Assembly: GCF_002866065.1 (NCBI RefSeq)
Contig: NZ_LNJZ01000005.1
Span: 166,143 to 230,142, forward strand
DNA length: 64,000 nucleotides
Direction of reading: 5' to 3'
Source of the DNA: Thiopseudomonas denitrificans
Lineage (GTDB): Bacteria; Pseudomonadota; Gammaproteobacteria; Pseudomonadales; Pseudomonadaceae
The position numbers and the translations under genes are program-made. This document shows, in pieces, positions 1 to 64,000 of this stretch. Position 1 is the first letter of the stretch, and the number at the start of each line of letters is the position of its first letter. Below the pieces are notes generated by a model, which did no database searches, had not been told where the DNA came from, and saw nothing but the letters and a program-made list of their open reading frames with translations.

Positions 1-946
1 CTTTCTTGATTTTGAACAGCCCATCGCTGACCTGCAGGCGAAGATTGAAGAGCTGCGACTGGTGGGTAGCGACAACGACCTGAACATCAGCGACGAAATT
101 TCCCGGCTGGAAGAAAAAAACAGGACCCTGACCAAGAACATCTTTTCCGATCTGGACAGCTGGCAGGTGGCGCGGATGGCACGCCATCCGCAGCGCCCCT
201 ATACACTGGACTATATCGAGTACCTGTTTACCGAATTCGAAGAGTTGCATGGCGACCGTCACTTTGCCGATGATGCCGCGATTGTCGGCGGCATTGCCCG
301 CTTTGAAGGCATTCCGGTCATGGTCATCGGCCACCAGAAGGGCCGTGAAGTACGCGAGAAGGTACGTCGCAACTTCGGCATGCCGCGTCCGGAAGGCTAC
401 CGCAAGGCCTGCCGCCTGATGGAAATGGCCGAGCGCTTCAAGCTGCCGATCCTGACCTTCATCGACACCCCCGGTGCCTACCCCGGTATCGACGCCGAAG
501 AGCGCGGCCAGAGCGAAGCGATTGCCTGGAACCTGCGTGTGATGTCCCGTCTGAAAACCCCGATCATCGCCACCGTAATTGGCGAGGGCGGCTCCGGTGG
601 AGCACTGGCCATTGGTGTTTGCGACCGTCTCAACATGCTGCAGTACTCCACCTATGCGGTGATTTCGCCGGAAGGCTGTGCCTCGATCCTGTGGCGCAGC
701 GCCGAAAAGGCCCCGGAAGCAGCCGAGGCCATGGGCATTACCGCCGAGCGACTGGCCGGCCTGGGCATTGTGGATCAGGTCATTAACGAGCCGCTTGGCG
801 GTGCGCACCGGGACCTGGCGCAGATGGCGGCCCAGATCCGCAAAACCCTGAGCACCCAGCTGGCCGAACTGACCGGGCTGGGCAGCAGCGAGCTGCTTGA
901 ACAGCGTTACCAGAAGCTGATGAGCTTTGGTCTCAGTGACGACTGA
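1..946 (+). CDS. accA: Acetyl-CoA carboxylase carboxyltransferase subunit alpha (5' end cut by window)
   Basis: AccA pairs with AccD to move the carboxyl group from biotin to acetyl-CoA, giving malonyl-CoA, the first committed step of fatty-acid synthesis in the cytoplasm. The reading frame is already open at position 2 ([19 protein letters not shown]), so only a few N-terminal residues lie outside the window; the GTG at 62 is internal. The crotonase-type core is visible, with [10 protein letters not shown] and the glycine-rich [12 protein letters not shown] oxyanion region, as is the usual C-terminal helical tail. It ends with TGA at 946 and a strong terminator follows. Its place before tilS and pyrG is the normal Pseudomonas order (in P. 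aeruginosa dnaE lies upstream, which I cannot see here). Confidence 0.97.
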
Positions 947-966
947 TCAGCCACGGATGCATCAAC

Positions 967-1004
967 AAGGCCGCCGCGACCCCAGCAGGTTGCGGCGGCC
1001 TTTT
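967..1004 (+). terminator. Rho-independent terminator after accA
   Basis: A 15-bp GC-rich stem (AAGGCCGCCGCGACC pairing with GGTTGCGGCGGCCTT, one G-T pair) is followed by a T run. It ends 14 bases before the tilS start, so tilS probably needs its own promoter or read-through. Confidence 0.88.
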
Positions 1005-1018
1005 GTCTGTCTGGCACC

Positions 1019-2314
1019 ATGACAAATCTCCAGCAGAAGGTGTACCGGGAGTTGCAGGAGCACGTTGGCGCCCCCGGCTGGTGTCTGGCTTTCTCCGGCG
1101 GGCTGGATTCCGCCGTACTGCTGCATGTGCTGGCTGCGCTCTGCCGCCAGTATGCCTGTCCGCCATTGCGTGCCGTGCATGTTCACCATGGCCTGCAGGC
1201 GGTGGCGGATGACTGGCCCGATCATTGCCGGATGCAATGCGAGCAGCTGGCAGTACCTTTTCAGGCCGTTTTCGTACAGGTTGGCAATGCTGCCAGCACC
1301 GAACAGGCAGCGCGGGATGCCCGCTATGCCGCCCTTGCCGGGCAGCTTGAGCCGGGCGAAGTGCTGTTGCTGGCACAACATCAGGATGACCAGGCAGAAA
1401 CCCTGTTGCTGCGCTTGCTGCGAGGCAGCGGCGTGACCGGTTTGCAGGGCATGCCGGGTACCCGGCCGCTGGGGTGCGGACTGCTGCTGCGGCCGTTGTT
1501 GCAGGTGCCGCGTCGTCAGCTGGAGGAGTATGCCCGTCAGCATGATTTGAGCTGGATTGACGATCCGAGCAACCGCTCCGACATCCATGACCGTAATTTC
1601 TTGCGCAACCGCGTCATGCCCGGATTGCGACGGCGCTGGCCGGGGCTGGATACCGTTTTGCAACGAACTGCGGCGCACATGCGCGAAGCGCAGGGGCTGC
1701 TGGACGAGCTGGCCGCCATCGACCTGCAACAGGCGCGGCGACAGGCGCAGCCGGACTGGCTGACGCTCGAATGTCTGGACCTGGACTGTGTCCGAGCCCT
1801 GTCCACAGCCCGGCAGATCAACCTGATCCGCTTCTGGTTGCGCGACAAGACCCTGCCGCCGGATAGCGCTCACTGGGCCGGCTGGCAAGCCTTGCTGCAG
1901 GCCGGAGCCGACGCGCAGCCACTGTGGCAGCTGCAGGACGGGGCGCTGGTACGCCATGGCCGGCGACTGTACTGGCTGCCGAAGCACTGGCAACAGGTCC
2001 CGGCTGATCCGGATTTACCGCAGGTTGCCAATGGCCGGTACCGGCTGCCCGGTAATGGCGTGTTGCAGGTGGCCGGCTTGCACGCCGGGTCGCTGCGCGC
2101 GGGTTATCGCCAGGGCGGCGAGCAGCTGGACTTGCCGGGTCGTGGCCGGCGCGATCTCAAGCGATTGTTGCAGGAACGGCAGGTGCCGGTTTTTTTGCGC
2201 AACCGCCTGCCGTTGCTGTTTGCCGACGGGCAGCTGGTGGCTGTGGCCGGATTGCCCGAGCTCAGATCCGCTGCATTTGTCGGGCTGGAAGCGGACTGGA
2301 TTCCGCCGCGCTGA
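1019..2314 (+). CDS. tilS: tRNA(Ile)-lysidine synthase
   Basis: TilS attaches lysine to C34 of tRNA-Ile(CAU) using ATP, changing it from an AUG to an AUA reader; it is essential in most bacteria. The N-terminal PP-loop ATP-binding motif SGGLDS is at residues 26-31, followed by HVHHGL and the AQHQDDQAET motif that are typical of the family. The rest is the TilS middle and C-terminal substrate-binding domains; the 431-residue length is normal for Proteobacteria. The ATG at 1019 is the natural start because the SGGLDS spacing matches the family. It sits between accA and pyrG as in Pseudomonas, with an extra hydrolase gene inserted downstream. Confidence 0.95.
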   Translation: MTNLQQKVYRELQEHVGAPGWCLAFSGGLDSAVLLHVLAALCRQYACPPLRAVHVHHGLQAVADDWPDHCRMQCEQLAVPFQAVFVQVGNAASTEQAARDARYAALAGQLEPGEVLLLAQHQDDQAETLLLRLLRGSGVTGLQGMPGTRPLGCGLLLRPLLQVPRRQLEEYARQHDLSWIDDPSNRSDIHDRNFLRNRVMPGLRRRWPGLDTVLQRTAAHMREAQGLLDELAAIDLQQARRQAQPDWLTLECLDLDCVRALSTARQINLIRFWLRDKTLPPDSAHWAGWQALLQAGADAQPLWQLQDGALVRHGRRLYWLPKHWQQVPADPDLPQVANGRYRLPGNGVLQVAGLHAGSLRAGYRQGGEQLDLPGRGRRDLKRLLQERQVPVFLRNRLPLLFADGQLVAVAGLPELRSAAFVGLEADWIPPR

Positions 2315-2431
2315 TACCGACTTTGGTGTTGTCGGAACTGGCTTTGGTATCGTCCGCGTGCCGAATGCTTGCCGGCGACCACCGGCTTTTCCAGAATGCA
2401 CAATCACTTGCCATACAAAAGGAGATACAGC

Positions 2432-3016
2432 ATGAGCCTGCCAACCCTGTTTGAACTGACCGGTAGCGCACACCCGCCCGCCACATGGGCTGAAGCCGTC
2501 CTGGTGATCATTGACGCCCAGAATGAATACCGCATGGGCGACATGAAGCTGCCCGGTGTAGAGCCGGCTGCCGCACAGATTCTGCAGCTGCTGGAACAGG
2601 CGCGTGCCAGTGGCGCGCCGGTCATCCACGTACGCCATATCGGCGTGCCCGGCTACCTGTTTGATCCGGAAGGGGAGCGCGGGCAGATTTTTACCGAGCT
2701 GACTCCGCAGGCTGGCGAAGCAGTGATCGACAAGCCGCTGCCCAATGCCTTTGCCGGTAGCGCGTTGCAGCAGGCAGTCGATGCCACGGGACGCAAGGCG
2801 CTGATTGTTTGCGGATACATGACGCACATGTGTGTCAGTGCCACCGTGCGTGCCGCCAAGGATTTGGGCTACCAGAGCACCGTGGTGGGAGCGGCCTGCG
2901 CCACGCGGCCATTGCCGGGAGCACCAGATGCGGATTTTCTGCACCAGCAGGAGCTGGCGGCACTGGCAGATTTTTTTGCCACCGTGGTGGCAGACGTCGC
3001 GGCCCTGAATGCCTGA
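2432..3016 (+). CDS. Cysteine hydrolase, isochorismatase-like
   Basis: This 194-residue protein has the isochorismatase-like cysteine hydrolase fold. The candidate catalytic triad is Asp28 (VLVIIDAQNEY), the Lys in VIDKPLPNAF and Cys134 (GYMTHMCVSATVRAA), where the Cys attacks an amide or vinyl-ether substrate. The substrate cannot be read from sequence; relatives include nicotinamidases, N-carbamoyl hydrolases and many uncharacterised enzymes. I chose the ATG at 2432 over an upstream in-frame ATG (2369) because AAAAGGAG sits just before it and the family motif spacing fits. It lies between tilS and pyrG, where I do not expect a gene in P. aeruginosa, so it may be a lineage-specific insertion. 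Confidence 0.9.
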   Translation: MSLPTLFELTGSAHPPATWAEAVLVIIDAQNEYRMGDMKLPGVEPAAAQILQLLEQARASGAPVIHVRHIGVPGYLFDPEGERGQIFTELTPQAGEAVIDKPLPNAFAGSALQQAVDATGRKALIVCGYMTHMCVSATVRAAKDLGYQSTVVGAACATRPLPGAPDADFLHQQELAALADFFATVVADVAALNA

Positions 3017-3035
3017 AGACAACCGGCAAGAGGTG

Positions 3036-3060
3036 CGCTGGCCAGCCGAATGGGCCAGCG
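3036..3060. other. Hairpin after the cysteine hydrolase gene
   Basis: CGCTGGCC and GGCCAGCG form a perfect 8-bp stem around a 9-base loop, 20 bases after the stop codon. No T run follows, so it could be an mRNA 3'-end stabiliser or a weak or Rho-assisted terminator. Confidence 0.4.
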
Positions 3061-3099
3061 TGCCATTATCACAGGTACAGTGCTTCACTGATCTTTGAA

Positions 3100-7042
<3,943 letters not shown>

Positions 7043-7075
7043 GTCATAACTGACAACGTGTTGTCAGAGAGCTAC

Positions 7076-7101
7076 AAGGGCAGCCGGGTGCTGCCCTTTT
7101 C
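7076..7101 (+). terminator. Rho-independent terminator after eno
   Basis: AAGGGCAGC pairs with GCTGCCCTT around the loop CGGGT and runs into TTTT. A second small dyad (TGACAAC GT GTTGTCA, 7051-7066) lies between it and the eno stop. Confidence 0.8.
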
Positions 7102-7119
7102 TGTCACAGGCCGGATCTC

Positions 7120-7401
7120 ATGAAAAAGCTTCCGCTGGTCATTCTTGTCGTGTTTGCACTGCTGCTGGCGGGCGTACAGTATCGCCTGTGGTTTGGCGAG
7201 GGCGGGATTGCCGAGGTCAATCGCCTGAGGGCACAGATCGCCGAGCAGCAAGCTGAAAATGAACGCTTGCTGGAGCGCAACCGGGTGATCGAGGCAGAAG
7301 TCATGGAGCTCAAGCAGGGCATGGAAACCGTGGAAGAACGTGCTCGCCACGAACTGGGCATGGTCAGGGAGGGGGAAACCCTGTACCTGCTGATGGAGTA
7401 A
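7120..7401 (+). CDS. ftsB: Cell division protein FtsB
   Basis: FtsB is a small bitopic inner-membrane protein that joins FtsL and FtsQ at the divisome and activates FtsWI. This 93-residue protein has a short cytoplasmic start (MKK), one membrane helix at about residues 4-21, then a periplasmic leucine-zipper-like coiled coil (about 30-70) and the conserved ending ERARHELGMVREGE. It starts 19 bases after the eno terminator and ispD begins 3 bases after its stop, the arrangement seen in Pseudomonas and E. coli. Confidence 0.96.
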   Translation: MKKLPLVILVVFALLLAGVQYRLWFGEGGIAEVNRLRAQIAEQQAENERLLERNRVIEAEVMELKQGMETVEERARHELGMVREGETLYLLME

Positions 7402-7404
7402 TCC

Positions 7405-8106
7405 ATGAAGTTCTGGCTGATAGTGCCTGCCGCCGGCATCGGCTCTCGCATGCAGGCTGATCGCCCCAAACAGTACTTGCAGGTCGCCGGCAAGACGATT
7501 CTGGAGCATACGCTGGGCGTTTTTCTGGATCATCCATACTTGCAGCGCATTGTGCTGCCGCTGGCGGCGCATGACCGCTGGTGGCCGCAATCGGCACTGG
7601 CCGGTCATCCGCTGGTTGTGACCGTCACCGGGGGGCGCGAACGGGCCGACTCGGTAGTTGCCGGTTTGCAGGCTTTGCCGGCGCTGGGCGCGGGTCCTGA
7701 CGACTGGGTGCTGGTGCATGATGCAGCCCGGCCCCTGTTGCAGCATGACGACCTGCAGTTGCTGCTGGATAGCCTACAGGATGATCCGGTGGGCGGTTTG
7801 TTGGCCTGTCCGGCCAGGGACACACTGAAACTGGCTGACGGGCAGGGTCGTAGCCTGCGTACCCTGCCGCGCGAACAGATCTGGCATGCACTGACGCCAC
7901 AGATGTTCCGTTTGCAGGCACTGGGCGACGCATTGGCGAAGGCACTGCACGAGGGTGTTGCCGTAACTGATGAAGCCTCGGCCATGGAGCATCTGGGGCA
8001 CGCCCCGCGCCTGGTTTCCGGACGCAGTGATAATATCAAGGTGACCCGTCCCGAAGACTTGCAGATGCTGCTCATGGCGACGCACAAGGTGCGTGATGAT
8101 GGCTGA
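7405..8106 (+). CDS. ispD: 2-C-methyl-D-erythritol 4-phosphate cytidylyltransferase
   Basis: IspD activates MEP with CTP in the non-mevalonate isoprenoid pathway. The 233-residue protein has the nucleotidyltransferase signature PAAGIGSRM followed by RPKQYL near the N-terminus, VHDAARPL in the middle, and TDEASAMEHLG plus DNIKVTRPEDL at the C-terminal end. In P. aeruginosa the following gene is fghA, and in E. coli it is ispF; here an ABC exporter gene overlaps the ispD stop instead, and I see no ispF nearby. Confidence 0.96.
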   Translation: MKFWLIVPAAGIGSRMQADRPKQYLQVAGKTILEHTLGVFLDHPYLQRIVLPLAAHDRWWPQSALAGHPLVVTVTGGRERADSVVAGLQALPALGAGPDDWVLVHDAARPLLQHDDLQLLLDSLQDDPVGGLLACPARDTLKLADGQGRSLRTLPREQIWHALTPQMFRLQALGDALAKALHEGVAVTDEASAMEHLGHAPRLVSGRSDNIKVTRPEDLQMLLMATHKVRDDG

Positions 8107-9880
8107 ACAGCCGGCACAGCAGCTCAGCTGGCGGCTGATCCGCCGGCTGGCGCTGCAGCACAAGCACAAGATCATTCTGGCCAACCTGCTGGCCGTGCTG
8201 GCCACCCTGGCCAGTGTACCCATCCCCCTGTTGTTGCCCCTGCTGGTGGACGAGGTTCTGCTGCAGCAGCCGGGCAAGGCGATTCCCTTTCTGCAGGGCG
8301 TCCTGCCGCACGCCTGGGCGGTGCCGATCGGCTTTATCGGCAGCCTGCTGCTGGTGACCCTGGTGCTGCGCAGCAGCTCGCTGGTGTTCAACGTGTTGCA
8401 GGGCAGGCTGTTCACCCAGCTGGCCAAGGGCATAGTTTTCCAGTTGCGTCAGCTGTTGCTGGGCCGCCTCGAACGCATCGCCATGGCTGAATACGAGAGC
8501 CTGGGCAGCGGCTCTGTCGCCACCCACCTGGTGACCGATCTGGACACCCTTGACGCCTTCATCGGCGAGACTCTGAGCCGCTTTCTGGTCGCGTTGCTGA
8601 CCCTGTGCGGCACCGCTGCCATTTTGCTGTGGATGCACTGGCAGCTGGCCCTGCTGATATTGCTGCTCAACCCGCTGGTGGTATTTGCCACGGTCAAGCT
8701 GGGCAAACAGGTCAAGCAACTGAAAAAGCAGGAAAACGACAGCACTGCACGCTTCACCCAGGCACTGACCGAAACCCTGGATGCCATCCACGAAGTGCGT
8801 GCCGGCGGTCATCAGGGCTATTTCTTTGGTCGTTTGCGCCAGCGCGCGGCGGATGCGCGGGACTTTGCCATCGCCAGCAAGTGGAAAACCGAAGCTGCAA
8901 TGCGCGCCAGCGGCCTGATGTTCCAGTTCGGTATCGACGTATTCCGTGCCGTTGCCATGCTGACCGTGTTGTTTTCCGACCTGAGTATCGGCCAGATGCT
9001 GGCGGTATTCAGCTACCTCTGGTTCATGATCGGACCGGTCGAGCAGCTGCTCAACCTGCAATATGCGCTGTACGGAGCCAATGGTGCCATGCAGCGTCTC
9101 AACCAGTTACTGGCCAGCAAGGACGAGCAGGATTGGCCGCCACAGACCAACCCCTTTGCCGACAAGACCGGCGTGACGCTGGAGGTGCGCAACCTGCAGT
9201 TTGCCTACCGTGACGAGCCGGTACTCAGGGGCATGAGCTTCCGCATTGCTGCCGGCGAGAAGGTGGCGCTGGTCGGCGTCAGCGGCGGTGGCAAGAGCAC
9301 CCTGGTGCAGCTGCTGCTGGGCCTGTACCGGCCTTCTGTTGGCGAGATCCTCTACAACGGTGTGCCGATCGAACAGATCGGGCTGGACAGGGTGCGCAGC
9401 AATCTGGCGGTGGTGCTGCAGGCACCGGCGCTGTTCAATGCCAGCATTCGTGAAAACATTTTGCTGGGGCGTGGTGACAGCGACCAGCAGTGCTGGCAGG
9501 CGTTGGAAGTGGCGCAGCTGGCCGACTATGTCAGGCAGCTGCCGCAGGGGCTGGATGCGGTGGTTGGCCGTGCCGGTGTACGGCTGTCTGGCGGGCAGCG
9601 TCAGCGGCTGGCGATTGCGCGCATGGTGCTGGCCGATCCGGCGGTGGTGATCCTCGACGAGGCCACCTCGGCACTGGACAGCAGAACCGAGCAGGCGCTG
9701 CACGAGGCGTTGCAGGAGTTCCTGGCTGGCCGTACCACATTGATCATTGCCCATCGCCTCAGTGCGGTGCGCCAGGCTGACCGGGTACTGGTGCTGGCCG
9801 ACGGCCAGGTGGTGGAGCAGGGCGATCATCAAAGCCTGCTGGCTGAAGACGGGGTGTATGCGCGGCTGTACGGGAATTAG
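8096..9880 (+). CDS. ABC exporter, fused permease and ATPase (MsbA/MdlB type)
   Basis: This half-transporter has an N-terminal six-helix membrane domain (about residues 20-320) and a C-terminal ATPase domain. The ATPase motifs are intact: Walker A GVSGGGKST, signature LSGGQRQRLAIAR, Walker B VVILDEATSALD and the H-loop IIAHRLS. It should act as a homodimer exporting a lipid, peptide or drug; the substrate is unknown. GTG at 8093 and ATG at 8096 and 8099 are all possible starts that overlap the ispD stop, so translation is probably coupled. I prefer 8096. No accessory protein gene is adjacent. Confidence 0.92.
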   Translation: MMAEQPAQQLSWRLIRRLALQHKHKIILANLLAVLATLASVPIPLLLPLLVDEVLLQQPGKAIPFLQGVLPHAWAVPIGFIGSLLLVTLVLRSSSLVFNVLQGRLFTQLAKGIVFQLRQLLLGRLERIAMAEYESLGSGSVATHLVTDLDTLDAFIGETLSRFLVALLTLCGTAAILLWMHWQLALLILLLNPLVVFATVKLGKQVKQLKKQENDSTARFTQALTETLDAIHEVRAGGHQGYFFGRLRQRAADARDFAIASKWKTEAAMRASGLMFQFGIDVFRAVAMLTVLFSDLSIGQMLAVFSYLWFMIGPVEQLLNLQYALYGANGAMQRLNQLLASKDEQDWPPQTNPFADKTGVTLEVRNLQFAYRDEPVLRGMSFRIAAGEKVALVGVSGGGKSTLVQLLLGLYRPSVGEILYNGVPIEQIGLDRVRSNLAVVLQAPALFNASIRENILLGRGDSDQQCWQALEVAQLADYVRQLPQGLDAVVGRAGVRLSGGQRQRLAIARMVLADPAVVILDEATSALDSRTEQALHEALQEFLAGRTTLIIAHRLSAVRQADRVLVLADGQVVEQGDHQSLLAEDGVYARLYGN

Positions 9881-9960
9881 GTTTCTGGCCTTGTGGCCGG
9901 GCCTTGTGTAGCCAGATATGCCGGATAGAAGCGGTTCAGGTTTTTATTTGCATGGCAGTG

Positions 9961-9989
9961 TTGACATTCATCCGGCAGATGCTTAATAT
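9961..9989 (+). promoter_or_regulatory. Strong sigma-70 promoter of the tRNA-Ala/Glu/Ala operon
   Basis: A perfect TTGACA -35 (9961-9966), 17-base spacer and TAATAT -10 (9984-9989) lie 20 bases before the first tRNA. A GC-rich discriminator (GCGCTCCG) follows, as is usual at stable-RNA promoters under stringent control. Confidence 0.85.
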
Positions 9990-10009
9990 GCGCTCCGTCC
10001 AAACGAGTT

Positions 10010-10085
<76 letters not shown>

Positions 10086-10121
10086 ACTCGCACTGCAACC
10101 GCAAGGTTGTGAAGGGTCTGC

Positions 10122-10197
10122 GTCCCCTTCGTCTAGTGGCCTAGGACACCGCCCTTTCACGGCGGTAACAGGGGTTCGAGTCCCCTAGGGGACGCCA
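10122..10197 (+). tRNA. tRNA-Glu (anticodon TTC), copy 1
   Basis: A 76-nt cloverleaf with encoded CCA. The anticodon loop CTTTCAC gives TTC. The same sequence recurs at 23565-23640. Confidence 0.97.
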
Positions 10198-10210
10198 TTT
10201 TTCCGGATTT

Positions 10211-10286
<76 letters not shown>

Positions 10287-10293
10287 GATCCAT

Positions 10294-10328
10294 AAAAAAC
10301 CGCAAGATGAAAATCTTGCGGTTTTTTA
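10294..10328. terminator. Bidirectional terminator after the tRNA operon
   Basis: AACCGCAAGAT and ATCTTGCGGTT form an 11-bp stem with loop GAAA, flanked by an A run on the left and a T run on the right. It can end the tRNA operon and, read from the other strand, the ycgR operon. Confidence 0.9.
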
Positions 10329-10360
10329 TTTTCTGCTGCTTTTGTTCTGTTCCGTCACGC

Positions 10361-11110
10361 CTAGAAAAGTTCGCCTTCCTGGCGTCGCCTGGCTTCGCGC
10401 TGCAAGTGATTCACATAGCGTTCGATGTTGCGCTGGGACATGCCGTCCAGCTGCAGGAATCTCAGTCCGAGTGTGGCCGTGTCGTTGTTTTCTCCGGGCT
10501 TGATGTGCCTGATTTCGGCAGCAACACTTATTTGACCGTCAGGGAGCGCCAGCCTGCAGTCGTTCAGTACCTGGCTGAGTTGCAGCTGGGGAGGAGCCTG
10601 CTCAAGGCGTGCCTTGCAGCCGGTGGCTGACAAATCGGATACCTGTCCTTGCAGTGCGGCATCCAGTCCGGTGCCGGCCAGAGTGATCTGTACCGGTTCG
10701 TCGCTCAGGGTGCGGGCGCGAAATGCGTTGCGCTTCTGGTGGTAAATCATTTCTTCCGGAAACTGGAACCAGGCAACGGTGTAGCCCTCATGCTGGCTGA
10801 TGGCGGGTGCGAACAGGCCGGACTTCCAGTAGATGTGTACGCCTTCAAGATAGGCATCAATCCGGAAGGGCTCACCACGGCTCAGCATACGCTGACCTTC
10901 TTCGGGCACCAGCTGGTCCAAGGCGATCCTGCTACCTTGTTTGTCGACTGCGCTGATATACGTCAGGAAGCGCTGGTTGCGATCCCTGAATATCAGGGTC
11001 AGCGGCTTGTTCTGATCACAAAGCTGGCTGAATATGCCGGCCTTCTCGATGCTGGAGCGTAATACCTTGGGAGGCTGCGGGCCGCTTCCCTCGCTAAAAA
11101 ATCCGGACAT
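10361..11110 (-). CDS. ycgR: Flagellar brake protein YcgR (PilZ domain)
   Basis: YcgR binds cyclic di-GMP and slows the flagellar motor. The 249-residue protein has an N-terminal YcgR domain (about residues 20-120) and a C-terminal PilZ domain with the c-di-GMP motif RNAFR (RxxxR) and the downstream DLSATGC that stands for (D/N)xSxxG. It is the last gene of flgM-flgN-ycgR, the same order as in P. aeruginosa. A gap of 42 bases separates it from flgN. Control by FliA is likely through the promoter before flgM. Confidence 0.92.
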   Translation of the reverse strand: MSGFFSEGSGPQPPKVLRSSIEKAGIFSQLCDQNKPLTLIFRDRNQRFLTYISAVDKQGSRIALDQLVPEEGQRMLSRGEPFRIDAYLEGVHIYWKSGLFAPAISQHEGYTVAWFQFPEEMIYHQKRNAFRARTLSDEPVQITLAGTGLDAALQGQVSDLSATGCKARLEQAPPQLQLSQVLNDCRLALPDGQISVAAEIRHIKPGENNDTATLGLRFLQLDGMSQRNIERYVNHLQREARRRQEGELF

Positions 11111-11152
11111 GAGTACAGGTTTCCATACAGGCTGAAAAAACGAAAAGCCGAG

Positions 11153-11620
11153 TCAGGCGCGGGTGAAGCTGCGTTGCATGCCCTTATAGGCGGTGCTGCC
11201 GGAACTGTCGTACAGGGTGGGGCCGTCATTGCCACGGATGATGTTGAGTGCGCTGCCGACACTGACCTGGTTGGTGCGGATGAGCCGGCCGTTACGCAGG
11301 TTGGCCGTCTGGCATTGTTCCATCAGTGCGTGCAGCCTGGTGTGGCTGGCCTGCAACTGTGCCGACTGCGATGAGCGTGAGGCGAATGTGGAAAAGCCGT
11401 TTGCATCGGCAGGCAGCCCGGCTTGTGCGAGGATCTGGCTACGACGTGTCGCATGCTGGCCAAGGCTCTCGAGCAGGGGCTGTTTTTCGCTCAGCAATTG
11501 TTGCAATACTTCAAGGCTGCGCTCGTTGAGGGCAGTAAGCTCCTGCTCCAGCAAGCCGGCGAGCCGGGTACAGGTCTCTATGTCGCTATCAAGAAGGTGG
11601 AGCAGTTCGGTATCGGACAT
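11153..11620 (-). CDS. flgN: Flagellar chaperone FlgN
   Basis: FlgN binds the hook-filament junction proteins FlgK and FlgL before their export by the flagellar type III system. The 155-residue protein is mostly helical and fits the family in length, with a heptad-rich N-terminal half (MSDTELLHLLDSDIETCTRL) and the conserved ALNIIRGN-type C-terminal stretch. The open frame reaches upstream to 11797 through flgM; the ATG at 11620, 13 bases after the flgM stop, is the real start. Confidence 0.9.
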   Translation of the reverse strand: MSDTELLHLLDSDIETCTRLAGLLEQELTALNERSLEVLQQLLSEKQPLLESLGQHATRRSQILAQAGLPADANGFSTFASRSSQSAQLQASHTRLHALMEQCQTANLRNGRLIRTNQVSVGSALNIIRGNDGPTLYDSSGSTAYKGMQRSFTRA

Positions 11621-11633
11621 TTTGTTGTTTCGA

Positions 11634-11960
11634 TCAGAATCGGGCTTCAAGGTCCAATATCTTATCGGCAACCTGCCTGCTGTCAATACTGTAGCTGCCG
11701 TCTGCAATGGCCTGGCTGATCCGGGCGACTTTTTCCAGGTCGACACTGTCCTCGCTGTTTGACAGCTTTTCCGACAGGCTCTGGATCTGCAGGGCATTGT
11801 TGCTCAGCTGTACGCTGTCACTGCGTGCAGGAGCGTCATGGTGCTGTACAGGGGTGTCTCCCGGGGCAAGGGATGCTTTTTTTCCGGCATCGGCTGCTTT
11901 GCCGATGCTTCCACCGGGCAACTGGGTGTTGCCGGGATGGTTGTTGAAATTAATGGCCAT
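11634..11960 (-). CDS. flgM: Anti-sigma-28 factor FlgM
   Basis: FlgM holds FliA (sigma-28) inactive until the hook-basal body is finished and then leaves through the export channel. The 108-residue protein starts MAINFNN and has the conserved C-terminal sigma-binding helices ([33 protein letters not shown]); the N-terminal half is low in structure, as in the family. It is the first gene of the operon. A FliA-type promoter about 100 bases upstream would make a negative feedback loop. In P. aeruginosa flgA precedes flgM; no flgA is present here. Confidence 0.94.
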
Positions 11961-12275
11961 GATCTATCTCCGCTGGTTACATGTCTCAGGGCGGCAGCAA
12001 GGCTGTTGTATTTACAGGGCTTTCGGCTCTTGCCGGCTGCGGGCCTGTCAGGGCTCGCAATACTTATCGACCGTGTGCAGGGAAACTTTAGCGTTAAAGC
12101 ATGCCGCTTGTACTGCTCGGGTTTGCGCTGCGTGTAACACCAGGATGTTGCTGCCCCTGATACGGTCGGCTGGCCGGGCATCAGGGCTTTGCGTGCTCCG
12201 GGCGGGTGCCGTCAGGGCGCAGGAGCGCGGCACTGACACCTGCAGCCCTGCTGCTGTGGCGGATTTCACTCGGGC
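11961..12275. other. Intergenic region between bamE and flgM (315 bp)
   Basis: No convincing gene is present. A 73-codon open frame on the minus strand (12048-12269) lacks coding character. The region contains the sigma-28 promoter at 12064-12090, giving flgM a leader of about 95 nt. Confidence 0.6.
12064..12090 (-). promoter_or_regulatory. Flagellar sigma-28 (FliA) promoter for flgM-flgN-ycgR
   Basis: On the minus strand the sequence reads TAAAGTTT, 11 bases, then GTCGATAA. The enterobacterial FliA consensus is TAAAGTTT-N11-GCCGATAA, so there is one mismatch in 16 conserved positions. Confidence 0.88.
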
Positions 12276-12683
12276 TCAGGGAGCAACATCCTCGTGCAGC
12301 CCTGCTGCTTCGCTCTCTGTGGATTCGCCGAGAATTGCCTGGTCCCTGCTGATGCCGGGCATGAAGTCACCTTGCAGTCCGGTCAGGCGGCCTTCGGTGT
12401 CGAAGGTCAGGCTGATGCGTTCCTGGCGGCGCTGCTGGCGTCCGGGCTCCATGCTGTACAGGTAGTCCCAGCGGCGCGGGTTGAAGGTATCGCTGATCAG
12501 AGGAGTGCCCATGATGAAGCGGACCTGTTGTGCGGTCATGCCGGGGCGCAGCTGGTCGATCATGTCCTGGGTGATCACATTGCCCTGCTGCACATCAACC
12601 TTGTAGACACCGGGTACGGAACAGCCGGAAAGCGTGATCAGGGCGACCAGGCACAGGCTGTGCAGAAAATGTTTTTTTTGCAT
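12276..12683 (-). CDS. bamE: Outer membrane protein assembly factor BamE (SmpA/OmlA)
   Basis: BamE is a lipoprotein of the BAM complex that folds beta-barrels into the outer membrane. The 135-residue precursor starts [21 protein letters not shown], with the lipobox cysteine in LSGC, and carries the family motif [18 protein letters not shown] and [13 protein letters not shown]. An in-frame ATG 54 bases upstream (12737) would spoil the signal peptide, so the start is at 12683. It diverges from fur, a linkage conserved in Pseudomonas. Confidence 0.95.
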
Positions 12684-12783
12684 TGGCGACGAACTTCCAC
12701 TATCGTTGTTGGGCAATTTGATTGGACGCAAAAGCATACCTGTTATCGGGTATCAGCGAAACCGTATGAATGAGAAGTGGATT

Positions 12784-13185
12784 ATGTCTGAAAATGTTGA
12801 ATTGCGTAAGGCTGGTTTGAAGGTCACCTTGCCGCGAGTGAAAATCATGCAAATTCTGGACGCATCCGAACAGCGTCACATGAGTGCCGAAGACGTGTAC
12901 AAGGCCCTGATGGAGGCTGGTGATGATGTCGGGCTGGCCACCGTGTACCGGGTTTTGACCCAGTTCGAGGCTGCAGGCCTGGTGATGCGGCACAACTTCG
13001 ATGGCGGCCATGCAGTGTTCGAGCTGGATGATGGCGAGCACCATGATCATATCGTGTGTGTCGATTCCGGCGAGGTTTTCGAGTTCTTCGATGAAAAAAT
13101 CGAGCAACGGCAAAAAGAAATTGTGGATGACATGGGCTATGAGCTGGTTGACCACAATCTGGTGCTTTACGTGAAGAAAAAGTAA
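12784..13185 (+). CDS. fur: Ferric uptake regulator Fur
   Basis: Fur with Fe2+ represses iron-uptake genes. The 133-residue protein has the winged-helix DNA-binding domain (about 1-83, with AEDVYKALMEAGDDVGLATVYRVLTQ conserved) and a dimer domain with the His-rich metal site GEHHDHIVCVD. As in Pseudomonas Fur, the CxxC pairs of the E. coli protein are absent (VDSGEV, ending YVKKK). The ATG at 12784 matches the Pseudomonas N-terminus MxENxELRKAGLK; an ATG 18 bases upstream is also in frame but less likely. The 100-bp bamE-fur gap should hold both promoters. Confidence 0.97.
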   Translation: MSENVELRKAGLKVTLPRVKIMQILDASEQRHMSAEDVYKALMEAGDDVGLATVYRVLTQFEAAGLVMRHNFDGGHAVFELDDGEHHDHIVCVDSGEVFEFFDEKIEQRQKEIVDDMGYELVDHNLVLYVKKK

Positions 13186-13201
13186 GCAGGTTCCTGCCAT
13201 G

Positions 13202-13236
13202 AAAAACGCCCCGCATGCATCACGGGGCGTTTTTTA
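13202..13236. terminator. Bidirectional terminator between fur and the sulfate-binding protein gene
   Basis: AAAACGCCCCG and CGGGGCGTTTTT enclose a short loop, with A and T runs on the outer sides. It serves both converging genes. Confidence 0.88.
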
Positions 13237-13247
13237 TGGCAGCTGTA

Positions 13248-14249
13248 TCACTTGCCGGACTGGCCGCTATAGATCTGGTCAAATACGCCGCCATCGTTGA
13301 AGTGGGTTTTCTGGATGTCACGCCAGTCGCCAAATGTCTCCTCGACCTGGAACAGATCGATCGGCGGAAAACGGTCGGCAAATTCGGCAAGGATTTCCGG
13401 ATTGCGCGGGCGCAGGTAGTTTTGTGCGGCAATCCGTTGTGCCTCGTCCGACCACAGGTATTCCAGATAGGCCTGGGCCAGTTCGCGACTGCCCTTGCGT
13501 TCGACCACCTTGTCAACGACGGTGACGGGGGGCTCGGCCTGGGCACTGACGCTCGGGTAGACCACTTCGAAAGAACCGGCATCAAACTCGCGGGCAATCA
13601 TCACGGCCTCGTTTTCAAAGGTCAGCAGCACGTCGCCGATCCGGTTCTGCATGAAAGTGCTGGTCGCGCCACGACCGCCGGTATCCATCACCGGCACCTG
13701 GGCAAACAGTTTGCCGACGAAGTCGCGGGCGTCCTGCTCGTTACCGCCGTTTCTCAGCACATAGCCCCAGGCCGACAGGTAGCTATAGCGGGCGTTGCCG
13801 GCGGTTTTCGGGTTGGGGATGATGACCTCGACACCTTCACGTACCAGATCGGGCCAGTCCTGGATGTTCTTCGGGTTACCCTTGCGTACGATCAGTACGG
13901 TGGCGGAGGTAAAGGGTGCGCTGTTATCCGGCAGCCGTGTGGCCCAGTTTTCCGGAATCAGTTTGCCGTGCTCGTACAGGGCATTGATGTCGGTGGCCAT
14001 GTTCATGGTGATGACATCGGCCGGCAGGCCGTCAATTACCGAACGGGCCTGCTTGCTGGAGCCGCCATGGGACATCTGGATCTGGGCCGGTTTGTGGCCT
14101 TGTTCCTGCCAGTGTTTTTGGAAGGCCGGATTGTATTCCTTGTAAAAGTCACGCATCACGTCGTATGAAACGTTCAGCAGGGGCGCGGCGCTGAGCGGCT
14201 GGCTCAGTGCAAGCAGGGCGGTCAGGGAGGCGGCCAGCAAGGGCTTCAT
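13248..14249 (-). CDS. Periplasmic sulfate/thiosulfate-binding protein
   Basis: This 333-residue protein belongs to the Sbp/CysP family that delivers sulfate or thiosulfate to the CysTWA ABC transporter. It has a Sec signal peptide ending near LSAAPLLN and the family motifs NVSYDVMRDFYKEYN, SHGGSSKQARSVIDG, NPKTAGNARYSYL and the C-terminal FPPIDLFQVEETFGDWRDIQKTHF. No cysT, cysW or cysA is adjacent, so the transporter must be encoded elsewhere. An ACGGAG ribosome site precedes the start, and a clear promoter with an AT-rich upstream stretch suggests regulation by a factor such as CysB. The sequence does not separate Sbp from CysP. Confidence 0.92.
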   Translation of the reverse strand: MKPLLAASLTALLALSQPLSAAPLLNVSYDVMRDFYKEYNPAFQKHWQEQGHKPAQIQMSHGGSSKQARSVIDGLPADVITMNMATDINALYEHGKLIPENWATRLPDNSAPFTSATVLIVRKGNPKNIQDWPDLVREGVEVIIPNPKTAGNARYSYLSAWGYVLRNGGNEQDARDFVGKLFAQVPVMDTGGRGATSTFMQNRIGDVLLTFENEAVMIAREFDAGSFEVVYPSVSAQAEPPVTVVDKVVERKGSRELAQAYLEYLWSDEAQRIAAQNYLRPRNPEILAEFADRFPPIDLFQVEETFGDWRDIQKTHFNDGGVFDQIYSGQSGK

Positions 14250-14283
14250 GATGTATAACTCCGTTATGGGTGTGAATGGGCGG

Positions 14284-14311
14284 AGTCTAGGGGAAGTTGC
14301 TTAGAATTCAA
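14284..14311 (-). promoter_or_regulatory. Predicted promoter of the sulfate-binding protein gene
   Basis: On the minus strand TTGAAT (14311-14306), a 16-base spacer and TAGACT (14289-14284) form a sigma-70 promoter about 35 bases before the start codon. An AT-rich stretch (14304-14350) with two GAATTC palindromes lies on and upstream of the -35; such regions often bind CysB, but no CysB site can be proven here. Confidence 0.55.
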
Positions 14312-14397
14312 AAGAATCAAATTGAATTCGTTTATTCTTTATTGTTATTTATAGGTGATGAGCTGCAGTCGTGTCGGGGAGCAGCGGGCCAGACAGC

Positions 14398-14423
14398 AAA
14401 AAGCCCTCAAACGAGGGCTTTTG
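14398..14423 (-). terminator. Terminator after the ETF-QO gene
   Basis: AAAAGCCCTC and GAGGGCTTTT form a 10-bp stem with loop AAAC immediately after the stop codon on the minus strand; it is nearly symmetrical. Confidence 0.85.
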
Positions 14424-14427
14424 CGTG

Positions 14428-16083
14428 TTACATGTTGGGGTAGTTGGGGCCTCCGCCGCCTTCCGGAGCGATCCAGGTGATGTTCTGTGACGGGTCCTTG
14501 ATGTCACAGGTCTTGCAGTGCACGCAGTTTTCCGCGTTGATCTGGATGCGTTTGCCGCCATCGTCATTGTCGACGATTTCATAGACGCCGGCAGGGCAGT
14601 AGCGCTGCGCCGGTTCGTCGTACAGCGGCAGGTGCTTCTCGATGGAGATGTTCGGATCGGCCAGCACAAGATGCACCGGCTGGTTGGCCTCGTGCGCGGT
14701 GTTGGACAGGAACACCGAACTCAGGCGGTCGAAGCTGAGCTTGCCGTCGGGCTTGGGGTAGAGGATTTTCGGTGCTTCGTTGACCTTTTTCAGCTTGGCG
14801 TAGTCCGGCACTGTGTCGCGCAGGGTGACCGGGATCTTGCCGCCGAAGATGTTCTGGTCGATGTAGTTGAAAGCACCGCCCAGGGTGGCACCAAACTTGT
14901 GGATGGCCGGGCCGAAGTTGCGGCTGCGGTACAGCTCGTCGTACAGCCAGCTGCTCTTGTAGCTTTCGGTGTATGCGGTCAGTTCGTCGCCACCTTGGCC
15001 ACCGGCAAGCAGGGCATCAGCGACGGCTTCGGCCGCCAGCATGCCGGATTTCATCGCGGTGTGGTTGCCCTTGATCTTGGCGAAGTTCAGGGTGCCCAGG
15101 TCGCAACCGATCAGGGCACCGCCGGGGAAGACCATTTTCGGGACCGAGTTGAAGCCGCCCTTGGTAATGGCGCGGGCGCCATAGGCAACGCGGGTGCCGC
15201 CTTCCAGGTACTGCCTGACCACCGGGTGGTGCTTGTAGCGCTGGAATTCCTCGAAAGGTGACAGGTGCGGGTTGCTGTAGGACAGGTCGACAATCAGGCC
15301 GACCGCCACCTGGTTGTTTTCCAGGTGATAGAGGAAGGAACCACCCGGGTTGTCGTTGTCCAGCGGCCAGCCGGCGGTGTGTACCACCAGGCCGGGCTTG
15401 TGCTTGGCCGGATCGATGTCCCACAGCTCCTTGATGCCAAGGCCGTAATGCTGCGGGTCGCTGTCCTTGTCCAGCTCGTAACGGGCCTGCAGGCGCTTGC
15501 CGATATGGCCACGGCAGCCTTCGGCAAACAGGGTGTACTTGGCGCGCAGTTCCATGCCCGGGGTGTACATGCCGTCTTTGGGGTTGCCGTCACGGTCAAC
15601 ACCCATGTCGCCGGTCAGGATGCCGTAGACCACGCCATCATCGTTGATCAGGGCGTCCTGGGCAGCGAAGCCGGGGTAGATCTCGACACCGAGGTTTTCT
15701 GCCTGTTCGGCCAGCCAGCGGCACAGGTTGCCCAGGGAGATGATGTAGTTGCCTTCGTTGTGCATGGTTTTGGGCACAAACAGGCCGGGAATTTTCTGGG
15801 CTTTTTCCGGGCCGGTAAACAGGTAGATGTCGTCACCGGTCACGGGGGTATTCAGCGGGGCACCGAGTTCTTTCCAGTCGGGAAACAGCTCGTCGAGCGC
15901 CCGGGTCTCGAATACCGCGCCCGACAGGCTGTGGGCACCCACTTCGGAGCCTTTTTCAACGACACAGACGCTGAGTTCCTGGCCAGCTGCGGCCGCTTTC
16001 TGCTTGAGCCGGCAGGCGGCGGACAGCCCGGCAGGGCCGGCGCCGACGATGACGACATCGAAATCCATAAATTCGCGTTCCAC
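14428..16083 (-). CDS. etfD: Electron-transferring-flavoprotein dehydrogenase (ETF-ubiquinone oxidoreductase)
   Basis: ETF-QO takes electrons from reduced ETF and passes them to the ubiquinone pool at the inner membrane, linking fatty-acid and amino-acid dehydrogenases to respiration. The 551-residue protein starts with the FAD-binding motif [20 protein letters not shown], has GCDLGTLNFAKIKG-type family motifs, and ends in a ferredoxin-like [4Fe-4S] module with Cys in CPAGVYE and CVHCKTC. The GTG at 16083, 7 bases after GAGGAG, matches the Pseudomonas N-terminus MEREY; ATG at 16068 is the alternative. It diverges from etfB-etfA. Confidence 0.97.
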   Translation of the reverse strand: MEREFMDFDVVIVGAGPAGLSAACRLKQKAAAAGQELSVCVVEKGSEVGAHSLSGAVFETRALDELFPDWKELGAPLNTPVTGDDIYLFTGPEKAQKIPGLFVPKTMHNEGNYIISLGNLCRWLAEQAENLGVEIYPGFAAQDALINDDGVVYGILTGDMGVDRDGNPKDGMYTPGMELRAKYTLFAEGCRGHIGKRLQARYELDKDSDPQHYGLGIKELWDIDPAKHKPGLVVHTAGWPLDNDNPGGSFLYHLENNQVAVGLIVDLSYSNPHLSPFEEFQRYKHHPVVRQYLEGGTRVAYGARAITKGGFNSVPKMVFPGGALIGCDLGTLNFAKIKGNHTAMKSGMLAAEAVADALLAGGQGGDELTAYTESYKSSWLYDELYRSRNFGPAIHKFGATLGGAFNYIDQNIFGGKIPVTLRDTVPDYAKLKKVNEAPKILYPKPDGKLSFDRLSSVFLSNTAHEANQPVHLVLADPNISIEKHLPLYDEPAQRYCPAGVYEIVDNDDGGKRIQINAENCVHCKTCDIKDPSQNITWIAPEGGGGPNYPNM

Positions 16084-16154
16084 AGACTATCTCCTCGGTG
16101 TACGGCTTTTATTTATTGTATGCGGCTGAACCGGTGTCCGGGGCAGCGATGGGC

Positions 16155-16183
16155 ATTATATCTACCATGGGCCAAACGGCCAA
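16155..16183 (-). promoter_or_regulatory. Predicted promoter of etfD
   Basis: On the minus strand TTGGCC (16183-16178), a 17-base spacer and a perfect TATAAT (16160-16155) lie about 65 bases before the predicted etfD transcript reaches its start codon. Confidence 0.65.
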
Positions 16184-16185
16184 TG

Positions 16186-16199
16186 CAAACGATCGTTTG
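16186..16199. promoter_or_regulatory. Operator-like palindrome CAAAC-GATC-GTTTG (PsrA-type)
   Basis: A perfect 14-bp palindrome directly upstream of the etfD -35. It matches the motif (G/C)AAAC-N2-4-GTTT(G/C) described for PsrA, a TetR-family regulator of fatty-acid oxidation genes in Pseudomonas. Assignment to PsrA is inference. Confidence 0.6.
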
Positions 16200-16208
16200 A
16201 ATTTTTTT

Positions 16209-16220
16209 CAAACCTGTTTA
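16209..16220. promoter_or_regulatory. Second operator-like dyad CAAAC-CT-GTTTA
   Basis: A near-match to the same (G/C)AAAC-N2-4-GTTT(G/C) motif, 9 bases after the perfect palindrome; only the last base differs. Confidence 0.4.
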
Positions 16221-16268
16221 GAATCGCTTGCAGGGATCTTCCTTTCGGCTGCCATGCTTCGGGTATGG

Positions 16269-16279
16269 GAAACCGTTTG
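16269..16279. promoter_or_regulatory. Third operator-like dyad GAAAC-C-GTTTG
   Basis: The same half-sites with a one-base spacer. It would cover the -35 region of a promoter using the TACAAT at 16291-16296 for etfBA. The shortened spacer makes this the weakest of the three. Confidence 0.35.
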
Positions 16280-16527
16280 GAGCCAACAAATACAATGATC
16301 ATCCCTGCTGACCAGCCTCGTTGCGTGACCAGGCCCGGTCCGGTGATTTCATTGCAAGGAGTTGTCCCGCAGGGGCAGTGACCGGCTATCCCTGTATTGA
16401 CCGCATATCAGGTTGCGTTCAAGATAGCAGGCGTTTTGTGCCTGCGGCGGCTCGCCCCGTGCGACCCTGTATCACTGTCCTGGCTTGCCTTGACGGTTTT
16501 TTATTCACCGGAGATAACGAGGAATCC

Positions 16528-17277
16528 ATGAAGATTCTAGTAGCTGTCAAACGAGTGGTTGACCACAACGTAAAGGTACGCGTAAAGGCGGACAATACCG
16601 GCGTGGAACTGGCCAACGTAAAAATGTCCATGAACCCCTTCTGTGAAATCGGTGTGGAAGAAGCCATCCGCCTGAAGGAAAAAGGCGTCGCCAGTGAAGT
16701 GATCGCGGTGTCCGTCGGTCCTTCCGCTGCCCAGGAGCAACTGCGTACCGCACTGGCACTGGGTGCCGACCGTGCCATTCTGGTCGAGCAGGACGGTGAC
16801 ATCAGCTCGCTGACTGTGGCCAAGCTGCTCAAGGCGCTGGTCGACAAGGAACAGCCGGGTCTGGTCATGCTGGGCAAGCAGGCCATCGATACCGACAACA
16901 ACCAGACCGGCCAGATGCTGGGTGCACTGACCGGCTATGCGCAGGGCACCTTTGCATCCAAAGTTGAGGTGGACGGCGACAAGGTCAACGTTACCCGTGA
17001 AATCGACGGCGGCCTGCAAACCGTTGCACTGAAGCTGCCAGCCATCGTCACTACCGACCTGCGCCTGAACGAGCCGCGCTACGCCAAGCTGCCGGACATC
17101 ATGAAGGCCAAGAAAAAGCCGCTGGATACCGTGACCCCGGCCGACCTGGGCGTGACTGTGGCCTCTACCCTGACCACCCTGAAAGTGGAAGCACCGGCCC
17201 AGCGTAGCGCCGGCATCAAGGTGGCCGACGTGGCCACACTGGTCGAGAAACTGAAGAACGAAGCGAAGGTGATCTAA
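16528..17277 (+). CDS. etfB: Electron transfer flavoprotein subunit beta
   Basis: EtfB binds AMP and, with EtfA, forms the ETF heterodimer that collects electrons from acyl-CoA and other dehydrogenases. The 249-residue protein starts [20 protein letters not shown] and contains the family stretches [17 protein letters not shown] and [23 protein letters not shown]. The open frame extends to 16321, but ACGAGGAATCC before the ATG at 16528 and the conserved N-terminus define the start. Its stop shares one base with the etfA start. Confidence 0.97.
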
Positions 17278-18206
17278 TGGCTATTCTGGTTATTGCTGAA
17301 CACTCCAACGCTGCGCTGGGTGCAGCAACCCTGAACACCGTGACTGCGGCCAAGGCCATCGGTGGCGACGTTCATGTACTGGTGGCTGGTGCCGGTTGCG
17401 CTGCCGCTGCCGAAGCTGCCGCCAAAATCGATGGCGTGGCCAAGGTGCTGGTGGCTGATGATGCAGCCTACGCCCATCAGTTGCCGGAAAACGTTGCGCC
17501 ACTGGTGGCGGAACAGGGCAAGAGCTACAGTCACGTGCTGGCTCCTGCCACCACCACCGGCAAGAACCTGCTGCCACGCGTGGCCGCGCTGCTGGATACC
17601 GACCAGATTTCTGAAATCATCGCGGTGGAAAGCGCCGATACCTTCAAACGTCCGATCTACGCCGGCAACGCCATTGCCACCGTGCAGTCCAGCGCTGCCA
17701 TCAAGGTGATCACCGTGCGTGGTACCGGTTTTGACGCGGCTGCGGCCGAAGGCGGCTCCGCTGCCATCGAGAATATCGCAGCAGGTGCCGATGCCGGCAT
17801 TTCCAGCTTTGTCGGCGAAGAACTGGCCAAGTCCGACCGTCCCGACCTGACCTCTGCCCGCGTGGTGGTGTCCGGTGGTCGCGGTATGGGCAATGGTGAC
17901 AACTTCGAGATGCTGTACAAGCTGGCTGACAAGCTGGGTGCTGCCGTGGGTGCTTCCCGCGCCGCGGTCGACGCCGGTTTTGTACCGAACGACCTGCAAG
18001 TGGGCCAGACCGGCAAGATTGTTGCTCCTGACCTGTACATTGCCGTGGGCATCTCCGGTGCCATCCAGCACCTGGCCGGCATGAGCGGCTCCAAGGTGAT
18101 CGTGGCGATCAACAAGGACGAGGACGCGCCGATCTTCCAGGTGGCCGACTACGGTCTGGTGGCCGACCTGTTCGAGGTGGTGCCGCAACTGGATGCCGCG
18201 CTGTAA
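17277..18206 (+). CDS. etfA: Electron transfer flavoprotein subunit alpha
   Basis: EtfA carries the FAD of the ETF heterodimer. The 309-residue protein has the N-terminal ETF domain and the C-terminal FAD-binding domain with [38 protein letters not shown] and the ending [15 protein letters not shown]. It is coupled to etfB by a one-base overlap (TAATGG) and is followed by a strong terminator, so etfBA form a two-gene operon divergent from etfD. Confidence 0.97.
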
Positions 18207-18228
18207 CTTTTGCGCATGGGCAAACCGG

Positions 18229-18260
18229 CAAAAAACCCGCTACCATTGGCGGGTTTTTTG
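18229..18260 (+). terminator. Rho-independent terminator after etfA
   Basis: AAAAACCCGC and GCGGGTTTTTT form the stem around TACCATTG, ending in a T run. Confidence 0.9.
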
Positions 18261-18390
18261 TTGCCCCAGATCTGGCAGAGTGATTGGCCGGCCATTCGGT
18301 GTTCGTCCTGGCAAACAGCCCTGTGTGCGTTGTAGAAGCCGGAATTGTGGCGACGAACACCGCCCGTGGTTGTCTGCACTCCGTGTAGAA

Positions 18391-18421
18391 TGATGCTTCG
18401 GCGACCGGCTTGATGCTTCGG
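18391..18421. repeat. Two direct repeats TGATGCTTCGG upstream of the solute-binding protein gene
   Basis: TGATGCTTCGG occurs at 18391-18401 and again at 18411-18421, a spacing of exactly 20 bp (about two helical turns). The palindrome TGGTCATGACCA follows at 18424-18435. This could be an activator-binding region, but no regulator can be named. Confidence 0.4.
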
Positions 18422-18476
18422 GTTGGTCATGACCAGAAAGGGCTGCAAATATGTATGCCCGTTGTCAGGAGGTGCT

Positions 18477-19208
18477 GTGTCCCTTTCATCCCGCAGGTTG
18501 GCGACAACCGCTATGGCTGTGATGGCAGCACTTGTGGCCGGCGCGCTCCGGGCAGAGATCCCGCAACCACCGGTGTGTGAGCGCCTGCAGTTGCTGATTG
18601 CGCCGCAGCAGGCGCGACTGGCCGGCACGGCAGGGCCGCAGTGGGTGGAGGGGCTGGCCCGGCACAGCGGATTGCAATTGCATGTACGGCAGCCGGATGA
18701 TGACGCTGTCGTCAGTTTTGCCTCCGGAGTGCAGGATCTCTGGCTGGGCAGCAGTCTGGAAATGTTGCAGCAGACGGGTGGGCATCCATTGCAGCCGCCG
18801 CTGTGGCAGGAGCAGTACTGGCTCTGGTTTCGTGCCGGCGAACTGACGGATGTGCAGCAGCTGCCGGTGCTGTCAGGCATGCGTGGCGGCTATTGGCCGG
18901 AACAGCTGGAGCAGGGGCAGCTTGCCACGCTGGCGGTACATGTCGGGCTGGATAATTTGCGGGTGCAGGCAGGTCCGGCAGCGGCATTGCAGGCTGTGCT
19001 GGATGGAGACATAGATTTTTTCATGTCGGACAGTGAAACGCTCGCGGTCATCGATGCCGTGAACGACACGGAGGCGCTGGAAGCTCTGGCGCAGCCCTTG
19101 CTCGTCAGACCCTACTATCTGGCGCTAAGCAATAACTCTGCTTGCAAGGACAAAGCGGTTATCGGCCTGCTGGAAGCCGCCATCATCAAGGTGCAGGAGC
19201 AGGAGTAG
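18477..19208 (+). CDS. Orphan periplasmic solute-binding protein (family 3 type)
   Basis: The 243-residue product has a Sec signal peptide (SSRRLATTAMAVMAALVAGALRA, likely cut before EIPQPP) and then a sequence resembling extracellular solute-binding proteins of family 3, including DGDIDFFMSDSE near the C-terminal part. No permease or ATPase gene is adjacent, so it may serve a distant transporter or act as a sensor. I chose the GTG at 18477 because AGGAGG precedes it and the signal peptide then starts normally; ATG at 18429 and TTG at 18423 are alternatives. Cys50 region and CKDK near the end could form a disulfide. Ligand unknown. Confidence 0.72.
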   Translation: MSLSSRRLATTAMAVMAALVAGALRAEIPQPPVCERLQLLIAPQQARLAGTAGPQWVEGLARHSGLQLHVRQPDDDAVVSFASGVQDLWLGSSLEMLQQTGGHPLQPPLWQEQYWLWFRAGELTDVQQLPVLSGMRGGYWPEQLEQGQLATLAVHVGLDNLRVQAGPAAALQAVLDGDIDFFMSDSETLAVIDAVNDTEALEALAQPLLVRPYYLALSNNSACKDKAVIGLLEAAIIKVQEQE

Positions 19209-19243
19209 TACTACAGCTAGCGCGCCGGCGCTGAGCAGGATAC

Positions 19244-19287
19244 AAAAAAGCCCGCAACGGAGAATGTACCGTTGCGGGCTTTTTATT
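19244..19287. terminator. Bidirectional terminator between the solute-binding protein gene and htpX
   Basis: A 16-bp perfect stem (AAAAAGCCCGCAACGG with its complement) and 8-base loop, with A and T runs outside. It serves both converging genes. Confidence 0.92.
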
Positions 19288-19299
19288 GGCGACTGGAGG

Positions 19300-20178
19300 C
19301 TATCCGCGTTGCTGCAGTGCGGCGATGCGCACCTCCAGCGGCGGGTGGCTCATTAGCAGGCCGGCCAGGCCATTCTTGAGGCTGCCGCTGATGCCGAATG
19401 CGGCCAGGCTGTCCGGCATGTGTGACTCAACCTGTCCGGACTCGATCTGCAGGCGGCGCAGGGCGCTGATCATTGCTCCGGTTCCGGCCAGTTGTGCGCC
19501 GGCCTCGTCGGCGCGGAATTCACGCTTGCGCGAGAACCACATGACGATGATGCTGGCCAGAATGCCGAGTACCAGTTCGGCCGCGATGGTGGCGACGTAA
19601 TAACCGATGCCGGGGCCGTCGTTTTCGTTTTTCAGGACCGCCTTGTCGACAAAATTGCCGAAGATGCGGGCGAAAAACATGACAAAGGTGTTCACCACAC
19701 CCTGGATCAGGGTCAGGGTCACCATGTCGCCGTTGGCAACGTGACCGATTTCGTGGGCCAGTACCGCTTCCACTTCCTCGGGAGAGAAACGCTCCAGCAA
19801 ACCCTGGCTGACGGCCACCAGGGAGTTGTTGCGGTTCCAGCCGGTGGCGAAGGCGTTGGCTTCATAGGCAGGGAAAATGCCCACTTCCGGCATGCCGACA
19901 CCGGCATCGCGGGCCAGGCGTTCGACGGTGCTGACCAGCCATTGCTCCTGGCGGGTACGGGGCTGGTCGATGATCTGGGTGCCGGTTGATTTCTTGGCCA
20001 TCCATTTTGACAGGAACAGCGAGATGAATGAGCCGGTAAAGCCGAATACCGCACAGAAAATCAGCAGGTCGCCGTGGTTCTGTCCGGTGTAGCGGTCAAC
20101 CCCCAGCAGTTTCAGGGTAATGCTGGCAACTACCAGCACGGCAAGGTTGGTCGCGAGAAACAGCAAGATGCGCATCAT
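19300..20178 (-). CDS. htpX: Membrane zinc protease HtpX
   Basis: HtpX degrades misfolded inner-membrane proteins and is part of envelope stress control. The 292-residue protein has four predicted membrane segments (two N-terminal, about 4-25 and 37-57; two after the active site) and the zinc motif HEIGH at residues 142-146, with the third ligand in FRADEAGA. The start [16 protein letters not shown] matches Pseudomonas HtpX. The order htpX-hypothetical-alaA on one strand is also the Pseudomonas order, although a 150-bp gap separates it from the next gene. Confidence 0.96.
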
Positions 20179-20328
20179 GATGCGTAGAGCTCCAAGTTTG
20201 AAAAGAGAGGTATTTTAATGGTGGCAGTGCCTGCAAATGCAAGTATTCATGATGATTTTATTGCAGTCCGTACCGTATTGGTGGCCGGTGGCAAGGCGGG
20301 GCGACAGGGGTTTCTGGCATGTTACCGA

Positions 20329-20757
20329 TCAGTCGATGGCAAAAAAATGCTGCATGGCACTGATCAAGGCTTCGCTGTCGCGGCTGCCCAGGTGGCGGCG
20401 CAGCTGGTGCGCCAGGCTGCCCTGTGCGCGCCGGATGCTGGCCGGCACAGCGGCCAGTTCGCCGGCAAAAGGATGTTGTGTGCCGGCCAGGCGAACAAAG
20501 GCTTTTTCGCTCAGCTCGGCCTGATCAAGTGCCTCATGGCCCAGGGTGCCGAGATGGCGGATATAGCCCTCGCTGGCCAGCCACAATAATGTGCTCAGAC
20601 AATGCTGCTGGCGCGGGTGGGGCAGGCCGACTTCGTCCGGCGGCAATACGCCAACCATATCGTCCAGGTACAGGGTGACCGGCCGCGGAAAGGACTGGTA
20701 CAGCATGACCAGTCCCAGTGCGGCATCCCGGTAGAAGTCGTCAATATGCAGGTCCAT
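20329..20757 (-). CDS. Conserved hypothetical protein between alaA and htpX
   Basis: A 142-residue soluble protein (MDLHIDDFYRDAALGLVMLYQSFPRP) starting 6 bases after the alaA stop and so probably cotranscribed with it. Pseudomonas genomes carry a protein of similar size at this position. It has no signal peptide or membrane helix; the sequence (GVLPPDEVGLPHPRQQHCLSTLLWLASEGYIRH) suggests a winged-helix-like fold, but I cannot assign a function. Confidence 0.85.
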   Translation of the reverse strand: MDLHIDDFYRDAALGLVMLYQSFPRPVTLYLDDMVGVLPPDEVGLPHPRQQHCLSTLLWLASEGYIRHLGTLGHEALDQAELSEKAFVRLAGTQHPFAGELAAVPASIRRAQGSLAHQLRRHLGSRDSEALISAMQHFFAID

Positions 20758-20763
20758 TGCGGT

Positions 20764-21975
20764 TTATTGGCGATAGGTTTTCATGAAGTTGCCAATGCGG
20801 CCGATGGCGGTTTCCAGATCCTCCACCCGTGGCAGGGTGACGACGCGAAAGTGGTCCGGCCATGGCCAGTTGAAGGCGGTACCCTGCACGATCAGCAGCT
20901 TCTCCTGCAGCAGCAGGTCGAGCACGAACTTCTCGTCGTTGTGGATCGGGCAGACTTTCGGGTCGATGCGCGGAAAGGCGTAGAGTGCCCCCATCGGTTT
21001 CACGCAGCTGATGCCGGGAATGTCGTTGAGCAGCTCCCAGGCGCGGTTGCGCTGTTCCAGCAGGCGACCATTGGGCAGGACCAGATCGTTGATGCTCTGG
21101 TAGCCACCCAGTGCGGTCTGGATGGCGTGCTGCGCCGGTACGTTGGCACACAGACGCATGTTGGCCAGCATGTCCAGACCTTCGATGTAGCCTTTGGCAC
21201 GGCTTTTGGCACCGGAAACGATCAGCCAGCCGGAGCGGAAGCCGGCGACGCGATAGGATTTGGACAGGCCGTTGAAGGTCAGGAACAGCAAGTCATCGGC
21301 CAGCGAGGCGATGCAGGTGTGCCTGGCAGCATCGTAGAGGATCTTGTCGTAGATCTCGTCGGATAGCACGATCAGGTTGTGCTGGCGGGCGATCTCGACG
21401 ATTTCCTGCAGCAGCTCCTTCGAGTACACCGCGCCGGTCGGGTTGTTCGGGTTGATGATCAGGATTGCCTTGGTATTGGGCGTGATCTTGCTGCGGATGT
21501 CGTCCAGATCCGGGAACCAGCCGGCCTGTTCGTCGCACAGGTAATGCACCGGCTTGCCGCCGGACAGGGTGCAGGCAGCGGTCCACAGCGGATAGTCCGG
21601 TGCCGGGATCAGTACCTCGTCACCGTTGTTGAGCATGGCCTGCAGTGACATCACGATCAGTTCGGAGACGCCGTTACCCAGATAGATGTCCTCGATGCCG
21701 ACACCCTGGATGCTCATTTGCTGGCAATAATGCATGACCGCCTTGCGGGCACTGAACAGGCCCTTGGAGTCGCTGTAACCCTGCGCGGTCGGCAGGTTGA
21801 GAATCACGTCTTGCAGGATTTCCTCGGGCGCCTCGAAACCGAACGGCGCCGGATTGCCGATGTTCAGTTTGAGTACACGCTGGCCTTCGTCCTCCAGACG
21901 CTTGGCATGCTTCATCACCGGCCCGCGGATGTCGTAGCAAACGTTGGCCAGTTTGTTGGATTTGGTGAACTGCAT
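20764..21975 (-). CDS. alaA: Alanine aminotransferase AlaA (class I/II, PLP)
   Basis: AlaA makes alanine from pyruvate and glutamate; it is the main alanine-synthesising transaminase in E. coli. The 403-residue protein starts MQFTKSNKLANVCYDIRGPV and has the PLP fold-type I motifs: NPNNPTGAVY, LSDEIYDKI and the lysine of NGLSKSYRVAGFRSGW that binds PLP. The frame is open to 22296, but the conserved N-terminus sets the start at 21975. The neighbouring hypothetical gene and htpX follow downstream. Confidence 0.95.
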   Translation of the reverse strand: MQFTKSNKLANVCYDIRGPVMKHAKRLEDEGQRVLKLNIGNPAPFGFEAPEEILQDVILNLPTAQGYSDSKGLFSARKAVMHYCQQMSIQGVGIEDIYLGNGVSELIVMSLQAMLNNGDEVLIPAPDYPLWTAACTLSGGKPVHYLCDEQAGWFPDLDDIRSKITPNTKAILIINPNNPTGAVYSKELLQEIVEIARQHNLIVLSDEIYDKILYDAARHTCIASLADDLLFLTFNGLSKSYRVAGFRSGWLIVSGAKSRAKGYIEGLDMLANMRLCANVPAQHAIQTALGGYQSINDLVLPNGRLLEQRNRAWELLNDIPGISCVKPMGALYAFPRIDPKVCPIHNDEKFVLDLLLQEKLLIVQGTAFNWPWPDHFRVVTLPRVEDLETAIGRIGNFMKTYRQ

Positions 21976-22127
21976 GGGAAATGTCCTGCAAAATAAAAGG
22001 GTTACAGAATCATTGCGATGCTGGTGGGCCGCAGCAATGAAAACCTCGTCTATAATGCCAGTTTTTACCGGACAATGCTTGCCCCGCAAGGCGTGCAAAT
22101 CCGCACAGGTTGACCCGGGAGGCCCGA

Positions 22128-23030
22128 GTGCAGAATTCACTGGAAATTTTTTTACAGCGAGCCACACAAACCCTTGACCGGCTGGAGCCCATGTTGCCAT
22201 TGCAGCGCCAGCCGGTGGACTGGGCACATCATTTGGCGGCACGTTGGGTCGGCAGTCCGCAGGGCGGTCATCTGCGGCCGATCCAGGTGCGTTCAAAGCT
22301 CAAGCTGGATGATTTGCTCGGCGTTGAACGCCAGCGTGACCAGTTGCTGGTCAATACCCGCCAGTTTTTGCAGGGCCTGCCGTGCAACCACGCGCTGATG
22401 TGGGGCGCGCGCGGAACCGGCAAGTCCTCGCTGGTGCGGGCCATTCTTTCCGAGCATGCCGGGCAGGGCCTGCGCCTGATCGAGGTCGATCGCAATGATC
22501 TGGCCGAGCTGCCGCTGATCGTCGAATCACTGGGCGGACTGACACAAAAATTCATCGTGTTCTGTGATGATCTGTCATTCGAGCCGGGCGAGGGCGATTA
22601 CCGCCTGCTGAAAAGCATCCTTGACGGCTCACTGGAGCAGGCACCGGACAACGTGGTGTTGTACGCCACCTCCAACCGCCGCCACCTGTTGCCCGAATAC
22701 CAGAGTGACAACCAGAACTGGCAGCGCGGCGAAACCGGCGAGCTGCATCCGAGCGAGGCGGTGGAGGACAAGATCGCATTGTCCGACCGTTTTGGCCTGT
22801 GGCTGTCATTCTACGCTTTCAGCCAGGACCACTATCTGGATGTGGTCAGCCACTGGATCAGCCATTATGCGGCACCGCTCAAGATGGGCTGGCAACGTGA
22901 TGAAACCTTCGAAAAGGAGGCGATCCGCTGGGCGCAGGCCCGTGGCAACCGAAATGGACGTTGTGCCGAGCAGTTTGCCCGGCACTGGGTGGGTCGGCAG
23001 GCCCTCTCGCTTTTACCGCAAACACCTTGA
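22128..23030 (+). CDS. DUF815-family ATP-binding protein
   Basis: A 300-residue P-loop ATPase of the DUF815 family (AAA+-like). Walker A is GARGTGKSSLV, Walker B is FIVFCDDLSF, and a sensor-like YATSNRRHLLPE follows; the conserved ending is WAQARGNRNGRCAEQFARHW. The cellular role of the family is not established. I place the start at the GTG at 22128, behind GGGAGG; a TTG at 22110 is also in frame. It diverges from alaA and is followed after 14 bases by another conserved gene. Confidence 0.88.
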   Translation: MQNSLEIFLQRATQTLDRLEPMLPLQRQPVDWAHHLAARWVGSPQGGHLRPIQVRSKLKLDDLLGVERQRDQLLVNTRQFLQGLPCNHALMWGARGTGKSSLVRAILSEHAGQGLRLIEVDRNDLAELPLIVESLGGLTQKFIVFCDDLSFEPGEGDYRLLKSILDGSLEQAPDNVVLYATSNRRHLLPEYQSDNQNWQRGETGELHPSEAVEDKIALSDRFGLWLSFYAFSQDHYLDVVSHWISHYAAPLKMGWQRDETFEKEAIRWAQARGNRNGRCAEQFARHWVGRQALSLLPQTP

Positions 23031-23044
23031 ACTCGGGAGCTTTT

Positions 23045-23452
23045 ATGCCGGATACACACACGCAGCACCATATTGTCCTGTTGCAGTACCTGCGGCAGGT
23101 GATCCAGACCCTGGCCGAAGAGGACCTGGTACCGGAGGAACACCAGGGTTTCATCCAGCGCTATGACGAGCTGATTGCACAGATGCAGCGCGGTGATGAC
23201 GAGCGTTACCTGGGGCAGGAGCTGGTCAGTCAGGTGTTTCAGCGTTACCCGCAAATCGCCCACCAGGTGCCGCGGGACCTGCTGTGGTTTTTCGGTGGCG
23301 AATGTCTGCACTTCATGCCGGACGAGGAAATTGCCAATTATCAGCTGCTGGACGAGCGGCGTTCGATTGCGCTGGAGCGGGGCGAAGCGTTCGACTGGGA
23401 TGCCGAGGTGCGACTGATGTTCATGCCGGTTGCCGGGCAGGGAAAACACTGA
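23045..23452 (+). CDS. Conserved hypothetical protein (PA2817-like)
   Basis: A 135-residue acidic soluble protein with the conserved-looking core QIAHQVPRDLLWFFGGECLHFMPDEEIANYQLLDERR. Similar proteins of unknown role occur in Pseudomonas. The ATG at 23045 follows GGGAG. It is probably cotranscribed with the DUF815 ATPase gene, and the promoter of the next tRNA operon begins 13 bases after its stop. Confidence 0.82.
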   Translation: MPDTHTQHHIVLLQYLRQVIQTLAEEDLVPEEHQGFIQRYDELIAQMQRGDDERYLGQELVSQVFQRYPQIAHQVPRDLLWFFGGECLHFMPDEEIANYQLLDERRSIALERGEAFDWDAEVRLMFMPVAGQGKH

Positions 23453-23464
23453 TTGAAAAAAAGC

Positions 23465-23493
23465 TTGACGGCGCCGCAACGAGCCACTAGAAT
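23465..23493 (+). promoter_or_regulatory. Promoter of the tRNA-Glu/Gly operon
   Basis: TTGACG, 17 bases, TAGAAT, then a GC-rich discriminator (GCGCACC). The layout matches the promoter of the other tRNA operon at 9961. Confidence 0.75.
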
Positions 23494-23564
23494 GCGCACC
23501 ACTTCCAGCGAACAGCCCGAAAGGCGGCGCAGGAAGCGGTAACTGTTAAAAGTTCCAAGGCTGC

Positions 23565-23640
23565 GTCCCCTTCGTCTAGTGGCCTAGGACACCGCCCTTT
23601 CACGGCGGTAACAGGGGTTCGAGTCCCCTAGGGGACGCCA
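23565..23640 (+). tRNA. tRNA-Glu (anticodon TTC), copy 2
   Basis: 76 nt with encoded CCA, identical to 10122-10197. Confidence 0.97.
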
Positions 23641-23646
23641 TATCAA

Positions 23647-23722
<76 letters not shown>

Positions 23723-23738
23723 GATCAGGCGTCAAGCC

Positions 23739-23768
23739 AAAAAAGAGCCCTTTTGGGGCTCTTTTTTT
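23739..23768 (+). terminator. Terminator of the tRNA-Glu/Gly operon
   Basis: AAGAGCCC and GGGCTCTT stem with a T-rich loop and a seven-base T run. Confidence 0.88.
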
Positions 23769-23847
23769 ATGTCCGTGATTTTTCTGGTGCGGCACATTGT
23801 AATGGTGTGCAATGCCCGTAATGTACGGTTGGCTGCATGATGTGTAT

Positions 23848-23883
23848 CAAAACGGCGCTACCGCGATGGAGCGCCGTTTTTTG
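23848..23883. terminator. Terminator after the nitroreductase gene
   Basis: AAAACGGCGCT and AGCGCCGTTTT pair around a 10-base loop, with flanking A and T runs; it ends the minus-strand gene at 23891. Confidence 0.85.
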
Positions 23884-23890
23884 TGCGGAA

Positions 23891-24487
23891 TCAGTCAAAA
23901 ACCCGGAAGCGTTCCGCGTCGTCCATGTATTCCTTGTCACCGATTTCTGCGGCATGCCCGCCAAAAGGCATCTGGGCGCTCAGTTGCCAGCTTGCCGGCA
24001 GATCCCAGGTGGTGCGCACCTGCTCGTCGATCAGCGGGTTGTAATGCTGCAGGCTGGCACCGATACCGGCACCGGCCAGGGCCGTCCAGACCGCGAACTG
24101 CGCCATACCGGCGGAGTTGGCCGAAAAGACGGGAAACTTGTCGGCATACAGCGCGAATTTGTCTTGCAGCTCGCTGATGACATTGGCGTCCTCGAAAAAC
24201 AGTATGGTGCCTGCAGCGGCGGCAAAGCTGTCCATTTTCTGCTCGGTGGCAGAAAACTGCTCCGGCGCGACCAGCGGGCGCAGGGTTTCCTTGACCAGTT
24301 CGTTCCAGAACCTGGTGTGCTGGTCTCTAAACAGGACCACGGCTCGTGAGCTTTGTGAATTGAAGGCGGAAGGGGATTCGCGAATCACTGATTTGACCAG
24401 TTGTGCAACCTCCGAGGCAGGCAGTGGCAGGCTGTTATTCAGGGCATACTGGGTGCGGCGTTTCTGAAACATTGCAAGGGCGCTCAT
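23891..24487 (-). CDS. Nitroreductase family protein (Frm2-like)
   Basis: A 198-residue FMN-dependent nitroreductase-like protein. The sequence follows the subgroup related to yeast Frm2/Hbn1: RRTQYALNN, ESPSAFNSQSSRAVVLF, ATEQKMDSFAAAAGTILFFED, FAVWTALAGAGIGASLQHYNPLID and MPFGGHAAEIGDKEYM. Substrates in bacteria are not established; nitroaromatics or quinones are likely. The ATG at 24487 has GGGAGA in front; longer open sequence to 24850 is not coding-like. It is an isolated gene between a tRNA operon and a small membrane protein. Confidence 0.9.
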   Translation of the reverse strand: MSALAMFQKRRTQYALNNSLPLPASEVAQLVKSVIRESPSAFNSQSSRAVVLFRDQHTRFWNELVKETLRPLVAPEQFSATEQKMDSFAAAAGTILFFEDANVISELQDKFALYADKFPVFSANSAGMAQFAVWTALAGAGIGASLQHYNPLIDEQVRTTWDLPASWQLSAQMPFGGHAAEIGDKEYMDDAERFRVFD

Positions 24488-24666
24488 GCGGGTCTCCCGG
24501 GCAGGATTTGAGAAGGAGTGGTCAGGCCTTTGACCTGGCAACCGGCCTGATTCTAGCGCAAAAGAGCAGGGGTGGCTGGGCATCTTGTGCCGGAACTGCA
24601 GGCATGGAAGGGTGCAGGCGTGCTGCGAAGGCCGGGAGAAAGGGAAGGGCTTGCCGGGTGAAACAG

Positions 24667-24692
24667 GCATGGCCTGCAGGGGCAGGCCATGC
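24667..24692. other. Perfect 11-bp hairpin between two minus-strand genes
   Basis: GCATGGCCTGC and GCAGGCCATGC enclose AGGG. On the minus strand it follows the small membrane protein gene and is followed by only three Ts, so it may be a weak terminator or an mRNA end stabiliser. Confidence 0.45.
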
Positions 24693-24707
24693 TGAAGGAG
24701 GGGGGGG

Positions 24708-24923
24708 TTACTGGTTGGAGCCGGAAGTGTTGTCGGCTTTCCTGATTTGCTCCAGTGCTTCCCATGCCTTGGCAAAGATGAAAGGAATGACGGCGAATGC
24801 GATGGCAATGGTGGCGGTTGCGGTTTGTTGGGCCGCATCTTTGGCACCACCCAGCCAGAGAAGAAGAACTGCTGCGGCTATGCCGGTTCCAACAAGGGTG
24901 ACGATCCAGGCGTTTTTCTGCAT
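24708..24923 (-). CDS. Small hypothetical membrane protein
   Basis: A 71-residue protein with two likely membrane helices (about 7-24, VTLVGTGIAAAVLLLWL, and 37-53, ATIAIAFAVIPFIFAKA) and a short charged tail (EALEQIRKADNTSGSNQ). An AAGG site precedes the ATG. No family is recognised. It resembles other small paired-helix inner-membrane proteins whose role is unknown. Confidence 0.65.
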   Translation of the reverse strand: MQKNAWIVTLVGTGIAAAVLLLWLGGAKDAAQQTATATIAIAFAVIPFIFAKAWEALEQIRKADNTSGSNQ

Positions 24924-25059
24924 GACCTTTTTATCCTGTGAATTGAAAATTTAGCTCAACATAGTGGTGTCAAATAAAACAAGTAACGGTATCGCTGTCA
25001 AGCGCGATGCCGCCGGATGCTTGAGTCAGGTCATGCCGGCGATCGGTTCGCAAGAGCGG

Positions 25060-25086
25060 CAAATATGGCAATTACGGGCATATTTG
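25060..25086. promoter_or_regulatory. Operator-like inverted repeat upstream of sstT
   Basis: CAAATATG and CATATTTG are perfect complements separated by 11 bases, 52 bases before the sstT start. A possible -10, TAGAAT, lies at 25101-25106, so the dyad would cover the -35 region. Confidence 0.45.
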
Positions 25087-25138
25087 TTCTGTATTCGGGG
25101 TAGAATCACGGTTTGTCCATACACCCAAAGAACATCAC

Positions 25139-26362
25139 ATGAACCTGAGCTACTTTACATCCCTCCTGAACCGCACCGGCCTTGTGGTGCAAATCCTGAT
25201 TGGCATGCTGGCGGGTGTCCTGCTGGCGCTGTTGGCACCGGGCTGGGCGGGCAAGGTCTCCCTGCTGGGCGAATTGTTCATTTCCGCCCTGAAGTCGGTC
25301 GCGCCGGTACTGGTCTTCATTCTGGTAACGGCGGCCATTTCCCGTTACGACAGCGAGCAGCCAACCCATATCCGTCCCATTCTGGTGCTGTACCTGGTCG
25401 GTACCTTCGGGGCAGCAGTGATAGCGGTCATTGCCAGCCTGATGTTTCCCACGCAGCTGGTGTTGGTCAATGCGGCGGATATCGCGGCGGTCCCGCCCGC
25501 CGAGGTTAACGATGTGTTGAAAACACTGGTGCTGTCGATGGTTGCGAACCCCGTTCAGGCCATCGCAGATGCCAACTTCATCGGCATCCTGGCCTGGGCC
25601 GTCGGCCTGGGTATTGCGCTGCGTCATGCATCGGATACCACCCGTCGTGTCATGCATGACCTGGCCGACAGCGTGTCATGGATCATCCGCTGGGTGATCC
25701 GCCTGGCACCGCTGGGCATTTTCGGCCTGGTGGCAACCACCGTGGCCGAGGCCGGCCTTTCGACCCTTGGCAATTATCTGCACCTGTTGCTGGTTCTGCT
25801 GGGCTCGATGCTGGTGGTTGCCCTGTTGCTCAATCCGCTGCTGGTGTGGTGGAAGATTCGCAGCAACCCTTACCCGCTGGTGCTGCGTTGCTTGCGTGAA
25901 AGTGGTATCACTGCGTTCTTTACCCGCTCTTCGGCGGCCAATATTCCGGTCAACATGGAGCTGGCTAAACGTCTTGATCTGGATTACGCCACCTATTCGG
26001 TATCCATTCCCCTGGGTGCCACCATCAACATGGCGGGTGCTGCAATCACCATCGGCGTGCTGACGCTGGCTGCCGTGCATACGCTGGGCATCGATGTCAG
26101 CTTTGGTACCGCCGTGCTGCTGTGCGTGGTGTCTGCTGTCTGTGCTTGCGGTGCATCAGGCGTTGCCGGTGGTTCGCTGTTGCTGATTCCGCTGGCCTGC
26201 AGCCTGTTCGGTATCGACACCGATACCTCGATGCGGGTGGTCGCCATCGGCTTCATCATTGGGGTTTTGCAGGATTCTGCCGAAACAGCGCTCAACTCAT
26301 CGACGGATGTGCTGTTTACTGCTGCTTCGGACATTGCAGCCAAACGCCAGGCAGGAATCTGA
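25139..26362 (+). CDS. sstT: Serine/threonine:sodium symporter SstT
   Basis: SstT imports serine and threonine with Na+ across the inner membrane. The 407-residue protein has the dicarboxylate/amino-acid:cation symporter fold, with hairpin motifs [50 protein letters not shown] and [24 protein letters not shown]. The start ATG at 25139 gives [17 protein letters not shown] Nudix gene starts 4 bases after its stop. An inverted repeat upstream may be an operator. Nearby hom-thrC make threonine, but they are separate units. Confidence 0.95.
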
Positions 26363-26366
26363 CTGC

Positions 26367-26924
26367 ATGAACCTGACGGAAACCCGGGTCAACTCTGCGA
26401 CCCGTTTTACAGGCAACATCATCAATGTGCGCGTTGATCAGGTACGTCTGCCTGACGGGCGTCTGGCCGATCGTGAATGTGTGCAGCACCCGGGCGGTGC
26501 TGCCGTGCTGGCGGTCACGCCACAGCAGCAAGTCATTCTGGTGCGCCAGCACCGCTATGTCTGTGGCCGGGACATGCTGGAACTACCGGCCGGAAAGCTT
26601 GATGCAGGGGAAGAGCCGGCTGGCTGCGCCCTGCGCGAGCTGGCGGAGGAGACACCCTATACCGCAGGTTCGGTGCAGCTGGTGCATGCTTTCTACTCGA
26701 CCCCGGGATTTTGCAACGAGAAGATTTACCTGTTCTGGGCGCAGGATGTCGAGGCCAACAGCCAGGCTGTACCCGACGATGGCGAACTGCTGGAACTGGT
26801 GTTGCTTGACGCACAGCAGGTACGTGAAGCATTGGCGCAGCAGCGTATCGAGGATGGTAAAACCCTGGTAGCGCTGTATTGGTGGCTGGCCGGCGGAGCA
26901 GGGGGTGGCACTTTGCCGGCATGA
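26367..26924 (+). CDS. Nudix hydrolase (ADP-ribose pyrophosphatase-like)
   Basis: A 185-residue Nudix protein, similar in layout to ADP-ribose/ADP-sugar pyrophosphatases of the NudF type (VILVRQHRYVCGRDMLELPAGKLD, then AFYSTPGFCNEKIYLFWA). The Nudix box runs GKLDAGEEPAGCALRELAEETPY: the catalytic REL-EE core is present but the conserved Gly of the final GU position is Pro. It follows sstT by 4 bases and is likely translated from the same message. The activity is expected to be hydrolysis of a nucleoside diphosphate linked to another group; the substrate is not certain. Confidence 0.88.
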   Translation: MNLTETRVNSATRFTGNIINVRVDQVRLPDGRLADRECVQHPGGAAVLAVTPQQQVILVRQHRYVCGRDMLELPAGKLDAGEEPAGCALRELAEETPYTAGSVQLVHAFYSTPGFCNEKIYLFWAQDVEANSQAVPDDGELLELVLLDAQQVREALAQQRIEDGKTLVALYWWLAGGAGGGTLPA

Positions 26925-27034
26925 GGAATATCAAGCTTTGCTTCCGTGCCTGTACCAGGCTGCCGGGAATTGCAGTCGTGCAGGCCGGCTTGCGGATATG
27001 ATGACAGGCCAGAAAACTGGATGTTGGTGGTGAT

Positions 27035-29026
27035 ATGAGCTTTTTGAATCGACTGAGCATCAGCCGCAAATTGATGTTGATCCTTGCCTTGCCGTTGCTG
27101 GGGCTGGGTTATTTTTCCGGCTCGGCATTGCTTGAGCAGGTGCATGTGTGGCGGCAGGCAGCCCAGCTGGAGCAGCTGACCCGGCTCTCGGGGCAGTCCA
27201 GCCTGCTGCTCAAGGAGCTGCAGCGGGAAAGAGGGCGTACCGGTACTTATCTGGGGGCTTCCGGACAGCGTTTCGGCAGCGAACTGCAGCAGCAGATACA
27301 GGCCACCGATATACAGGTGGCGGCTTTGCGGGCGACTTTGCGCCAGCTCGACATGGAGCGCCATGGCAGTGCCTTTGCCGTGGCGTGGCACGATTTTCTG
27401 CAGGTGCTTGATGGCCTGGAAAACCACCGCAGCCAGGTTCGTGACGTTCGCATAGTGGCGGCTGAAGGTATTGGGTATTACACCGGCCTGAACGCGCTAT
27501 TGCTGAAAACGGTTGACAGCCTGGCCCGGGTCGATGCCGCGCGCGAGCTGGCCGATCCGGTTACCACCTATGTCAGCGCACTGTATGCCTCCGAAGCTGC
27601 AGGCATCGAACGGGCTACGCTGAGTGCGGCGTTTGGTGCTGATGACCTGCCGCGACCGGTCCTGCAGCGGGTCATCATGCTGATGAGCAACCAGGACATG
27701 TATGTGCAGGCCCTGCTGGCGGCGGCATCTCCGGCCCAGCAGGCGTTGTTCCGGGCAACCATGCAGGTACCGGTGGCCGGGCAGGTTGACCAGTTGCGCC
27801 AGCAGGCGATCGACCGCTCGGGTGGTAGCCTTGGAACGGATTCCGGGCAATGGTTTGATCTGTCAACCAGCAAGATTGACCTGTACCACGAACTGGCTAC
27901 CCACTATGCCTCGGATCTGGAACAAGCAGCCGAGCGCCTGATCGACAGGGCGCAGGGAGCATTCTGGATCGCCTTGGTGGTTGCTGTAGGCGTATTCGTG
28001 GTTGCCTTGCTGTTCTCATATTACCTGGCCCGGCTGATTGTCTCCCGGATTCGCAACCTGCACGGGATCATCACGCAGGTTGAGCAGAGCAATGACCTGA
28101 ATGTGCGGGTGGCGGTCAGCTCCGGCGATGAAATCGGCCAGGTGGCTGGCGCTTTCAACCGGATGCTGGAAAAATTTCATGCAACTGTGGTGCACATGCA
28201 CCAGTCATCGACCCAGGTGGCTGCCACGGCGGAAGAGCTGTCGGCTACCACGGAACAGGCTGACCGCGGCATCCAGCAGAATCGCAACGAAACCGACCAG
28301 ACCGTGGTTGCCATGAACGAGATGGCTGCCACCGTGCAGGAGGTGGCGCAAAACACTGCCGCCGCCGCGATGGCGGCGCAGGATGCCGAGCAGCTGGGTA
28401 ACGACAGCAATCTGGTGGTGCGGGATGTGCTGCTCAAGATTCGCACGCTGGAAGAGGAAACCGGGCAAGCGGCCGGAGTCATTGGCCGGCTCGACCATGA
28501 CAGCCAGCAAATCGGCCGGGTGCTGGATGTGATTCGCGGCATTGCCGAGCAGACCAATCTGTTGGCCCTGAATGCGGCTATCGAGGCGGCGCGTGCCGGC
28601 GAGGCAGGGCGTGGTTTTGCGGTGGTGGCTGACGAGGTCAGGACGCTGGCTACCCATACCCAGAACTCGACCGAAGAAATCCATCAGCTGATTGCCGGCT
28701 TGCAAAAGGGCGCGGTCGAGGCAGTCAGCGTGATGCAGCAGGTCAGCCGGCAGGCTGACGAAAGCGTGGAAATGGTGGAGCGCTCATCCGGCCTGCAGGA
28801 TGAGGTGACAGAGAACCTGCGCACCATTACCAGCATGAACCGGCAGATTGCCGCTGCAACGGAAGAGCAGCGGGCGGTGACCGACGAAATCAACCGGAGT
28901 CTGGTGAATATCGGCGGTGTCACCGAACAGACCGCTGAAAGCTCGCAGCAAATTGCCCTGGCCAGCGAGGAACTGGCCCGACTGGCCAGCGAGATGCAGG
29001 AGCTGGTACAGCAGTTCCGTACCTGA
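27035..29026 (+). CDS. Methyl-accepting chemotaxis protein with NIT-type sensor domain
   Basis: This 663-residue chemoreceptor has an N-terminal membrane helix (about 15-33), a periplasmic helical domain of about 280 residues beginning with the nitrate/nitrite-sensing-like LLLKELQRERGRTGTYLGASG, a second membrane helix (about 310-330), a HAMP domain (about 331-385), and the cytoplasmic signalling helices with the hairpin tip IAEQTNLLALNAAIEAARAGEAGRGFAVVADEVRTLA. No C-terminal CheR-binding pentapeptide is seen. NIT domains bind nitrate or nitrite in several receptors, so a taxis response to these is a reasonable guess. It starts with ATG at 27035 behind GGTGGTG. Confidence 0.9.
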   Translation: MSFLNRLSISRKLMLILALPLLGLGYFSGSALLEQVHVWRQAAQLEQLTRLSGQSSLLLKELQRERGRTGTYLGASGQRFGSELQQQIQATDIQVAALRATLRQLDMERHGSAFAVAWHDFLQVLDGLENHRSQVRDVRIVAAEGIGYYTGLNALLLKTVDSLARVDAARELADPVTTYVSALYASEAAGIERATLSAAFGADDLPRPVLQRVIMLMSNQDMYVQALLAAASPAQQALFRATMQVPVAGQVDQLRQQAIDRSGGSLGTDSGQWFDLSTSKIDLYHELATHYASDLEQAAERLIDRAQGAFWIALVVAVGVFVVALLFSYYLARLIVSRIRNLHGIITQVEQSNDLNVRVAVSSGDEIGQVAGAFNRMLEKFHATVVHMHQSSTQVAATAEELSATTEQADRGIQQNRNETDQTVVAMNEMAATVQEVAQNTAAAAMAAQDAEQLGNDSNLVVRDVLLKIRTLEEETGQAAGVIGRLDHDSQQIGRVLDVIRGIAEQTNLLALNAAIEAARAGEAGRGFAVVADEVRTLATHTQNSTEEIHQLIAGLQKGAVEAVSVMQQVSRQADESVEMVERSSGLQDEVTENLRTITSMNRQIAAATEEQRAVTDEINRSLVNIGGVTEQTAESSQQIALASEELARLASEMQELVQQFRT

Positions 29027-29056
29027 TCAGGCCGGGCGGCAGAGGTGGACGCGGGC

Positions 29057-29098
29057 AAACGGGAGGTTTATCCTCTCAGGTGTTCGTGCCTCCCGTTT
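29057..29098 (+). terminator. Possible terminator after the chemoreceptor gene
   Basis: AAACGGGAGG and CCTCCCGTTT form a perfect 10-bp stem around a 22-base loop; only three Ts follow, so efficiency is uncertain. Confidence 0.45.
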
Positions 29099-29147
29099 CC
29101 GGGGAAGAGGGCATGCCCATTAGCGTTCCTTGTGTTAGGAGAACCCC

Positions 29148-29378
29148 ATGTCAGATGTATGGCTGACCAGCCTGATTACGGAAACACCGCAGCAAGGGTT
29201 TGAGCTGGCGATTACCCTGAGCCGTCGTGGCGTCAAGTACACCCAGCCTGATCCTGAAGTGCTGCACAAGCTGCGCCCCGAGTATGCCAATTCGGCTGAC
29301 GCCCTGACCGCTGCCTCCCAGGTGATAGCGGTGAATTTCCAGACAGTCGCCGCTGCCAACAACTACTGGCGCAAGTAG
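29148..29378 (+). CDS. Hypothetical 76-residue protein
   Basis: A small soluble protein (MSDVWLTSLITETPQQGFELAITLSRRGVKYTQPDPEVLHKLRPEY) with a strong TAGGAG ribosome site 6 bases before the ATG and a terminator right after the gene, so it is very likely expressed as its own unit. No domain is recognised; it may be a short helical DNA- or protein-binding module. In Pseudomonas, xerD precedes dsbC; here this gene takes that position. Confidence 0.7.
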   Translation: MSDVWLTSLITETPQQGFELAITLSRRGVKYTQPDPEVLHKLRPEYANSADALTAASQVIAVNFQTVAAANNYWRK

Positions 29379-29387
29379 TTCCCTGAC

Positions 29388-29418
29388 GGCCCGTACCGCC
29401 GGTGCGGGCCGCTTTCAT
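29388..29418 (+). terminator. Terminator after the 76-residue protein gene
   Basis: GGCCCGTACC pairs with GGTGCGGGCC (one wobble) around a GCC loop, then GCTTTCATT. The T run is short. Confidence 0.6.
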
Positions 29419-29494
29419 TCTGTTCCGCGCGCTTTACCGGTCGCGCTGTGGCACCCGCTGCAGTTGTGTTAGAATCCGGATTTTTCGGGTGTCC

Positions 29495-30238
29495 ATGAGC
29501 ATGCATTCAATCGTGATTTGCCGTCTGTTATTGTTGGCGTTGCTGATGTCCTGCGCGTCTGTCCGTGCGCAGGATGGCAGCGCCGAGCAGATACGCCAGC
29601 AAATTGCCCGTCTGCAGCCTGACCTGGCCGTCGAGCGGGTCGAAAGGGTTGCCGGGTCCGACCTGTTTGAGGTCCGCCTCAAGGGCGGAGAGTTCCTGTA
29701 TACGGACAAGGGTGCAGAGTTCATTCTGCATGGCCAGCTGTATCAGGTGCGCAATGACAGCGCCGTCAACCTGACCGAGCAGGCCCGGCAGGAAGTTACC
29801 GCCGGCCTGATCGGCAATCTCGATGTTGCCGACATGGTGGTGTTTCCGGCAGCGGAAACCAGGGCGCGCATTACCGTATTTACCGATGTCGATTGCGGTT
29901 ATTGCCAAAAGCTGCATGGCGAGGTTGAAGCACTGACTGCAGCCGGAATCGAAGTGCGTTATCTGGCCTGGCCACGACAAGGCCTGTCCGGCAATACCTA
30001 TGACACCATGGTCAGCATCTGGTGTGCCGATGACCGGCAGGCCGCGATGACACGCGCCAAAAGGCGCCAGAGTGTGGCATCAGCCACGTGCAGAAATCCG
30101 GTCGACCGGCAGTTTGCCCTGGGCCAGCAGCTCGGGGTGAGGGGAACACCGGCGATCGTGCTTGATAATGGCGAGATATTGCCCGGCTACATGCCTGCAG
30201 CCCAGCTGATTGCTCTGGCTTTGCAGGCACAACAGTAA
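29495..30238 (+). CDS. dsbC: Thiol:disulfide isomerase DsbC
   Basis: DsbC is a periplasmic dimeric isomerase that shuffles wrong disulfides and is kept reduced by DsbD. The 247-residue precursor has a signal peptide (IVICRLLLLALLMSCASVRA), an N-terminal dimerisation domain (about 25-85), and a thioredoxin domain with active site CGYC in TDVDCGYCQKLH, the structural Cys pair (WCADD...ATCRNP) and the cis-Pro loop GTPAIVL. ATG at 29495 or 29501 are both plausible starts. It lies just before hom-thrC, as in Pseudomonas. Confidence 0.94.
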   Translation: MSMHSIVICRLLLLALLMSCASVRAQDGSAEQIRQQIARLQPDLAVERVERVAGSDLFEVRLKGGEFLYTDKGAEFILHGQLYQVRNDSAVNLTEQARQEVTAGLIGNLDVADMVVFPAAETRARITVFTDVDCGYCQKLHGEVEALTAAGIEVRYLAWPRQGLSGNTYDTMVSIWCADDRQAAMTRAKRRQSVASATCRNPVDRQFALGQQLGVRGTPAIVLDNGEILPGYMPAAQLIALALQAQQ

Positions 30239-30293
30239 TAAATACAGGCGCCCCGCCGTGAGCGAGGGCCGGAACGAGAGAGGTTGGCATAGC

Positions 30294-31598
30294 GTGAAAA
30301 CCGTCAAGGTCGGAATTTGTGGGCTGGGCACTGTAGGTGGCGGCACACTTAATGTATTGCAGCGTAACGCAACGGAAATTGCCCGCCGTATCGGCACCCG
30401 GATCGAGGTGGTGCATGTGGCTGCCCGCAGCGTCAATCCCCAGTGTGATACCACCGGTATTACCGTAACCGACAACGCTCTGGAGGTGGTTGCCAACCCG
30501 GAGGTCGAGGTGGTGGTGGAGCTGATTGGCGGTGACAGCGTGGCCCGCGAGGTGGTGATGGCGGCCATCGACCAGGGCAAGCATGTGGTCACGGCCAACA
30601 AGGCGCTGTTGGCGGTACACGGCAACGAGATTTTTGCCCGTGCCCGGGACAAGGGCGTCATGGTTGGCTACGAGGCCGCGGTGGCCGGCGGTATTCCGGT
30701 GATCAAGGCGATCCGTGAGGGTCTTGCCGGCAACCGTATCAACTGGCTGGCCGGCATCATCAACGGCACCGGTAACTTCATTCTCACCGAAATGCGCGAA
30801 CACGGTCGGGCCTTTACCGATGTGCTGAAAGAGGCGCAGACGCTGGGCTATGCCGAAGCCGACCCGACCTTTGACGTGGAAGGTATCGATGCGGCGCACA
30901 AGCTGACCATTCTGGCTTCGATCGCTTTCGGCATTCCGTTGCAGTTCGACAAGGCCTACACCGAAGGCATTACCGGCCTGACGGCAGATGATGTGCAGTA
31001 TGCCGAAGTGCTGGGTTACCGCATCAAGCACCTGGGGGTGGCACGCAGGACGGCGGAAGGCATCGAGCTGCGCGTGCATCCGACCCTGATTCCGGCCGAG
31101 CGCCTGATTGCCAATGTCAATGGCGTCATGAACGCGGTGATGGTCAATGGCGATGCCGTGGGCAGCACCCTGTACTACGGCGCCGGCGCGGGCATGGAAC
31201 CGACCGCCTCTGCCGTGGTTGCCGATCTGGTTGATATCGTCCGTACCATGGATTGCGAGCCGGCCGAGCGTGTGGCGGCGCTGGCATTCCAGGCCGATGC
31301 CCTGTCCGATGAGCCGGTGCTGGGCATTGAGCGCTGTGAAACCGCTTATTATTTGCGTATTCAGGCCAAGGATCATCCCGGCGTACTGGCCGAGGTCGCC
31401 AGCATCCTGTCGGAGCGTGGCATCAATATCGAGTCCATCATGCAGAAAGATGTGGAAGAGCAGGACGGCCTGATCCCGATCGTTCTGCTGACCCACCGGG
31501 TACAGGAGGCACGCATGCGTGATGCGATTGTCGCCCTGGAAGCGCTGGAATCGGTGATGGCGCCGGTGGTCCGCATCCGTGTCGAACAGCTGGATTAA
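30294..31598 (+). CDS. hom: Homoserine dehydrogenase
   Basis: Hom reduces aspartate semialdehyde to homoserine, the branch point to threonine and methionine. The 434-residue enzyme starts with GTG and the dinucleotide-binding motif VKVGICGLGTVGGGTL, followed by the catalytic domain (TANKALLAVHG, EAAVAGGIPVIKAIREGL, INGTGNFIL) and a C-terminal ACT domain (about 350-430) that usually binds threonine for feedback inhibition. The open frame continues upstream, but no better start exists. It is 56 bases after dsbC and 22 bases before thrC. Confidence 0.96.
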   Translation: MKTVKVGICGLGTVGGGTLNVLQRNATEIARRIGTRIEVVHVAARSVNPQCDTTGITVTDNALEVVANPEVEVVVELIGGDSVAREVVMAAIDQGKHVVTANKALLAVHGNEIFARARDKGVMVGYEAAVAGGIPVIKAIREGLAGNRINWLAGIINGTGNFILTEMREHGRAFTDVLKEAQTLGYAEADPTFDVEGIDAAHKLTILASIAFGIPLQFDKAYTEGITGLTADDVQYAEVLGYRIKHLGVARRTAEGIELRVHPTLIPAERLIANVNGVMNAVMVNGDAVGSTLYYGAGAGMEPTASAVVADLVDIVRTMDCEPAERVAALAFQADALSDEPVLGIERCETAYYLRIQAKDHPGVLAEVASILSERGINIESIMQKDVEEQDGLIPIVLLTHRVQEARMRDAIVALEALESVMAPVVRIRVEQLD

Positions 31599-31619
31599 TT
31601 TTTCACAAAGGCAAACAAC

Positions 31620-33029
31620 ATGCGTTATATCAGCACCCGTGGCCAGGCTCCGGCCCTGAATTTTGAAGATGTATTGCTGGCCGGCCTGGCCAGCGATGGT
31701 GGTCTCTACGTACCGGAAAACCTGCCGCGCTTCACCCTGGAACAGATGCAGTCCTGGGTCGGTCTGCCGTATCACGAGCTGGCATTTGAAGTGATGCGTC
31801 CCTTTGTTGCCGGCTGCATCAGCGATGCCGACTTCAAGGCCATCCTGGAAGACACTTACGGCGCTTTTGCCAATAGTGCAGTCGCCCCATTGCGTCAGCT
31901 GGACACCAATGAGTGGGCGCTGGAGTTGTTCCACGGCCCGACCCTGGCATTCAAGGACTTTGCCCTGCAGCTGCTGGGCCGCCTGCTGGATCATGTGCTG
32001 ACCAAGCGTGGCGAGCGCGTGGTGATCATGGGTGCCACCTCGGGTGATACCGGTTCGGCCGCCATTGAGGGCTGCCGCCGCTGCGACAACGTCGACATCT
32101 TCATCCTGCACCCGCATCAGCGCGTATCTGAAGTACAGCGCAAGCAGATGACCACCGCCATCAGCGACAACATCCACAACATCGCCATCGAAGGCAACTT
32201 CGATGACTGCCAGGAGATGGTCAAGGCCAGCTTCGCCGACCAGGGTTTCCTCAAGGGTACCCGTCTGGTCGCGGTCAACTCGATCAACTGGGCGCGCATC
32301 ATGGCGCAGATCGTCTACTACTTCCATGCCGCACTGCAGCTGGGTGCGCCGCACCGTTCGGTGGCCTTCTCGGTACCGACCGGCAACTTCGGCGATATCT
32401 TTGCCGGCTACCTGGCACGCAACATGGGCCTGCCGATCAGCCAGCTGATCGTCGCCACCAACCGCAACGACATCCTGCACCGTTTCATGAGCGGCAACCG
32501 CTACCACAAGGATGAGCTGCATCCGACACTGTCTCCGTCCATGGACATCATGGTGTCGTCCAACTTCGAGCGTCTGCTGTTCGACATGCATGGCCGCAAC
32601 GGCGCGCTGGTGGCACAGCTGATGGACGATTTCCGCGCAACCGGCCAGCTGTCGGTGGAAGAGGACCGCTGGAGCGAGGTGCGCAAGCTGTTTGACTCCC
32701 TTGCAGTGGATGATGAGCAGACCTGCCGTACCATTGCCGAGGTATATGCCCAGTGTGGCGAGATTCTTGACCCGCATACCGCGATTGGCGTGCGTGCTGC
32801 GCGCGAATGCCGCCGTAGCCTGGGCGTGCCAATGGTAACGCTGGCTACTGCGCATCCGGTCAAGTTCCCTGACGCGGTGGAAAAAGCCGTGGCTGGTGTA
32901 GCACCACATCTGCCACCGCACATGGCCGACCTGTTCGAACGCGAAGAGCGTTGCACGGTACTGGCTAATGATCTGAAAACAGTACAGGAGTTTGTCAGCC
33001 AGCACGGCAACCGCGGCAAGCCGCTGTAA
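31620..33029 (+). CDS. thrC: Threonine synthase
   Basis: ThrC turns O-phosphohomoserine into threonine with PLP. The 469-residue protein is of the long gammaproteobacterial type, starting MRYISTRGQAPALNFEDVLLAGLASDGGLYVPE and with the PLP lysine in LAFKDFALQLLG, the phosphate loop GATSGDTGSAAIEG, and VPTGNFGDIFAGYLA. It follows hom directly, so the two form a threonine operon, possibly with dsbC. Confidence 0.97.
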   Translation: MRYISTRGQAPALNFEDVLLAGLASDGGLYVPENLPRFTLEQMQSWVGLPYHELAFEVMRPFVAGCISDADFKAILEDTYGAFANSAVAPLRQLDTNEWALELFHGPTLAFKDFALQLLGRLLDHVLTKRGERVVIMGATSGDTGSAAIEGCRRCDNVDIFILHPHQRVSEVQRKQMTTAISDNIHNIAIEGNFDDCQEMVKASFADQGFLKGTRLVAVNSINWARIMAQIVYYFHAALQLGAPHRSVAFSVPTGNFGDIFAGYLARNMGLPISQLIVATNRNDILHRFMSGNRYHKDELHPTLSPSMDIMVSSNFERLLFDMHGRNGALVAQLMDDFRATGQLSVEEDRWSEVRKLFDSLAVDDEQTCRTIAEVYAQCGEILDPHTAIGVRAARECRRSLGVPMVTLATAHPVKFPDAVEKAVAGVAPHLPPHMADLFEREERCTVLANDLKTVQEFVSQHGNRGKPL

Positions 33030-33160
33030 GTCACCGGATCACAGGGTCGGCAGGTTCGGTGAGATACCGGCTGCTGGCCGGTTGTGGTCATGCGGAGCGA
33101 CATACCGCAAGGCCGCTGCTGTTCGTGGTGAAACGTATGGCAAATCTGTAGAGCCGACAC

Positions 33161-33189
33161 TTGACACGAGCCGGTTTAATCGGCATGAT
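33161..33189 (+). promoter_or_regulatory. Predicted promoter of rpsT
   Basis: A perfect TTGACA (33161-33166), 17 bases, then CATGAT (33184-33189). The -35 is strong and the -10 weak; it lies about 50 bases before the GTG start. Confidence 0.5.
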
Positions 33190-33239
33190 TCGCAAATCAT
33201 TTTTTCCCTTTCATATAGAAGTTTTCGAGGAGTTAGACT

Positions 33240-33509
33240 GTGGCCAACAGCCCTTCTGCCAAAAAACGCGCCAAACAGGCTGAGAAGCGCAACAGCCACA
33301 ATGCCAGCCTGCGTTCCATGGTTCGCACCTACATCAAGAACGTAGTCAAGGCGCTGGACGCCAAAGACCTGGCCAAGGCCCAGGAAGCCTACGCCAAGGC
33401 TGTTCCGGTCATTGACCGCATGGCTGACAAAGGCATTCTGCACAAGAACAAGGCCGCTCGTCACAAGAGCCGCCTGAACCAGCACATCAAGGCGCTGGCA
33501 GCTGCATAA
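33240..33509 (+). CDS. rpsT: 30S ribosomal protein S20
   Basis: S20 is a small basic protein of the 30S subunit. The 89-residue sequence begins [26 protein letters not shown] after the initiator and ends [14 protein letters not shown], typical of the family. It starts with GTG preceded by CGAGGAG, and a GTG or UUG start is common in rpsT, where weak initiation supports autoregulation. A terminator follows. In Pseudomonas murJ usually follows rpsT; here fadH does. Confidence 0.97.
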
Positions 33510-33522
33510 GCCCTGAGCATTG

Positions 33523-33554
33523 CAAAAAACCGGTCTTCAAGACCGGTTTTTTTG
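33523..33554 (+). terminator. Rho-independent terminator after rpsT
   Basis: ACCGGTCTT and AAGACCGGT form a compact stem, followed by a seven-base T run and preceded by six As. Confidence 0.92.
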
Positions 33555-33654
33555 TGCCTGTAAAAAGCGCCGACAGGCAGGATTGCTGCGGTAACCTCTC
33601 CCCCTGAAGCCGGGCGGTGAACGCACAGCATTGTAAATGCGCCGTTGTTTCTAG

Positions 33655-35796
<2,142 letters not shown>

Positions 35797-36144
35797 TATG
35801 CGTTGCAGCAGCGAAAGTGCCGGTCTTGTCGTGGCTGGCTCCGTTGCGGTCAGGCGTCCGTTGGCGGGCGACTGACCGCGGTATCCCCTTGTTGCCGGCT
35901 ACCGGATCAGTCCATAGCCTCAGCTCTCCCTGGTGTTTGGTGATTTGTCTGCCGTTTGGCAGCCACTTCTGTGCTATAAATCACAAACCCTTTCATGTCT
36001 TCAGCTTGCAGGCCCCAACTGATGTAGGATCGGCACGTGATGCGTGCCGACTTGCCGGAAGGTACGCCAAACTTGCAGGTCGGCGTGGTCCGGCCCGGCT
36101 GCACAGGGTACGGGGTGTGCCGGAACCAGGGAGAATCGAATTAC
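35797..36144. other. Intergenic region between fadH and the coiled-coil protein gene (348 bp)
   Basis: I see no gene. Two hairpins are visible: CTGCC-GTTT-GGCAG (35949-35962) and TCGGCACG-TGATG-CGTGCCGA (36030-36050, perfect 8-bp arms, 95 bases before the next start). A TATAAA at 35975-35980 may be a -10 but has no good -35 at the right distance. Confidence 0.5.
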
Positions 36145-37515
36145 ATGAGTACCTTCAGGCTGAGTCGACAACAGATGACTGAAGCCATCCTGTTGTTCAG
36201 TGATGCCGGGATTGCCACGGAAATGCTGTATCCGGAATTCGAGGCCGTGCTGGACAATGTGGTCAGCATGCCGGAATGGGCCGACCAGCAGGTCCGTGCA
36301 GCTTACGTGGTGATCAATCCCCGGCTGCAGGTGCGCTCGGTGGTGCTGTTCTATCTGGATTTTGACGAGAAGGGTACCGCAGATTCGGGCTGGAATGTGC
36401 CCTTGCGCCAGTTGGTAGAGAAAGCGGAATACGGTCCTGATCTCGAAGGCGGCCCGATTCGTCTGGTATGCCGCAGCCAGTCTCCGATTCCATGGTTGCA
36501 AATGCATCTGTGGGACCCTGACCTGACACCGGGGCACAACCATCTGTACATGATCCGTGACGCGGTGAAACGCAACCAGCTGCGCTTGCTGGTCGAGGAA
36601 GAAGAAGCGGCGGCCACGGCACGGTTCGAACTGGACAAGTTGCAGGTGGTGGCGGAAGAGTCATGGCAGTTGCCGGCAGATGTGGAAAGGAAAAAAAACC
36701 AGGAACGCATAGCTGCCGAGCGTGAACGGGAGCAGCGCAAGAAAGCCGCCCAGCTGATCAAGCAGCAGCGCTTGCGTATGCGCACCCTGGAAACCGAGCA
36801 TGGTGAGGCGCTGGCCGGTTTGCGCCGGCGTACCGAGCAGCAGTTGGCCGCCAGCCGGACCGGCATGCAACAGCTGGAACAGGAACTGCTGGCCCTGCAA
36901 GAGCAAAACCGGATCCTGAAAAAACAGGTCAGGCAACTGGGCCATATTGGCGAGAGTGCCAGGCAGCAGCTACAAAGCATGGCCGTCAAGGAGCAAAACC
37001 AGGTTGCCATGTTGAAGGAGCAGTTCGAGCAGGAGTTGCAGGCCCACAAGGAGCTGCTGGAAAACACCCACCAGGAACAGCGTCAACACCAGCAGCAGCG
37101 CTACGAAAGCCGCCTTGCCGGCTTGCAGGACGAGCTGCTGCAGGCCCGGAAAGAGGGTGACAGCATCCGTCAGGAGTGCAAGGCCATGCTGGCCGCCTCG
37201 AGCGCGGTGCTGGAGCGTCTGGAGGAGGCGGGAGTCTCTCTGGTGACCCTGCAGCCCGGTGCCGGGCATATCACCATCCCGGTGGATGAGGTGGACGAGT
37301 TCCTGAAAAGCCCGTCCGCCTATGCGGCCAGGTACTGCATGGTCAGTGAGGAGGATTACAAGGTCTGGCTCAAGCACTATGAAACGCCGGTATGTGATGC
37401 CCATATTCCGGTGACAGGCCAGTTGTGCGGTTTGCCGCTTGAGCGCAAGACGCATCCGAGCCGTTTTACCCAGGGCATTTCCAACCGCTGTTCCCGCCAC
37501 AAGGAACTCTGGTAA
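36145..37515 (+). CDS. Uncharacterised coiled-coil protein with C-terminal Cys/His cluster
   Basis: The 456-residue product has three parts: an N-terminal globular region (about 1-135, including LQVRSVVLFYLDFDEKG and HLWDPDLTPGHNHLYMIRDAV), a long charged coiled coil (about 140-375, rich in E, K, Q and R), and a C-terminal domain ending with Cys417-x2-His420, Cys428 and Cys449-x2-His452, which could bind zinc. There is no signal peptide or membrane helix. Similar proteins in Pseudomonas are, as I recall, sometimes labelled chromosome partitioning proteins on the basis of the coiled coil only; I see no ParA ATPase motif. The ATG at 36145 follows GGGAG. Function unknown. Confidence 0.82.
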   Translation: MSTFRLSRQQMTEAILLFSDAGIATEMLYPEFEAVLDNVVSMPEWADQQVRAAYVVINPRLQVRSVVLFYLDFDEKGTADSGWNVPLRQLVEKAEYGPDLEGGPIRLVCRSQSPIPWLQMHLWDPDLTPGHNHLYMIRDAVKRNQLRLLVEEEEAAATARFELDKLQVVAEESWQLPADVERKKNQERIAAEREREQRKKAAQLIKQQRLRMRTLETEHGEALAGLRRRTEQQLAASRTGMQQLEQELLALQEQNRILKKQVRQLGHIGESARQQLQSMAVKEQNQVAMLKEQFEQELQAHKELLENTHQEQRQHQQQRYESRLAGLQDELLQARKEGDSIRQECKAMLAASSAVLERLEEAGVSLVTLQPGAGHITIPVDEVDEFLKSPSAYAARYCMVSEEDYKVWLKHYETPVCDAHIPVTGQLCGLPLERKTHPSRFTQGISNRCSRHKELW

Positions 37516-37627
37516 CCGGCCTGTTGATGCCCGGCATTTCCATGGCTGGCAGCTGTCTGCCGGCTGCTGCAAGTGTGTTCGCGGCGTGTAGCCCCGGTAA
37601 CAGTAATGATCGCTGCCTGATCCGGCT

Positions 37628-38995
37628 CTACGCCAGCCGGTGTTTTTTCGCCATGTGTCCGAGCCGCCAGCCCAATAGAACGGCGGCGCAGGTCAGGCCG
37701 GCGATCAGGCCTTGCCACAATCCTGCCGGACCCTGTGCCGGACCGGCGATATCGGTCAAGCCAAGTGAATAACCGATGGGCAGGCCGATACCCCAGTAGG
37801 ATGCCAGGGTGATCAGCATGGTGATCCGGGTATCCTGGTAGCCTCGCAAGGCGCCGGCGGCAGTCACCTGCACCGCATCGGAAAACTGGAATACGGCGGC
37901 GTAGATGATCAGGGTGGCGGCAATGCCCAGCACCTGCGGGTCACTGGTGTAGATGCGGGCAATCGGCTCGCGCAACAATGTCATGTAACTGGCAGAAACG
38001 CAGGCCAGCAACAGTGCGCTGCCCATCGCGACGCGGGCGGCAAAGGCTGCATCGGCCGGTCGGCCCGCGCCAAGGGTCTGCCCGACCCGCACCGTGGTCG
38101 CCATGCCCAGCGAGTAGGGTAGCATGAACACCAGCGAGCTGAAGTTGAGGGCGATCTGGTGCCCGGCCACTGTATTTGCGCCCAGCCCGCCGATCAGCAA
38201 GGCAATAACGGAGAAAATACTGGCCTCGGCAAAAATCGAGATACCGATCGGCAGGCCCAGGACCAGCAGCCCGCCGAGGGGCTGGCGCCGGGGCAGTGAC
38301 CAGCGTTTGAATATTCCGTGCCGGCGGTAGTGGGGAGCCCAATAGACCCACCAGAACATCGCCAGCATCATGCAGACCATGACCAGCGCCGTGGCCCAGC
38401 CGCAGCCGACGCCGCCCATCGCCGGCAGGCCGAGCTTGCCGTGGATGAAGGCATAGTTGGCCGGAATGTTGATCAGCAGGCCAAGCAGGCCGATCACCAT
38501 GCTCGGGCGGGTGCGGCCCAGCGCATCGCTGTAGCAGCGCAGTACCGTGTACAGTGCCAGTGCCGGAAAGCCGCAGGCAACGGCGCGCAGATAGCCCATC
38601 GCTGGTTCGACCAGTACGGGCTCTATGCCCAGCAGGACAAGCAGGGGTTCGGCGTTCCACATCAGTATTGCCAGCAGACTGCCCAGCAACAGGCCCAGCC
38701 ACAGCGCCTGGTGTACCAGCGGGCCGATCTGGCGCGTGCCACCGGCACCGAAAATCCGCGCCACTTTGGCCGTGGTCGCCATCAGGACACCGCTCATGAA
38801 CAGGAAGACAGGCATCCAGATCGAGTTGCCGAGGGCTACGGCAGCCAGATCGGTCGGGCTGACCCGGCCGGCCATCATGGTATCGACAAAGCCCATCGCC
38901 GCATTGGCCAGCTGGGCGACGACAATGGGGGCGGACAATTTCAGGAGTGCCCGCCACTCATTGAACAGGCGCGGGCGCAAAGCCGGGTTGGACAT
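37628..38995 (-). CDS. norM: MATE-family multidrug efflux protein (NorM type)
   Basis: A 455-residue multidrug/Na+ or H+ antiporter of the MATE family with 12 predicted membrane helices. Family motifs include LKLSAPIVVAQLANAAMGFVDTMMAGR near the start and the repeated QIALNFSSLVFMLPYSLGMATTVRVGQ in the second half. It begins 12 bases after the DedA-PAP2 gene on the same strand, so the two are likely cotranscribed. Substrates are probably cationic drugs and dyes. Confidence 0.92.
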   Translation of the reverse strand: MSNPALRPRLFNEWRALLKLSAPIVVAQLANAAMGFVDTMMAGRVSPTDLAAVALGNSIWMPVFLFMSGVLMATTAKVARIFGAGGTRQIGPLVHQALWLGLLLGSLLAILMWNAEPLLVLLGIEPVLVEPAMGYLRAVACGFPALALYTVLRCYSDALGRTRPSMVIGLLGLLINIPANYAFIHGKLGLPAMGGVGCGWATALVMVCMMLAMFWWVYWAPHYRRHGIFKRWSLPRRQPLGGLLVLGLPIGISIFAEASIFSVIALLIGGLGANTVAGHQIALNFSSLVFMLPYSLGMATTVRVGQTLGAGRPADAAFAARVAMGSALLLACVSASYMTLLREPIARIYTSDPQVLGIAATLIIYAAVFQFSDAVQVTAAGALRGYQDTRITMLITLASYWGIGLPIGYSLGLTDIAGPAQGPAGLWQGLIAGLTCAAVLLGWRLGHMAKKHRLA

Positions 38996-39007
38996 GGGGC
39001 GGGCAAC

Positions 39008-40336
39008 TCAGAATAGATTGTATTTGCTGGCGGTGGCAGAGAATGACCAGAGCACGAACAGAATGAAAATGACCAGCGACAGGCTGCCTTGCAGCAACCA
39101 GAAACGGCCGGGTAGCGGGGCCGGCGAGTGGTTCCTGCAGAACAGGCTCAGTGCCAGCGCACAGCTGAAGGTGGCGAGCAGGGCACCGGCCAGCACATCG
39201 GTTGGCCAGTGTGCCGTCAGGTAAACCCGTGACAAGGCCACCAGGCTGGCCGGAAGGCAGGCCAGGGCAATCAGGAAGGTACGCAACTGCCAGCGCCGGG
39301 CCATGCCAAACAGGATGGCAATCACCAGGAAAAAGGTGAAAGCCCGAACGCTGTGTCCGCTGGGCATGCTGTAACCGTCCAGGACCTGTGGCAGCAAATG
39401 GGGACGAATGCGTGCCACCACTGCCTTGAACAGGGCATTGAGCAGGGTGGCACCCATCAGGCTGGTAGCGGCAAACAGTAGCGCGGTACGTGCCCGATAC
39501 AGCAGTAGCAGCAGGCACAACAGGGCGTCCAGCATGATCTGCAGCTTGACATCACCGAGCTGGGTCAGCACCAGCATCAGCTTGTCGAGGGCAGAGCTGG
39601 ACAGGCCCAGAATGAGCTGCTGCAGGTAGAGGTCGAAGACCTGCAACCATGGCCAGCCGGCCAGCATGGCCAGCAACAGCAGTCCGGTCAGCAGGGCAAG
39701 CAGGGCGTGGCGATGTGGCTGGCGGGTTCTTCCCAGCCAGATGCCGCTTGCGATCAGCAGGCCGAAACCACCTGTCAGCAAGAGGGCTTGTGGCCAGAAG
39801 CCGGGTGGCGGGGTGCTGTCCAGCGCAGCCCCGGCCAGCCAGCCGGGTATCACGGCAGAGAGCGACCAGATGCCGGCGCTACAGGCATTGATGAGGATGA
39901 AGCGTTTCCCCGACATGTGCAGCATGCCGGCCAGCATGGGCAGCACCGGGCGCAACGGGCCGATGAAGTGGCCAAAGAACAGGCTGGCCCCGCCATAGCT
40001 GGACAGGTGAACTTCAGCCTGGGCCAGCCATTGCGGGTGCTTGCGCAGCAGTGGCAGGCGATGAACGCCGGCCTGCAAACGGGCACCGAGCAGATACGAG
40101 CCGCTGTTGCCCAGAAAAGCCGCCAGCCATGCCAGTAGGGCCAGCGGCCACAGGGCAGCGCCGGCCTGCCCGGCCAGCAGGGCGGCAGAAAATACCAGAA
40201 TCACGCCTGGCCAGATGATTCCGATCAATGCCGTGCACTCCACCAGGATGATCAGGAAGATGCTGACGCCAAGCCAGTGCGGATGCAGGGCAAGCCAGTC
40301 AAACAGTGGAGCAAAAAACTCGGACATCTCGGACAT
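39008..40336 (-). CDS. DedA-family membrane protein fused to PAP2 phosphatase
   Basis: This 442-residue inner-membrane protein joins two domains. The N-terminal half (about 10-200) is DedA/SNARE-associated type, with GIIWPGVILVFSAALLAG, FGHFIGPLRPVLPMLAG and NACSAGIWS. The C-terminal half (about 220-420) is a PAP2 lipid phosphatase with the complete motifs KAVVARIRP (Kx6RP), PSGH and SRVYLTAHWPTD (SRx5Hx3D). It may flip and dephosphorylate undecaprenyl- or phosphatidic-type lipids. ATG at 40336 or 40327 are both possible. It precedes norM. Confidence 0.92.
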   Translation of the reverse strand: MSEMSEFFAPLFDWLALHPHWLGVSIFLIILVECTALIGIIWPGVILVFSAALLAGQAGAALWPLALLAWLAAFLGNSGSYLLGARLQAGVHRLPLLRKHPQWLAQAEVHLSSYGGASLFFGHFIGPLRPVLPMLAGMLHMSGKRFILINACSAGIWSLSAVIPGWLAGAALDSTPPPGFWPQALLLTGGFGLLIASGIWLGRTRQPHRHALLALLTGLLLLAMLAGWPWLQVFDLYLQQLILGLSSSALDKLMLVLTQLGDVKLQIMLDALLCLLLLLYRARTALLFAATSLMGATLLNALFKAVVARIRPHLLPQVLDGYSMPSGHSVRAFTFFLVIAILFGMARRWQLRTFLIALACLPASLVALSRVYLTAHWPTDVLAGALLATFSCALALSLFCRNHSPAPLPGRFWLLQGSLSLVIFILFVLWSFSATASKYNLF

Positions 40337-40432
40337 TGAATAACCGTAAATAAATCAGGGAGTGCTTCTCAGGGGCGGATTGTACAGGCACTGCGCAGGC
40401 CATACCAAGCGGCATCCGGAGTGCGTTCCGGG

Positions 40433-41494
40433 TTAGCTGCTGCGTTGCTGCCGCTCCGGCCCGGTGACTGGTTTCAGACGCCGGAAATGGCCGGGAGTTT
40501 CGCCTTGCCAGCGCTTGAAGGCACGCTGGAAGGCTTCGCTGGACGAAAAGCCCAGCTGCCAGGCAATCTCGGCAATCGACAGGCGGGTATCGTGCAGATA
40601 ACTGGTTGCCAGGCTGTGGCGCGTTTCCTGCAACAGTTGACGGAAACTGCTGCCTTCCTGTTCCAGCCGGCGCTGCAGTGTCCAGGCGGGCAGGTGAAGC
40701 TGGCCGGCGATATCGGCCAGTTCCGGCTCGCCCTTGCGCAGTTGCGGGGCGAGCAGGCGAACCACCTGCTCGGACAAACTGGCAGGGCGTTGCTGCACGG
40801 CCAGTTGCTGTTGGCCTAGAGCCTGCAGCTCGTGCCAGCTGTGTGGGCAATGGCGCGGATTGGTCATGGCCAGTGTATGCGGACTGCACAGAAGACGGTT
40901 GGCCGGAGCCCCGAACTCGACCGGACAGCCAAATGCCTGCTCGAAAGCGGCGCCATGGGCTGGAGCCGGGTATTCGATCTGCACCCGTTCAAGCGTTACC
41001 GGGCCGCCTGCAACCTGCTGCATGTGGCTGTGCCAGCTTTTCAGAACAGCATCGACCACAAAGCGGTTGTAATCGTTGTACGGGGCAATGGAATAGAAAC
41101 AGGCCCAGGCCCCGTCGGCACTTTCCTGCAGGCTGCTCCGGCCAAGGTAGTTACAGGCGTACAGGGGCTCGAAGGACGTCAGGATGCGCAGTGCCGAACG
41201 GACATCCGGTGCCAGCGCGGCACAGGCACCGGCCAGTCCGAAGTGTTCGAGACGGCTATGGGCCCCCATCAGCAGGCCCAGCCCGGGATGTCCGCTGAGT
41301 TCGATTGCCGCATGCCCCAGACGCATGTAATGGGGAATCGAGAGGCGCGCGCCGGCAGAGGCCAGACGCTGTGCCGGCAGCCCGAAGCGTTGCAGCAGCG
41401 GAGTGGCATCGATGCCCAGGGATTCCAGAGCGCCAACAACGGGATGAACAAAACCCGTCGACAGGTCGCCAAGCTGGATGCGGGGTCGGGACAT
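40433..41494 (-). CDS. AraC-family transcriptional regulator
   Basis: A 353-residue regulator of the OruR/OliR-like type: an N-terminal arabinose-binding-like domain (about 20-210, FGLPAQRLASAGARLSIPHYMRL) and a C-terminal pair of helix-turn-helix motifs (about 240-345; LADIAGQLHLPAWTLQRRLEQEGSSFRQLLQE and SIAEIAWQLGFSSSEAFQRAFKRW). The effector is unknown. It starts 3 bases after the xthA stop, so it is cotranscribed with that DNA-repair gene, although a functional link is not obvious. Confidence 0.9.
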   Translation of the reverse strand: MSRPRIQLGDLSTGFVHPVVGALESLGIDATPLLQRFGLPAQRLASAGARLSIPHYMRLGHAAIELSGHPGLGLLMGAHSRLEHFGLAGACAALAPDVRSALRILTSFEPLYACNYLGRSSLQESADGAWACFYSIAPYNDYNRFVVDAVLKSWHSHMQQVAGGPVTLERVQIEYPAPAHGAAFEQAFGCPVEFGAPANRLLCSPHTLAMTNPRHCPHSWHELQALGQQQLAVQQRPASLSEQVVRLLAPQLRKGEPELADIAGQLHLPAWTLQRRLEQEGSSFRQLLQETRHSLATSYLHDTRLSIAEIAWQLGFSSSEAFQRAFKRWQGETPGHFRRLKPVTGPERQQRSS

Positions 41495-41497
41495 GGC

Positions 41498-42316
41498 TTA
41501 CCTTGGCGTCAGGGTCAGCCAGATCGGGGCATGGTCGGACGGCTTCTCCATGCCGCGCAGCCCGTAGTCGATACCGGCTTCGGCAAAGTGTGGCACCAGG
41601 GTACGACTGGCCATGATCAGGTCGATGCGCAGGCCGCGTTTGGGCGTGTCGTCGAAACCCTTGCTGCGGTAGTCGAACCAGCTGAAGCGGTCGTCGGTAT
41701 CCGGATGCAGGTGGCGGAAGCTGTCGATCAGTCCCCAGTCCTTCAGGTGCTGCATCCATTCGCGCTCTTCCGGCAGAAAGCTGCACTTGCCGGTACGCAG
41801 CCAGCGCTTGGCATTGTCCGGGCCGATGCCGATATCACAGTCTTCCGGCGAGATGTTGAAATCGCCCATTACCACCACCGGGTCCTGTGGCGTGAACGAG
41901 GTTTCCAGCAGTGACTGCAAGTCGGCATAGAACCTGACTTTGCCCGGAAACTTGGTTTCGTGCTTGCGGTTTTCCCCCTGGGGAAAATAGCCATTCATCA
42001 CGGTCACCCGCTGGCCGTTGGCATCGCGATAGTCGGCACGGATGAAGCGGCGCTGGGCATCTTCAGGATCGCCGGGAAACCCCTTGACCACGTTTTCCGG
42101 TGGCTGCTTCGACAGCAGTGCAACACCGTAGTGGCCCTTCTGCCCGTGGTGCTCCACGTGATAACCTAGCTTGCGAATCATTTCATGCGGGAACTGCTCG
42201 TCAGCCACCTTGATTTCCTGCAGGCCGATAACATCGGGCTGGTGGGTTTCGATCAGGGCTTCAAGCTGGTGCGGACGGGCACGCAGGCCGTTGATGTTGA
42301 AAGATACAAGCTTCAT
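41498..42316 (-). CDS. xthA: Exodeoxyribonuclease III
   Basis: XthA is the main AP endonuclease and 3'-exonuclease of base-excision repair. The 272-residue protein starts [18 protein letters not shown] and has the metal ligand in LQEIKV, the catalytic [15 protein letters not shown] and the ending [13 protein letters not shown] with the general base. It is divergent from tamA across a short gap holding an inverted repeat. Confidence 0.96.
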
Positions 42317-42341
42317 GAATGGTTTTTATCCTGCATTAAAA

Positions 42342-42360
42342 CGACAGCATGATGCTGTCG
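42342..42360. repeat. Inverted repeat between xthA and tamA
   Basis: CGACAGCAT and ATGCTGTCG are perfect 9-base complements around one G, 26 bases upstream of xthA. It could be an operator for the divergent pair or a small hairpin. Confidence 0.45.
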
Positions 42361-42369
42361 GGTGTACGA

Positions 42370-44109
42370 ATGTATGAGTTTTCAATGTGCAATATGCTAA
42401 CACGGCCGCTGGCAGCCTTGTTGTTGCTGATGCTTGTCCAGAGCGGATGGGCGGCCCGGCTGGAAGTGGTCAGCAAGCCGGAAAACAAGGAACTGAATGC
42501 CAATGTGGCCGCCTTGATCGGTGATCTGGACGGCCATGATGCGGCCAGCCTGCGCCGTTATCAGCGTGCTGCCGTACAGCAGGCACGGCTGGCCGGCGAG
42601 GCACTGGGTTATTACAGCAACCGTTATCGCAGCGAAGTGCTGGATGGCGAAAAACCGGTGTTGCGGGTGCATGTCAGGGTGCGCGAGCCGGTACGGTTAC
42701 GCACGGTAGACATCCGTGTCGAGGGCGAGGCGGCCGGCATGGATGCGTTCCGGGTGCGCGATCCGCGGCTCAAGCCGGGTGAGCAGTTGCACCATGGTGC
42801 TTACGACGAAATCAAAAGTGCCCTGCAGCAGCAGGGCCTGCGCTATGGCTTCTTTGCCGGCAAGTTCACCCGTCATCGTCTGCTGGTGGACCCGGCTGCC
42901 GGCGCGGCCGATATCGAGTTGCATTATGACAGCGGCCCGCGTTACCGGCTGGGGGCCGTCGAGTTTGCCGAAGCCGGCAAGATCGATGACCGTCTGCTGG
43001 CAGCACTGGTGCCGTTTGAGGATGGCACGCCCTATGACTCGGCGTTGCTGGCCGGGCTGTCGCAAAATCTGCAGAACACCGGCTACTTTGCCGGAGTGCA
43101 GGTGGATGCCCAGGGCACTGCCGATGGTCCGCAGGTGATCCCGGTACAGGTGCGGCTGGAACCGGCCAAACCGCGCACGCTGGGCCTGGGAGCCGGTTTT
43201 TCCACCGACGTCGGACCACGCGGGAGCTTCAGCTGGGAGCGTCACCGGGTCAACAGCAAGGGGCACAAGCTGGGCTTTGACAGCGAAATCTCCAAGCCCA
43301 AGCAGAATCTCAGTGGCTGGTACGCCATTCCGCTCAGCTCGCCCCTGTCGGACGAGCTGCGTTTTGTCGCCGGCTATCAGCGTGAAGAGCTGGTTGACGC
43401 CAGCAGCGAGCGGCTGACCCTGGGCACCCAGTGGCGTAAAAAGGTGCGCCACGACTGGCAGCGCACTATTGGCCTGCGCTGGGAAGACGAGCGCTATGAA
43501 TATGACCGCGGCAGCAATCGCAGCCGGCACAGCAAGTTTCTGTTGCCGAGCATCGGCTTTGCCAAACTGAAAAGCGATTCCGCGCTGGATCCTTCCAAAG
43601 GTTACCGTCTGCAAATGGATGTCAGTGCCGGCTCCGGGAATGTGCTGTCCGATGCCGATGTGGTGCATGTCAGCGCGCTGGCGCGGGGGCTCACCACCCT
43701 GGCCGACAAGCACCGGGTGCTGGCGCGCATCGAGGTGGGTGGCGTGGCCACCGACAAGTACTCGGCCATTCCGCCATCGCTGCGCTTCTTTGCCGGTGGC
43801 GACCAGAGCGTGCGCGGCTACGACTACCAGAGCCTGTCGCCACGCGACGCGCAGCGTAACCGGGTGGGCGGACGTTATCTGGTGGCGCAGAGCCTGGAAT
43901 ACCAGTACGAATTTGTTGAGCGCTGGCGTGCTGCCACCTTCATTGATGCCGGTAATGCCACCGACAGCCTGACCGACAGCATGAAGGTGGGCGTGGGTGC
44001 CGGCATCCGCTGGGTGTCGCCGATCGGCCCGTTGCGACTGGACTTTGCCCATGCCCTGCATGATGACCGTGGCTGGCGCATCCACTTTTCCATGGGGCCG
44101 GAGTTATGA
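42370..44109 (+). CDS. tamA: Translocation and assembly module outer membrane protein TamA
   Basis: TamA is an Omp85-family beta-barrel that works with TamB in outer-membrane lipid transport and protein assembly. After a signal peptide (MLTRPLAALLLLMLVQSGWA) come three POTRA domains (about 30-270) and the 16-strand barrel, with the Omp85 motif FFAGGDQSVRGYDY and the terminal strand WRIHFSMGPEL. The start is uncertain: ATGs at 42349, 42370, 42385 and 42394 are in frame and none has a strong ribosome site; 42394 would give the neatest signal peptide. It overlaps tamB by four bases. Confidence 0.9.
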   Translation: MYEFSMCNMLTRPLAALLLLMLVQSGWAARLEVVSKPENKELNANVAALIGDLDGHDAASLRRYQRAAVQQARLAGEALGYYSNRYRSEVLDGEKPVLRVHVRVREPVRLRTVDIRVEGEAAGMDAFRVRDPRLKPGEQLHHGAYDEIKSALQQQGLRYGFFAGKFTRHRLLVDPAAGAADIELHYDSGPRYRLGAVEFAEAGKIDDRLLAALVPFEDGTPYDSALLAGLSQNLQNTGYFAGVQVDAQGTADGPQVIPVQVRLEPAKPRTLGLGAGFSTDVGPRGSFSWERHRVNSKGHKLGFDSEISKPKQNLSGWYAIPLSSPLSDELRFVAGYQREELVDASSERLTLGTQWRKKVRHDWQRTIGLRWEDERYEYDRGSNRSRHSKFLLPSIGFAKLKSDSALDPSKGYRLQMDVSAGSGNVLSDADVVHVSALARGLTTLADKHRVLARIEVGGVATDKYSAIPPSLRFFAGGDQSVRGYDYQSLSPRDAQRNRVGGRYLVAQSLEYQYEFVERWRAATFIDAGNATDSLTDSMKVGVGAGIRWVSPIGPLRLDFAHALHDDRGWRIHFSMGPEL

Positions 44110-47100
44110 CGCGAGCACGCCGTATCCTGCTGTGGGTTGTGTTGCCTTTACTGGCTGTGCTGGTGATGCTGCCGCTGGCTGGAACGGGCCTGCTGCTGAG
44201 CGAAGCCGGCAGTCGCTGGGTGCTGGAACGGGTGCCCGGGCTGAGTCTGGAACGCTATCGCGGTGCGTTGCTCGGGCAGTGGCAGGCGGAACGGCTGCAG
44301 TGGCAGGACGATGCAACGCTGGTGGTGCTGGAACAGCCGCTAATGGAGCTGGATGCCGCCTGCCTGTGGCGCGGCATGCTGTGTCTTGAGCGGCTGCAGA
44401 TTCAACAGGTTGCACTGACATTGCCGGAAAGCACGGATGAGCCGGGTGAGCCAGCCACTGATGTGGAGCTGCCCGATATCAGCCTGCCGGTTTCACTGCG
44501 CATCGGCCAGCTGGCAATCGGCGAGCTATTGCTCAATGACGAACCCTTGCTGAATGACTTGAACCTTGCTGCCAGTGCCGCCGGCAACGAGCTGGTTGTC
44601 GGCAACCTGTCACTGGCCTATGACAATTATCATGCCGTGCTGAATGGTCGTTTGCAGCTTGATGGTAAATGGCCGCTGGAGCTTGTGCTAGATGCCGGTG
44701 GCGACTTGCCGGAACTTGGACAGCAGAAGATCAGTATCCGCCTGGATGGCGAACTGCAGGATGAGGTGCGACTGGACGGAGCCCTGCAAGGCGTCCTCAG
44801 CGGCAGCCTGCAGGCACGTGTGCAGCCTTTGCTGGCGGCACTGCCGGCCAGTCTGGAGCTGGTGCTGGAACAGCTGGAGCTGGGCGGAGCGTTGCCGGAG
44901 GACATGGTGGTGCAAAACCTGCACCTGTCGGCAGATGGCAGCCTGGAGCAGGGCTTTGCCTGGCGTCTGGACTCGGCGCTGCAGGCCAGGCAACAGGCGT
45001 TTACTCTTGCCGGCCATGGCAATGCCGGTGTGTCCGGTGCGGAAGTTGTGCAGCTGCGGCTGGCCCACGCCGACAGCGGGCATGTGCTGGTAGCAGGCAA
45101 GGCAGACTGGACAGACAGTCTGGATGCCAGCGCCACGGTGAATGTCGAAAGCTTTCCATGGCAGTACCTCGCCGGCATGGACGAGGCACCGGTGCAGGTC
45201 GACAGCGCACGGCTGGTTTTCGACTATGCCGACGACCGCTATCAGGGCAGTGTGCAGGGCAACCTGCACGGGCCGGCCGGCGAGTTCGCCATTGACAGCC
45301 GGCTGCAGGGTGATGCCGGGCGGGTGCGGGTCGAGCCGCTGCAGGTAACTGCGGGTAGCGGACGCGTGCATGGCGTGCTCGATGCGGCCTGGCAGGATGC
45401 GGTCAGCTGGGCGGCCGCGCTGGATATCGAGAACCTCGACCCTGCCTACTGGGTGGCCGATTTGCCCGGCCGTCTGGGTGGCCATCTGCATAGCGAAGGC
45501 CGGCTGGCCGGAGAAACCCTTGAATTGACCGCAGATGTACAGCTGGATGGTCAGTTGCGGCAGCAGCCGCTCAAGGCGCGGTTGCAGGCAGCAGGCAAGG
45601 GCGAGCACTGGCAGCTGCCGGTACTGGATGTGCGCCTTGGCGACAACCGTATTCAGGGTCAGGCGCAGCTGGATAATGAACTGTCCGGCAGACTGAAGCT
45701 GGACATGCCAAAGCCCGGCCAGCTGCAGCCCGGCATCAGCGGCAGCCTGCAGGGGCAGATACTGCTGGGCGGTACCCCGCAGCAGCCGGATGCCGACATT
45801 CAGCTCAATGGCCGCGGGCTGGCATTTGAGGGCCAGCGCCTGCGTGATCTCAGGCTGCAGGCGCAACTGGAGCAGGGTCATAGCGGCAAACTGAGCCTGC
45901 TGGTGCGGGGTCTGGCCAGTGGTGAGGAAATGCTCGGCCAGCTGCAGCTGAATGCTGCCGGCAGTCTGGAAAAGCACCAGCTGGACGCCAGCCTGACCGG
46001 CCCGCTGGCCAATGCCGGTCTGCGGCTGAGCGGCAGCCTGCAGGAAGATAGCCTGCACTGGCTGGGCCAGCTGGAGCAACTGAAGTTCAAGGTGGAAAAC
46101 CAGGACTGGCAGCTGGAGCGCGCCATGGAGGTGGACTACCTGCATGAGCGGCATGCCCGTCTGGGAGCGCATTGTCTGATCAGCAGCCATGGCCGGCTCT
46201 GTGCCGATGGCCGGCAGCAGTTGCTGCCGCAGCTACAACTGGATTACCGCCTGCAGCAGCTGATGCTGGCCAGCCTGCAACCCTGGCTGCCGTCCGGACT
46301 GGGCATCGAGGGCCGGCTGAACGGCCAGCTGCAGGTGCAGGAGGACAAGAACGGCCTGAAGGGGCAGGTCGTGCTGGATGCTGGCCAGGGGGCGTTGCTG
46401 CTGGAAGATGAAGAACAGCGCTTTGCCTGGCGCACGCTGCAGGTGGCCGCCGACTTGCAGCCGGACACAGTGGATGCCCGTATCGAGTTGCAGGGTGCGG
46501 AGCAGGGCCGCCTGCTGATCCGGAGCAGGATCGACCCGCGTCCGGACGACAAGCCGCTCAACGGCAGCTTTGACCTGCGTGATCTGGACCTGCATGTCCT
46601 GCATGGTTTTGTGCCGGACATCGAGCATCTGCAGGGGCGTATCACGGGGCAGGGCGAGATTGCCGGTACCCTGCTGCAGCCGGTAGTTGATGGTGAAATC
46701 CTGCTGGCCGACGGTCATGTCGGTGGCGGCATGCTGCCGGTCAGCCTGGAGCAGCTGGGGCTGGCAATCCGCATCAGTGGTCAGCAGGCGCGTCTGGAAG
46801 GTGGCTGGCGCAGCGGCGACAAGGGCGTTGCCAGCCTGAGTGGCGACCTGGGCTGGGCTGATGAGCTGAGCGCCGCCATTGATTTGAAAGGCAGTGATCT
46901 GCCGGTGTTTGTCCAGCCCTATGCCGATCTGCAGGTGGCACCCGACCTGCATATCGCCTACGGTGCTGCCGGTCTGGCGGTTACCGGCAGCATCGCGGTG
47001 CCACGGGGCAACATCACCGTACCCGAGCTGCCGCCGGATTCGGTCAGCGTCTCCAGCGACACCGTCGTGGTCGGGCGTGAACAGCAGGAGTCCGGTCCCG

Positions 47101-47786
47101 AAGTGCACATGCGTATCGCCATTGACGTGGGCAGTGAGCGGCTCAAGTTCAGCGGCTTTGGCCTGACGTCCGATGTGCAGGGCAAGCTGCTGATCGCCGA
47201 TAACCTGTCCGGTCGTGGCGTACTGGAACTGAAAAATGGTCGCTTCCGTGGCTATGGCCAGAAGCTCGATCTGCGCCGGGCGCGACTGATCTTTTCCGGA
47301 CCGCTGACCCAGCCCTACATCGACATCGAAGCCGTTCGCGTTACCGGTGATGTAACCGCCGGCCTGCGTGTCAGCGGGCTGGCCGAGCAGCCGCAGGCGG
47401 AGGTCTTTTCCGAGCCGCCGATGGCCCAGGAGCAGGCCATGTCCTGGCTGCTGCTGGGCAAGCCGCTGGGCAGCAGCGAGGACGGCAACATGATGGCTGA
47501 GGCGGCGGTAGGGCTTGGCCTGATGGGCGCCCTGCCGGTGACGCAGAAACTGGCTGACAGTCTGGGTATCGAGGACTTCCAGCTGGAAAGCGAAGGCAGT
47601 GGTGATGCCACCAGCGTGGTCGCCAGCGGGCAAATCACCGAGCGGCTGAGCCTGCGTTATGGTGTCGGCATCTTCGAGCCGGGTACCACCCTGGGGTTGC
47701 GCTACAAACTGACCCGCCGGCTGTATCTGGATGCCGCCAGCGGGCTGGCCAACTCGCTGGACCTGTTCTACCGCCGCAGTTTCTAG
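44106..47786 (+). CDS. tamB: Translocation and assembly module inner membrane protein TamB
   Basis: TamB is an AsmA-like bridge protein that spans the periplasm with a hydrophobic groove and moves phospholipids toward the outer membrane with TamA. The 1226-residue protein starts with a signal anchor (RILLWVVLPLLAVLVMLPLAGTGLLL), continues with a long beta-taco region, and ends with the DUF490 C-terminal domain (TKLADSLGIEDFQLES-like, then YGVGIFEPGTTLGLRYKLTRRLYLDAASG and a terminal Phe). Overlap with tamA (ATGA) means coupled translation. A perfect palindrome begins at the base after its stop codon. Confidence 0.94.
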   Translation: MTRARRILLWVVLPLLAVLVMLPLAGTGLLLSEAGSRWVLERVPGLSLERYRGALLGQWQAERLQWQDDATLVVLEQPLMELDAACLWRGMLCLERLQIQQVALTLPESTDEPGEPATDVELPDISLPVSLRIGQLAIGELLLNDEPLLNDLNLAASAAGNELVVGNLSLAYDNYHAVLNGRLQLDGKWPLELVLDAGGDLPELGQQKISIRLDGELQDEVRLDGALQGVLSGSLQARVQPLLAALPASLELVLEQLELGGALPEDMVVQNLHLSADGSLEQGFAWRLDSALQARQQAFTLAGHGNAGVSGAEVVQLRLAHADSGHVLVAGKADWTDSLDASATVNVESFPWQYLAGMDEAPVQVDSARLVFDYADDRYQGSVQGNLHGPAGEFAIDSRLQGDAGRVRVEPLQVTAGSGRVHGVLDAAWQDAVSWAAALDIENLDPAYWVADLPGRLGGHLHSEGRLAGETLELTADVQLDGQLRQQPLKARLQAAGKGEHWQLPVLDVRLGDNRIQGQAQLDNELSGRLKLDMPKPGQLQPGISGSLQGQILLGGTPQQPDADIQLNGRGLAFEGQRLRDLRLQAQLEQGHSGKLSLLVRGLASGEEMLGQLQLNAAGSLEKHQLDASLTGPLANAGLRLSGSLQEDSLHWLGQLEQLKFKVENQDWQLERAMEVDYLHERHARLGAHCLISSHGRLCADGRQQLLPQLQLDYRLQQLMLASLQPWLPSGLGIEGRLNGQLQVQEDKNGLKGQVVLDAGQGALLLEDEEQRFAWRTLQVAADLQPDTVDARIELQGAEQGRLLIRSRIDPRPDDKPLNGSFDLRDLDLHVLHGFVPDIEHLQGRITGQGEIAGTLLQPVVDGEILLADGHVGGGMLPVSLEQLGLAIRISGQQARLEGGWRSGDKGVASLSGDLGWADELSAAIDLKGSDLPVFVQPYADLQVAPDLHIAYGAAGLAVTGSIAVPRGNITVPELPPDSVSVSSDTVVVGREQQESGPEVHMRIAIDVGSERLKFSGFGLTSDVQGKLLIADNLSGRGVLELKNGRFRGYGQKLDLRRARLIFSGPLTQPYIDIEAVRVTGDVTAGLRVSGLAEQPQAEVFSEPPMAQEQAMSWLLLGKPLGSSEDGNMMAEAAVGLGLMGALPVTQKLADSLGIEDFQLESEGSGDATSVVASGQITERLSLRYGVGIFEPGTTLGLRYKLTRRLYLDAASGLANSLDLFYRRSF

Positions 47787-47841
47787 CATAAAGGGGTCAG
47801 GTACATTTACGCCGCGCGTAAATGTACCTGACCCCTTTATG
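47787..47841. repeat. Palindromic repeat copy 1 (GGGGTCAGGTACATTTA family), after tamB
   Basis: A perfect inverted repeat: 25-bp arms beginning CATAAAGGGGTCAGGTACAT, with centre CCGCG. It starts at the base after the tamB stop. The A-rich left and T-rich right edges would let it act as a terminator from either strand. Confidence 0.9.
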
Positions 47842-48218
47842 GGTTTTCGTGTTACAATTCGCTCATCTTAGGCAGCCCCCGAGGCTTTATGCTTACTCCA
47901 CAAGCATCTTTTTCCCGCTCCATCTCTCCCCATCTGTTCGACAACCAATGGCGTAGTGGCCGTTAGCTTCTCTCCTGGTCTGCAAGTTCCCGGGCACCAG
48001 ACCCGCCCGAACCCTTAATTTCAGACACAAGGAATCTCTCAAAAAGCACTCTTCTTCCTTTAGAAAGCATGTGATCCTCATCCGGGCCAACCAGTGTGTT
48101 TGCCTGATGGAAATGGATACCGGTAAATGCGAACCATGTTATTCGCCAACACATGCATAGTGTTTTTTCAGAGCATCCCTGCTGCGTTGCCCAAGATGGC
48201 AACGCCAGAGAGGCGAAG
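47842..48218. other. Leader region before the paired SMR exporter genes (377 bp)
   Basis: No gene is supported; short minus-strand frames here lack family signals. The base composition is visibly less GC-rich than the flanks. A perfect hairpin (48184-48205) sits just upstream of the ribosome site. I looked for guanidine riboswitch signatures, which often precede SMR genes, and did not find them. The promoter is not obvious. Confidence 0.5.
48184..48205 (+). promoter_or_regulatory. Hairpin directly upstream of the mdtJ-like start
   Basis: GCGTTGCC and GGCAACGC form a perfect 8-bp stem with loop CAAGAT, ending 4 bases before the GAGAGG ribosome site of the SMR gene. It could affect translation start. 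Confidence 0.5.
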
Positions 48219-48584
48219 ATGTATTACTGGATCATGCTGGCCCTGGCTGTAGTGGCCGAGGTGGCCAGCACCATAGGCATGAAATATGCCGCAACCCATT
48301 CACCCGTGCTGGGCTATGCCTTCATGACGGTGATGATCTCCTTTTCCATGTATGCCTTTTCCCGGGCGGTGATGCACATCCCGCTGGCCGTATCCTATGC
48401 GGTATGGGAAGGCGCCGGCCTGTTCCTGATTGCCATGGCCGGCATGCTGCTGTTTGGCGAATACCTGAGCACCGGCCAGTTGCTGGCTGTTGCGCTGATG
48501 ATGTTCGGCCTGTTGCTGGTCACCTTCGACCAGGGACCGGACAAGAGCGAACAACCAGCCGAGCAAGGGAGGGTAGAGGCATGA
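48219..48584 (+). CDS. mdtJ: SMR-family exporter subunit, MdtJ-like
   Basis: A 121-residue four-helix small multidrug resistance protein. It resembles MdtJ, which with MdtI exports spermidine in E. coli: MYYWIMLALAVVAEVASTIGMKYA, then VSYAVWEGAGLFLI. The essential membrane glutamate is at position 14. The start ATG at 48219 follows GAGAGG; upstream in-frame codons are not coding-like. Its stop overlaps the next SMR gene by four bases, consistent with a heterodimeric transporter. The substrate in this organism is inference. Confidence 0.85.
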   Translation: MYYWIMLALAVVAEVASTIGMKYAATHSPVLGYAFMTVMISFSMYAFSRAVMHIPLAVSYAVWEGAGLFLIAMAGMLLFGEYLSTGQLLAVALMMFGLLLVTFDQGPDKSEQPAEQGRVEA

Positions 48585-48898
48585 TTCTTCCCGTATCCCT
48601 TCTGCTGGGCTCGGTCTCGCTGGACCTGGTGGCCAACTACTGCTTGAAGCGCTCCTGCGGTTTCCAGCGCATGGCCTGGGGCATTACCGGTTTGCTGATG
48701 ATCATTCTGGCCTTCGTTCTGCTCAGCATTGTGGTGCGCTATGTGCCGTTGAGTGTGGCCTATTCGGCCTGGGGCAGCCTGGGTGTGCTGGGTACCGTGA
48801 CCCTGGACCGCTTTCTGTTCAATTCACGCCTTGGCCGTCAGGGCATTATTGGCGTGATCTGCATTGTGCTGGGCATCATCGGATTGCAGCTGGCCTGA
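48581..48898 (+). CDS. mdtI: SMR-family exporter subunit, MdtI-like, with Asp in place of the key Glu
   Basis: A 105-residue SMR protein with four helices (MILPVSLLLGSVSLDLVANYCLKRS, SLSVAYSAWGSLGVLGT-type signature in helix 3). It pairs with the upstream subunit through an overlapping start and stop (ATGA). The helix-1 acidic residue is Asp15 where SMR proteins almost always have Glu, which may alter the proton or substrate affinity of this half of the dimer. Confidence 0.82.
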   Translation: MILPVSLLLGSVSLDLVANYCLKRSCGFQRMAWGITGLLMIILAFVLLSIVVRYVPLSVAYSAWGSLGVLGTVTLDRFLFNSRLGRQGIIGVICIVLGIIGLQLA

Positions 48899-48919
48899 TT
48901 GGGCGGGCGAAAATGCCAG

Positions 48920-48968
48920 AAAAGGGGCCAGGTACATTTATTGCCGGTAAATGTACCTGACCCCTTTT
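48920..48968. repeat. Palindromic repeat copy 2, between mdtI and the aminotransferase gene
   Basis: Arms of 21 bp (AAAAGGGGCCAGGTACATTTA minus its last base as shown, and its complement) flank the centre TTGCCGG. One position is mismatched (C opposite A), which becomes a G-U pair in minus-strand RNA. Confidence 0.88.
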
Positions 48969-49024
48969 CCTTTCTGTTCTGGCACAATCATCAGTCTTCT
49001 TCGCACGCAAGGAGCATTGCCGTC

Positions 49025-50167
49025 ATGCACAGCAAACTGGCCGATGTCGGCCTCACTATTTTTAGCCAGATGACCCAGCTGGCCCGGCAGCACGGAGCGC
49101 TCAACCTGTCCCAGGGCTTCCCGGACTTTCCCGCTCCGCTGGCGCTGAAGGAAGCGCTGACGAAGCACGTCATGGCCGATGCCAACCAGTACGCTCCCAT
49201 GACCGGACTGCCGGCGCTGCGTGAGCAGGTGGCCGCCCTGATCGATCGCTGTTATGGCGCGAGTGTATGTCCCGAGAACGAGATCACCATCACCCCGGGT
49301 GCCACCGAGGCGATTTTCTGTGCCATCCAGGCGCTGGTACATCCGGGCGATGAGGTGATCGTTCTTGACCCCTGCTATGACAGCTATGAACCTTCGGTAC
49401 GTCTGGCTGGTGGCATCACCCGCCATGTGCCGCTGGACGAAGGGTTCGCGCCGGACTGGGAGGCATTCGCCGCCGCCATCAGCGACCGCACCCGGCTGGT
49501 CATCATCAACAGTCCGCACAATCCCAGCGGCGCGGTGTTCACCAAAGCCGATCTGGATCAGCTGGCTGCCCTGACCGAATCCCGCGGCATCCATGTGCTC
49601 AGCGACGAAGTCTACGAGCACCTGGTGTATGACGGCTTGCAGCACCACAGCGTGCTGGCGCATCCGCAGCTTTATGGCCGTGCCGTTGTCGTCAGCTCTT
49701 TCGGCAAGAGTTTCCATGTCACCGGCTGGAAAACCGGCTATCTGGTGGCGCCGCCGGCGCTCAGTGCGGAAATCCGCAAGGTACACCAGTACGTCAGCTT
49801 CTGTGCACCTACTCCGTTGCAATGGGCACTGGTCGATTTCATGCAACAGCATCCCGAACATGTGGAGGAGCTGGCCGCTTTCTACCAGGCCAAGCGTGAC
49901 CGCTTGTGCGCCGTGCTGGCCGACTCGCGTTTCAGTTTTGCCCCTGCCGCCGGCACCTATTTTCAGCTGGTGGACTACAGTGCCATCCGTGATGATCTGG
50001 ATGATGTCGCCATGGCACGCTGGCTGACCGAGGAAAAGGGCATTGCCACCATTCCGCTGTCCGTTTTTTATCAGAACCCGCCAGAAGGGCAGCGCTGGTT
50101 GCGCCTGTGTTTTGCCAAGACCGCCGAGACCCTGGACCGGGCAGGAGAGTTGTTATGCAAGATTTGA
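49025..50167 (+). CDS. Methionine/aromatic aminotransferase, YbdL/MtnE-like
   Basis: A 380-residue PLP aminotransferase of class I/II, closest in style to E. coli YbdL, a methionine-preferring transaminase. Visible motifs are LNLSQGFPDFPAP, ITPGATEAIFCAIQALV, NSPHNPSGAVF, LSDEVYEHLVY and the PLP lysine in SSFGKSFHVTGWKTGY. The ATG at 49025 follows AAGGAG. Its end overlaps the next gene, an omega-amidase-like protein, by 13 bases; together they suit the transamination of glutamine with 2-oxo-4-methylthiobutyrate in methionine salvage, followed by hydrolysis of the ketoglutaramate formed. Confidence 0.9.
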   Translation: MHSKLADVGLTIFSQMTQLARQHGALNLSQGFPDFPAPLALKEALTKHVMADANQYAPMTGLPALREQVAALIDRCYGASVCPENEITITPGATEAIFCAIQALVHPGDEVIVLDPCYDSYEPSVRLAGGITRHVPLDEGFAPDWEAFAAAISDRTRLVIINSPHNPSGAVFTKADLDQLAALTESRGIHVLSDEVYEHLVYDGLQHHSVLAHPQLYGRAVVVSSFGKSFHVTGWKTGYLVAPPALSAEIRKVHQYVSFCAPTPLQWALVDFMQQHPEHVEELAAFYQAKRDRLCAVLADSRFSFAPAAGTYFQLVDYSAIRDDLDDVAMARWLTEEKGIATIPLSVFYQNPPEGQRWLRLCFAKTAETLDRAGELLCKI

Positions 50168-50961
50168 CCCCACGTGAAGACCTGAATGTGGCACTGGTGC
50201 AGGCACCGGTGATCCGCTTCGATACCGAAACCAACTTGAGTAATTTCGACCGCCTGTTGCAGCAGGTACAGGGAGCCGACCTGGTGCTGCTGCCGGAGAT
50301 GTTCAATACCGGTTTCAGCATGGATTCGGCCGAGCAGGCCGAGGCCGTCGATGGCCCCAGCACCCGCTGGCTGCAAGAGCAGGCGGCCCGGCTTGATGCA
50401 GTGGTGTGTGGCACGCTGACCATCAAGGCCGGCGAGGGCGACTACCGCAACCGGCTGGTCTGGGCCCGGCCCGATGGCAGTCTTGAGTACTATGACAAGC
50501 GCCACCTGTTCCGTATGGCCGGTGAGCACACCCGTTTCACTCCCGGTGACCGGCGGTTGATGGTCGAGCTGAAAGGCTGGCGCATCCGTCCGCTGGTCTG
50601 CTACGACCTGCGCTTTCCGGTATGGAGCCGTGATGCGCAAACCACCGACTTGCTGTTTTATCTGGCCAGCTGGCCACAGGTGCGTCGTGACGCCTGGAAC
50701 CGTCTGCTGCCGGCCCGCGCCATCGAGAACCTGTGCTATGTGGCTGGCGTTAACCGCATTGGTGAAGACCACAATGGCCACGCCCACAGTGGCGACTCCC
50801 AGGTGCTCGACTTCATTGGCGATAGCCTGCTGCATGTGCGTGACCAGGAAGGTGTCTATCAGGTGCGGCTCAGCGCGGCGAAGCTGGACCGCTTCAAGCA
50901 GCGTTTCCCGGCCTGGATGGATGCCGACGACTACAGCCTGCCGGATGCTGTTGAGAACTGA
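50155..50961 (+). CDS. Nitrilase-superfamily amidase, omega-amidase/YafV-like
   Basis: A 268-residue carbon-nitrogen hydrolase with the Glu-Lys-Cys triad: LLPEMFNTGF, YDKRHLF and VCYDLRFPVW. It resembles YafV and Nit2, which hydrolyse alpha-ketoglutaramate or related amides made by glutamine transaminases. The ATG at 50155, within the end of the aminotransferase gene, follows CAGGAGAG, so translation is coupled. dinB starts three bases after its stop. Confidence 0.9.
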   Translation: MQDLTPREDLNVALVQAPVIRFDTETNLSNFDRLLQQVQGADLVLLPEMFNTGFSMDSAEQAEAVDGPSTRWLQEQAARLDAVVCGTLTIKAGEGDYRNRLVWARPDGSLEYYDKRHLFRMAGEHTRFTPGDRRLMVELKGWRIRPLVCYDLRFPVWSRDAQTTDLLFYLASWPQVRRDAWNRLLPARAIENLCYVAGVNRIGEDHNGHAHSGDSQVLDFIGDSLLHVRDQEGVYQVRLSAAKLDRFKQRFPAWMDADDYSLPDAVEN

Positions 50962-50963
50962 CC

Positions 50964-52034
50964 GTGGCAACACGCAAGATCATCCATATTGACGCCGACT
51001 GCTTCTATGCGGCGGTGGAGATGCGCGAGGATCCTGCGCTGTACGGCAAGCCGGTGGCCGTGGGCGGCAATCCGCGTCAGCGTGGCGTGGTCGCCACCTG
51101 CAATTACGAGGCGCGTAGCTGGGGCGTGCATTCGGCGATGTCGATGGCGCAGGCGCTGAAAATCTGCCCTGACCTGATCGTGATTCCGGTACGCATGGAA
51201 CTGTACCGGCAGGTTTCGCAACAAATCCACCAGATCCTGCAGGACTACACCGAGCTGATCGAGCCCCTGTCGCTAGACGAAGCCTTTCTGGATGTCACCG
51301 ACAGCGACAACTGCAAGGGCAGCGCCACCCTGATGGCGCAGGAGATCCGCAGCCGGGTCTGGCAGGACCTGCGGCTGGTGGTGTCAGCCGGTGTCGCGCC
51401 GAACAAATTTCTGGCCAAGATCGCCTCCGACTGGCGCAAACCCAACGGGTTGTTCACCATCACGCCGGACGAAGTGGATGACTTCGTGTTGCAACTGCCG
51501 GTGAACAAGCTGCATGGCGTCGGCAAGGTCACGGCGCAGAAACTGGAGCGGCTGGGCATCGACAGCTGCGCCCGGCTGCGCGAGTTTGACCGGCTGGAGC
51601 TGGTGCGCCAGTTCGGCAAGTTTGGCGAGCGTCTGTGGCAGCTGGCGCACGGCATCGACGAGCGGCCGGTGGAGGCCAACAGCAGACGCCAGAGCGTCAG
51701 TGTGGAAGAGACCTACAGCGAGGACCTGCCGGACCTGAAGGCATGCCTGGACAAGCTGCCCGAACTGATGACCAGCCTGCAGCGGCGCATGGGGCGGCTG
51801 GACGAACATTACCGGATCGACCGGCCGCACGTGAAAATCAAGTTTCATGACTTCACCCAGACCACCCTGGAACAGGCCGGGGCACTGGTCAGTCAGGAGC
51901 GCTTTGCCATGATGCTGGCGGCGGCCCACGCCCGCGGCAACAAGCCGGTACGCCTGCTCGGCATCGGTGTGCGACTGGAAGACCTGAAAGGCCGGGCACA
52001 GCAGCTGGAGCTGCCATTGCCGGCTGATAACTAA
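50964..52034 (+). CDS. dinB: DNA polymerase IV
   Basis: DinB is a Y-family translesion polymerase. The 356-residue protein begins with GTG and has the catalytic motifs IHIDADCFYAAVE and LSLDEAFLDVT, the helix-hairpin-helix LHGVGKVTAQKLERLGI, the little-finger domain, and a C-terminal beta-clamp-binding motif QLELPL. In many bacteria it is an SOS gene with a LexA box; here it is the third gene of an apparent transaminase-amidase-dinB unit and I see no LexA box before it or before the aminotransferase. Its stop codon lies inside the start of palindromic repeat copy 3. Confidence 0.96.
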   Translation: MATRKIIHIDADCFYAAVEMREDPALYGKPVAVGGNPRQRGVVATCNYEARSWGVHSAMSMAQALKICPDLIVIPVRMELYRQVSQQIHQILQDYTELIEPLSLDEAFLDVTDSDNCKGSATLMAQEIRSRVWQDLRLVVSAGVAPNKFLAKIASDWRKPNGLFTITPDEVDDFVLQLPVNKLHGVGKVTAQKLERLGIDSCARLREFDRLELVRQFGKFGERLWQLAHGIDERPVEANSRRQSVSVEETYSEDLPDLKACLDKLPELMTSLQRRMGRLDEHYRIDRPHVKIKFHDFTQTTLEQAGALVSQERFAMMLAAAHARGNKPVRLLGIGVRLEDLKGRAQQLELPLPADN

Positions 52035-52123
52035 AGGGGGCCAAACAAAGAGGTCAGGTGCATTTATTGCCAGCAATAAATGTACCTGACCTCTTTGTTT
52101 CATAAGTGTACCTGACCCCTTTA
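52032..52123. repeat. Palindromic repeat copy 3, nested with a partial second copy, after dinB
   Basis: The inner element has 27-bp arms starting AAACAAAGAGGTCAGGTGCA (52043-52069) and their complement (52074-52100), with one G-T pair and centre CCAG. Around it are TAAAGGGG (52032-52039) on the left and a right half-copy GTGTACCTGACCCCTTTA (52106-52123) on the right, so the outer ends also pair. It overlaps the dinB stop codon and separates dinB from the converging TSUP gene. Confidence 0.88.
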
Positions 52124-52132
52124 ATTTGGCTT

Positions 52133-52879
52133 TTACCCTAGCAGTTTCTGAGCGGCTACGCTCAGGCTGACTACCAGCAGCATCAGGGCAAAAATGCGCT
52201 GCAGCATGATGCCGCCCAGGCGAACGGCCAGTTTATTGCCTAGCAGTACGCCGGCGGCACCGCCGGCAAACAGGCCGCTGAGCAGGTCGGCGGGTGGATT
52301 GGCCGAGCCCAGATAGATGAAGAAGCCCGAGCCCGATACCAGTGCTATCACCGCCATCGAGGTGGCTGCCGCAGCCAGCATGCCTAAAGGACTGAACCAG
52401 AGCAGGGCGGGCACGATCAGAAAGCCGCCGCCTACGCCAAGCAGCCCCGACAGCACTCCGACCAGCAAGCCGGTAATGGCCAAAATGACTGGGCGCAGTA
52501 ACTGGCCGGTTTTTTCCGGCAGTTGGGCCTGACGCCACATGCGCTGTGCCGACCAGAGCACCAGCAGGCAGAAAGCCCAGACCAGCAGGGTTTCCGGTAC
52601 AAAATGTCCCAACTTTTGGCCCAGCCAGCTGCCGGGCACGCCGCAGAGGGCGAGAATGAGCACGATGCGTGGCTGGATATCGCCGCTGCGCCAGCGTCCC
52701 AGCGCCCCGATCAGCGCCGACAGGCCAACGGCACCCAGACTGACGCCGATGGCATCGCGCATCGGCAGATGCAGGCTGAGCAGCAGCGGCAATGCCACCA
52801 GCGAGCCGCCGGCGCCGGTCAGTCCCAGCAGGCTGCCGAGTATCAGGCCGATGCCCAGTGTTTCCAGTGGAAATGCCAT
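52133..52879 (-). CDS. TSUP-family membrane transporter (TauE/SafE type)
   Basis: A 248-residue membrane protein with about eight helices and the two family repeats LILGSLLGLTGAGGSLVALPLLL and LLVGVLSGLLGVGGGFLIVPALL. Members export or import sulfite, sulfoacetate, taurine-derived or other organosulfur anions; the substrate here is unknown. The ATG at 52879 gives the usual N-terminus; upstream open sequence is not membrane-like. It converges with dinB and diverges from the next gene. Confidence 0.88.
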   Translation of the reverse strand: MAFPLETLGIGLILGSLLGLTGAGGSLVALPLLLSLHLPMRDAIGVSLGAVGLSALIGALGRWRSGDIQPRIVLILALCGVPGSWLGQKLGHFVPETLLVWAFCLLVLWSAQRMWRQAQLPEKTGQLLRPVILAITGLLVGVLSGLLGVGGGFLIVPALLWFSPLGMLAAAATSMAVIALVSGSGFFIYLGSANPPADLLSGLFAGGAAGVLLGNKLAVRLGGIMLQRIFALMLLVVSLSVAAQKLLG

Positions 52880-53067
52880 GTTGCCTGCCAGTTGCTGATG
52901 AGGGGCCGGTGAGGGGTTCCGGTGTGCCCAATGATACCTGCGGTTATGGCAGCTTGCAGTATGAAATCGGCGGCGGCTCGAGTATCCTGCCTTGTCCCGT
53001 TGCCGGATATCGTTCTTCACGAAGCCGGACACGCGGGGCAAAATTTTTATCCGGAGATTCAACCCAA

Positions 53068-53298
53068 ATGCAACAAGACGAGTCCGCAGACAAGATTTCA
53101 CCGCGCGCAAAGGTCATGGGCATATCAGTGGTGTCGCTACTGTTGTGTACGGCGGTGTCGATCATCGCCATCATCAATGACCGCATGACCATAGCCGGCG
53201 TGTTTGCCGTGCTGGCGGTCGGCTCGCACCTGAATTTCTGGCGGCTGCTGAACAAGAGCCATCGTGAGAGCGAGGCTGCAGCCGGCACGGACGACTGA
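53068..53298 (+). CDS. Small hypothetical membrane protein
   Basis: A 76-residue protein (MQQDESADKISPRAKVMGISVV) with two likely membrane helices (about 15-37 and 42-58) and charged ends. GGAG lies 11 bases before the ATG. It ends 5 bases before the AEC permease gene, so the two are probably cotranscribed. No family is recognised. Confidence 0.68.
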   Translation: MQQDESADKISPRAKVMGISVVSLLLCTAVSIIAIINDRMTIAGVFAVLAVGSHLNFWRLLNKSHRESEAAAGTDD

Positions 53299-53303
53299 AT
53301 CCG

Positions 53304-54185
53304 GTGCTGCTTACCCTGCTGAATATCATCATCCCGGTATTCGCCGTGACCGGGCTGGGTTACCTGTTTGCGCGCAAACGCAGCAAGGCGCCGGAAATGG
53401 ATTTCATCAACTCGGTCAACGTACACCTGTTCTGTCCGATGCTGATCTTTTCCGCCCTGCTGGCCAATCCGGTTGATCTGGCCAGTGACTGGGCGCTGGT
53501 GGTGGCCGGAGTGGCCATCATCCTGCTGCCGGGTCTGCTGCTCTGGTTTGTGCGGCCGGCGGCAGTCAATTCCTCGGCTTTCCTGATGACCGGCATGTTC
53601 CGCAACACCGGCAACATGGGCATTCCGCTGTTGATGCTGGCCTATGGCAAGGAAGCGCTGGGCGACATCATAGTGCTGTTCGTGATTTCCAATACGCTGC
53701 ACTTTTCGGTCGGCATCTGGCTGATCTCGCGCAGTCGCGGCGCCTGGGGCTGGCTGCGCAATCCCAATGTCTGGGCCGCGGTACTGGGCATCACGCTGGC
53801 CCCGGTGCGCGAGCAGATCCCGCTGTTCATCCAGACCACGGTCGACATGCTGGGGCAGGTCAGTATTCCATTGATGCTATTCAGCCTGGGTGTGCGCATG
53901 GCTTCCGGACGCATCAGTCAGCTGGGCCTGGCCCTGCGCATCAACCTGCTGTATCTGGTGGCGGGGCTGCTCAGCGTGACGCTGATCCTGCTGGTGCTGC
54001 CGCTGAGCCCGCTTTGGGTGAAGATGCTGGTGGTGACGGCTGCGCTGCCGCCGGCGGTGCTCAACTATCTGCTCAGCGAGCAGTACCAGGCTGACACGGA
54101 TACCGTAGCCAGTGTGGTGCTGCTGGGCAACCTGCTCGCCGTAGTGGTGATGCCGCTGGTGATCGCGCTGACGCTGACCTGGTAA
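53304..54185 (+). CDS. AEC-family permease (auxin efflux carrier type)
   Basis: A 293-residue membrane protein with about ten helices. It resembles bacterial AEC transporters such as malonate or other organic-acid carriers: FCPMLIFSALLANPVDL, MFRNTGNMGIPLLMLAYG, QVSIPLMLFSLGVRMA and AALPPAVLNYLLSEQYQADTDTVASVVLLG. It starts with GTG at 53304. Substrate unknown. A palindromic repeat begins ten bases after its stop. Confidence 0.88.
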   Translation: MLLTLLNIIIPVFAVTGLGYLFARKRSKAPEMDFINSVNVHLFCPMLIFSALLANPVDLASDWALVVAGVAIILLPGLLLWFVRPAAVNSSAFLMTGMFRNTGNMGIPLLMLAYGKEALGDIIVLFVISNTLHFSVGIWLISRSRGAWGWLRNPNVWAAVLGITLAPVREQIPLFIQTTVDMLGQVSIPLMLFSLGVRMASGRISQLGLALRINLLYLVAGLLSVTLILLVLPLSPLWVKMLVVTAALPPAVLNYLLSEQYQADTDTVASVVLLGNLLAVVVMPLVIALTLTW

Positions 54186-54194
54186 ATATCCAAT

Positions 54195-54248
54195 ATAAAG
54201 GGGTCAGGTACATTTAACCCACGGGTTAAATGTACCTGACCCCTTTAT
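54195..54248. repeat. Palindromic repeat copy 4, after the AEC permease gene
   Basis: Perfect 26-bp arms (beginning ATAAAGGGGTCAGGTACATT, ending in AACCC and its complement) around a two-base centre AC. Confidence 0.92.
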
Positions 54249-54360
54249 TGAACAGTGCAGGATCAAGTTGTCCGACAGCAGGTTTTGCAGCAGCCGGACG
54301 CCTGTGTTTAACTACGCCGCTTCCCGGATGTGACCGCATCCGCCAATACGGAACATTTTT

Positions 54361-55569
54361 GTGAAAAACAGTGCAATAGGCAGCACCTTCATTGTTGCCG
54401 GTACCGCGCTTGGCGCGGGTATGCTGGCGATGCCGGTGGCCACTGCCGGCATTGGTTTCTGGACCGCACTGGCGATGCTGTTCGGCCTCTGGCTGGTGAT
54501 GAGCTATACCGCGCTGCTGTTGGTCGAGGTGTACCAGCACAACGATGCCAACACGGGGCTGGGCTCGCTTTCGCACCAGTATCTGGGCCGTACCGGCCAG
54601 TGGCTGGCACGATTGGCCATGCCGTTTCTGATGTATTCGCTGGTCGCCGCCTATCTGGTTGGTGGTGGTGACATCATTACCATTTCGGTCAGCAAGCTGC
54701 TTGGCTTCGAGCTGGCCGGCTGGCTTGGCATTCTCGCTTTTGCCGTGGTTGGCGGCGGTGTGGTGGTTCTTGGCACCGGCTCGGTGGACCGGGTCAACCG
54801 GGTGCTGTTCGCCATCAAGGTGGTGTTTCTCGCGCTGATGCTGGTGATGCTGCTGCCCCATGTCGAGCAGGTCAACCTGCTGGCCATGCCGGTGCGTCAG
54901 GCGCTGATCCTGTCGGCCATTCCGGTGGTGTTCACCTCGTTCGGTTTTCATGGCAGCGTGCCCAGCATCGTTAGCTACATGCAGGGTGATACCCGCAAGC
55001 TGCGGCTGATCTTCATTGCCGGCAGCGCCATCCCGCTGGTGGTCTATGTGCTCTGGCAGCTGGCGACTTTGGGCAGCATTGCCACAGATACCTTCCTGGG
55101 TGTGCTGGCCCAGCGCTCGGGCATCAACGGTTTGCTTGGTGCCATTCAGGCAGTGGCGCAAAGCGGTAAAGTCGAGATGGCGGTGCGCCTGTTTGCCGGA
55201 CTGGCGCTGGCGACCTCTTTTTTGGGTGTGGCGCTTGGGCTGTTCGATTTTCTGGCCGACACCTTCCGCCGCCAGAATACGGTACGCGGCCGCTTGCAAA
55301 CCGGACTGCTGACCTTCTTGCCGCCACTGTTTTTTGCCCTGTTCTACCCGAACGGCTTCATCTTTGCGCTGGGCTTTGCCGCCATTGCGCTGTCGGTTTT
55401 GTCGCTGATTCTGCCACCACTGCTGGTGCGTCGTTCACGGCGCATGGATGCTGATGGCTACCGGGTGGCCGGTGGTGCTCCGGCATTGTGGGGCGTGTTC
55501 GTGCTGGGTGTGGCGATCATCCTGATCCAGCTGTTGATCGTGGCCGGCTGGTTGCCGGACGTGGGGTAG
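54361..55569 (+). CDS. Aromatic amino acid permease (TyrP/Mtr type)
   Basis: A 402-residue member of the hydroxy/aromatic amino acid permease family with about eleven membrane helices. The N-terminus [28 protein letters not shown] and the central [21 protein letters not shown] are diagnostic. It should import tyrosine or tryptophan with protons. It starts with GTG at 54361, 110 bases after repeat copy 4, and ends before a bidirectional terminator. Confidence 0.92.
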
Positions 55570-55587
55570 GAAATAAATCTGCAAATG

Positions 55588-55618
55588 AAAACGGCCACCC
55601 GGGAGGTGGCCGTTTTTG
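55588..55618. terminator. Bidirectional terminator between the permease and the copper operon
   Basis: AAAACGGCCAC and GTGGCCGTTTTT pair around CCGGGAG, with flanking A and T runs; both genes converge on it. Confidence 0.88.
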
Positions 55619-55633
55619 TTGCTGTGCGAAGAT

Positions 55634-56080
55634 TTATAGACGCTGGTACAAACCGATGACATTGCCGTCCTTGTCCAGACTCAGCACTTCCAGGCTGCCG
55701 GGCTTTTCCGGGCCCATGCCGGGCGAGTTCAGCGGCATGCCGGGCAGGGCAATACCGCGAATGTCCGGCCGTTCCTTGAGCATCTTGTTGATGGCGGCGA
55801 CCGGTACGTGACCTTCCACCACATAGCCGTCAATCTCTACCGTATGGCAGCTGGCCGCCTTGTGGGTACCCAGCTTGCGTTTGACCGGAGACATGTCCTG
55901 GTGGTCGATGCGGGTGGTCTTGAAGCCGTTCTCGTCCAGATAGTCGGCATAGGCGGTGCAGCAACCGCACCAGGGGTCCTTGTGCAGGGTGACTTCCAGC
56001 GGCTCGCTGGCAATGGCCTGGTTGGCAAAAGCTAAGGTCATGGCACTGCCCAGCAGTGCGGCGGAAAAAATGTTACGCAT
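55634..56080 (-). CDS. DUF411 metal-binding periplasmic protein
   Basis: A 148-residue precursor with a signal peptide (SAALLGSAMTLAFANQAIAS) and the DUF411 fold: KDPWCGCCTAYADYLDENGF with the CGCC metal or thiol motif, then GTHKAASCHTVEIDGYVVEGHVP and DIRGIALPGMPLNSPGM. These proteins accompany copper and silver resistance genes and probably bind Cu(I). A GAGGA site precedes the ATG at 56080. It is the last gene of copA-cueR-(Cys-rich)-DUF411. Confidence 0.9.
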   Translation of the reverse strand: MRNIFSAALLGSAMTLAFANQAIASEPLEVTLHKDPWCGCCTAYADYLDENGFKTTRIDHQDMSPVKRKLGTHKAASCHTVEIDGYVVEGHVPVAAINKMLKERPDIRGIALPGMPLNSPGMGPEKPGSLEVLSLDKDGNVIGLYQRL

Positions 56081-56135
56081 GTTGTAGTCCTCAAAAATCA
56101 GCTGCAGGCGGCATTGGCCAGCCTGTTCAAAATGG

Positions 56136-56471
56136 TTATGCGGCGAGGACGGAACGGGGCGGTGGCTTGAGTGGCGCATAGACCGGCCCCGAGGGTTGAT
56201 GCTGCAGCTCGGGGAACAGGTTGTAGCCGGTACTGATGGCCAGAGTCAGGTTGCTCTGGTGGATGCTGGCGCAGCTGCTGCAGCCCTGGTGCACCTGGAT
56301 GCAGCAGTCGACCGCAAGCTCTTCAGCCGGTGCCGGACAGTCCAGGCAGTGGCTGGCTACCGTGATGCTGTCATGGACTGGCGCAGTATCAGCTGGCAAC
56401 AGGCCGGCATTGGCGACCAGGCCGGTCACCAGCAGCAGTTGCAGCAGCATCACGCGCAGGATGTATCCCAT
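56136..56471 (-). CDS. Cys-rich secreted protein of the copper operon
   Basis: A 111-residue protein with a signal peptide (MGYILRVMLLQLLLVTGLVANAG) and a Cys/His-rich centre, SHCLDCPAPAEELAVDCC followed by VHQGCSSCASIHQS, six Cys in about 25 residues. It ends in a Pro-rich tail (APLKPPPRSVLAA). The start overlaps no other gene but lies three bases after the cueR stop. The setting suggests periplasmic copper binding; I cannot place it firmly in a named family, though small DUF2946-like proteins near copper genes look similar. Confidence 0.8.
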   Translation of the reverse strand: MGYILRVMLLQLLLVTGLVANAGLLPADTAPVHDSITVASHCLDCPAPAEELAVDCCIQVHQGCSSCASIHQSNLTLAISTGYNLFPELQHQPSGPVYAPLKPPPRSVLAA

Positions 56472-56474
56472 GTA

Positions 56475-56879
56475 TCAGCTATCCGTTGAGGGTTTCAGGT
56501 GGTCGATGATGGCACATTCGGGGCGCTCATCACCATGACAGTGGTCAACCCAGTCGTGCAATTCATTGCGCATGGTCTGCATCTGGCGGATGCTTTCGTC
56601 CAGCTCGGCAATGTACTGTTCGACCAGTGCTTTGACATCGGCGCTGTGGCGTTGTTCATTTTGCCACAGCCCCAGCAGCTGTCCGATGCGCTCCAGTGAA
56701 AAGCCCATGTCACGGGCACGGCGGATGAACTGCAGACGCTGGATGTCGGTATCGCTGTAATGGCGGTAGCCCGATTCGCTGCGCCGGGCCGGCGGCAGCA
56801 AACCGGTTTCCTCGTAATAGCGGATCATCTTGCGGCTGATGCCTGAGGCTTCGGCGGCCTGGCCGATGGTATGGCTCAT
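56475..56879 (-). CDS. cueR: Copper-responsive MerR-family regulator CueR
   Basis: CueR senses Cu(I) and activates copper efflux genes by untwisting promoters with long spacers. The 134-residue protein has the MerR helix-turn-helix (MSHTIGQAAEASGISRKMIRYYEETGLLPPARR), a dimerisation helix and the metal loop HCHGDERPECAII, where two Cys with seven residues between them match Cys112 and Cys120 of E. coli CueR. It lies just downstream of copA on the same strand, with repeat copy 5 between. Confidence 0.94.
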   Translation of the reverse strand: MSHTIGQAAEASGISRKMIRYYEETGLLPPARRSESGYRHYSDTDIQRLQFIRRARDMGFSLERIGQLLGLWQNEQRHSADVKALVEQYIAELDESIRQMQTMRNELHDWVDHCHGDERPECAIIDHLKPSTDS

Positions 56880-56899
56880 GAGGGTTTCCCGTTTTGTAC

Positions 56900-56935
56900 A
56901 AAGGGTCAGATACAGTCAAATGTACCTGACCCCTT
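56900..56935. repeat. Palindromic repeat copy 5, degenerate, between copA and cueR
   Basis: AAAGGGTCAGATACA and TGTACCTGACCCCTT flank GTCAAA. The right arm is intact, and the left arm has lost one G and changed another base, so pairing is imperfect. Confidence 0.75.
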
Positions 56936-56947
56936 CGCATGGCGCAC

Positions 56948-59410
56948 CTACGCCAGCACCGCCTTCACCTTGCGCAGACGCAGCGCATTGCTGACCACGA
57001 ACACGCTGGACATGGCCATGGCGCCGGCGGCAAACATCGGCGACAGCAGTGTGCCGTTGACCGGATAGAGGATACCGGCGGCAACCGGAATCAGCGCGGC
57101 GTTGTAGGCAAAGGCCCAGAACAGGTTCTGCTTGATGTTGCGCAGCGTGCTGCGGGAAATCTGCAGGGCGTTGACCACACCGGTCAGCTGGCCGGACATC
57201 AGTACCACATCGGCGGCGTCGATGGCGATGTCGGTACCGGTACCAATGGCGATGCCGATGTCGGCGCTGGCCAGCGCAGGAGCGTCGTTGATGCCGTCGC
57301 CGACAAAGGCCAGCTTGCCGTATCTGGCCTGCAGCTGCTGCACGGTCTCGACCTTCTGCGCGGGCATCACCTCGGCGACCACCTCGTCGATATCCAGCTG
57401 ATCGGCAATTGCCTGGGCCGTGTGCTGGTTGTCACCACTGATCATCACCACCTTCAGGCCCAGCTCGTGCAGGGCGCGGATGGCGGCCGGTGTGCTGGCC
57501 TTGATCGGATCAGCCACCGCCAGCATGGCGGCAAGCTGGCCATCAATCGCCAGATACATCGGTGTCTTGCCTTCTTTTGCCAGCTGGCCTGCAGCATCGG
57601 CAAAGCCGGAAATGTCGACCGCCAGCTGCTTCATCAGGCGGCTGGAACCGGCATGCAGTTGCTGGCCATCGACCGTGCCGCGTACACCCAGACCGGTCAG
57701 GGAATCAAATTCGCTGACCGGCAACAGTTGCAGCTGTTTATCCTCGGCGGCGGCGACAATGGCACGCGATACCGGGTGGCTGGACTGGTGCTCCAGCGAT
57801 GCCTGCAGTTGCAGGGCACGGGTTTCGTCCACGCCTGCCGCAACCACGAAGTCGGTCAGCACGGGACGACCTTCGGTCAGGGTGCCGGTTTTATCGACAG
57901 CCACTACCTTGGCATCCTGCAGGCCCTGCAGCGCGGTACCCTGACGGAACAGCACGCCCAGCTGGGCAGCACGTCCGGTGCCGACCATGATGGAAGTCGG
58001 TGTCGCCAGGCCCATGGCGCAGGGGCAGGCGATGATCAGCACTGCCACTGCGTTGACCAGTGCCAGCGTCAGTGCGGGCGATGGCCCAAAGATGACCCAG
58101 ACCAGAAAGGTCAGTGCGGCTGCGCCCATGACCGCCGGCACAAACCAGGCAGTGATCTGGTTGACCAGATTTTGGATCGGCAGACGGCTGCCCTGTGCCT
58201 GTTCCACCAAGCGGATGATTTGTGACAGCAGGGTATCGCCACCGACTTTCTGCACTTCCATGCGCAGCACGCCGGTCTGGTTGATGGTGCCGCCGACCAG
58301 CGGGCTGCCTTCGGTTTTCTGTACCGGTACCGGCTCGCCGTTGATCATCGACTCGTCGACAAAGCTGTCACCGGAGGTGACCACGCCATCCAGCGGAATG
58401 CGCTCGCCGGGGCGGATTTCCAGCGTCTTGCCGACAGTGACTTCCTCGATGGGCACATCCTTGGCGTTGCCGCAGCAGGTGATGGTGCGTGCGGTCTTTA
58501 CCTGCAGCTTGAGCAGGCCCTGAATCGCCTCTGAGGTGTTGCTCTTGGCCTTGTTCTCCATATAACGGCCAAGCAGGATCAGCGCGATGATCACGCCCAC
58601 CGCTTCGTAATAGACGTTGACCGTACCCTCTGGCAAAACCCCGGGAATGAAGGTGGCGACCAGTGAATAACCAAAGGCAGAACCGGTACCCAGTGCGACC
58701 AAAGCATTCATGTCCGGCTGCCAGCGGATCAGGCCGCGCACACCGGCCTTGATCAGCGGCCAGCCCGGGCCGAAAAACACGCCGGCGGCCAGTGCCGCCT
58801 GGATGATCCAGCTGGTTTTCTGGCCGATCAGCGCGTGCAGCCAGTCATGGAAGGATGGAAATACATGGCCGCCCATCTCCAGGATGAACAGTGGAATGGC
58901 CAGTGCAAACGCTACAAACAGGGACTTCTTCAGGCTCTCGACGGTTTCGGCGAACTGCTCGCTTGGGTCGGCTTGCTGTGTGGCTGGGGCATCGTCAATG
59001 CGCTTGGCCGGATAGCCGCTGTCGGTGAGCATGGCGGTCAGGGCGGCAAAGTCCGCGCCTGCATGCTGGATGCGGGCCTTGCCGGTGGCCAGGTTGACCT
59101 CGGCGTTGATCACGCCGGGAAAGGTGGCTATCTGCTTTTCCACCCGGCCGACACAGGAGGCGCAGGTCATGCCCTTGATCGCCAGTTCGGCCTGCTGACC
59201 CTGCGGCTCGAAGCCCAGTGCTTCGATGGCGTTGACCAGGGCTGCGGTGGTTTGTTGCTCGTCATGGGTGACCCGCGCCCGGCCGGTGGCCAGGTTGACA
59301 TTGACCTCGCTGACGCCGGCCATGGCCGACAGCTCGCGCTCGATACGTCCGACGCAGGACGCACAGGTCATGCCCTTGACGGGGATTTCAAGCTGATGGG
59401 TGCTGGACAT
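56948..59410 (-). CDS. copA: Copper-exporting P1B-type ATPase CopA
   Basis: CopA pumps Cu(I) from the cytoplasm to the periplasm. The 820-residue protein has two N-terminal heavy-metal domains, each with GMTCASC (about residues 13-19 and 80-86), eight membrane helices with the metal site CPC in IIACPCAMGLATP, the phosphorylation motif DKTGTLTEG and the hinge GDGINDAPALASADIGIA. The start is at 59410 (MSSTHQLEIPVKGMTCASC), not the upstream ATG. A Cys pair in the actuator region (TITCCGNAKD) is unusual. A CueR-type promoter lies upstream. Confidence 0.97.
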   Translation of the reverse strand: MSSTHQLEIPVKGMTCASCVGRIERELSAMAGVSEVNVNLATGRARVTHDEQQTTAALVNAIEALGFEPQGQQAELAIKGMTCASCVGRVEKQIATFPGVINAEVNLATGKARIQHAGADFAALTAMLTDSGYPAKRIDDAPATQQADPSEQFAETVESLKKSLFVAFALAIPLFILEMGGHVFPSFHDWLHALIGQKTSWIIQAALAAGVFFGPGWPLIKAGVRGLIRWQPDMNALVALGTGSAFGYSLVATFIPGVLPEGTVNVYYEAVGVIIALILLGRYMENKAKSNTSEAIQGLLKLQVKTARTITCCGNAKDVPIEEVTVGKTLEIRPGERIPLDGVVTSGDSFVDESMINGEPVPVQKTEGSPLVGGTINQTGVLRMEVQKVGGDTLLSQIIRLVEQAQGSRLPIQNLVNQITAWFVPAVMGAAALTFLVWVIFGPSPALTLALVNAVAVLIIACPCAMGLATPTSIMVGTGRAAQLGVLFRQGTALQGLQDAKVVAVDKTGTLTEGRPVLTDFVVAAGVDETRALQLQASLEHQSSHPVSRAIVAAAEDKQLQLLPVSEFDSLTGLGVRGTVDGQQLHAGSSRLMKQLAVDISGFADAAGQLAKEGKTPMYLAIDGQLAAMLAVADPIKASTPAAIRALHELGLKVVMISGDNQHTAQAIADQLDIDEVVAEVMPAQKVETVQQLQARYGKLAFVGDGINDAPALASADIGIAIGTGTDIAIDAADVVLMSGQLTGVVNALQISRSTLRNIKQNLFWAFAYNAALIPVAAGILYPVNGTLLSPMFAAGAMAMSSVFVVSNALRLRKVKAVLA

Positions 59411-59442
59411 GGCTGTCTCCAGAGAAATGATTCGATGTACCA

Positions 59443-59473
59443 AGGATAAGGCTTGCCACGATGGGAAGGTCAA
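59443..59473 (-). promoter_or_regulatory. CueR-type promoter of copA
   Basis: On the minus strand TTGACC (59473-59468) and TATCCT (59448-59443) are separated by 19 bases, the long spacer used by MerR-family activators. The spacer holds an imperfect dyad (CCTTCCC ... GGCAAG) similar to the E. coli copA operator. Confidence 0.75.
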
Positions 59474-59547
59474 GGAAGCCTGTGCTGCAATTACGGTTTT
59501 ATAGGGGAACCTTGTCCGTTTCATGCTTTCAGAGTGCCCATCAGGAG

Positions 59548-59597
59548 CATTTTAAAGGGGGCAGGCCCATTTAAATGGACCTGCCCCCTTTAAAATG
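59548..59597. repeat. Palindromic repeat copy 6, loopless variant between copA and the FKBP gene
   Basis: Two 25-bp arms meet without a loop; the left begins CATTTTAAAGGGGGCAGG and the right ends CCTGCCCCCTTTAAAATG. Compared with other copies both arms carry the same change (GGGGTCAGG to GGGGGCAGG), and GTACAT is changed to G(C/T)CCAT. One C-A mismatch remains. Confidence 0.85.
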
Positions 59598-59658
59598 GAC
59601 ACAGGGCTGCTAAGCTTGCCCGTTCATTACTCAATGCATTGTCAACAAGGATACATTC

Positions 59659-60435
59659 ATGAAGCTAAAACATCTGGCGGCTGTTGTGGCCGTGGCAACC
59701 CTGACCCTGGCTGGCTGTGACAACAAGGCGGCGGATTCCGGCGTTGACCTCAAGACCCCGGCACAAAAGGTGTCTTACGGTATTGGTCTGACCATGGGCA
59801 AGAACCTCAAGGAAGACGGCATGGATGATATCAACCCGCAGGCTGTGGCCGCCGGTATTGCCGATGCACTGTCTGGCAGCGCGCAGCGTGTCGGTGATGA
59901 AGAGCTGATGGAAGCCTTCATGTTTGTGCAAAAGCGCGCGGAAGAGAAAATGAACGCGCTGAACGATGCCACCGCCAAGGCCGGCAAGGATTATCTGGCC
60001 GAGAACGCCAAGCGTGACGGCGTGGTGACCACCGAGACCGGTCTGCAGTATGAAGTGCTGACCGCTGCCGAAGGCAACAAACCCAAGGCCGGCGATACCG
60101 TCAGCGTGCACTACACCGGCACCCTGATTGACGGCAGCGTGTTCGACAGTTCCGTCGAGCGTGGCGAGCCGGTCGAGTTCCCGGTGATGGCAGTGATCCC
60201 CGGCTGGGTCGAGGCGCTGCAGCTGATGAGCGTTGGTGAAAAATACCGTCTGGTCATCCCCAGCGAGCTGGCCTACGGCGCACAAAGCCCGACCCCGGCC
60301 ATTCCGGCCAACTCGACCCTGGTGTTTGAAGTCGAACTGCTGGGCATTGTTGGCCAGGACGCACCTGTTGCTGAAGCCGGGGCCGAAGCCGAAGCCGAAG
60401 CAGGCGAGCCTGCCGGGAATGACGAACAGGAATAA
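59659..60435 (+). CDS. FKBP-type peptidyl-prolyl isomerase lipoprotein (FkpA/Mip-like)
   Basis: A 258-residue periplasmic or membrane-attached PPIase. It has a lipoprotein signal (LAAVVAVATLTLAGC), an N-terminal helical dimerisation domain (about 30-125) and a C-terminal FKBP domain (about 130-230) with VHYTGTLIDGSVFDSS, VIPGWVEALQLMSVGEKYRL and IPSELAYGAQ. The end is an Ala/Glu-rich tail (EAGAEAEAEAGEPAGNDEQE) that looks disordered. It helps fold outer-membrane and periplasmic proteins. An HTH gene starts nine bases after it. Confidence 0.93.
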   Translation: MKLKHLAAVVAVATLTLAGCDNKAADSGVDLKTPAQKVSYGIGLTMGKNLKEDGMDDINPQAVAAGIADALSGSAQRVGDEELMEAFMFVQKRAEEKMNALNDATAKAGKDYLAENAKRDGVVTTETGLQYEVLTAAEGNKPKAGDTVSVHYTGTLIDGSVFDSSVERGEPVEFPVMAVIPGWVEALQLMSVGEKYRLVIPSELAYGAQSPTPAIPANSTLVFEVELLGIVGQDAPVAEAGAEAEAEAGEPAGNDEQE

Positions 60436-60444
60436 TGTGCTGCC

Positions 60445-60768
60445 ATGGACATCCAGGTCATTTACCGCGAGGGTGAGCCGGAGTATGCCGTGTTGCCCTG
60501 GGCGGATTTTCAGCGCCTGCTGCGTGATGCCGGGCACGACTCCGCTGGTCATGCCCGCAAACGGGAGTCGGAGCCCGTAGTGGCAGTGCCCTTGAGCCGC
60601 TTGCGTGCGCTGCGCGAAGAGCACAAACTGACGCTCGAAGCCCTGGCGCGGGAGGCGGGGATCAGCCCGGCGTATCTGCACATGATTGAAACCGGTGAGC
60701 GTGAGCCCAGCGCCGTTCTGCTGCGTGCCTTCGGGCGTGTATTCAATGTGCAGCAGTGGGATGTCTGA
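60445..60768 (+). CDS. Helix-turn-helix regulator (Xre type) with short N-terminal domain
   Basis: A 107-residue protein. Its C-terminal half is an Xre-like helix-turn-helix (LRALREEHKLTLEALAREAGISPAYLHMIETGEREPSAVLLRAFGRVF). The N-terminal part (IQVIYREGEPEYAVLPWADFQRLL) resembles the opening strand and LP-x-x-x-[FY] motif of Phd/YefM-like antitoxins, so it may be a fusion of two regulatory folds. It follows the FKBP gene by nine bases and overlaps the next gene by eight. Confidence 0.85.
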   Translation: MDIQVIYREGEPEYAVLPWADFQRLLRDAGHDSAGHARKRESEPVVAVPLSRLRALREEHKLTLEALAREAGISPAYLHMIETGEREPSAVLLRAFGRVFNVQQWDV

Positions 60769-61111
60769 GCCGCTGCAGTTGCTGCTGGAACAGCTGGACG
60801 TGGCCCGGCAGCAACGTCATACCCTGACTTATCGGCAGTTGCTCGACGTATTGCCACTGCCGGCACCGGGCATGCAGCATCTGGCTCGACTGCTTGAACA
60901 GCTGGGCGAGCATGATGCAAGGCAGGGCTGGCCGCTGCGCAGTGCGCTGGTGGTCAGCCAGGCTGGCAGCAACTTGCCGCGCAGCGGGTTTTTCCAGCAC
61001 CTGGCCGAGGCCGGCATCATCGGGATGCCGGGCGACGAGACGGCAGCCAGACACTGGCATGAGCAGGAGTTGCTGCGGGTGTTTACATTTTCTTACCCGG
61101 GAGGGGCATGA
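60761..61111 (+). CDS. Hypothetical protein, overlapping the HTH and Sel1 genes
   Basis: A 116-residue soluble protein (MSEPLQLLLEQLDVARQQRHTLTYRQLLDVLPLP, then GSNLPRSGFFQHLAEAGIIG). It has no membrane helix. The start is inside the end of the HTH gene and its stop is inside the start of the Sel1 gene, so all three are translationally coupled. The sequence suggests a winged-helix or MGMT-like small fold, but no firm assignment is possible. Confidence 0.8.
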   Translation: MSEPLQLLLEQLDVARQQRHTLTYRQLLDVLPLPAPGMQHLARLLEQLGEHDARQGWPLRSALVVSQAGSNLPRSGFFQHLAEAGIIGMPGDETAARHWHEQELLRVFTFSYPGGA

Positions 61112-61584
61112 TGTTTTGGTGGAAATGGCGTGCCATGCTGGGGTACTGGGTCGCGCGGCGGCTGTTCAATCAGCGCTGGGCGGTCGAGACCGACTGGTTG
61201 TGGGAGTGGATGCAGGGCCAGTTTGCCCGCATGGCCACCTATGACGATGTACAGGCAAAGGCCTTTTATGGCCATCTGTTGTTGCACAAGGGGCAGGGCA
61301 TGGGCGCACGCAACGAAGGCGTACGCCTGCTGCGGCTGGCGGCCCAGGCCGGCGATGCCAGGTCCGCCTATCAGCTGGGCGTGTATTCGTTGCAGGAAAG
61401 CATCCATCAGGCCGGCGATCCGCAACAGGCCGCCGACTGGTTCGAACTGGCGCTGCAGCATGGTCACCCGACAGCCGGTATCAAGTTGCTGGAACTGTAC
61501 GGTGAGGGCGGCCCGGAGCAGACCCGCGACGAAAAAAAGGCCGCCCGCATCCGCGAGCAGCTGGGCGAGCATCCGCTGATTTGA
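61108..61584 (+). CDS. Sel1-repeat (TPR-like) protein
   Basis: A 158-residue protein with two or three Sel1-like repeats (NEGVRLLRLAAQAGDARSAYQLGVYSLQ and QQAADWFELALQHGHPTAGIKLLELY). The N-terminus MMFWWKWRAMLGYWVARRLF is hydrophobic and aromatic and may anchor at the membrane. Start ATG at 61108 or 61111, behind GGGAGGGG, overlapping the previous stop. Sel1 proteins act as adaptors in protein complexes; the partner is unknown. Confidence 0.82.
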   Translation: MMFWWKWRAMLGYWVARRLFNQRWAVETDWLWEWMQGQFARMATYDDVQAKAFYGHLLLHKGQGMGARNEGVRLLRLAAQAGDARSAYQLGVYSLQESIHQAGDPQQAADWFELALQHGHPTAGIKLLELYGEGGPEQTRDEKKAARIREQLGEHPLI

Positions 61585-61693
61585 AGCAATTCTGCCGGAG
61601 CCGTGAACTGTAGTAGGATGGTTGTATCTTTTGGATAATGTTTGCCCCGGCAAATGTCCGTCCGTTTGCATTTCTGACCGGAAACCATCCTGC

Positions 61694-63274
61694 ATGAACA
61701 ACCAGATCCGCACCGCCTACCTTGATGCCGACATGGATTTCTCCAGTCCGGCCCTGCTCGTCAGCTTTGGCACCTCGGGCCACCGGGGTTCGCCACTGAA
61801 GCATACCTTCAACCGGCCGCACCTGCTGGCGATTGCCCAGTCGGTGGTCGACTACCGTACACAGGCCGGTATTGACGGGCCGCTGTTTCTTGGTCGTGAC
61901 ACCCATGCCGCATCCCTGCCGGCGTGGGAAACCGTGTTGCAGGTGCTGGTTGCCAACGGCGTGGATGTGCGCGTTGCCGCCGACAACCAGGTGACCGCAA
62001 CACCGCTGGTCAGCCGCGCGATCCTGGCATACAACGACGGGCGGTCTGATGGACTGGCCGATGGCCTGATCATCACGCCGTCACATAATCCGCCGGAAGA
62101 CGGCGGCATCAAATACAACCCGCCCAATGGCGGCCCGGCAGATACTGACGTCACCGGCTGGATGCAGCAGCGGGCCAACAACTACCTGCTGAACCAGTGT
62201 GCCGGCATTACAACCGTGTCGCTGGAACAGGCCATTGGGCAAGTGACCACCCACGACTATGTACAGCAGTATATTGACGGGCTGGAACAGGTGATCGATC
62301 TTGCCGCGATTCGCCGGGCCGGTCTCAGGCTGGGTGCCGACCCCATGGGTGGTACCGCCCTGCCGGTCTGGCAGGCACTGGCGCAGGATGCCAGCCTGGG
62401 CCTGAGCGTGACCAATCCGCAGATCGACGAAAGTTTTGCCTTCATGCCGCCGGACCACGATGGCCGCATCCGCATGGACTGTTCCAGCCCCGCTGCCATG
62501 GCCAACTTGCTGGAAATCCGTCATGACTTCGATCTGGCCTTCGGCAACGATCCGGATGCCGATCGTCACGGTATTGTCGATGCTGCCGGCCTGATGAACC
62601 CCAACCATTTCATCTGTGTGTGCATCGATTACCTGTTGGCCTACCGTGACAATTGGCCGAAAGACCTGAAAATCGGCAAGACACTGGTTACCTCGTCGCT
62701 GGTCGACCGCATCGTGGCCAGCCACGGGCGTGAGCTGTATGAGGTGCCGGTCGGCTTCAAGTGGTTTGTCGGGGGATTACATGACGGCTGGCTCGGCTTT
62801 GCCGGTGAGGAAAGCGCCGGTGCCAGCCTGCTTACCCTGGATGGCCGGCCCTGGTCCACCGACAAGGACGGCATCGTATTGTGTCTGCTGGCTGCAGAAA
62901 TCACTGCCGTTACTGGCATGCTGCCATCGGAGTATTACGCGAAACTGGAGCAACAGCACGGAGCCCCGGTGTACCGGCGTGTGGATGCAGCTGCCACGGC
63001 AGAGCAAAAAGCGGCCTTCAAGCAGTTGAGCCCGGCATCTGTCAAACAGCAGGAGCTGGCCGGTGAGCCGATCGAGCGGATTCTCACCCGCGCACCGGGC
63101 AATCATGCCGACATCGGCGGCCTCAAGGTGATCACGGCCAATGGCTGGTTTGCCGCCCGTCCCAGTGGCACCGAAGACCTGTACAAGATCTATGCGGAGA
63201 GCTTTCTTGGCGAACAGCACCTGCAGCGCCTGCTGGAAGAGGCGCGACAGCTGGTTGGTGACAGTCTCGGCTGA
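61694..63274 (+). CDS. pgm: Phosphoglucomutase (alpha-D-glucose phosphate-specific)
   Basis: Pgm interconverts glucose-1-phosphate and glucose-6-phosphate for glycogen, trehalose or surface-sugar synthesis. The 526-residue protein has the family start FGTSGHRGSPLKHTF, the phosphoserine loop IITPSHNPPEDGGIKYNPPNGG, the metal loop GNDPDADRHGI, the sugar loop GEESAGAS and the phosphate loop RPSGTEDLYKIY. It is about 20 residues shorter than E. coli Pgm at the N-terminus; the ATG at 61694 is the first sensible start. Confidence 0.95.
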   Translation: MNNQIRTAYLDADMDFSSPALLVSFGTSGHRGSPLKHTFNRPHLLAIAQSVVDYRTQAGIDGPLFLGRDTHAASLPAWETVLQVLVANGVDVRVAADNQVTATPLVSRAILAYNDGRSDGLADGLIITPSHNPPEDGGIKYNPPNGGPADTDVTGWMQQRANNYLLNQCAGITTVSLEQAIGQVTTHDYVQQYIDGLEQVIDLAAIRRAGLRLGADPMGGTALPVWQALAQDASLGLSVTNPQIDESFAFMPPDHDGRIRMDCSSPAAMANLLEIRHDFDLAFGNDPDADRHGIVDAAGLMNPNHFICVCIDYLLAYRDNWPKDLKIGKTLVTSSLVDRIVASHGRELYEVPVGFKWFVGGLHDGWLGFAGEESAGASLLTLDGRPWSTDKDGIVLCLLAAEITAVTGMLPSEYYAKLEQQHGAPVYRRVDAAATAEQKAAFKQLSPASVKQQELAGEPIERILTRAPGNHADIGGLKVITANGWFAARPSGTEDLYKIYAESFLGEQHLQRLLEEARQLVGDSLG

Positions 63275-63389
63275 TTCCGGCTGTCGTCCGCACTGTATCT
63301 GTCGCGGTTACGGGAGGCCCTACCGGAAGCAAGAAGACAGCTGCCGCATCCATGCCTGAAGCGTCCTGCATCCCTGCGCCGGCAGACGC

Positions 63390-63415
63390 AAAAAGGCCAC
63401 CCGGTCGGGGTGGCC
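63390..63415 (-). terminator. Terminator after the aldehyde dehydrogenase gene
   Basis: On the minus strand GGCCACCCCGACCGGGTGGCC folds into a stem and is followed by TTTTTGC. Confidence 0.8.
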
Positions 63416-63436
63416 CTGTGCTCAAGCCGTTGCGGC

Positions 63437-64000
63437 CTAGAAGAAGCCCAGCGGGCTGGTGCTGTAGCTGACCAGCAGGTTCTTGGTCTGCTGGTAGTGG
63501 TCCAGGATCATCTTGTGCGTCTCACGGCCGACACCGGACTTCTTGTAACCGCCGAAGGCGGCGTGCGCCGGGTACAGGTGGTAGCAGTTGGTCCAGACAC
63601 GACCGGCCTGGATGCCCCGGCCCATGCGGTAGGCACGGTTGATGTCGCGGGTCCAGATGCCGGCACCAAGACCGAACTCGGTGTCGTTGGCCATTGCCAG
63701 CGCTTCGGCTTCGTCCTTGAAGGTGGTTACGGCGACGACCGGCCCGAAGATCTCTTCCTGGAAAATGCGCATCTTGTTGTGGCCCTTGAACAGGGTCGGC
63801 TGCACGTAGTAACCGTTGGCCAGGTCGCCTTCCAGTTGCTCGACCTTGCCGCCGGTCAGCAGCTCGGCACCTTCCTCTTCGGCCACTTTCATGTAGGACA
63901 TGATCTTGTCGAACTGCGCCTGCGAGGCCTGGGCACCGACCATGGTTTCGGTATCCAGCGGGTTGCCGCGCTTGATCTGCTTGACCTTCTTCATCACTTC
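63437..64000 (-). CDS. NAD-dependent aldehyde dehydrogenase, C-terminal part (cut by window)
   Basis: The gene runs in from the right edge; 188 C-terminal residues are visible. The sequence [44 protein letters not shown] and [28 protein letters not shown] matches the class of ExaC/AcoD-like aldehyde dehydrogenases (about 506 residues) that oxidise acetaldehyde and related aldehydes. The catalytic Cys and Glu lie outside the window. The conserved C-terminal ending [10 protein letters not shown] is typical. A terminator follows. Confidence 0.93.

Follow-up and report, generated by a model that had tools for sequence, protein, structure and literature searches.

The palindromes of the window

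The stretch of DNA analysed here (the window; G000:C2:166143–230142, 64,000 nucleotides) is part of the 2.84-Mb genome of Thiopseudomonas denitrificans, which is assembled in 9 contigs and listed as 100% complete. Six palindromes of one family, E1–E6, with the common arm GGGGTCAGGTACATTT, all lie within positions 47787–59597 (Table 1). An initial annotation, made by reading the sequence, had placed six such elements here, and every one is present at the coordinates it gave. It had seen none in the first 47 kb, and a covariance model of the family likewise finds no locus in the window beyond E1–E6 at E-values up to 1. With up to three mismatches allowed, the arm is matched 13 times in the window, where shuffled sequences would give 0.26, and the sole match outside the cluster, at position 16622, carries three mismatches. 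In a scan of the window for stems with loops of at most 13 nucleotides nine palindromes were found, the five highest scoring of which are E1–E4 and E6. Folding of the elements as single-stranded DNA gave z-scores from −4.0 (E5) to −14.3 (E1).

Table 1 The six palindromic elements of the window and their surroundings
Element	Positions	Features
E1	47787–47841	Perfect palindrome, 26-bp arms, 3-nt centre; adjoins the TAG stop of a TamB gene (PF04357); diverged orthologue in G195
E2	48920–48968	Between small multidrug resistance (+) and aminotransferase (+) genes; one arm position unpaired
E3	52032–52123	GAGGTC in both arms of the inner palindrome; outer half-arms of GGGG type
E4	54195–54248	Perfect palindrome, 26-bp arms; between membrane transport (PF03547, +) and Trp/Tyr permease (+) genes
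E5	56900–56935	Short and imperfect; on one side the 3′ end of a P-type ATPase gene (−), on the other the start of a MerR-family gene (−)
E6	59548–59597	Both arms contain GGGGGCAG; the genes on its two sides, P-type ATPase (−) and FKBP isomerase (+), are divergent

The earlier description of the elements as near-perfect palindromes fits most of them, but E5 is weak, scoring 32.3 bits in the covariance model against 57–77 bits for the other five, and E3 is not a single palindrome, its inner palindrome (52043–52100) being flanked by the outer half-arms. Similarly, a position at gene ends holds for E1–E5 but not for E6. E3 overlaps the TAA stop codon of an impB/mucB/samB-type polymerase gene, and the end of a TauE gene faces it. 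Neighbouring genes were taken as the longest open frames, with those of E1, E2 and E6 corrected by reading and Pfam. Rfam, applied to the window at gathering scores, gave 5 tRNAs and nothing more.

Copy number, clustering and gene context

The covariance model was built from 21 copies (alignment A1; 20 from T. denitrificans and 1 from its relative G196), leaving out three of the 23 T. denitrificans copies (C6:12749, C6:194789 and E5). It locates 23 copies in the 2.84 Mb of this genome (45 hits over the two strands), six of them within 11.8 kb of the window, and among three relatives of the same genus 13 in G195, 6 in G196 and 0 in G194. When 23 positions were drawn uniformly 200,000 times over the whole genome, intergenic and genic sequence alike, six never fell within 11.8 kb and five or more did so at a frequency of 4.5e-5; by this measure the clustering, which had been noticed from the sequence, is beyond chance. 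An effect of the replication origin or terminus was considered and set aside, the GC skew being of one sign throughout the window. The exact arm, searched for in 194 genomes drawn evenly from the order, occurred in one, that of T. denitrificans itself; with at most one mismatch it is found in all 4 genomes of the genus.

For counts of position and pairing, a set of 22 T. denitrificans copies was used. Outside it are C7:35606 and C8:69254, whose arms are single or degenerate, and C6:194789, which came to light later. Ten of the 22 lie between codirectional, five between convergent and six between divergent genes, and one is inside a gene. As raw counts, 15 of the 21 copies outside genes have some gene's 3′ end beside them and 6 have none. 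Single-arm copies also occur (C7:35606 and G195:C4:89208). The latter (L211) is at the 3′ end of G195's copy of the PF13679 methyltransferase gene, where the TGA of TGACCCC appears to act as stop codon, as it does in a transposase gene of another genome (L032).

Orthologous sites in related species

Fifteen sites, namely those of 14 of the 23 copies and of the single arm C7:35606, were compared with G194, G195 and G196 at about 80% DNA identity, some of them in one relative only; C8:22045 aligned at one flank only and the other 8 copies were compared just with ten fetched loci of the relatives. An element is present in a relative at 8 of the 15 sites, two of these being judged by eye, and a ninth, that of E2, holds a weak match in G195 (23.8 bits in the covariance model). 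The model itself identified the counterparts of E1, E6, C2:32353, C2:306750 and C8:27057; at C6:70462 one exact arm is left, and those of E3 (a related quasi-palindrome in G195) and C2:25523 were recognised by eye. E6 has a counterpart, with GGGGTCAG in one arm, in both G195 and G196, while E1 and E3 have theirs in G195. In the relatives compared, the orthologous site was empty or unrelated for E4 (G195), E5 (G194, G195 and G196), C7:35606, C7:37959, C7:79313 and C7:80412; at C7:79313 both G195 and G196 have a short spacer with no element. At the E5 site (L190, L191) G195 and G196 carry a different repeat-like sequence, CACCCTGCGCGCAGTCGCAGGGTCCATGGATGCTGC.

Since 8 of the 15 compared sites are occupied in relatives, recent spread, as proposed in the initial annotation, does not serve as the general cause; E1, E2 (weakly), E3 (by eye) and E6 all have diverged counterparts at orthologous places. 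The family thus predates the divergence of these species, and its copies have turned over since then. Both arms of the copy at C2:306750 have the consensus sequence in T. denitrificans and G196 alike, although the flank is 83% identical, which points to constraint on, or exchange of, the arm sequence itself.

A copy inside a methyltransferase gene

The copy C8:27057 (C8:27051–27104; L209:7052–7105) lies in frame within a gene for a PF13679 methyltransferase. The gene is open across the copy in G195 and G196 as well, so that three species keep the palindrome, and in both relatives its centre is different and still paired. The G196 copy has GGGGTTAGG in each arm; read by eye, the change in one arm turns Ser into Leu and that in the other is silent. 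Homologues were aligned for 40 of 120 listed (5688 were found), and two of them, P0004 and P0006, have an ordinary segment of similar length at the site of the element. The element therefore appears, from this alignment, to have replaced about 18 codons and not to have lengthened the protein. It is hard to see how upkeep as a terminator would operate inside such a gene.

Copies match themselves

The core hardly varies among the T. denitrificans copies, nor does the run of A that precedes it. The fourth to sixth bases outside the core and the first four inside it differ between the 22 copies and match within each copy. The copies were picked by their arm sequence, and the null expectation was obtained by shuffling arms between them. 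Matches within a copy numbered 65 of 132 at bases 5–10 outside the arm (38.5 when shuffled), 80 of 88 at bases 1–4 outside (69.1) and 46 of 66 at the four inner positions (21.8), values reached by 0 of 2000 shuffles in each case, and 7 of 17 at inner bases 5–8 (2.2; reached by 1 of 2000). In the conserved core of the 22 copies there was no significant matched excess (303 of 348 against 295.2; reached by 159 of 2000); in that zone one-base gaps shift three of the copies out of register by a base. Counted over alignment A1, changes found on both sides number 46 against 16.0 after shuffling (0 of 500).

Palindromes of the same type in other bacteria were treated in the same way. Ten from Nitrincola have private, self-complementary centres (inner positions 37 of 40 against 24.9; 0 of 2000) and a weak match at the outer bases (22 of 40 against 16.2; 72 of 2000), where a constant run of A is uninformative; their cores are identical (160 of 160), partly because the scan demanded the exact arm. 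Six from Thalassotalea match at the centre (10 of 13 against 4.3; 30 of 2000) and not significantly elsewhere. At L045:955–1092 of Nitrincola, several tandem left half-elements ending near the hairpin tip are followed by one full palindrome, which by eye looks like replication slippage at a hairpin.

Of the departures from consensus in 19 copies of G195 and G196, 28 of 115 are mirrored in the other arm against 11.1 after shuffling (0 of 5000); the count is biased towards matched changes, since the model used to find these copies gives credit for pairing, and two sites, E6 and C8:27057, are represented from both species. A direct count between orthologues gave 10 mirrored against 60 other changed columns where about 3.3 mirrored would be expected, with crude alignments and gaps. 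We met no account of private self-complementary edges in such repeats in a limited literature search that took in few subscription journals; in the same search the 15-base arm and its complement appeared in no paper, and GGGGTCAGG was found together with palindromes only in apparently unrelated papers.

Y1 genes in the genus and elsewhere

The T. denitrificans genome has a single match to PF01797 (Y1_Tnp), at C2:290636–290911 (L009:1426–1776). This is outside the window, in keeping with the initial annotation, which had seen no such gene there. The gene is broken by an internal TAG and stands among palindromes of the GTGCGAATTCATTCGCAC type, which form a second family of repeats in T. denitrificans, with no GGGGTCAGGTACATTT arm within 1.5 kb at up to three mismatches. 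Palindromes similar to GTGCGAATTCATTCGCAC are also seen near C8:27057 and C7:37959. The search that had been suggested, for a RAYT or Y1 gene flanked by the same arms, found none in this genome, and in this the family is unlike GTAG REPs and REPINs. Elsewhere in the genus the Y1 matches are IS200-like genes of 145–146 aa in G195 and G196, a 34-residue fragment at a contig edge of G195 and one 161-aa match in G194. The GGGGTCAGGTACATTT family looks orphaned in its own genome, because the one Y1 gene there is broken and is beside a different repeat.

The motif GGGGWSAS is common to some TIRs of TIRYT genes ('TIRtrons', 2013; PMC3733652), and GGGGTCAG, the commonest arm head of the T. denitrificans copies, fits it. 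In two Thalassotalea loci (L139, L145) a Y1 gene of 231–234 aa has a palindrome, GGGGTCAGGTACAATA, upstream of it and an arm of like type on its downstream side. An GGGGTCAGGTACA-type arm upstream of the Y1 gene and a similar arm downstream are found in these two and also in L147 (Planctomycetota), which has GGGGTCAGGTACC on both sides, and L072 (Lysobacterales), where the downstream arm has one changed base. At L029 GGGGTCAGGTTCACTT stands on both sides of the Y1 gene; L032 has an arm downstream only and L100 upstream only. The palindromes had been likened to those beside RAYT genes, and these similar arms around Y1 genes in Thalassotalea and other genomes bear out that kinship. Among the 19 loci examined for it (L131–L149), a GGGGWSAS arm is within 300 bases of the Y1 match in 7 and absent in 12. 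Nine of the Y1 proteins were tested; all nine match PF01797, and they match the REP-associated tyrosine transposase model NF047646 below its cut-off, at 55–74 of 80 bits.

Arms of a different type, GGGGTCAGAGTC, accompany the Y1 genes of L095 and of Nitrincola (L134). In the latter the gene lies between complete GGGGTCAGAGTC palindromes (L134:1386–2213), although the Nitrincola palindromes retrieved for comparison belong to the GGGGTCAGGTACATTT type. Wide horizontal spread, as suggested by exact matches to the arm across many phyla (at least 109 stretches), was also considered. Single matches carry little weight, because by our estimate chance alone would supply about 120 exact 16-mers in 257 Gb when two strands are counted, and that reading was dropped; the claim of kinship rests on loci with paired arms or with an arm-flanked Y1 gene.

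Discussion

We propose that E1–E6 are TIRYT-type inverted repeats, fused into palindromes and apparently orphaned in their own genome, each a head-to-head pair of the sequence found on the flanks of TIRYT-like Y1 genes in other bacteria. A TIRYT would once have spread the arms, and the palindromes would since have been kept matched by template switching between the arms during replication. We give this reading as a whole a probability of roughly 0.55. In the supposed process, a polymerase stalled at the hairpin would switch to its own nascent strand, so that one arm, with its edges and centre, would be copied into the other; such copying would produce paired changes and draw private flanks into the palindrome. 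In E. coli template switching is described as improving the symmetry of imperfect inverted repeats (PMC7202029), and it has been put forward as a process by which RNA hairpins arise and are kept (PMC8794818). If one arm plus its edges were recopied from the other, complementarity private to a copy should appear to either side of a constant arm, as it does here, and we regard template switching as the likeliest means of upkeep. The lack of a significant excess in the core, the unchanged arms of C2:306750 and the fact that in Nitrincola the centre alone is clearly private are evidence against it, and we also count against the proposal that the one Y1 match of Nitrincola carries a different arm. 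Compensatory selection on the hairpin stays a live rival, because it too yields mirrored changes.

Such selection would be at work if the elements were bidirectional intrinsic terminators, in which the transcribed hairpin is kept paired and compensatory changes follow. The A-rich left and T-rich right edges suggest this, as do the many copies at 3′ ends, with E1 abutting and E3 overlapping a stop codon, and a lax consensus scan in which E1, E3 and E4 are terminator-like (E2, E5 and E6 are unlisted). The runs of T are, however, of 3–4 in E1, E2, E4 and E6, compared with 5–6 at the end of the window's four remaining strong hairpins, although some copies elsewhere in the genome also have 5–6. As divergent genes flank 6 of the 21 intergenic copies, and a further copy is kept in frame within the methyltransferase gene of three species, the two-way terminator role given to the elements earlier is not supported as a general one; E1, E3 and E4 could, from their sequence, still be active locally. 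We consider upkeep through termination unlikely to account for the family. Slightly less likely again is the continuing or recent transposition by a RAYT-like enzyme that had been put forward at first, with local hopping making the cluster. The near-identical arms within the genome, the clustering and the six compared sites that lack the element in relatives, C7:79313 among them, would suit it; set against these are the 8 occupied sites (two by eye, with a weak ninth), a genome in which no intact Y1 gene of this type was found, and centres and edges that vary from copy to copy, as those of an element freshly copied would not.

Much the same small chance may be allowed to the idea that the palindromes are sites for a sequence-specific host protein that recognises the arm in its hairpin form, with selection on both arm sequence and pairing; the protein might be a domesticated transposase or a factor of the nucleoid or of repair. 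An arm that is nearly constant while centres vary, its identity in two species at C2:306750 and the palindrome kept inside a gene agree with this, but the core-to-core length ranges from 28 to 46 in the 22 copies and many copies of the relatives have drifted. Each copy might instead have been born perfect, by one inverted copying of a single inserted arm and its new flanks, and have only decayed thereafter. This would explain the private complementarity on both sides of the arm, and single-arm copies do exist (C7:35606, G195:C4:89208); the orthologues of E1 and C8:27057, on the other hand, differ in both arms or in their centres and yet pair, for which decay alone is insufficient, and we hold this to be the least probable of these readings. 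Classic REPs were rejected as an identity for the family, there being no GTAG tag, and the Y1 relic of the genome sitting among GTGCGAATTCATTCGCAC repeats without the GGGGTCAGGTACATTT arm.

The elements resemble TIRYT TIRs (PMC3733652) in the GGGGWSAS head, in the inverted arrangement around a Y1 gene elsewhere and in forming moderate families with singles and dimers. They differ in being head-to-head palindromes with private self-complementary centres and edges and in that no cognate gene was found in the genome; for TIRYT TIRs a cognate transposase in the same genome is usual and not required, that study having seen no obvious correlation (PMC3733652). Subclass 2.1 of TnpAREP takes in 20 of 26 TIRYTs and 291 of 292 RAYT group 1 sequences (PMC6006769). 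A resemblance to it, by model score, is seen in the genes flanked by such arms elsewhere, which encode Y1 proteins of 227–257 aa scoring below the cut-off for REP-associated tyrosine transposases. Mirrored changes are what quasipalindrome template-switch mutation (PMC7202029, PMC8794818) would produce, and we infer from it that pairing should reach into private flanks; it is a mutation process rather than an element family, and no event was observed here. The Rickettsia RPEs likewise include palindromes in frame within a protein gene, but they end in a CGTC tag (PMC3733652) that the C8:27057 copy does not have. With classic GTAG REPs and REPINs the family shares mostly intergenic palindromes and kinship to a Y1-type partner. 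It is unlike them in its long near-perfect stem, its orphan state and its edges, which are A-rich or private; as the initial annotation had stated, no GTAG marker is present at the hairpin edges of the copies. What seems to be new, judging from the aligned copies, is their mode of variation, private to each copy and complementary within it.

Long-lived families of bacterial palindromes are usually accounted for by transposase activity or by selection on the hairpin. A wider proposition, which we advance only tentatively and hold to be less probable than the reading of the family itself, is that such hairpins mend themselves: they would outlive their transposase by arm-on-arm copying, absorb their flanks and evolve even inside a gene, needing neither transposition nor selection for an RNA function. 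If arms do mend each other in replication, covariation in a repeat would not alone be evidence of RNA function and repeat families could outlast the loss of a transposase. Natural material for testing this is provided by the 23 copies that share an arm sequence, their diverged orthologues in the genus, the in-frame copy and the second set in Nitrincola.
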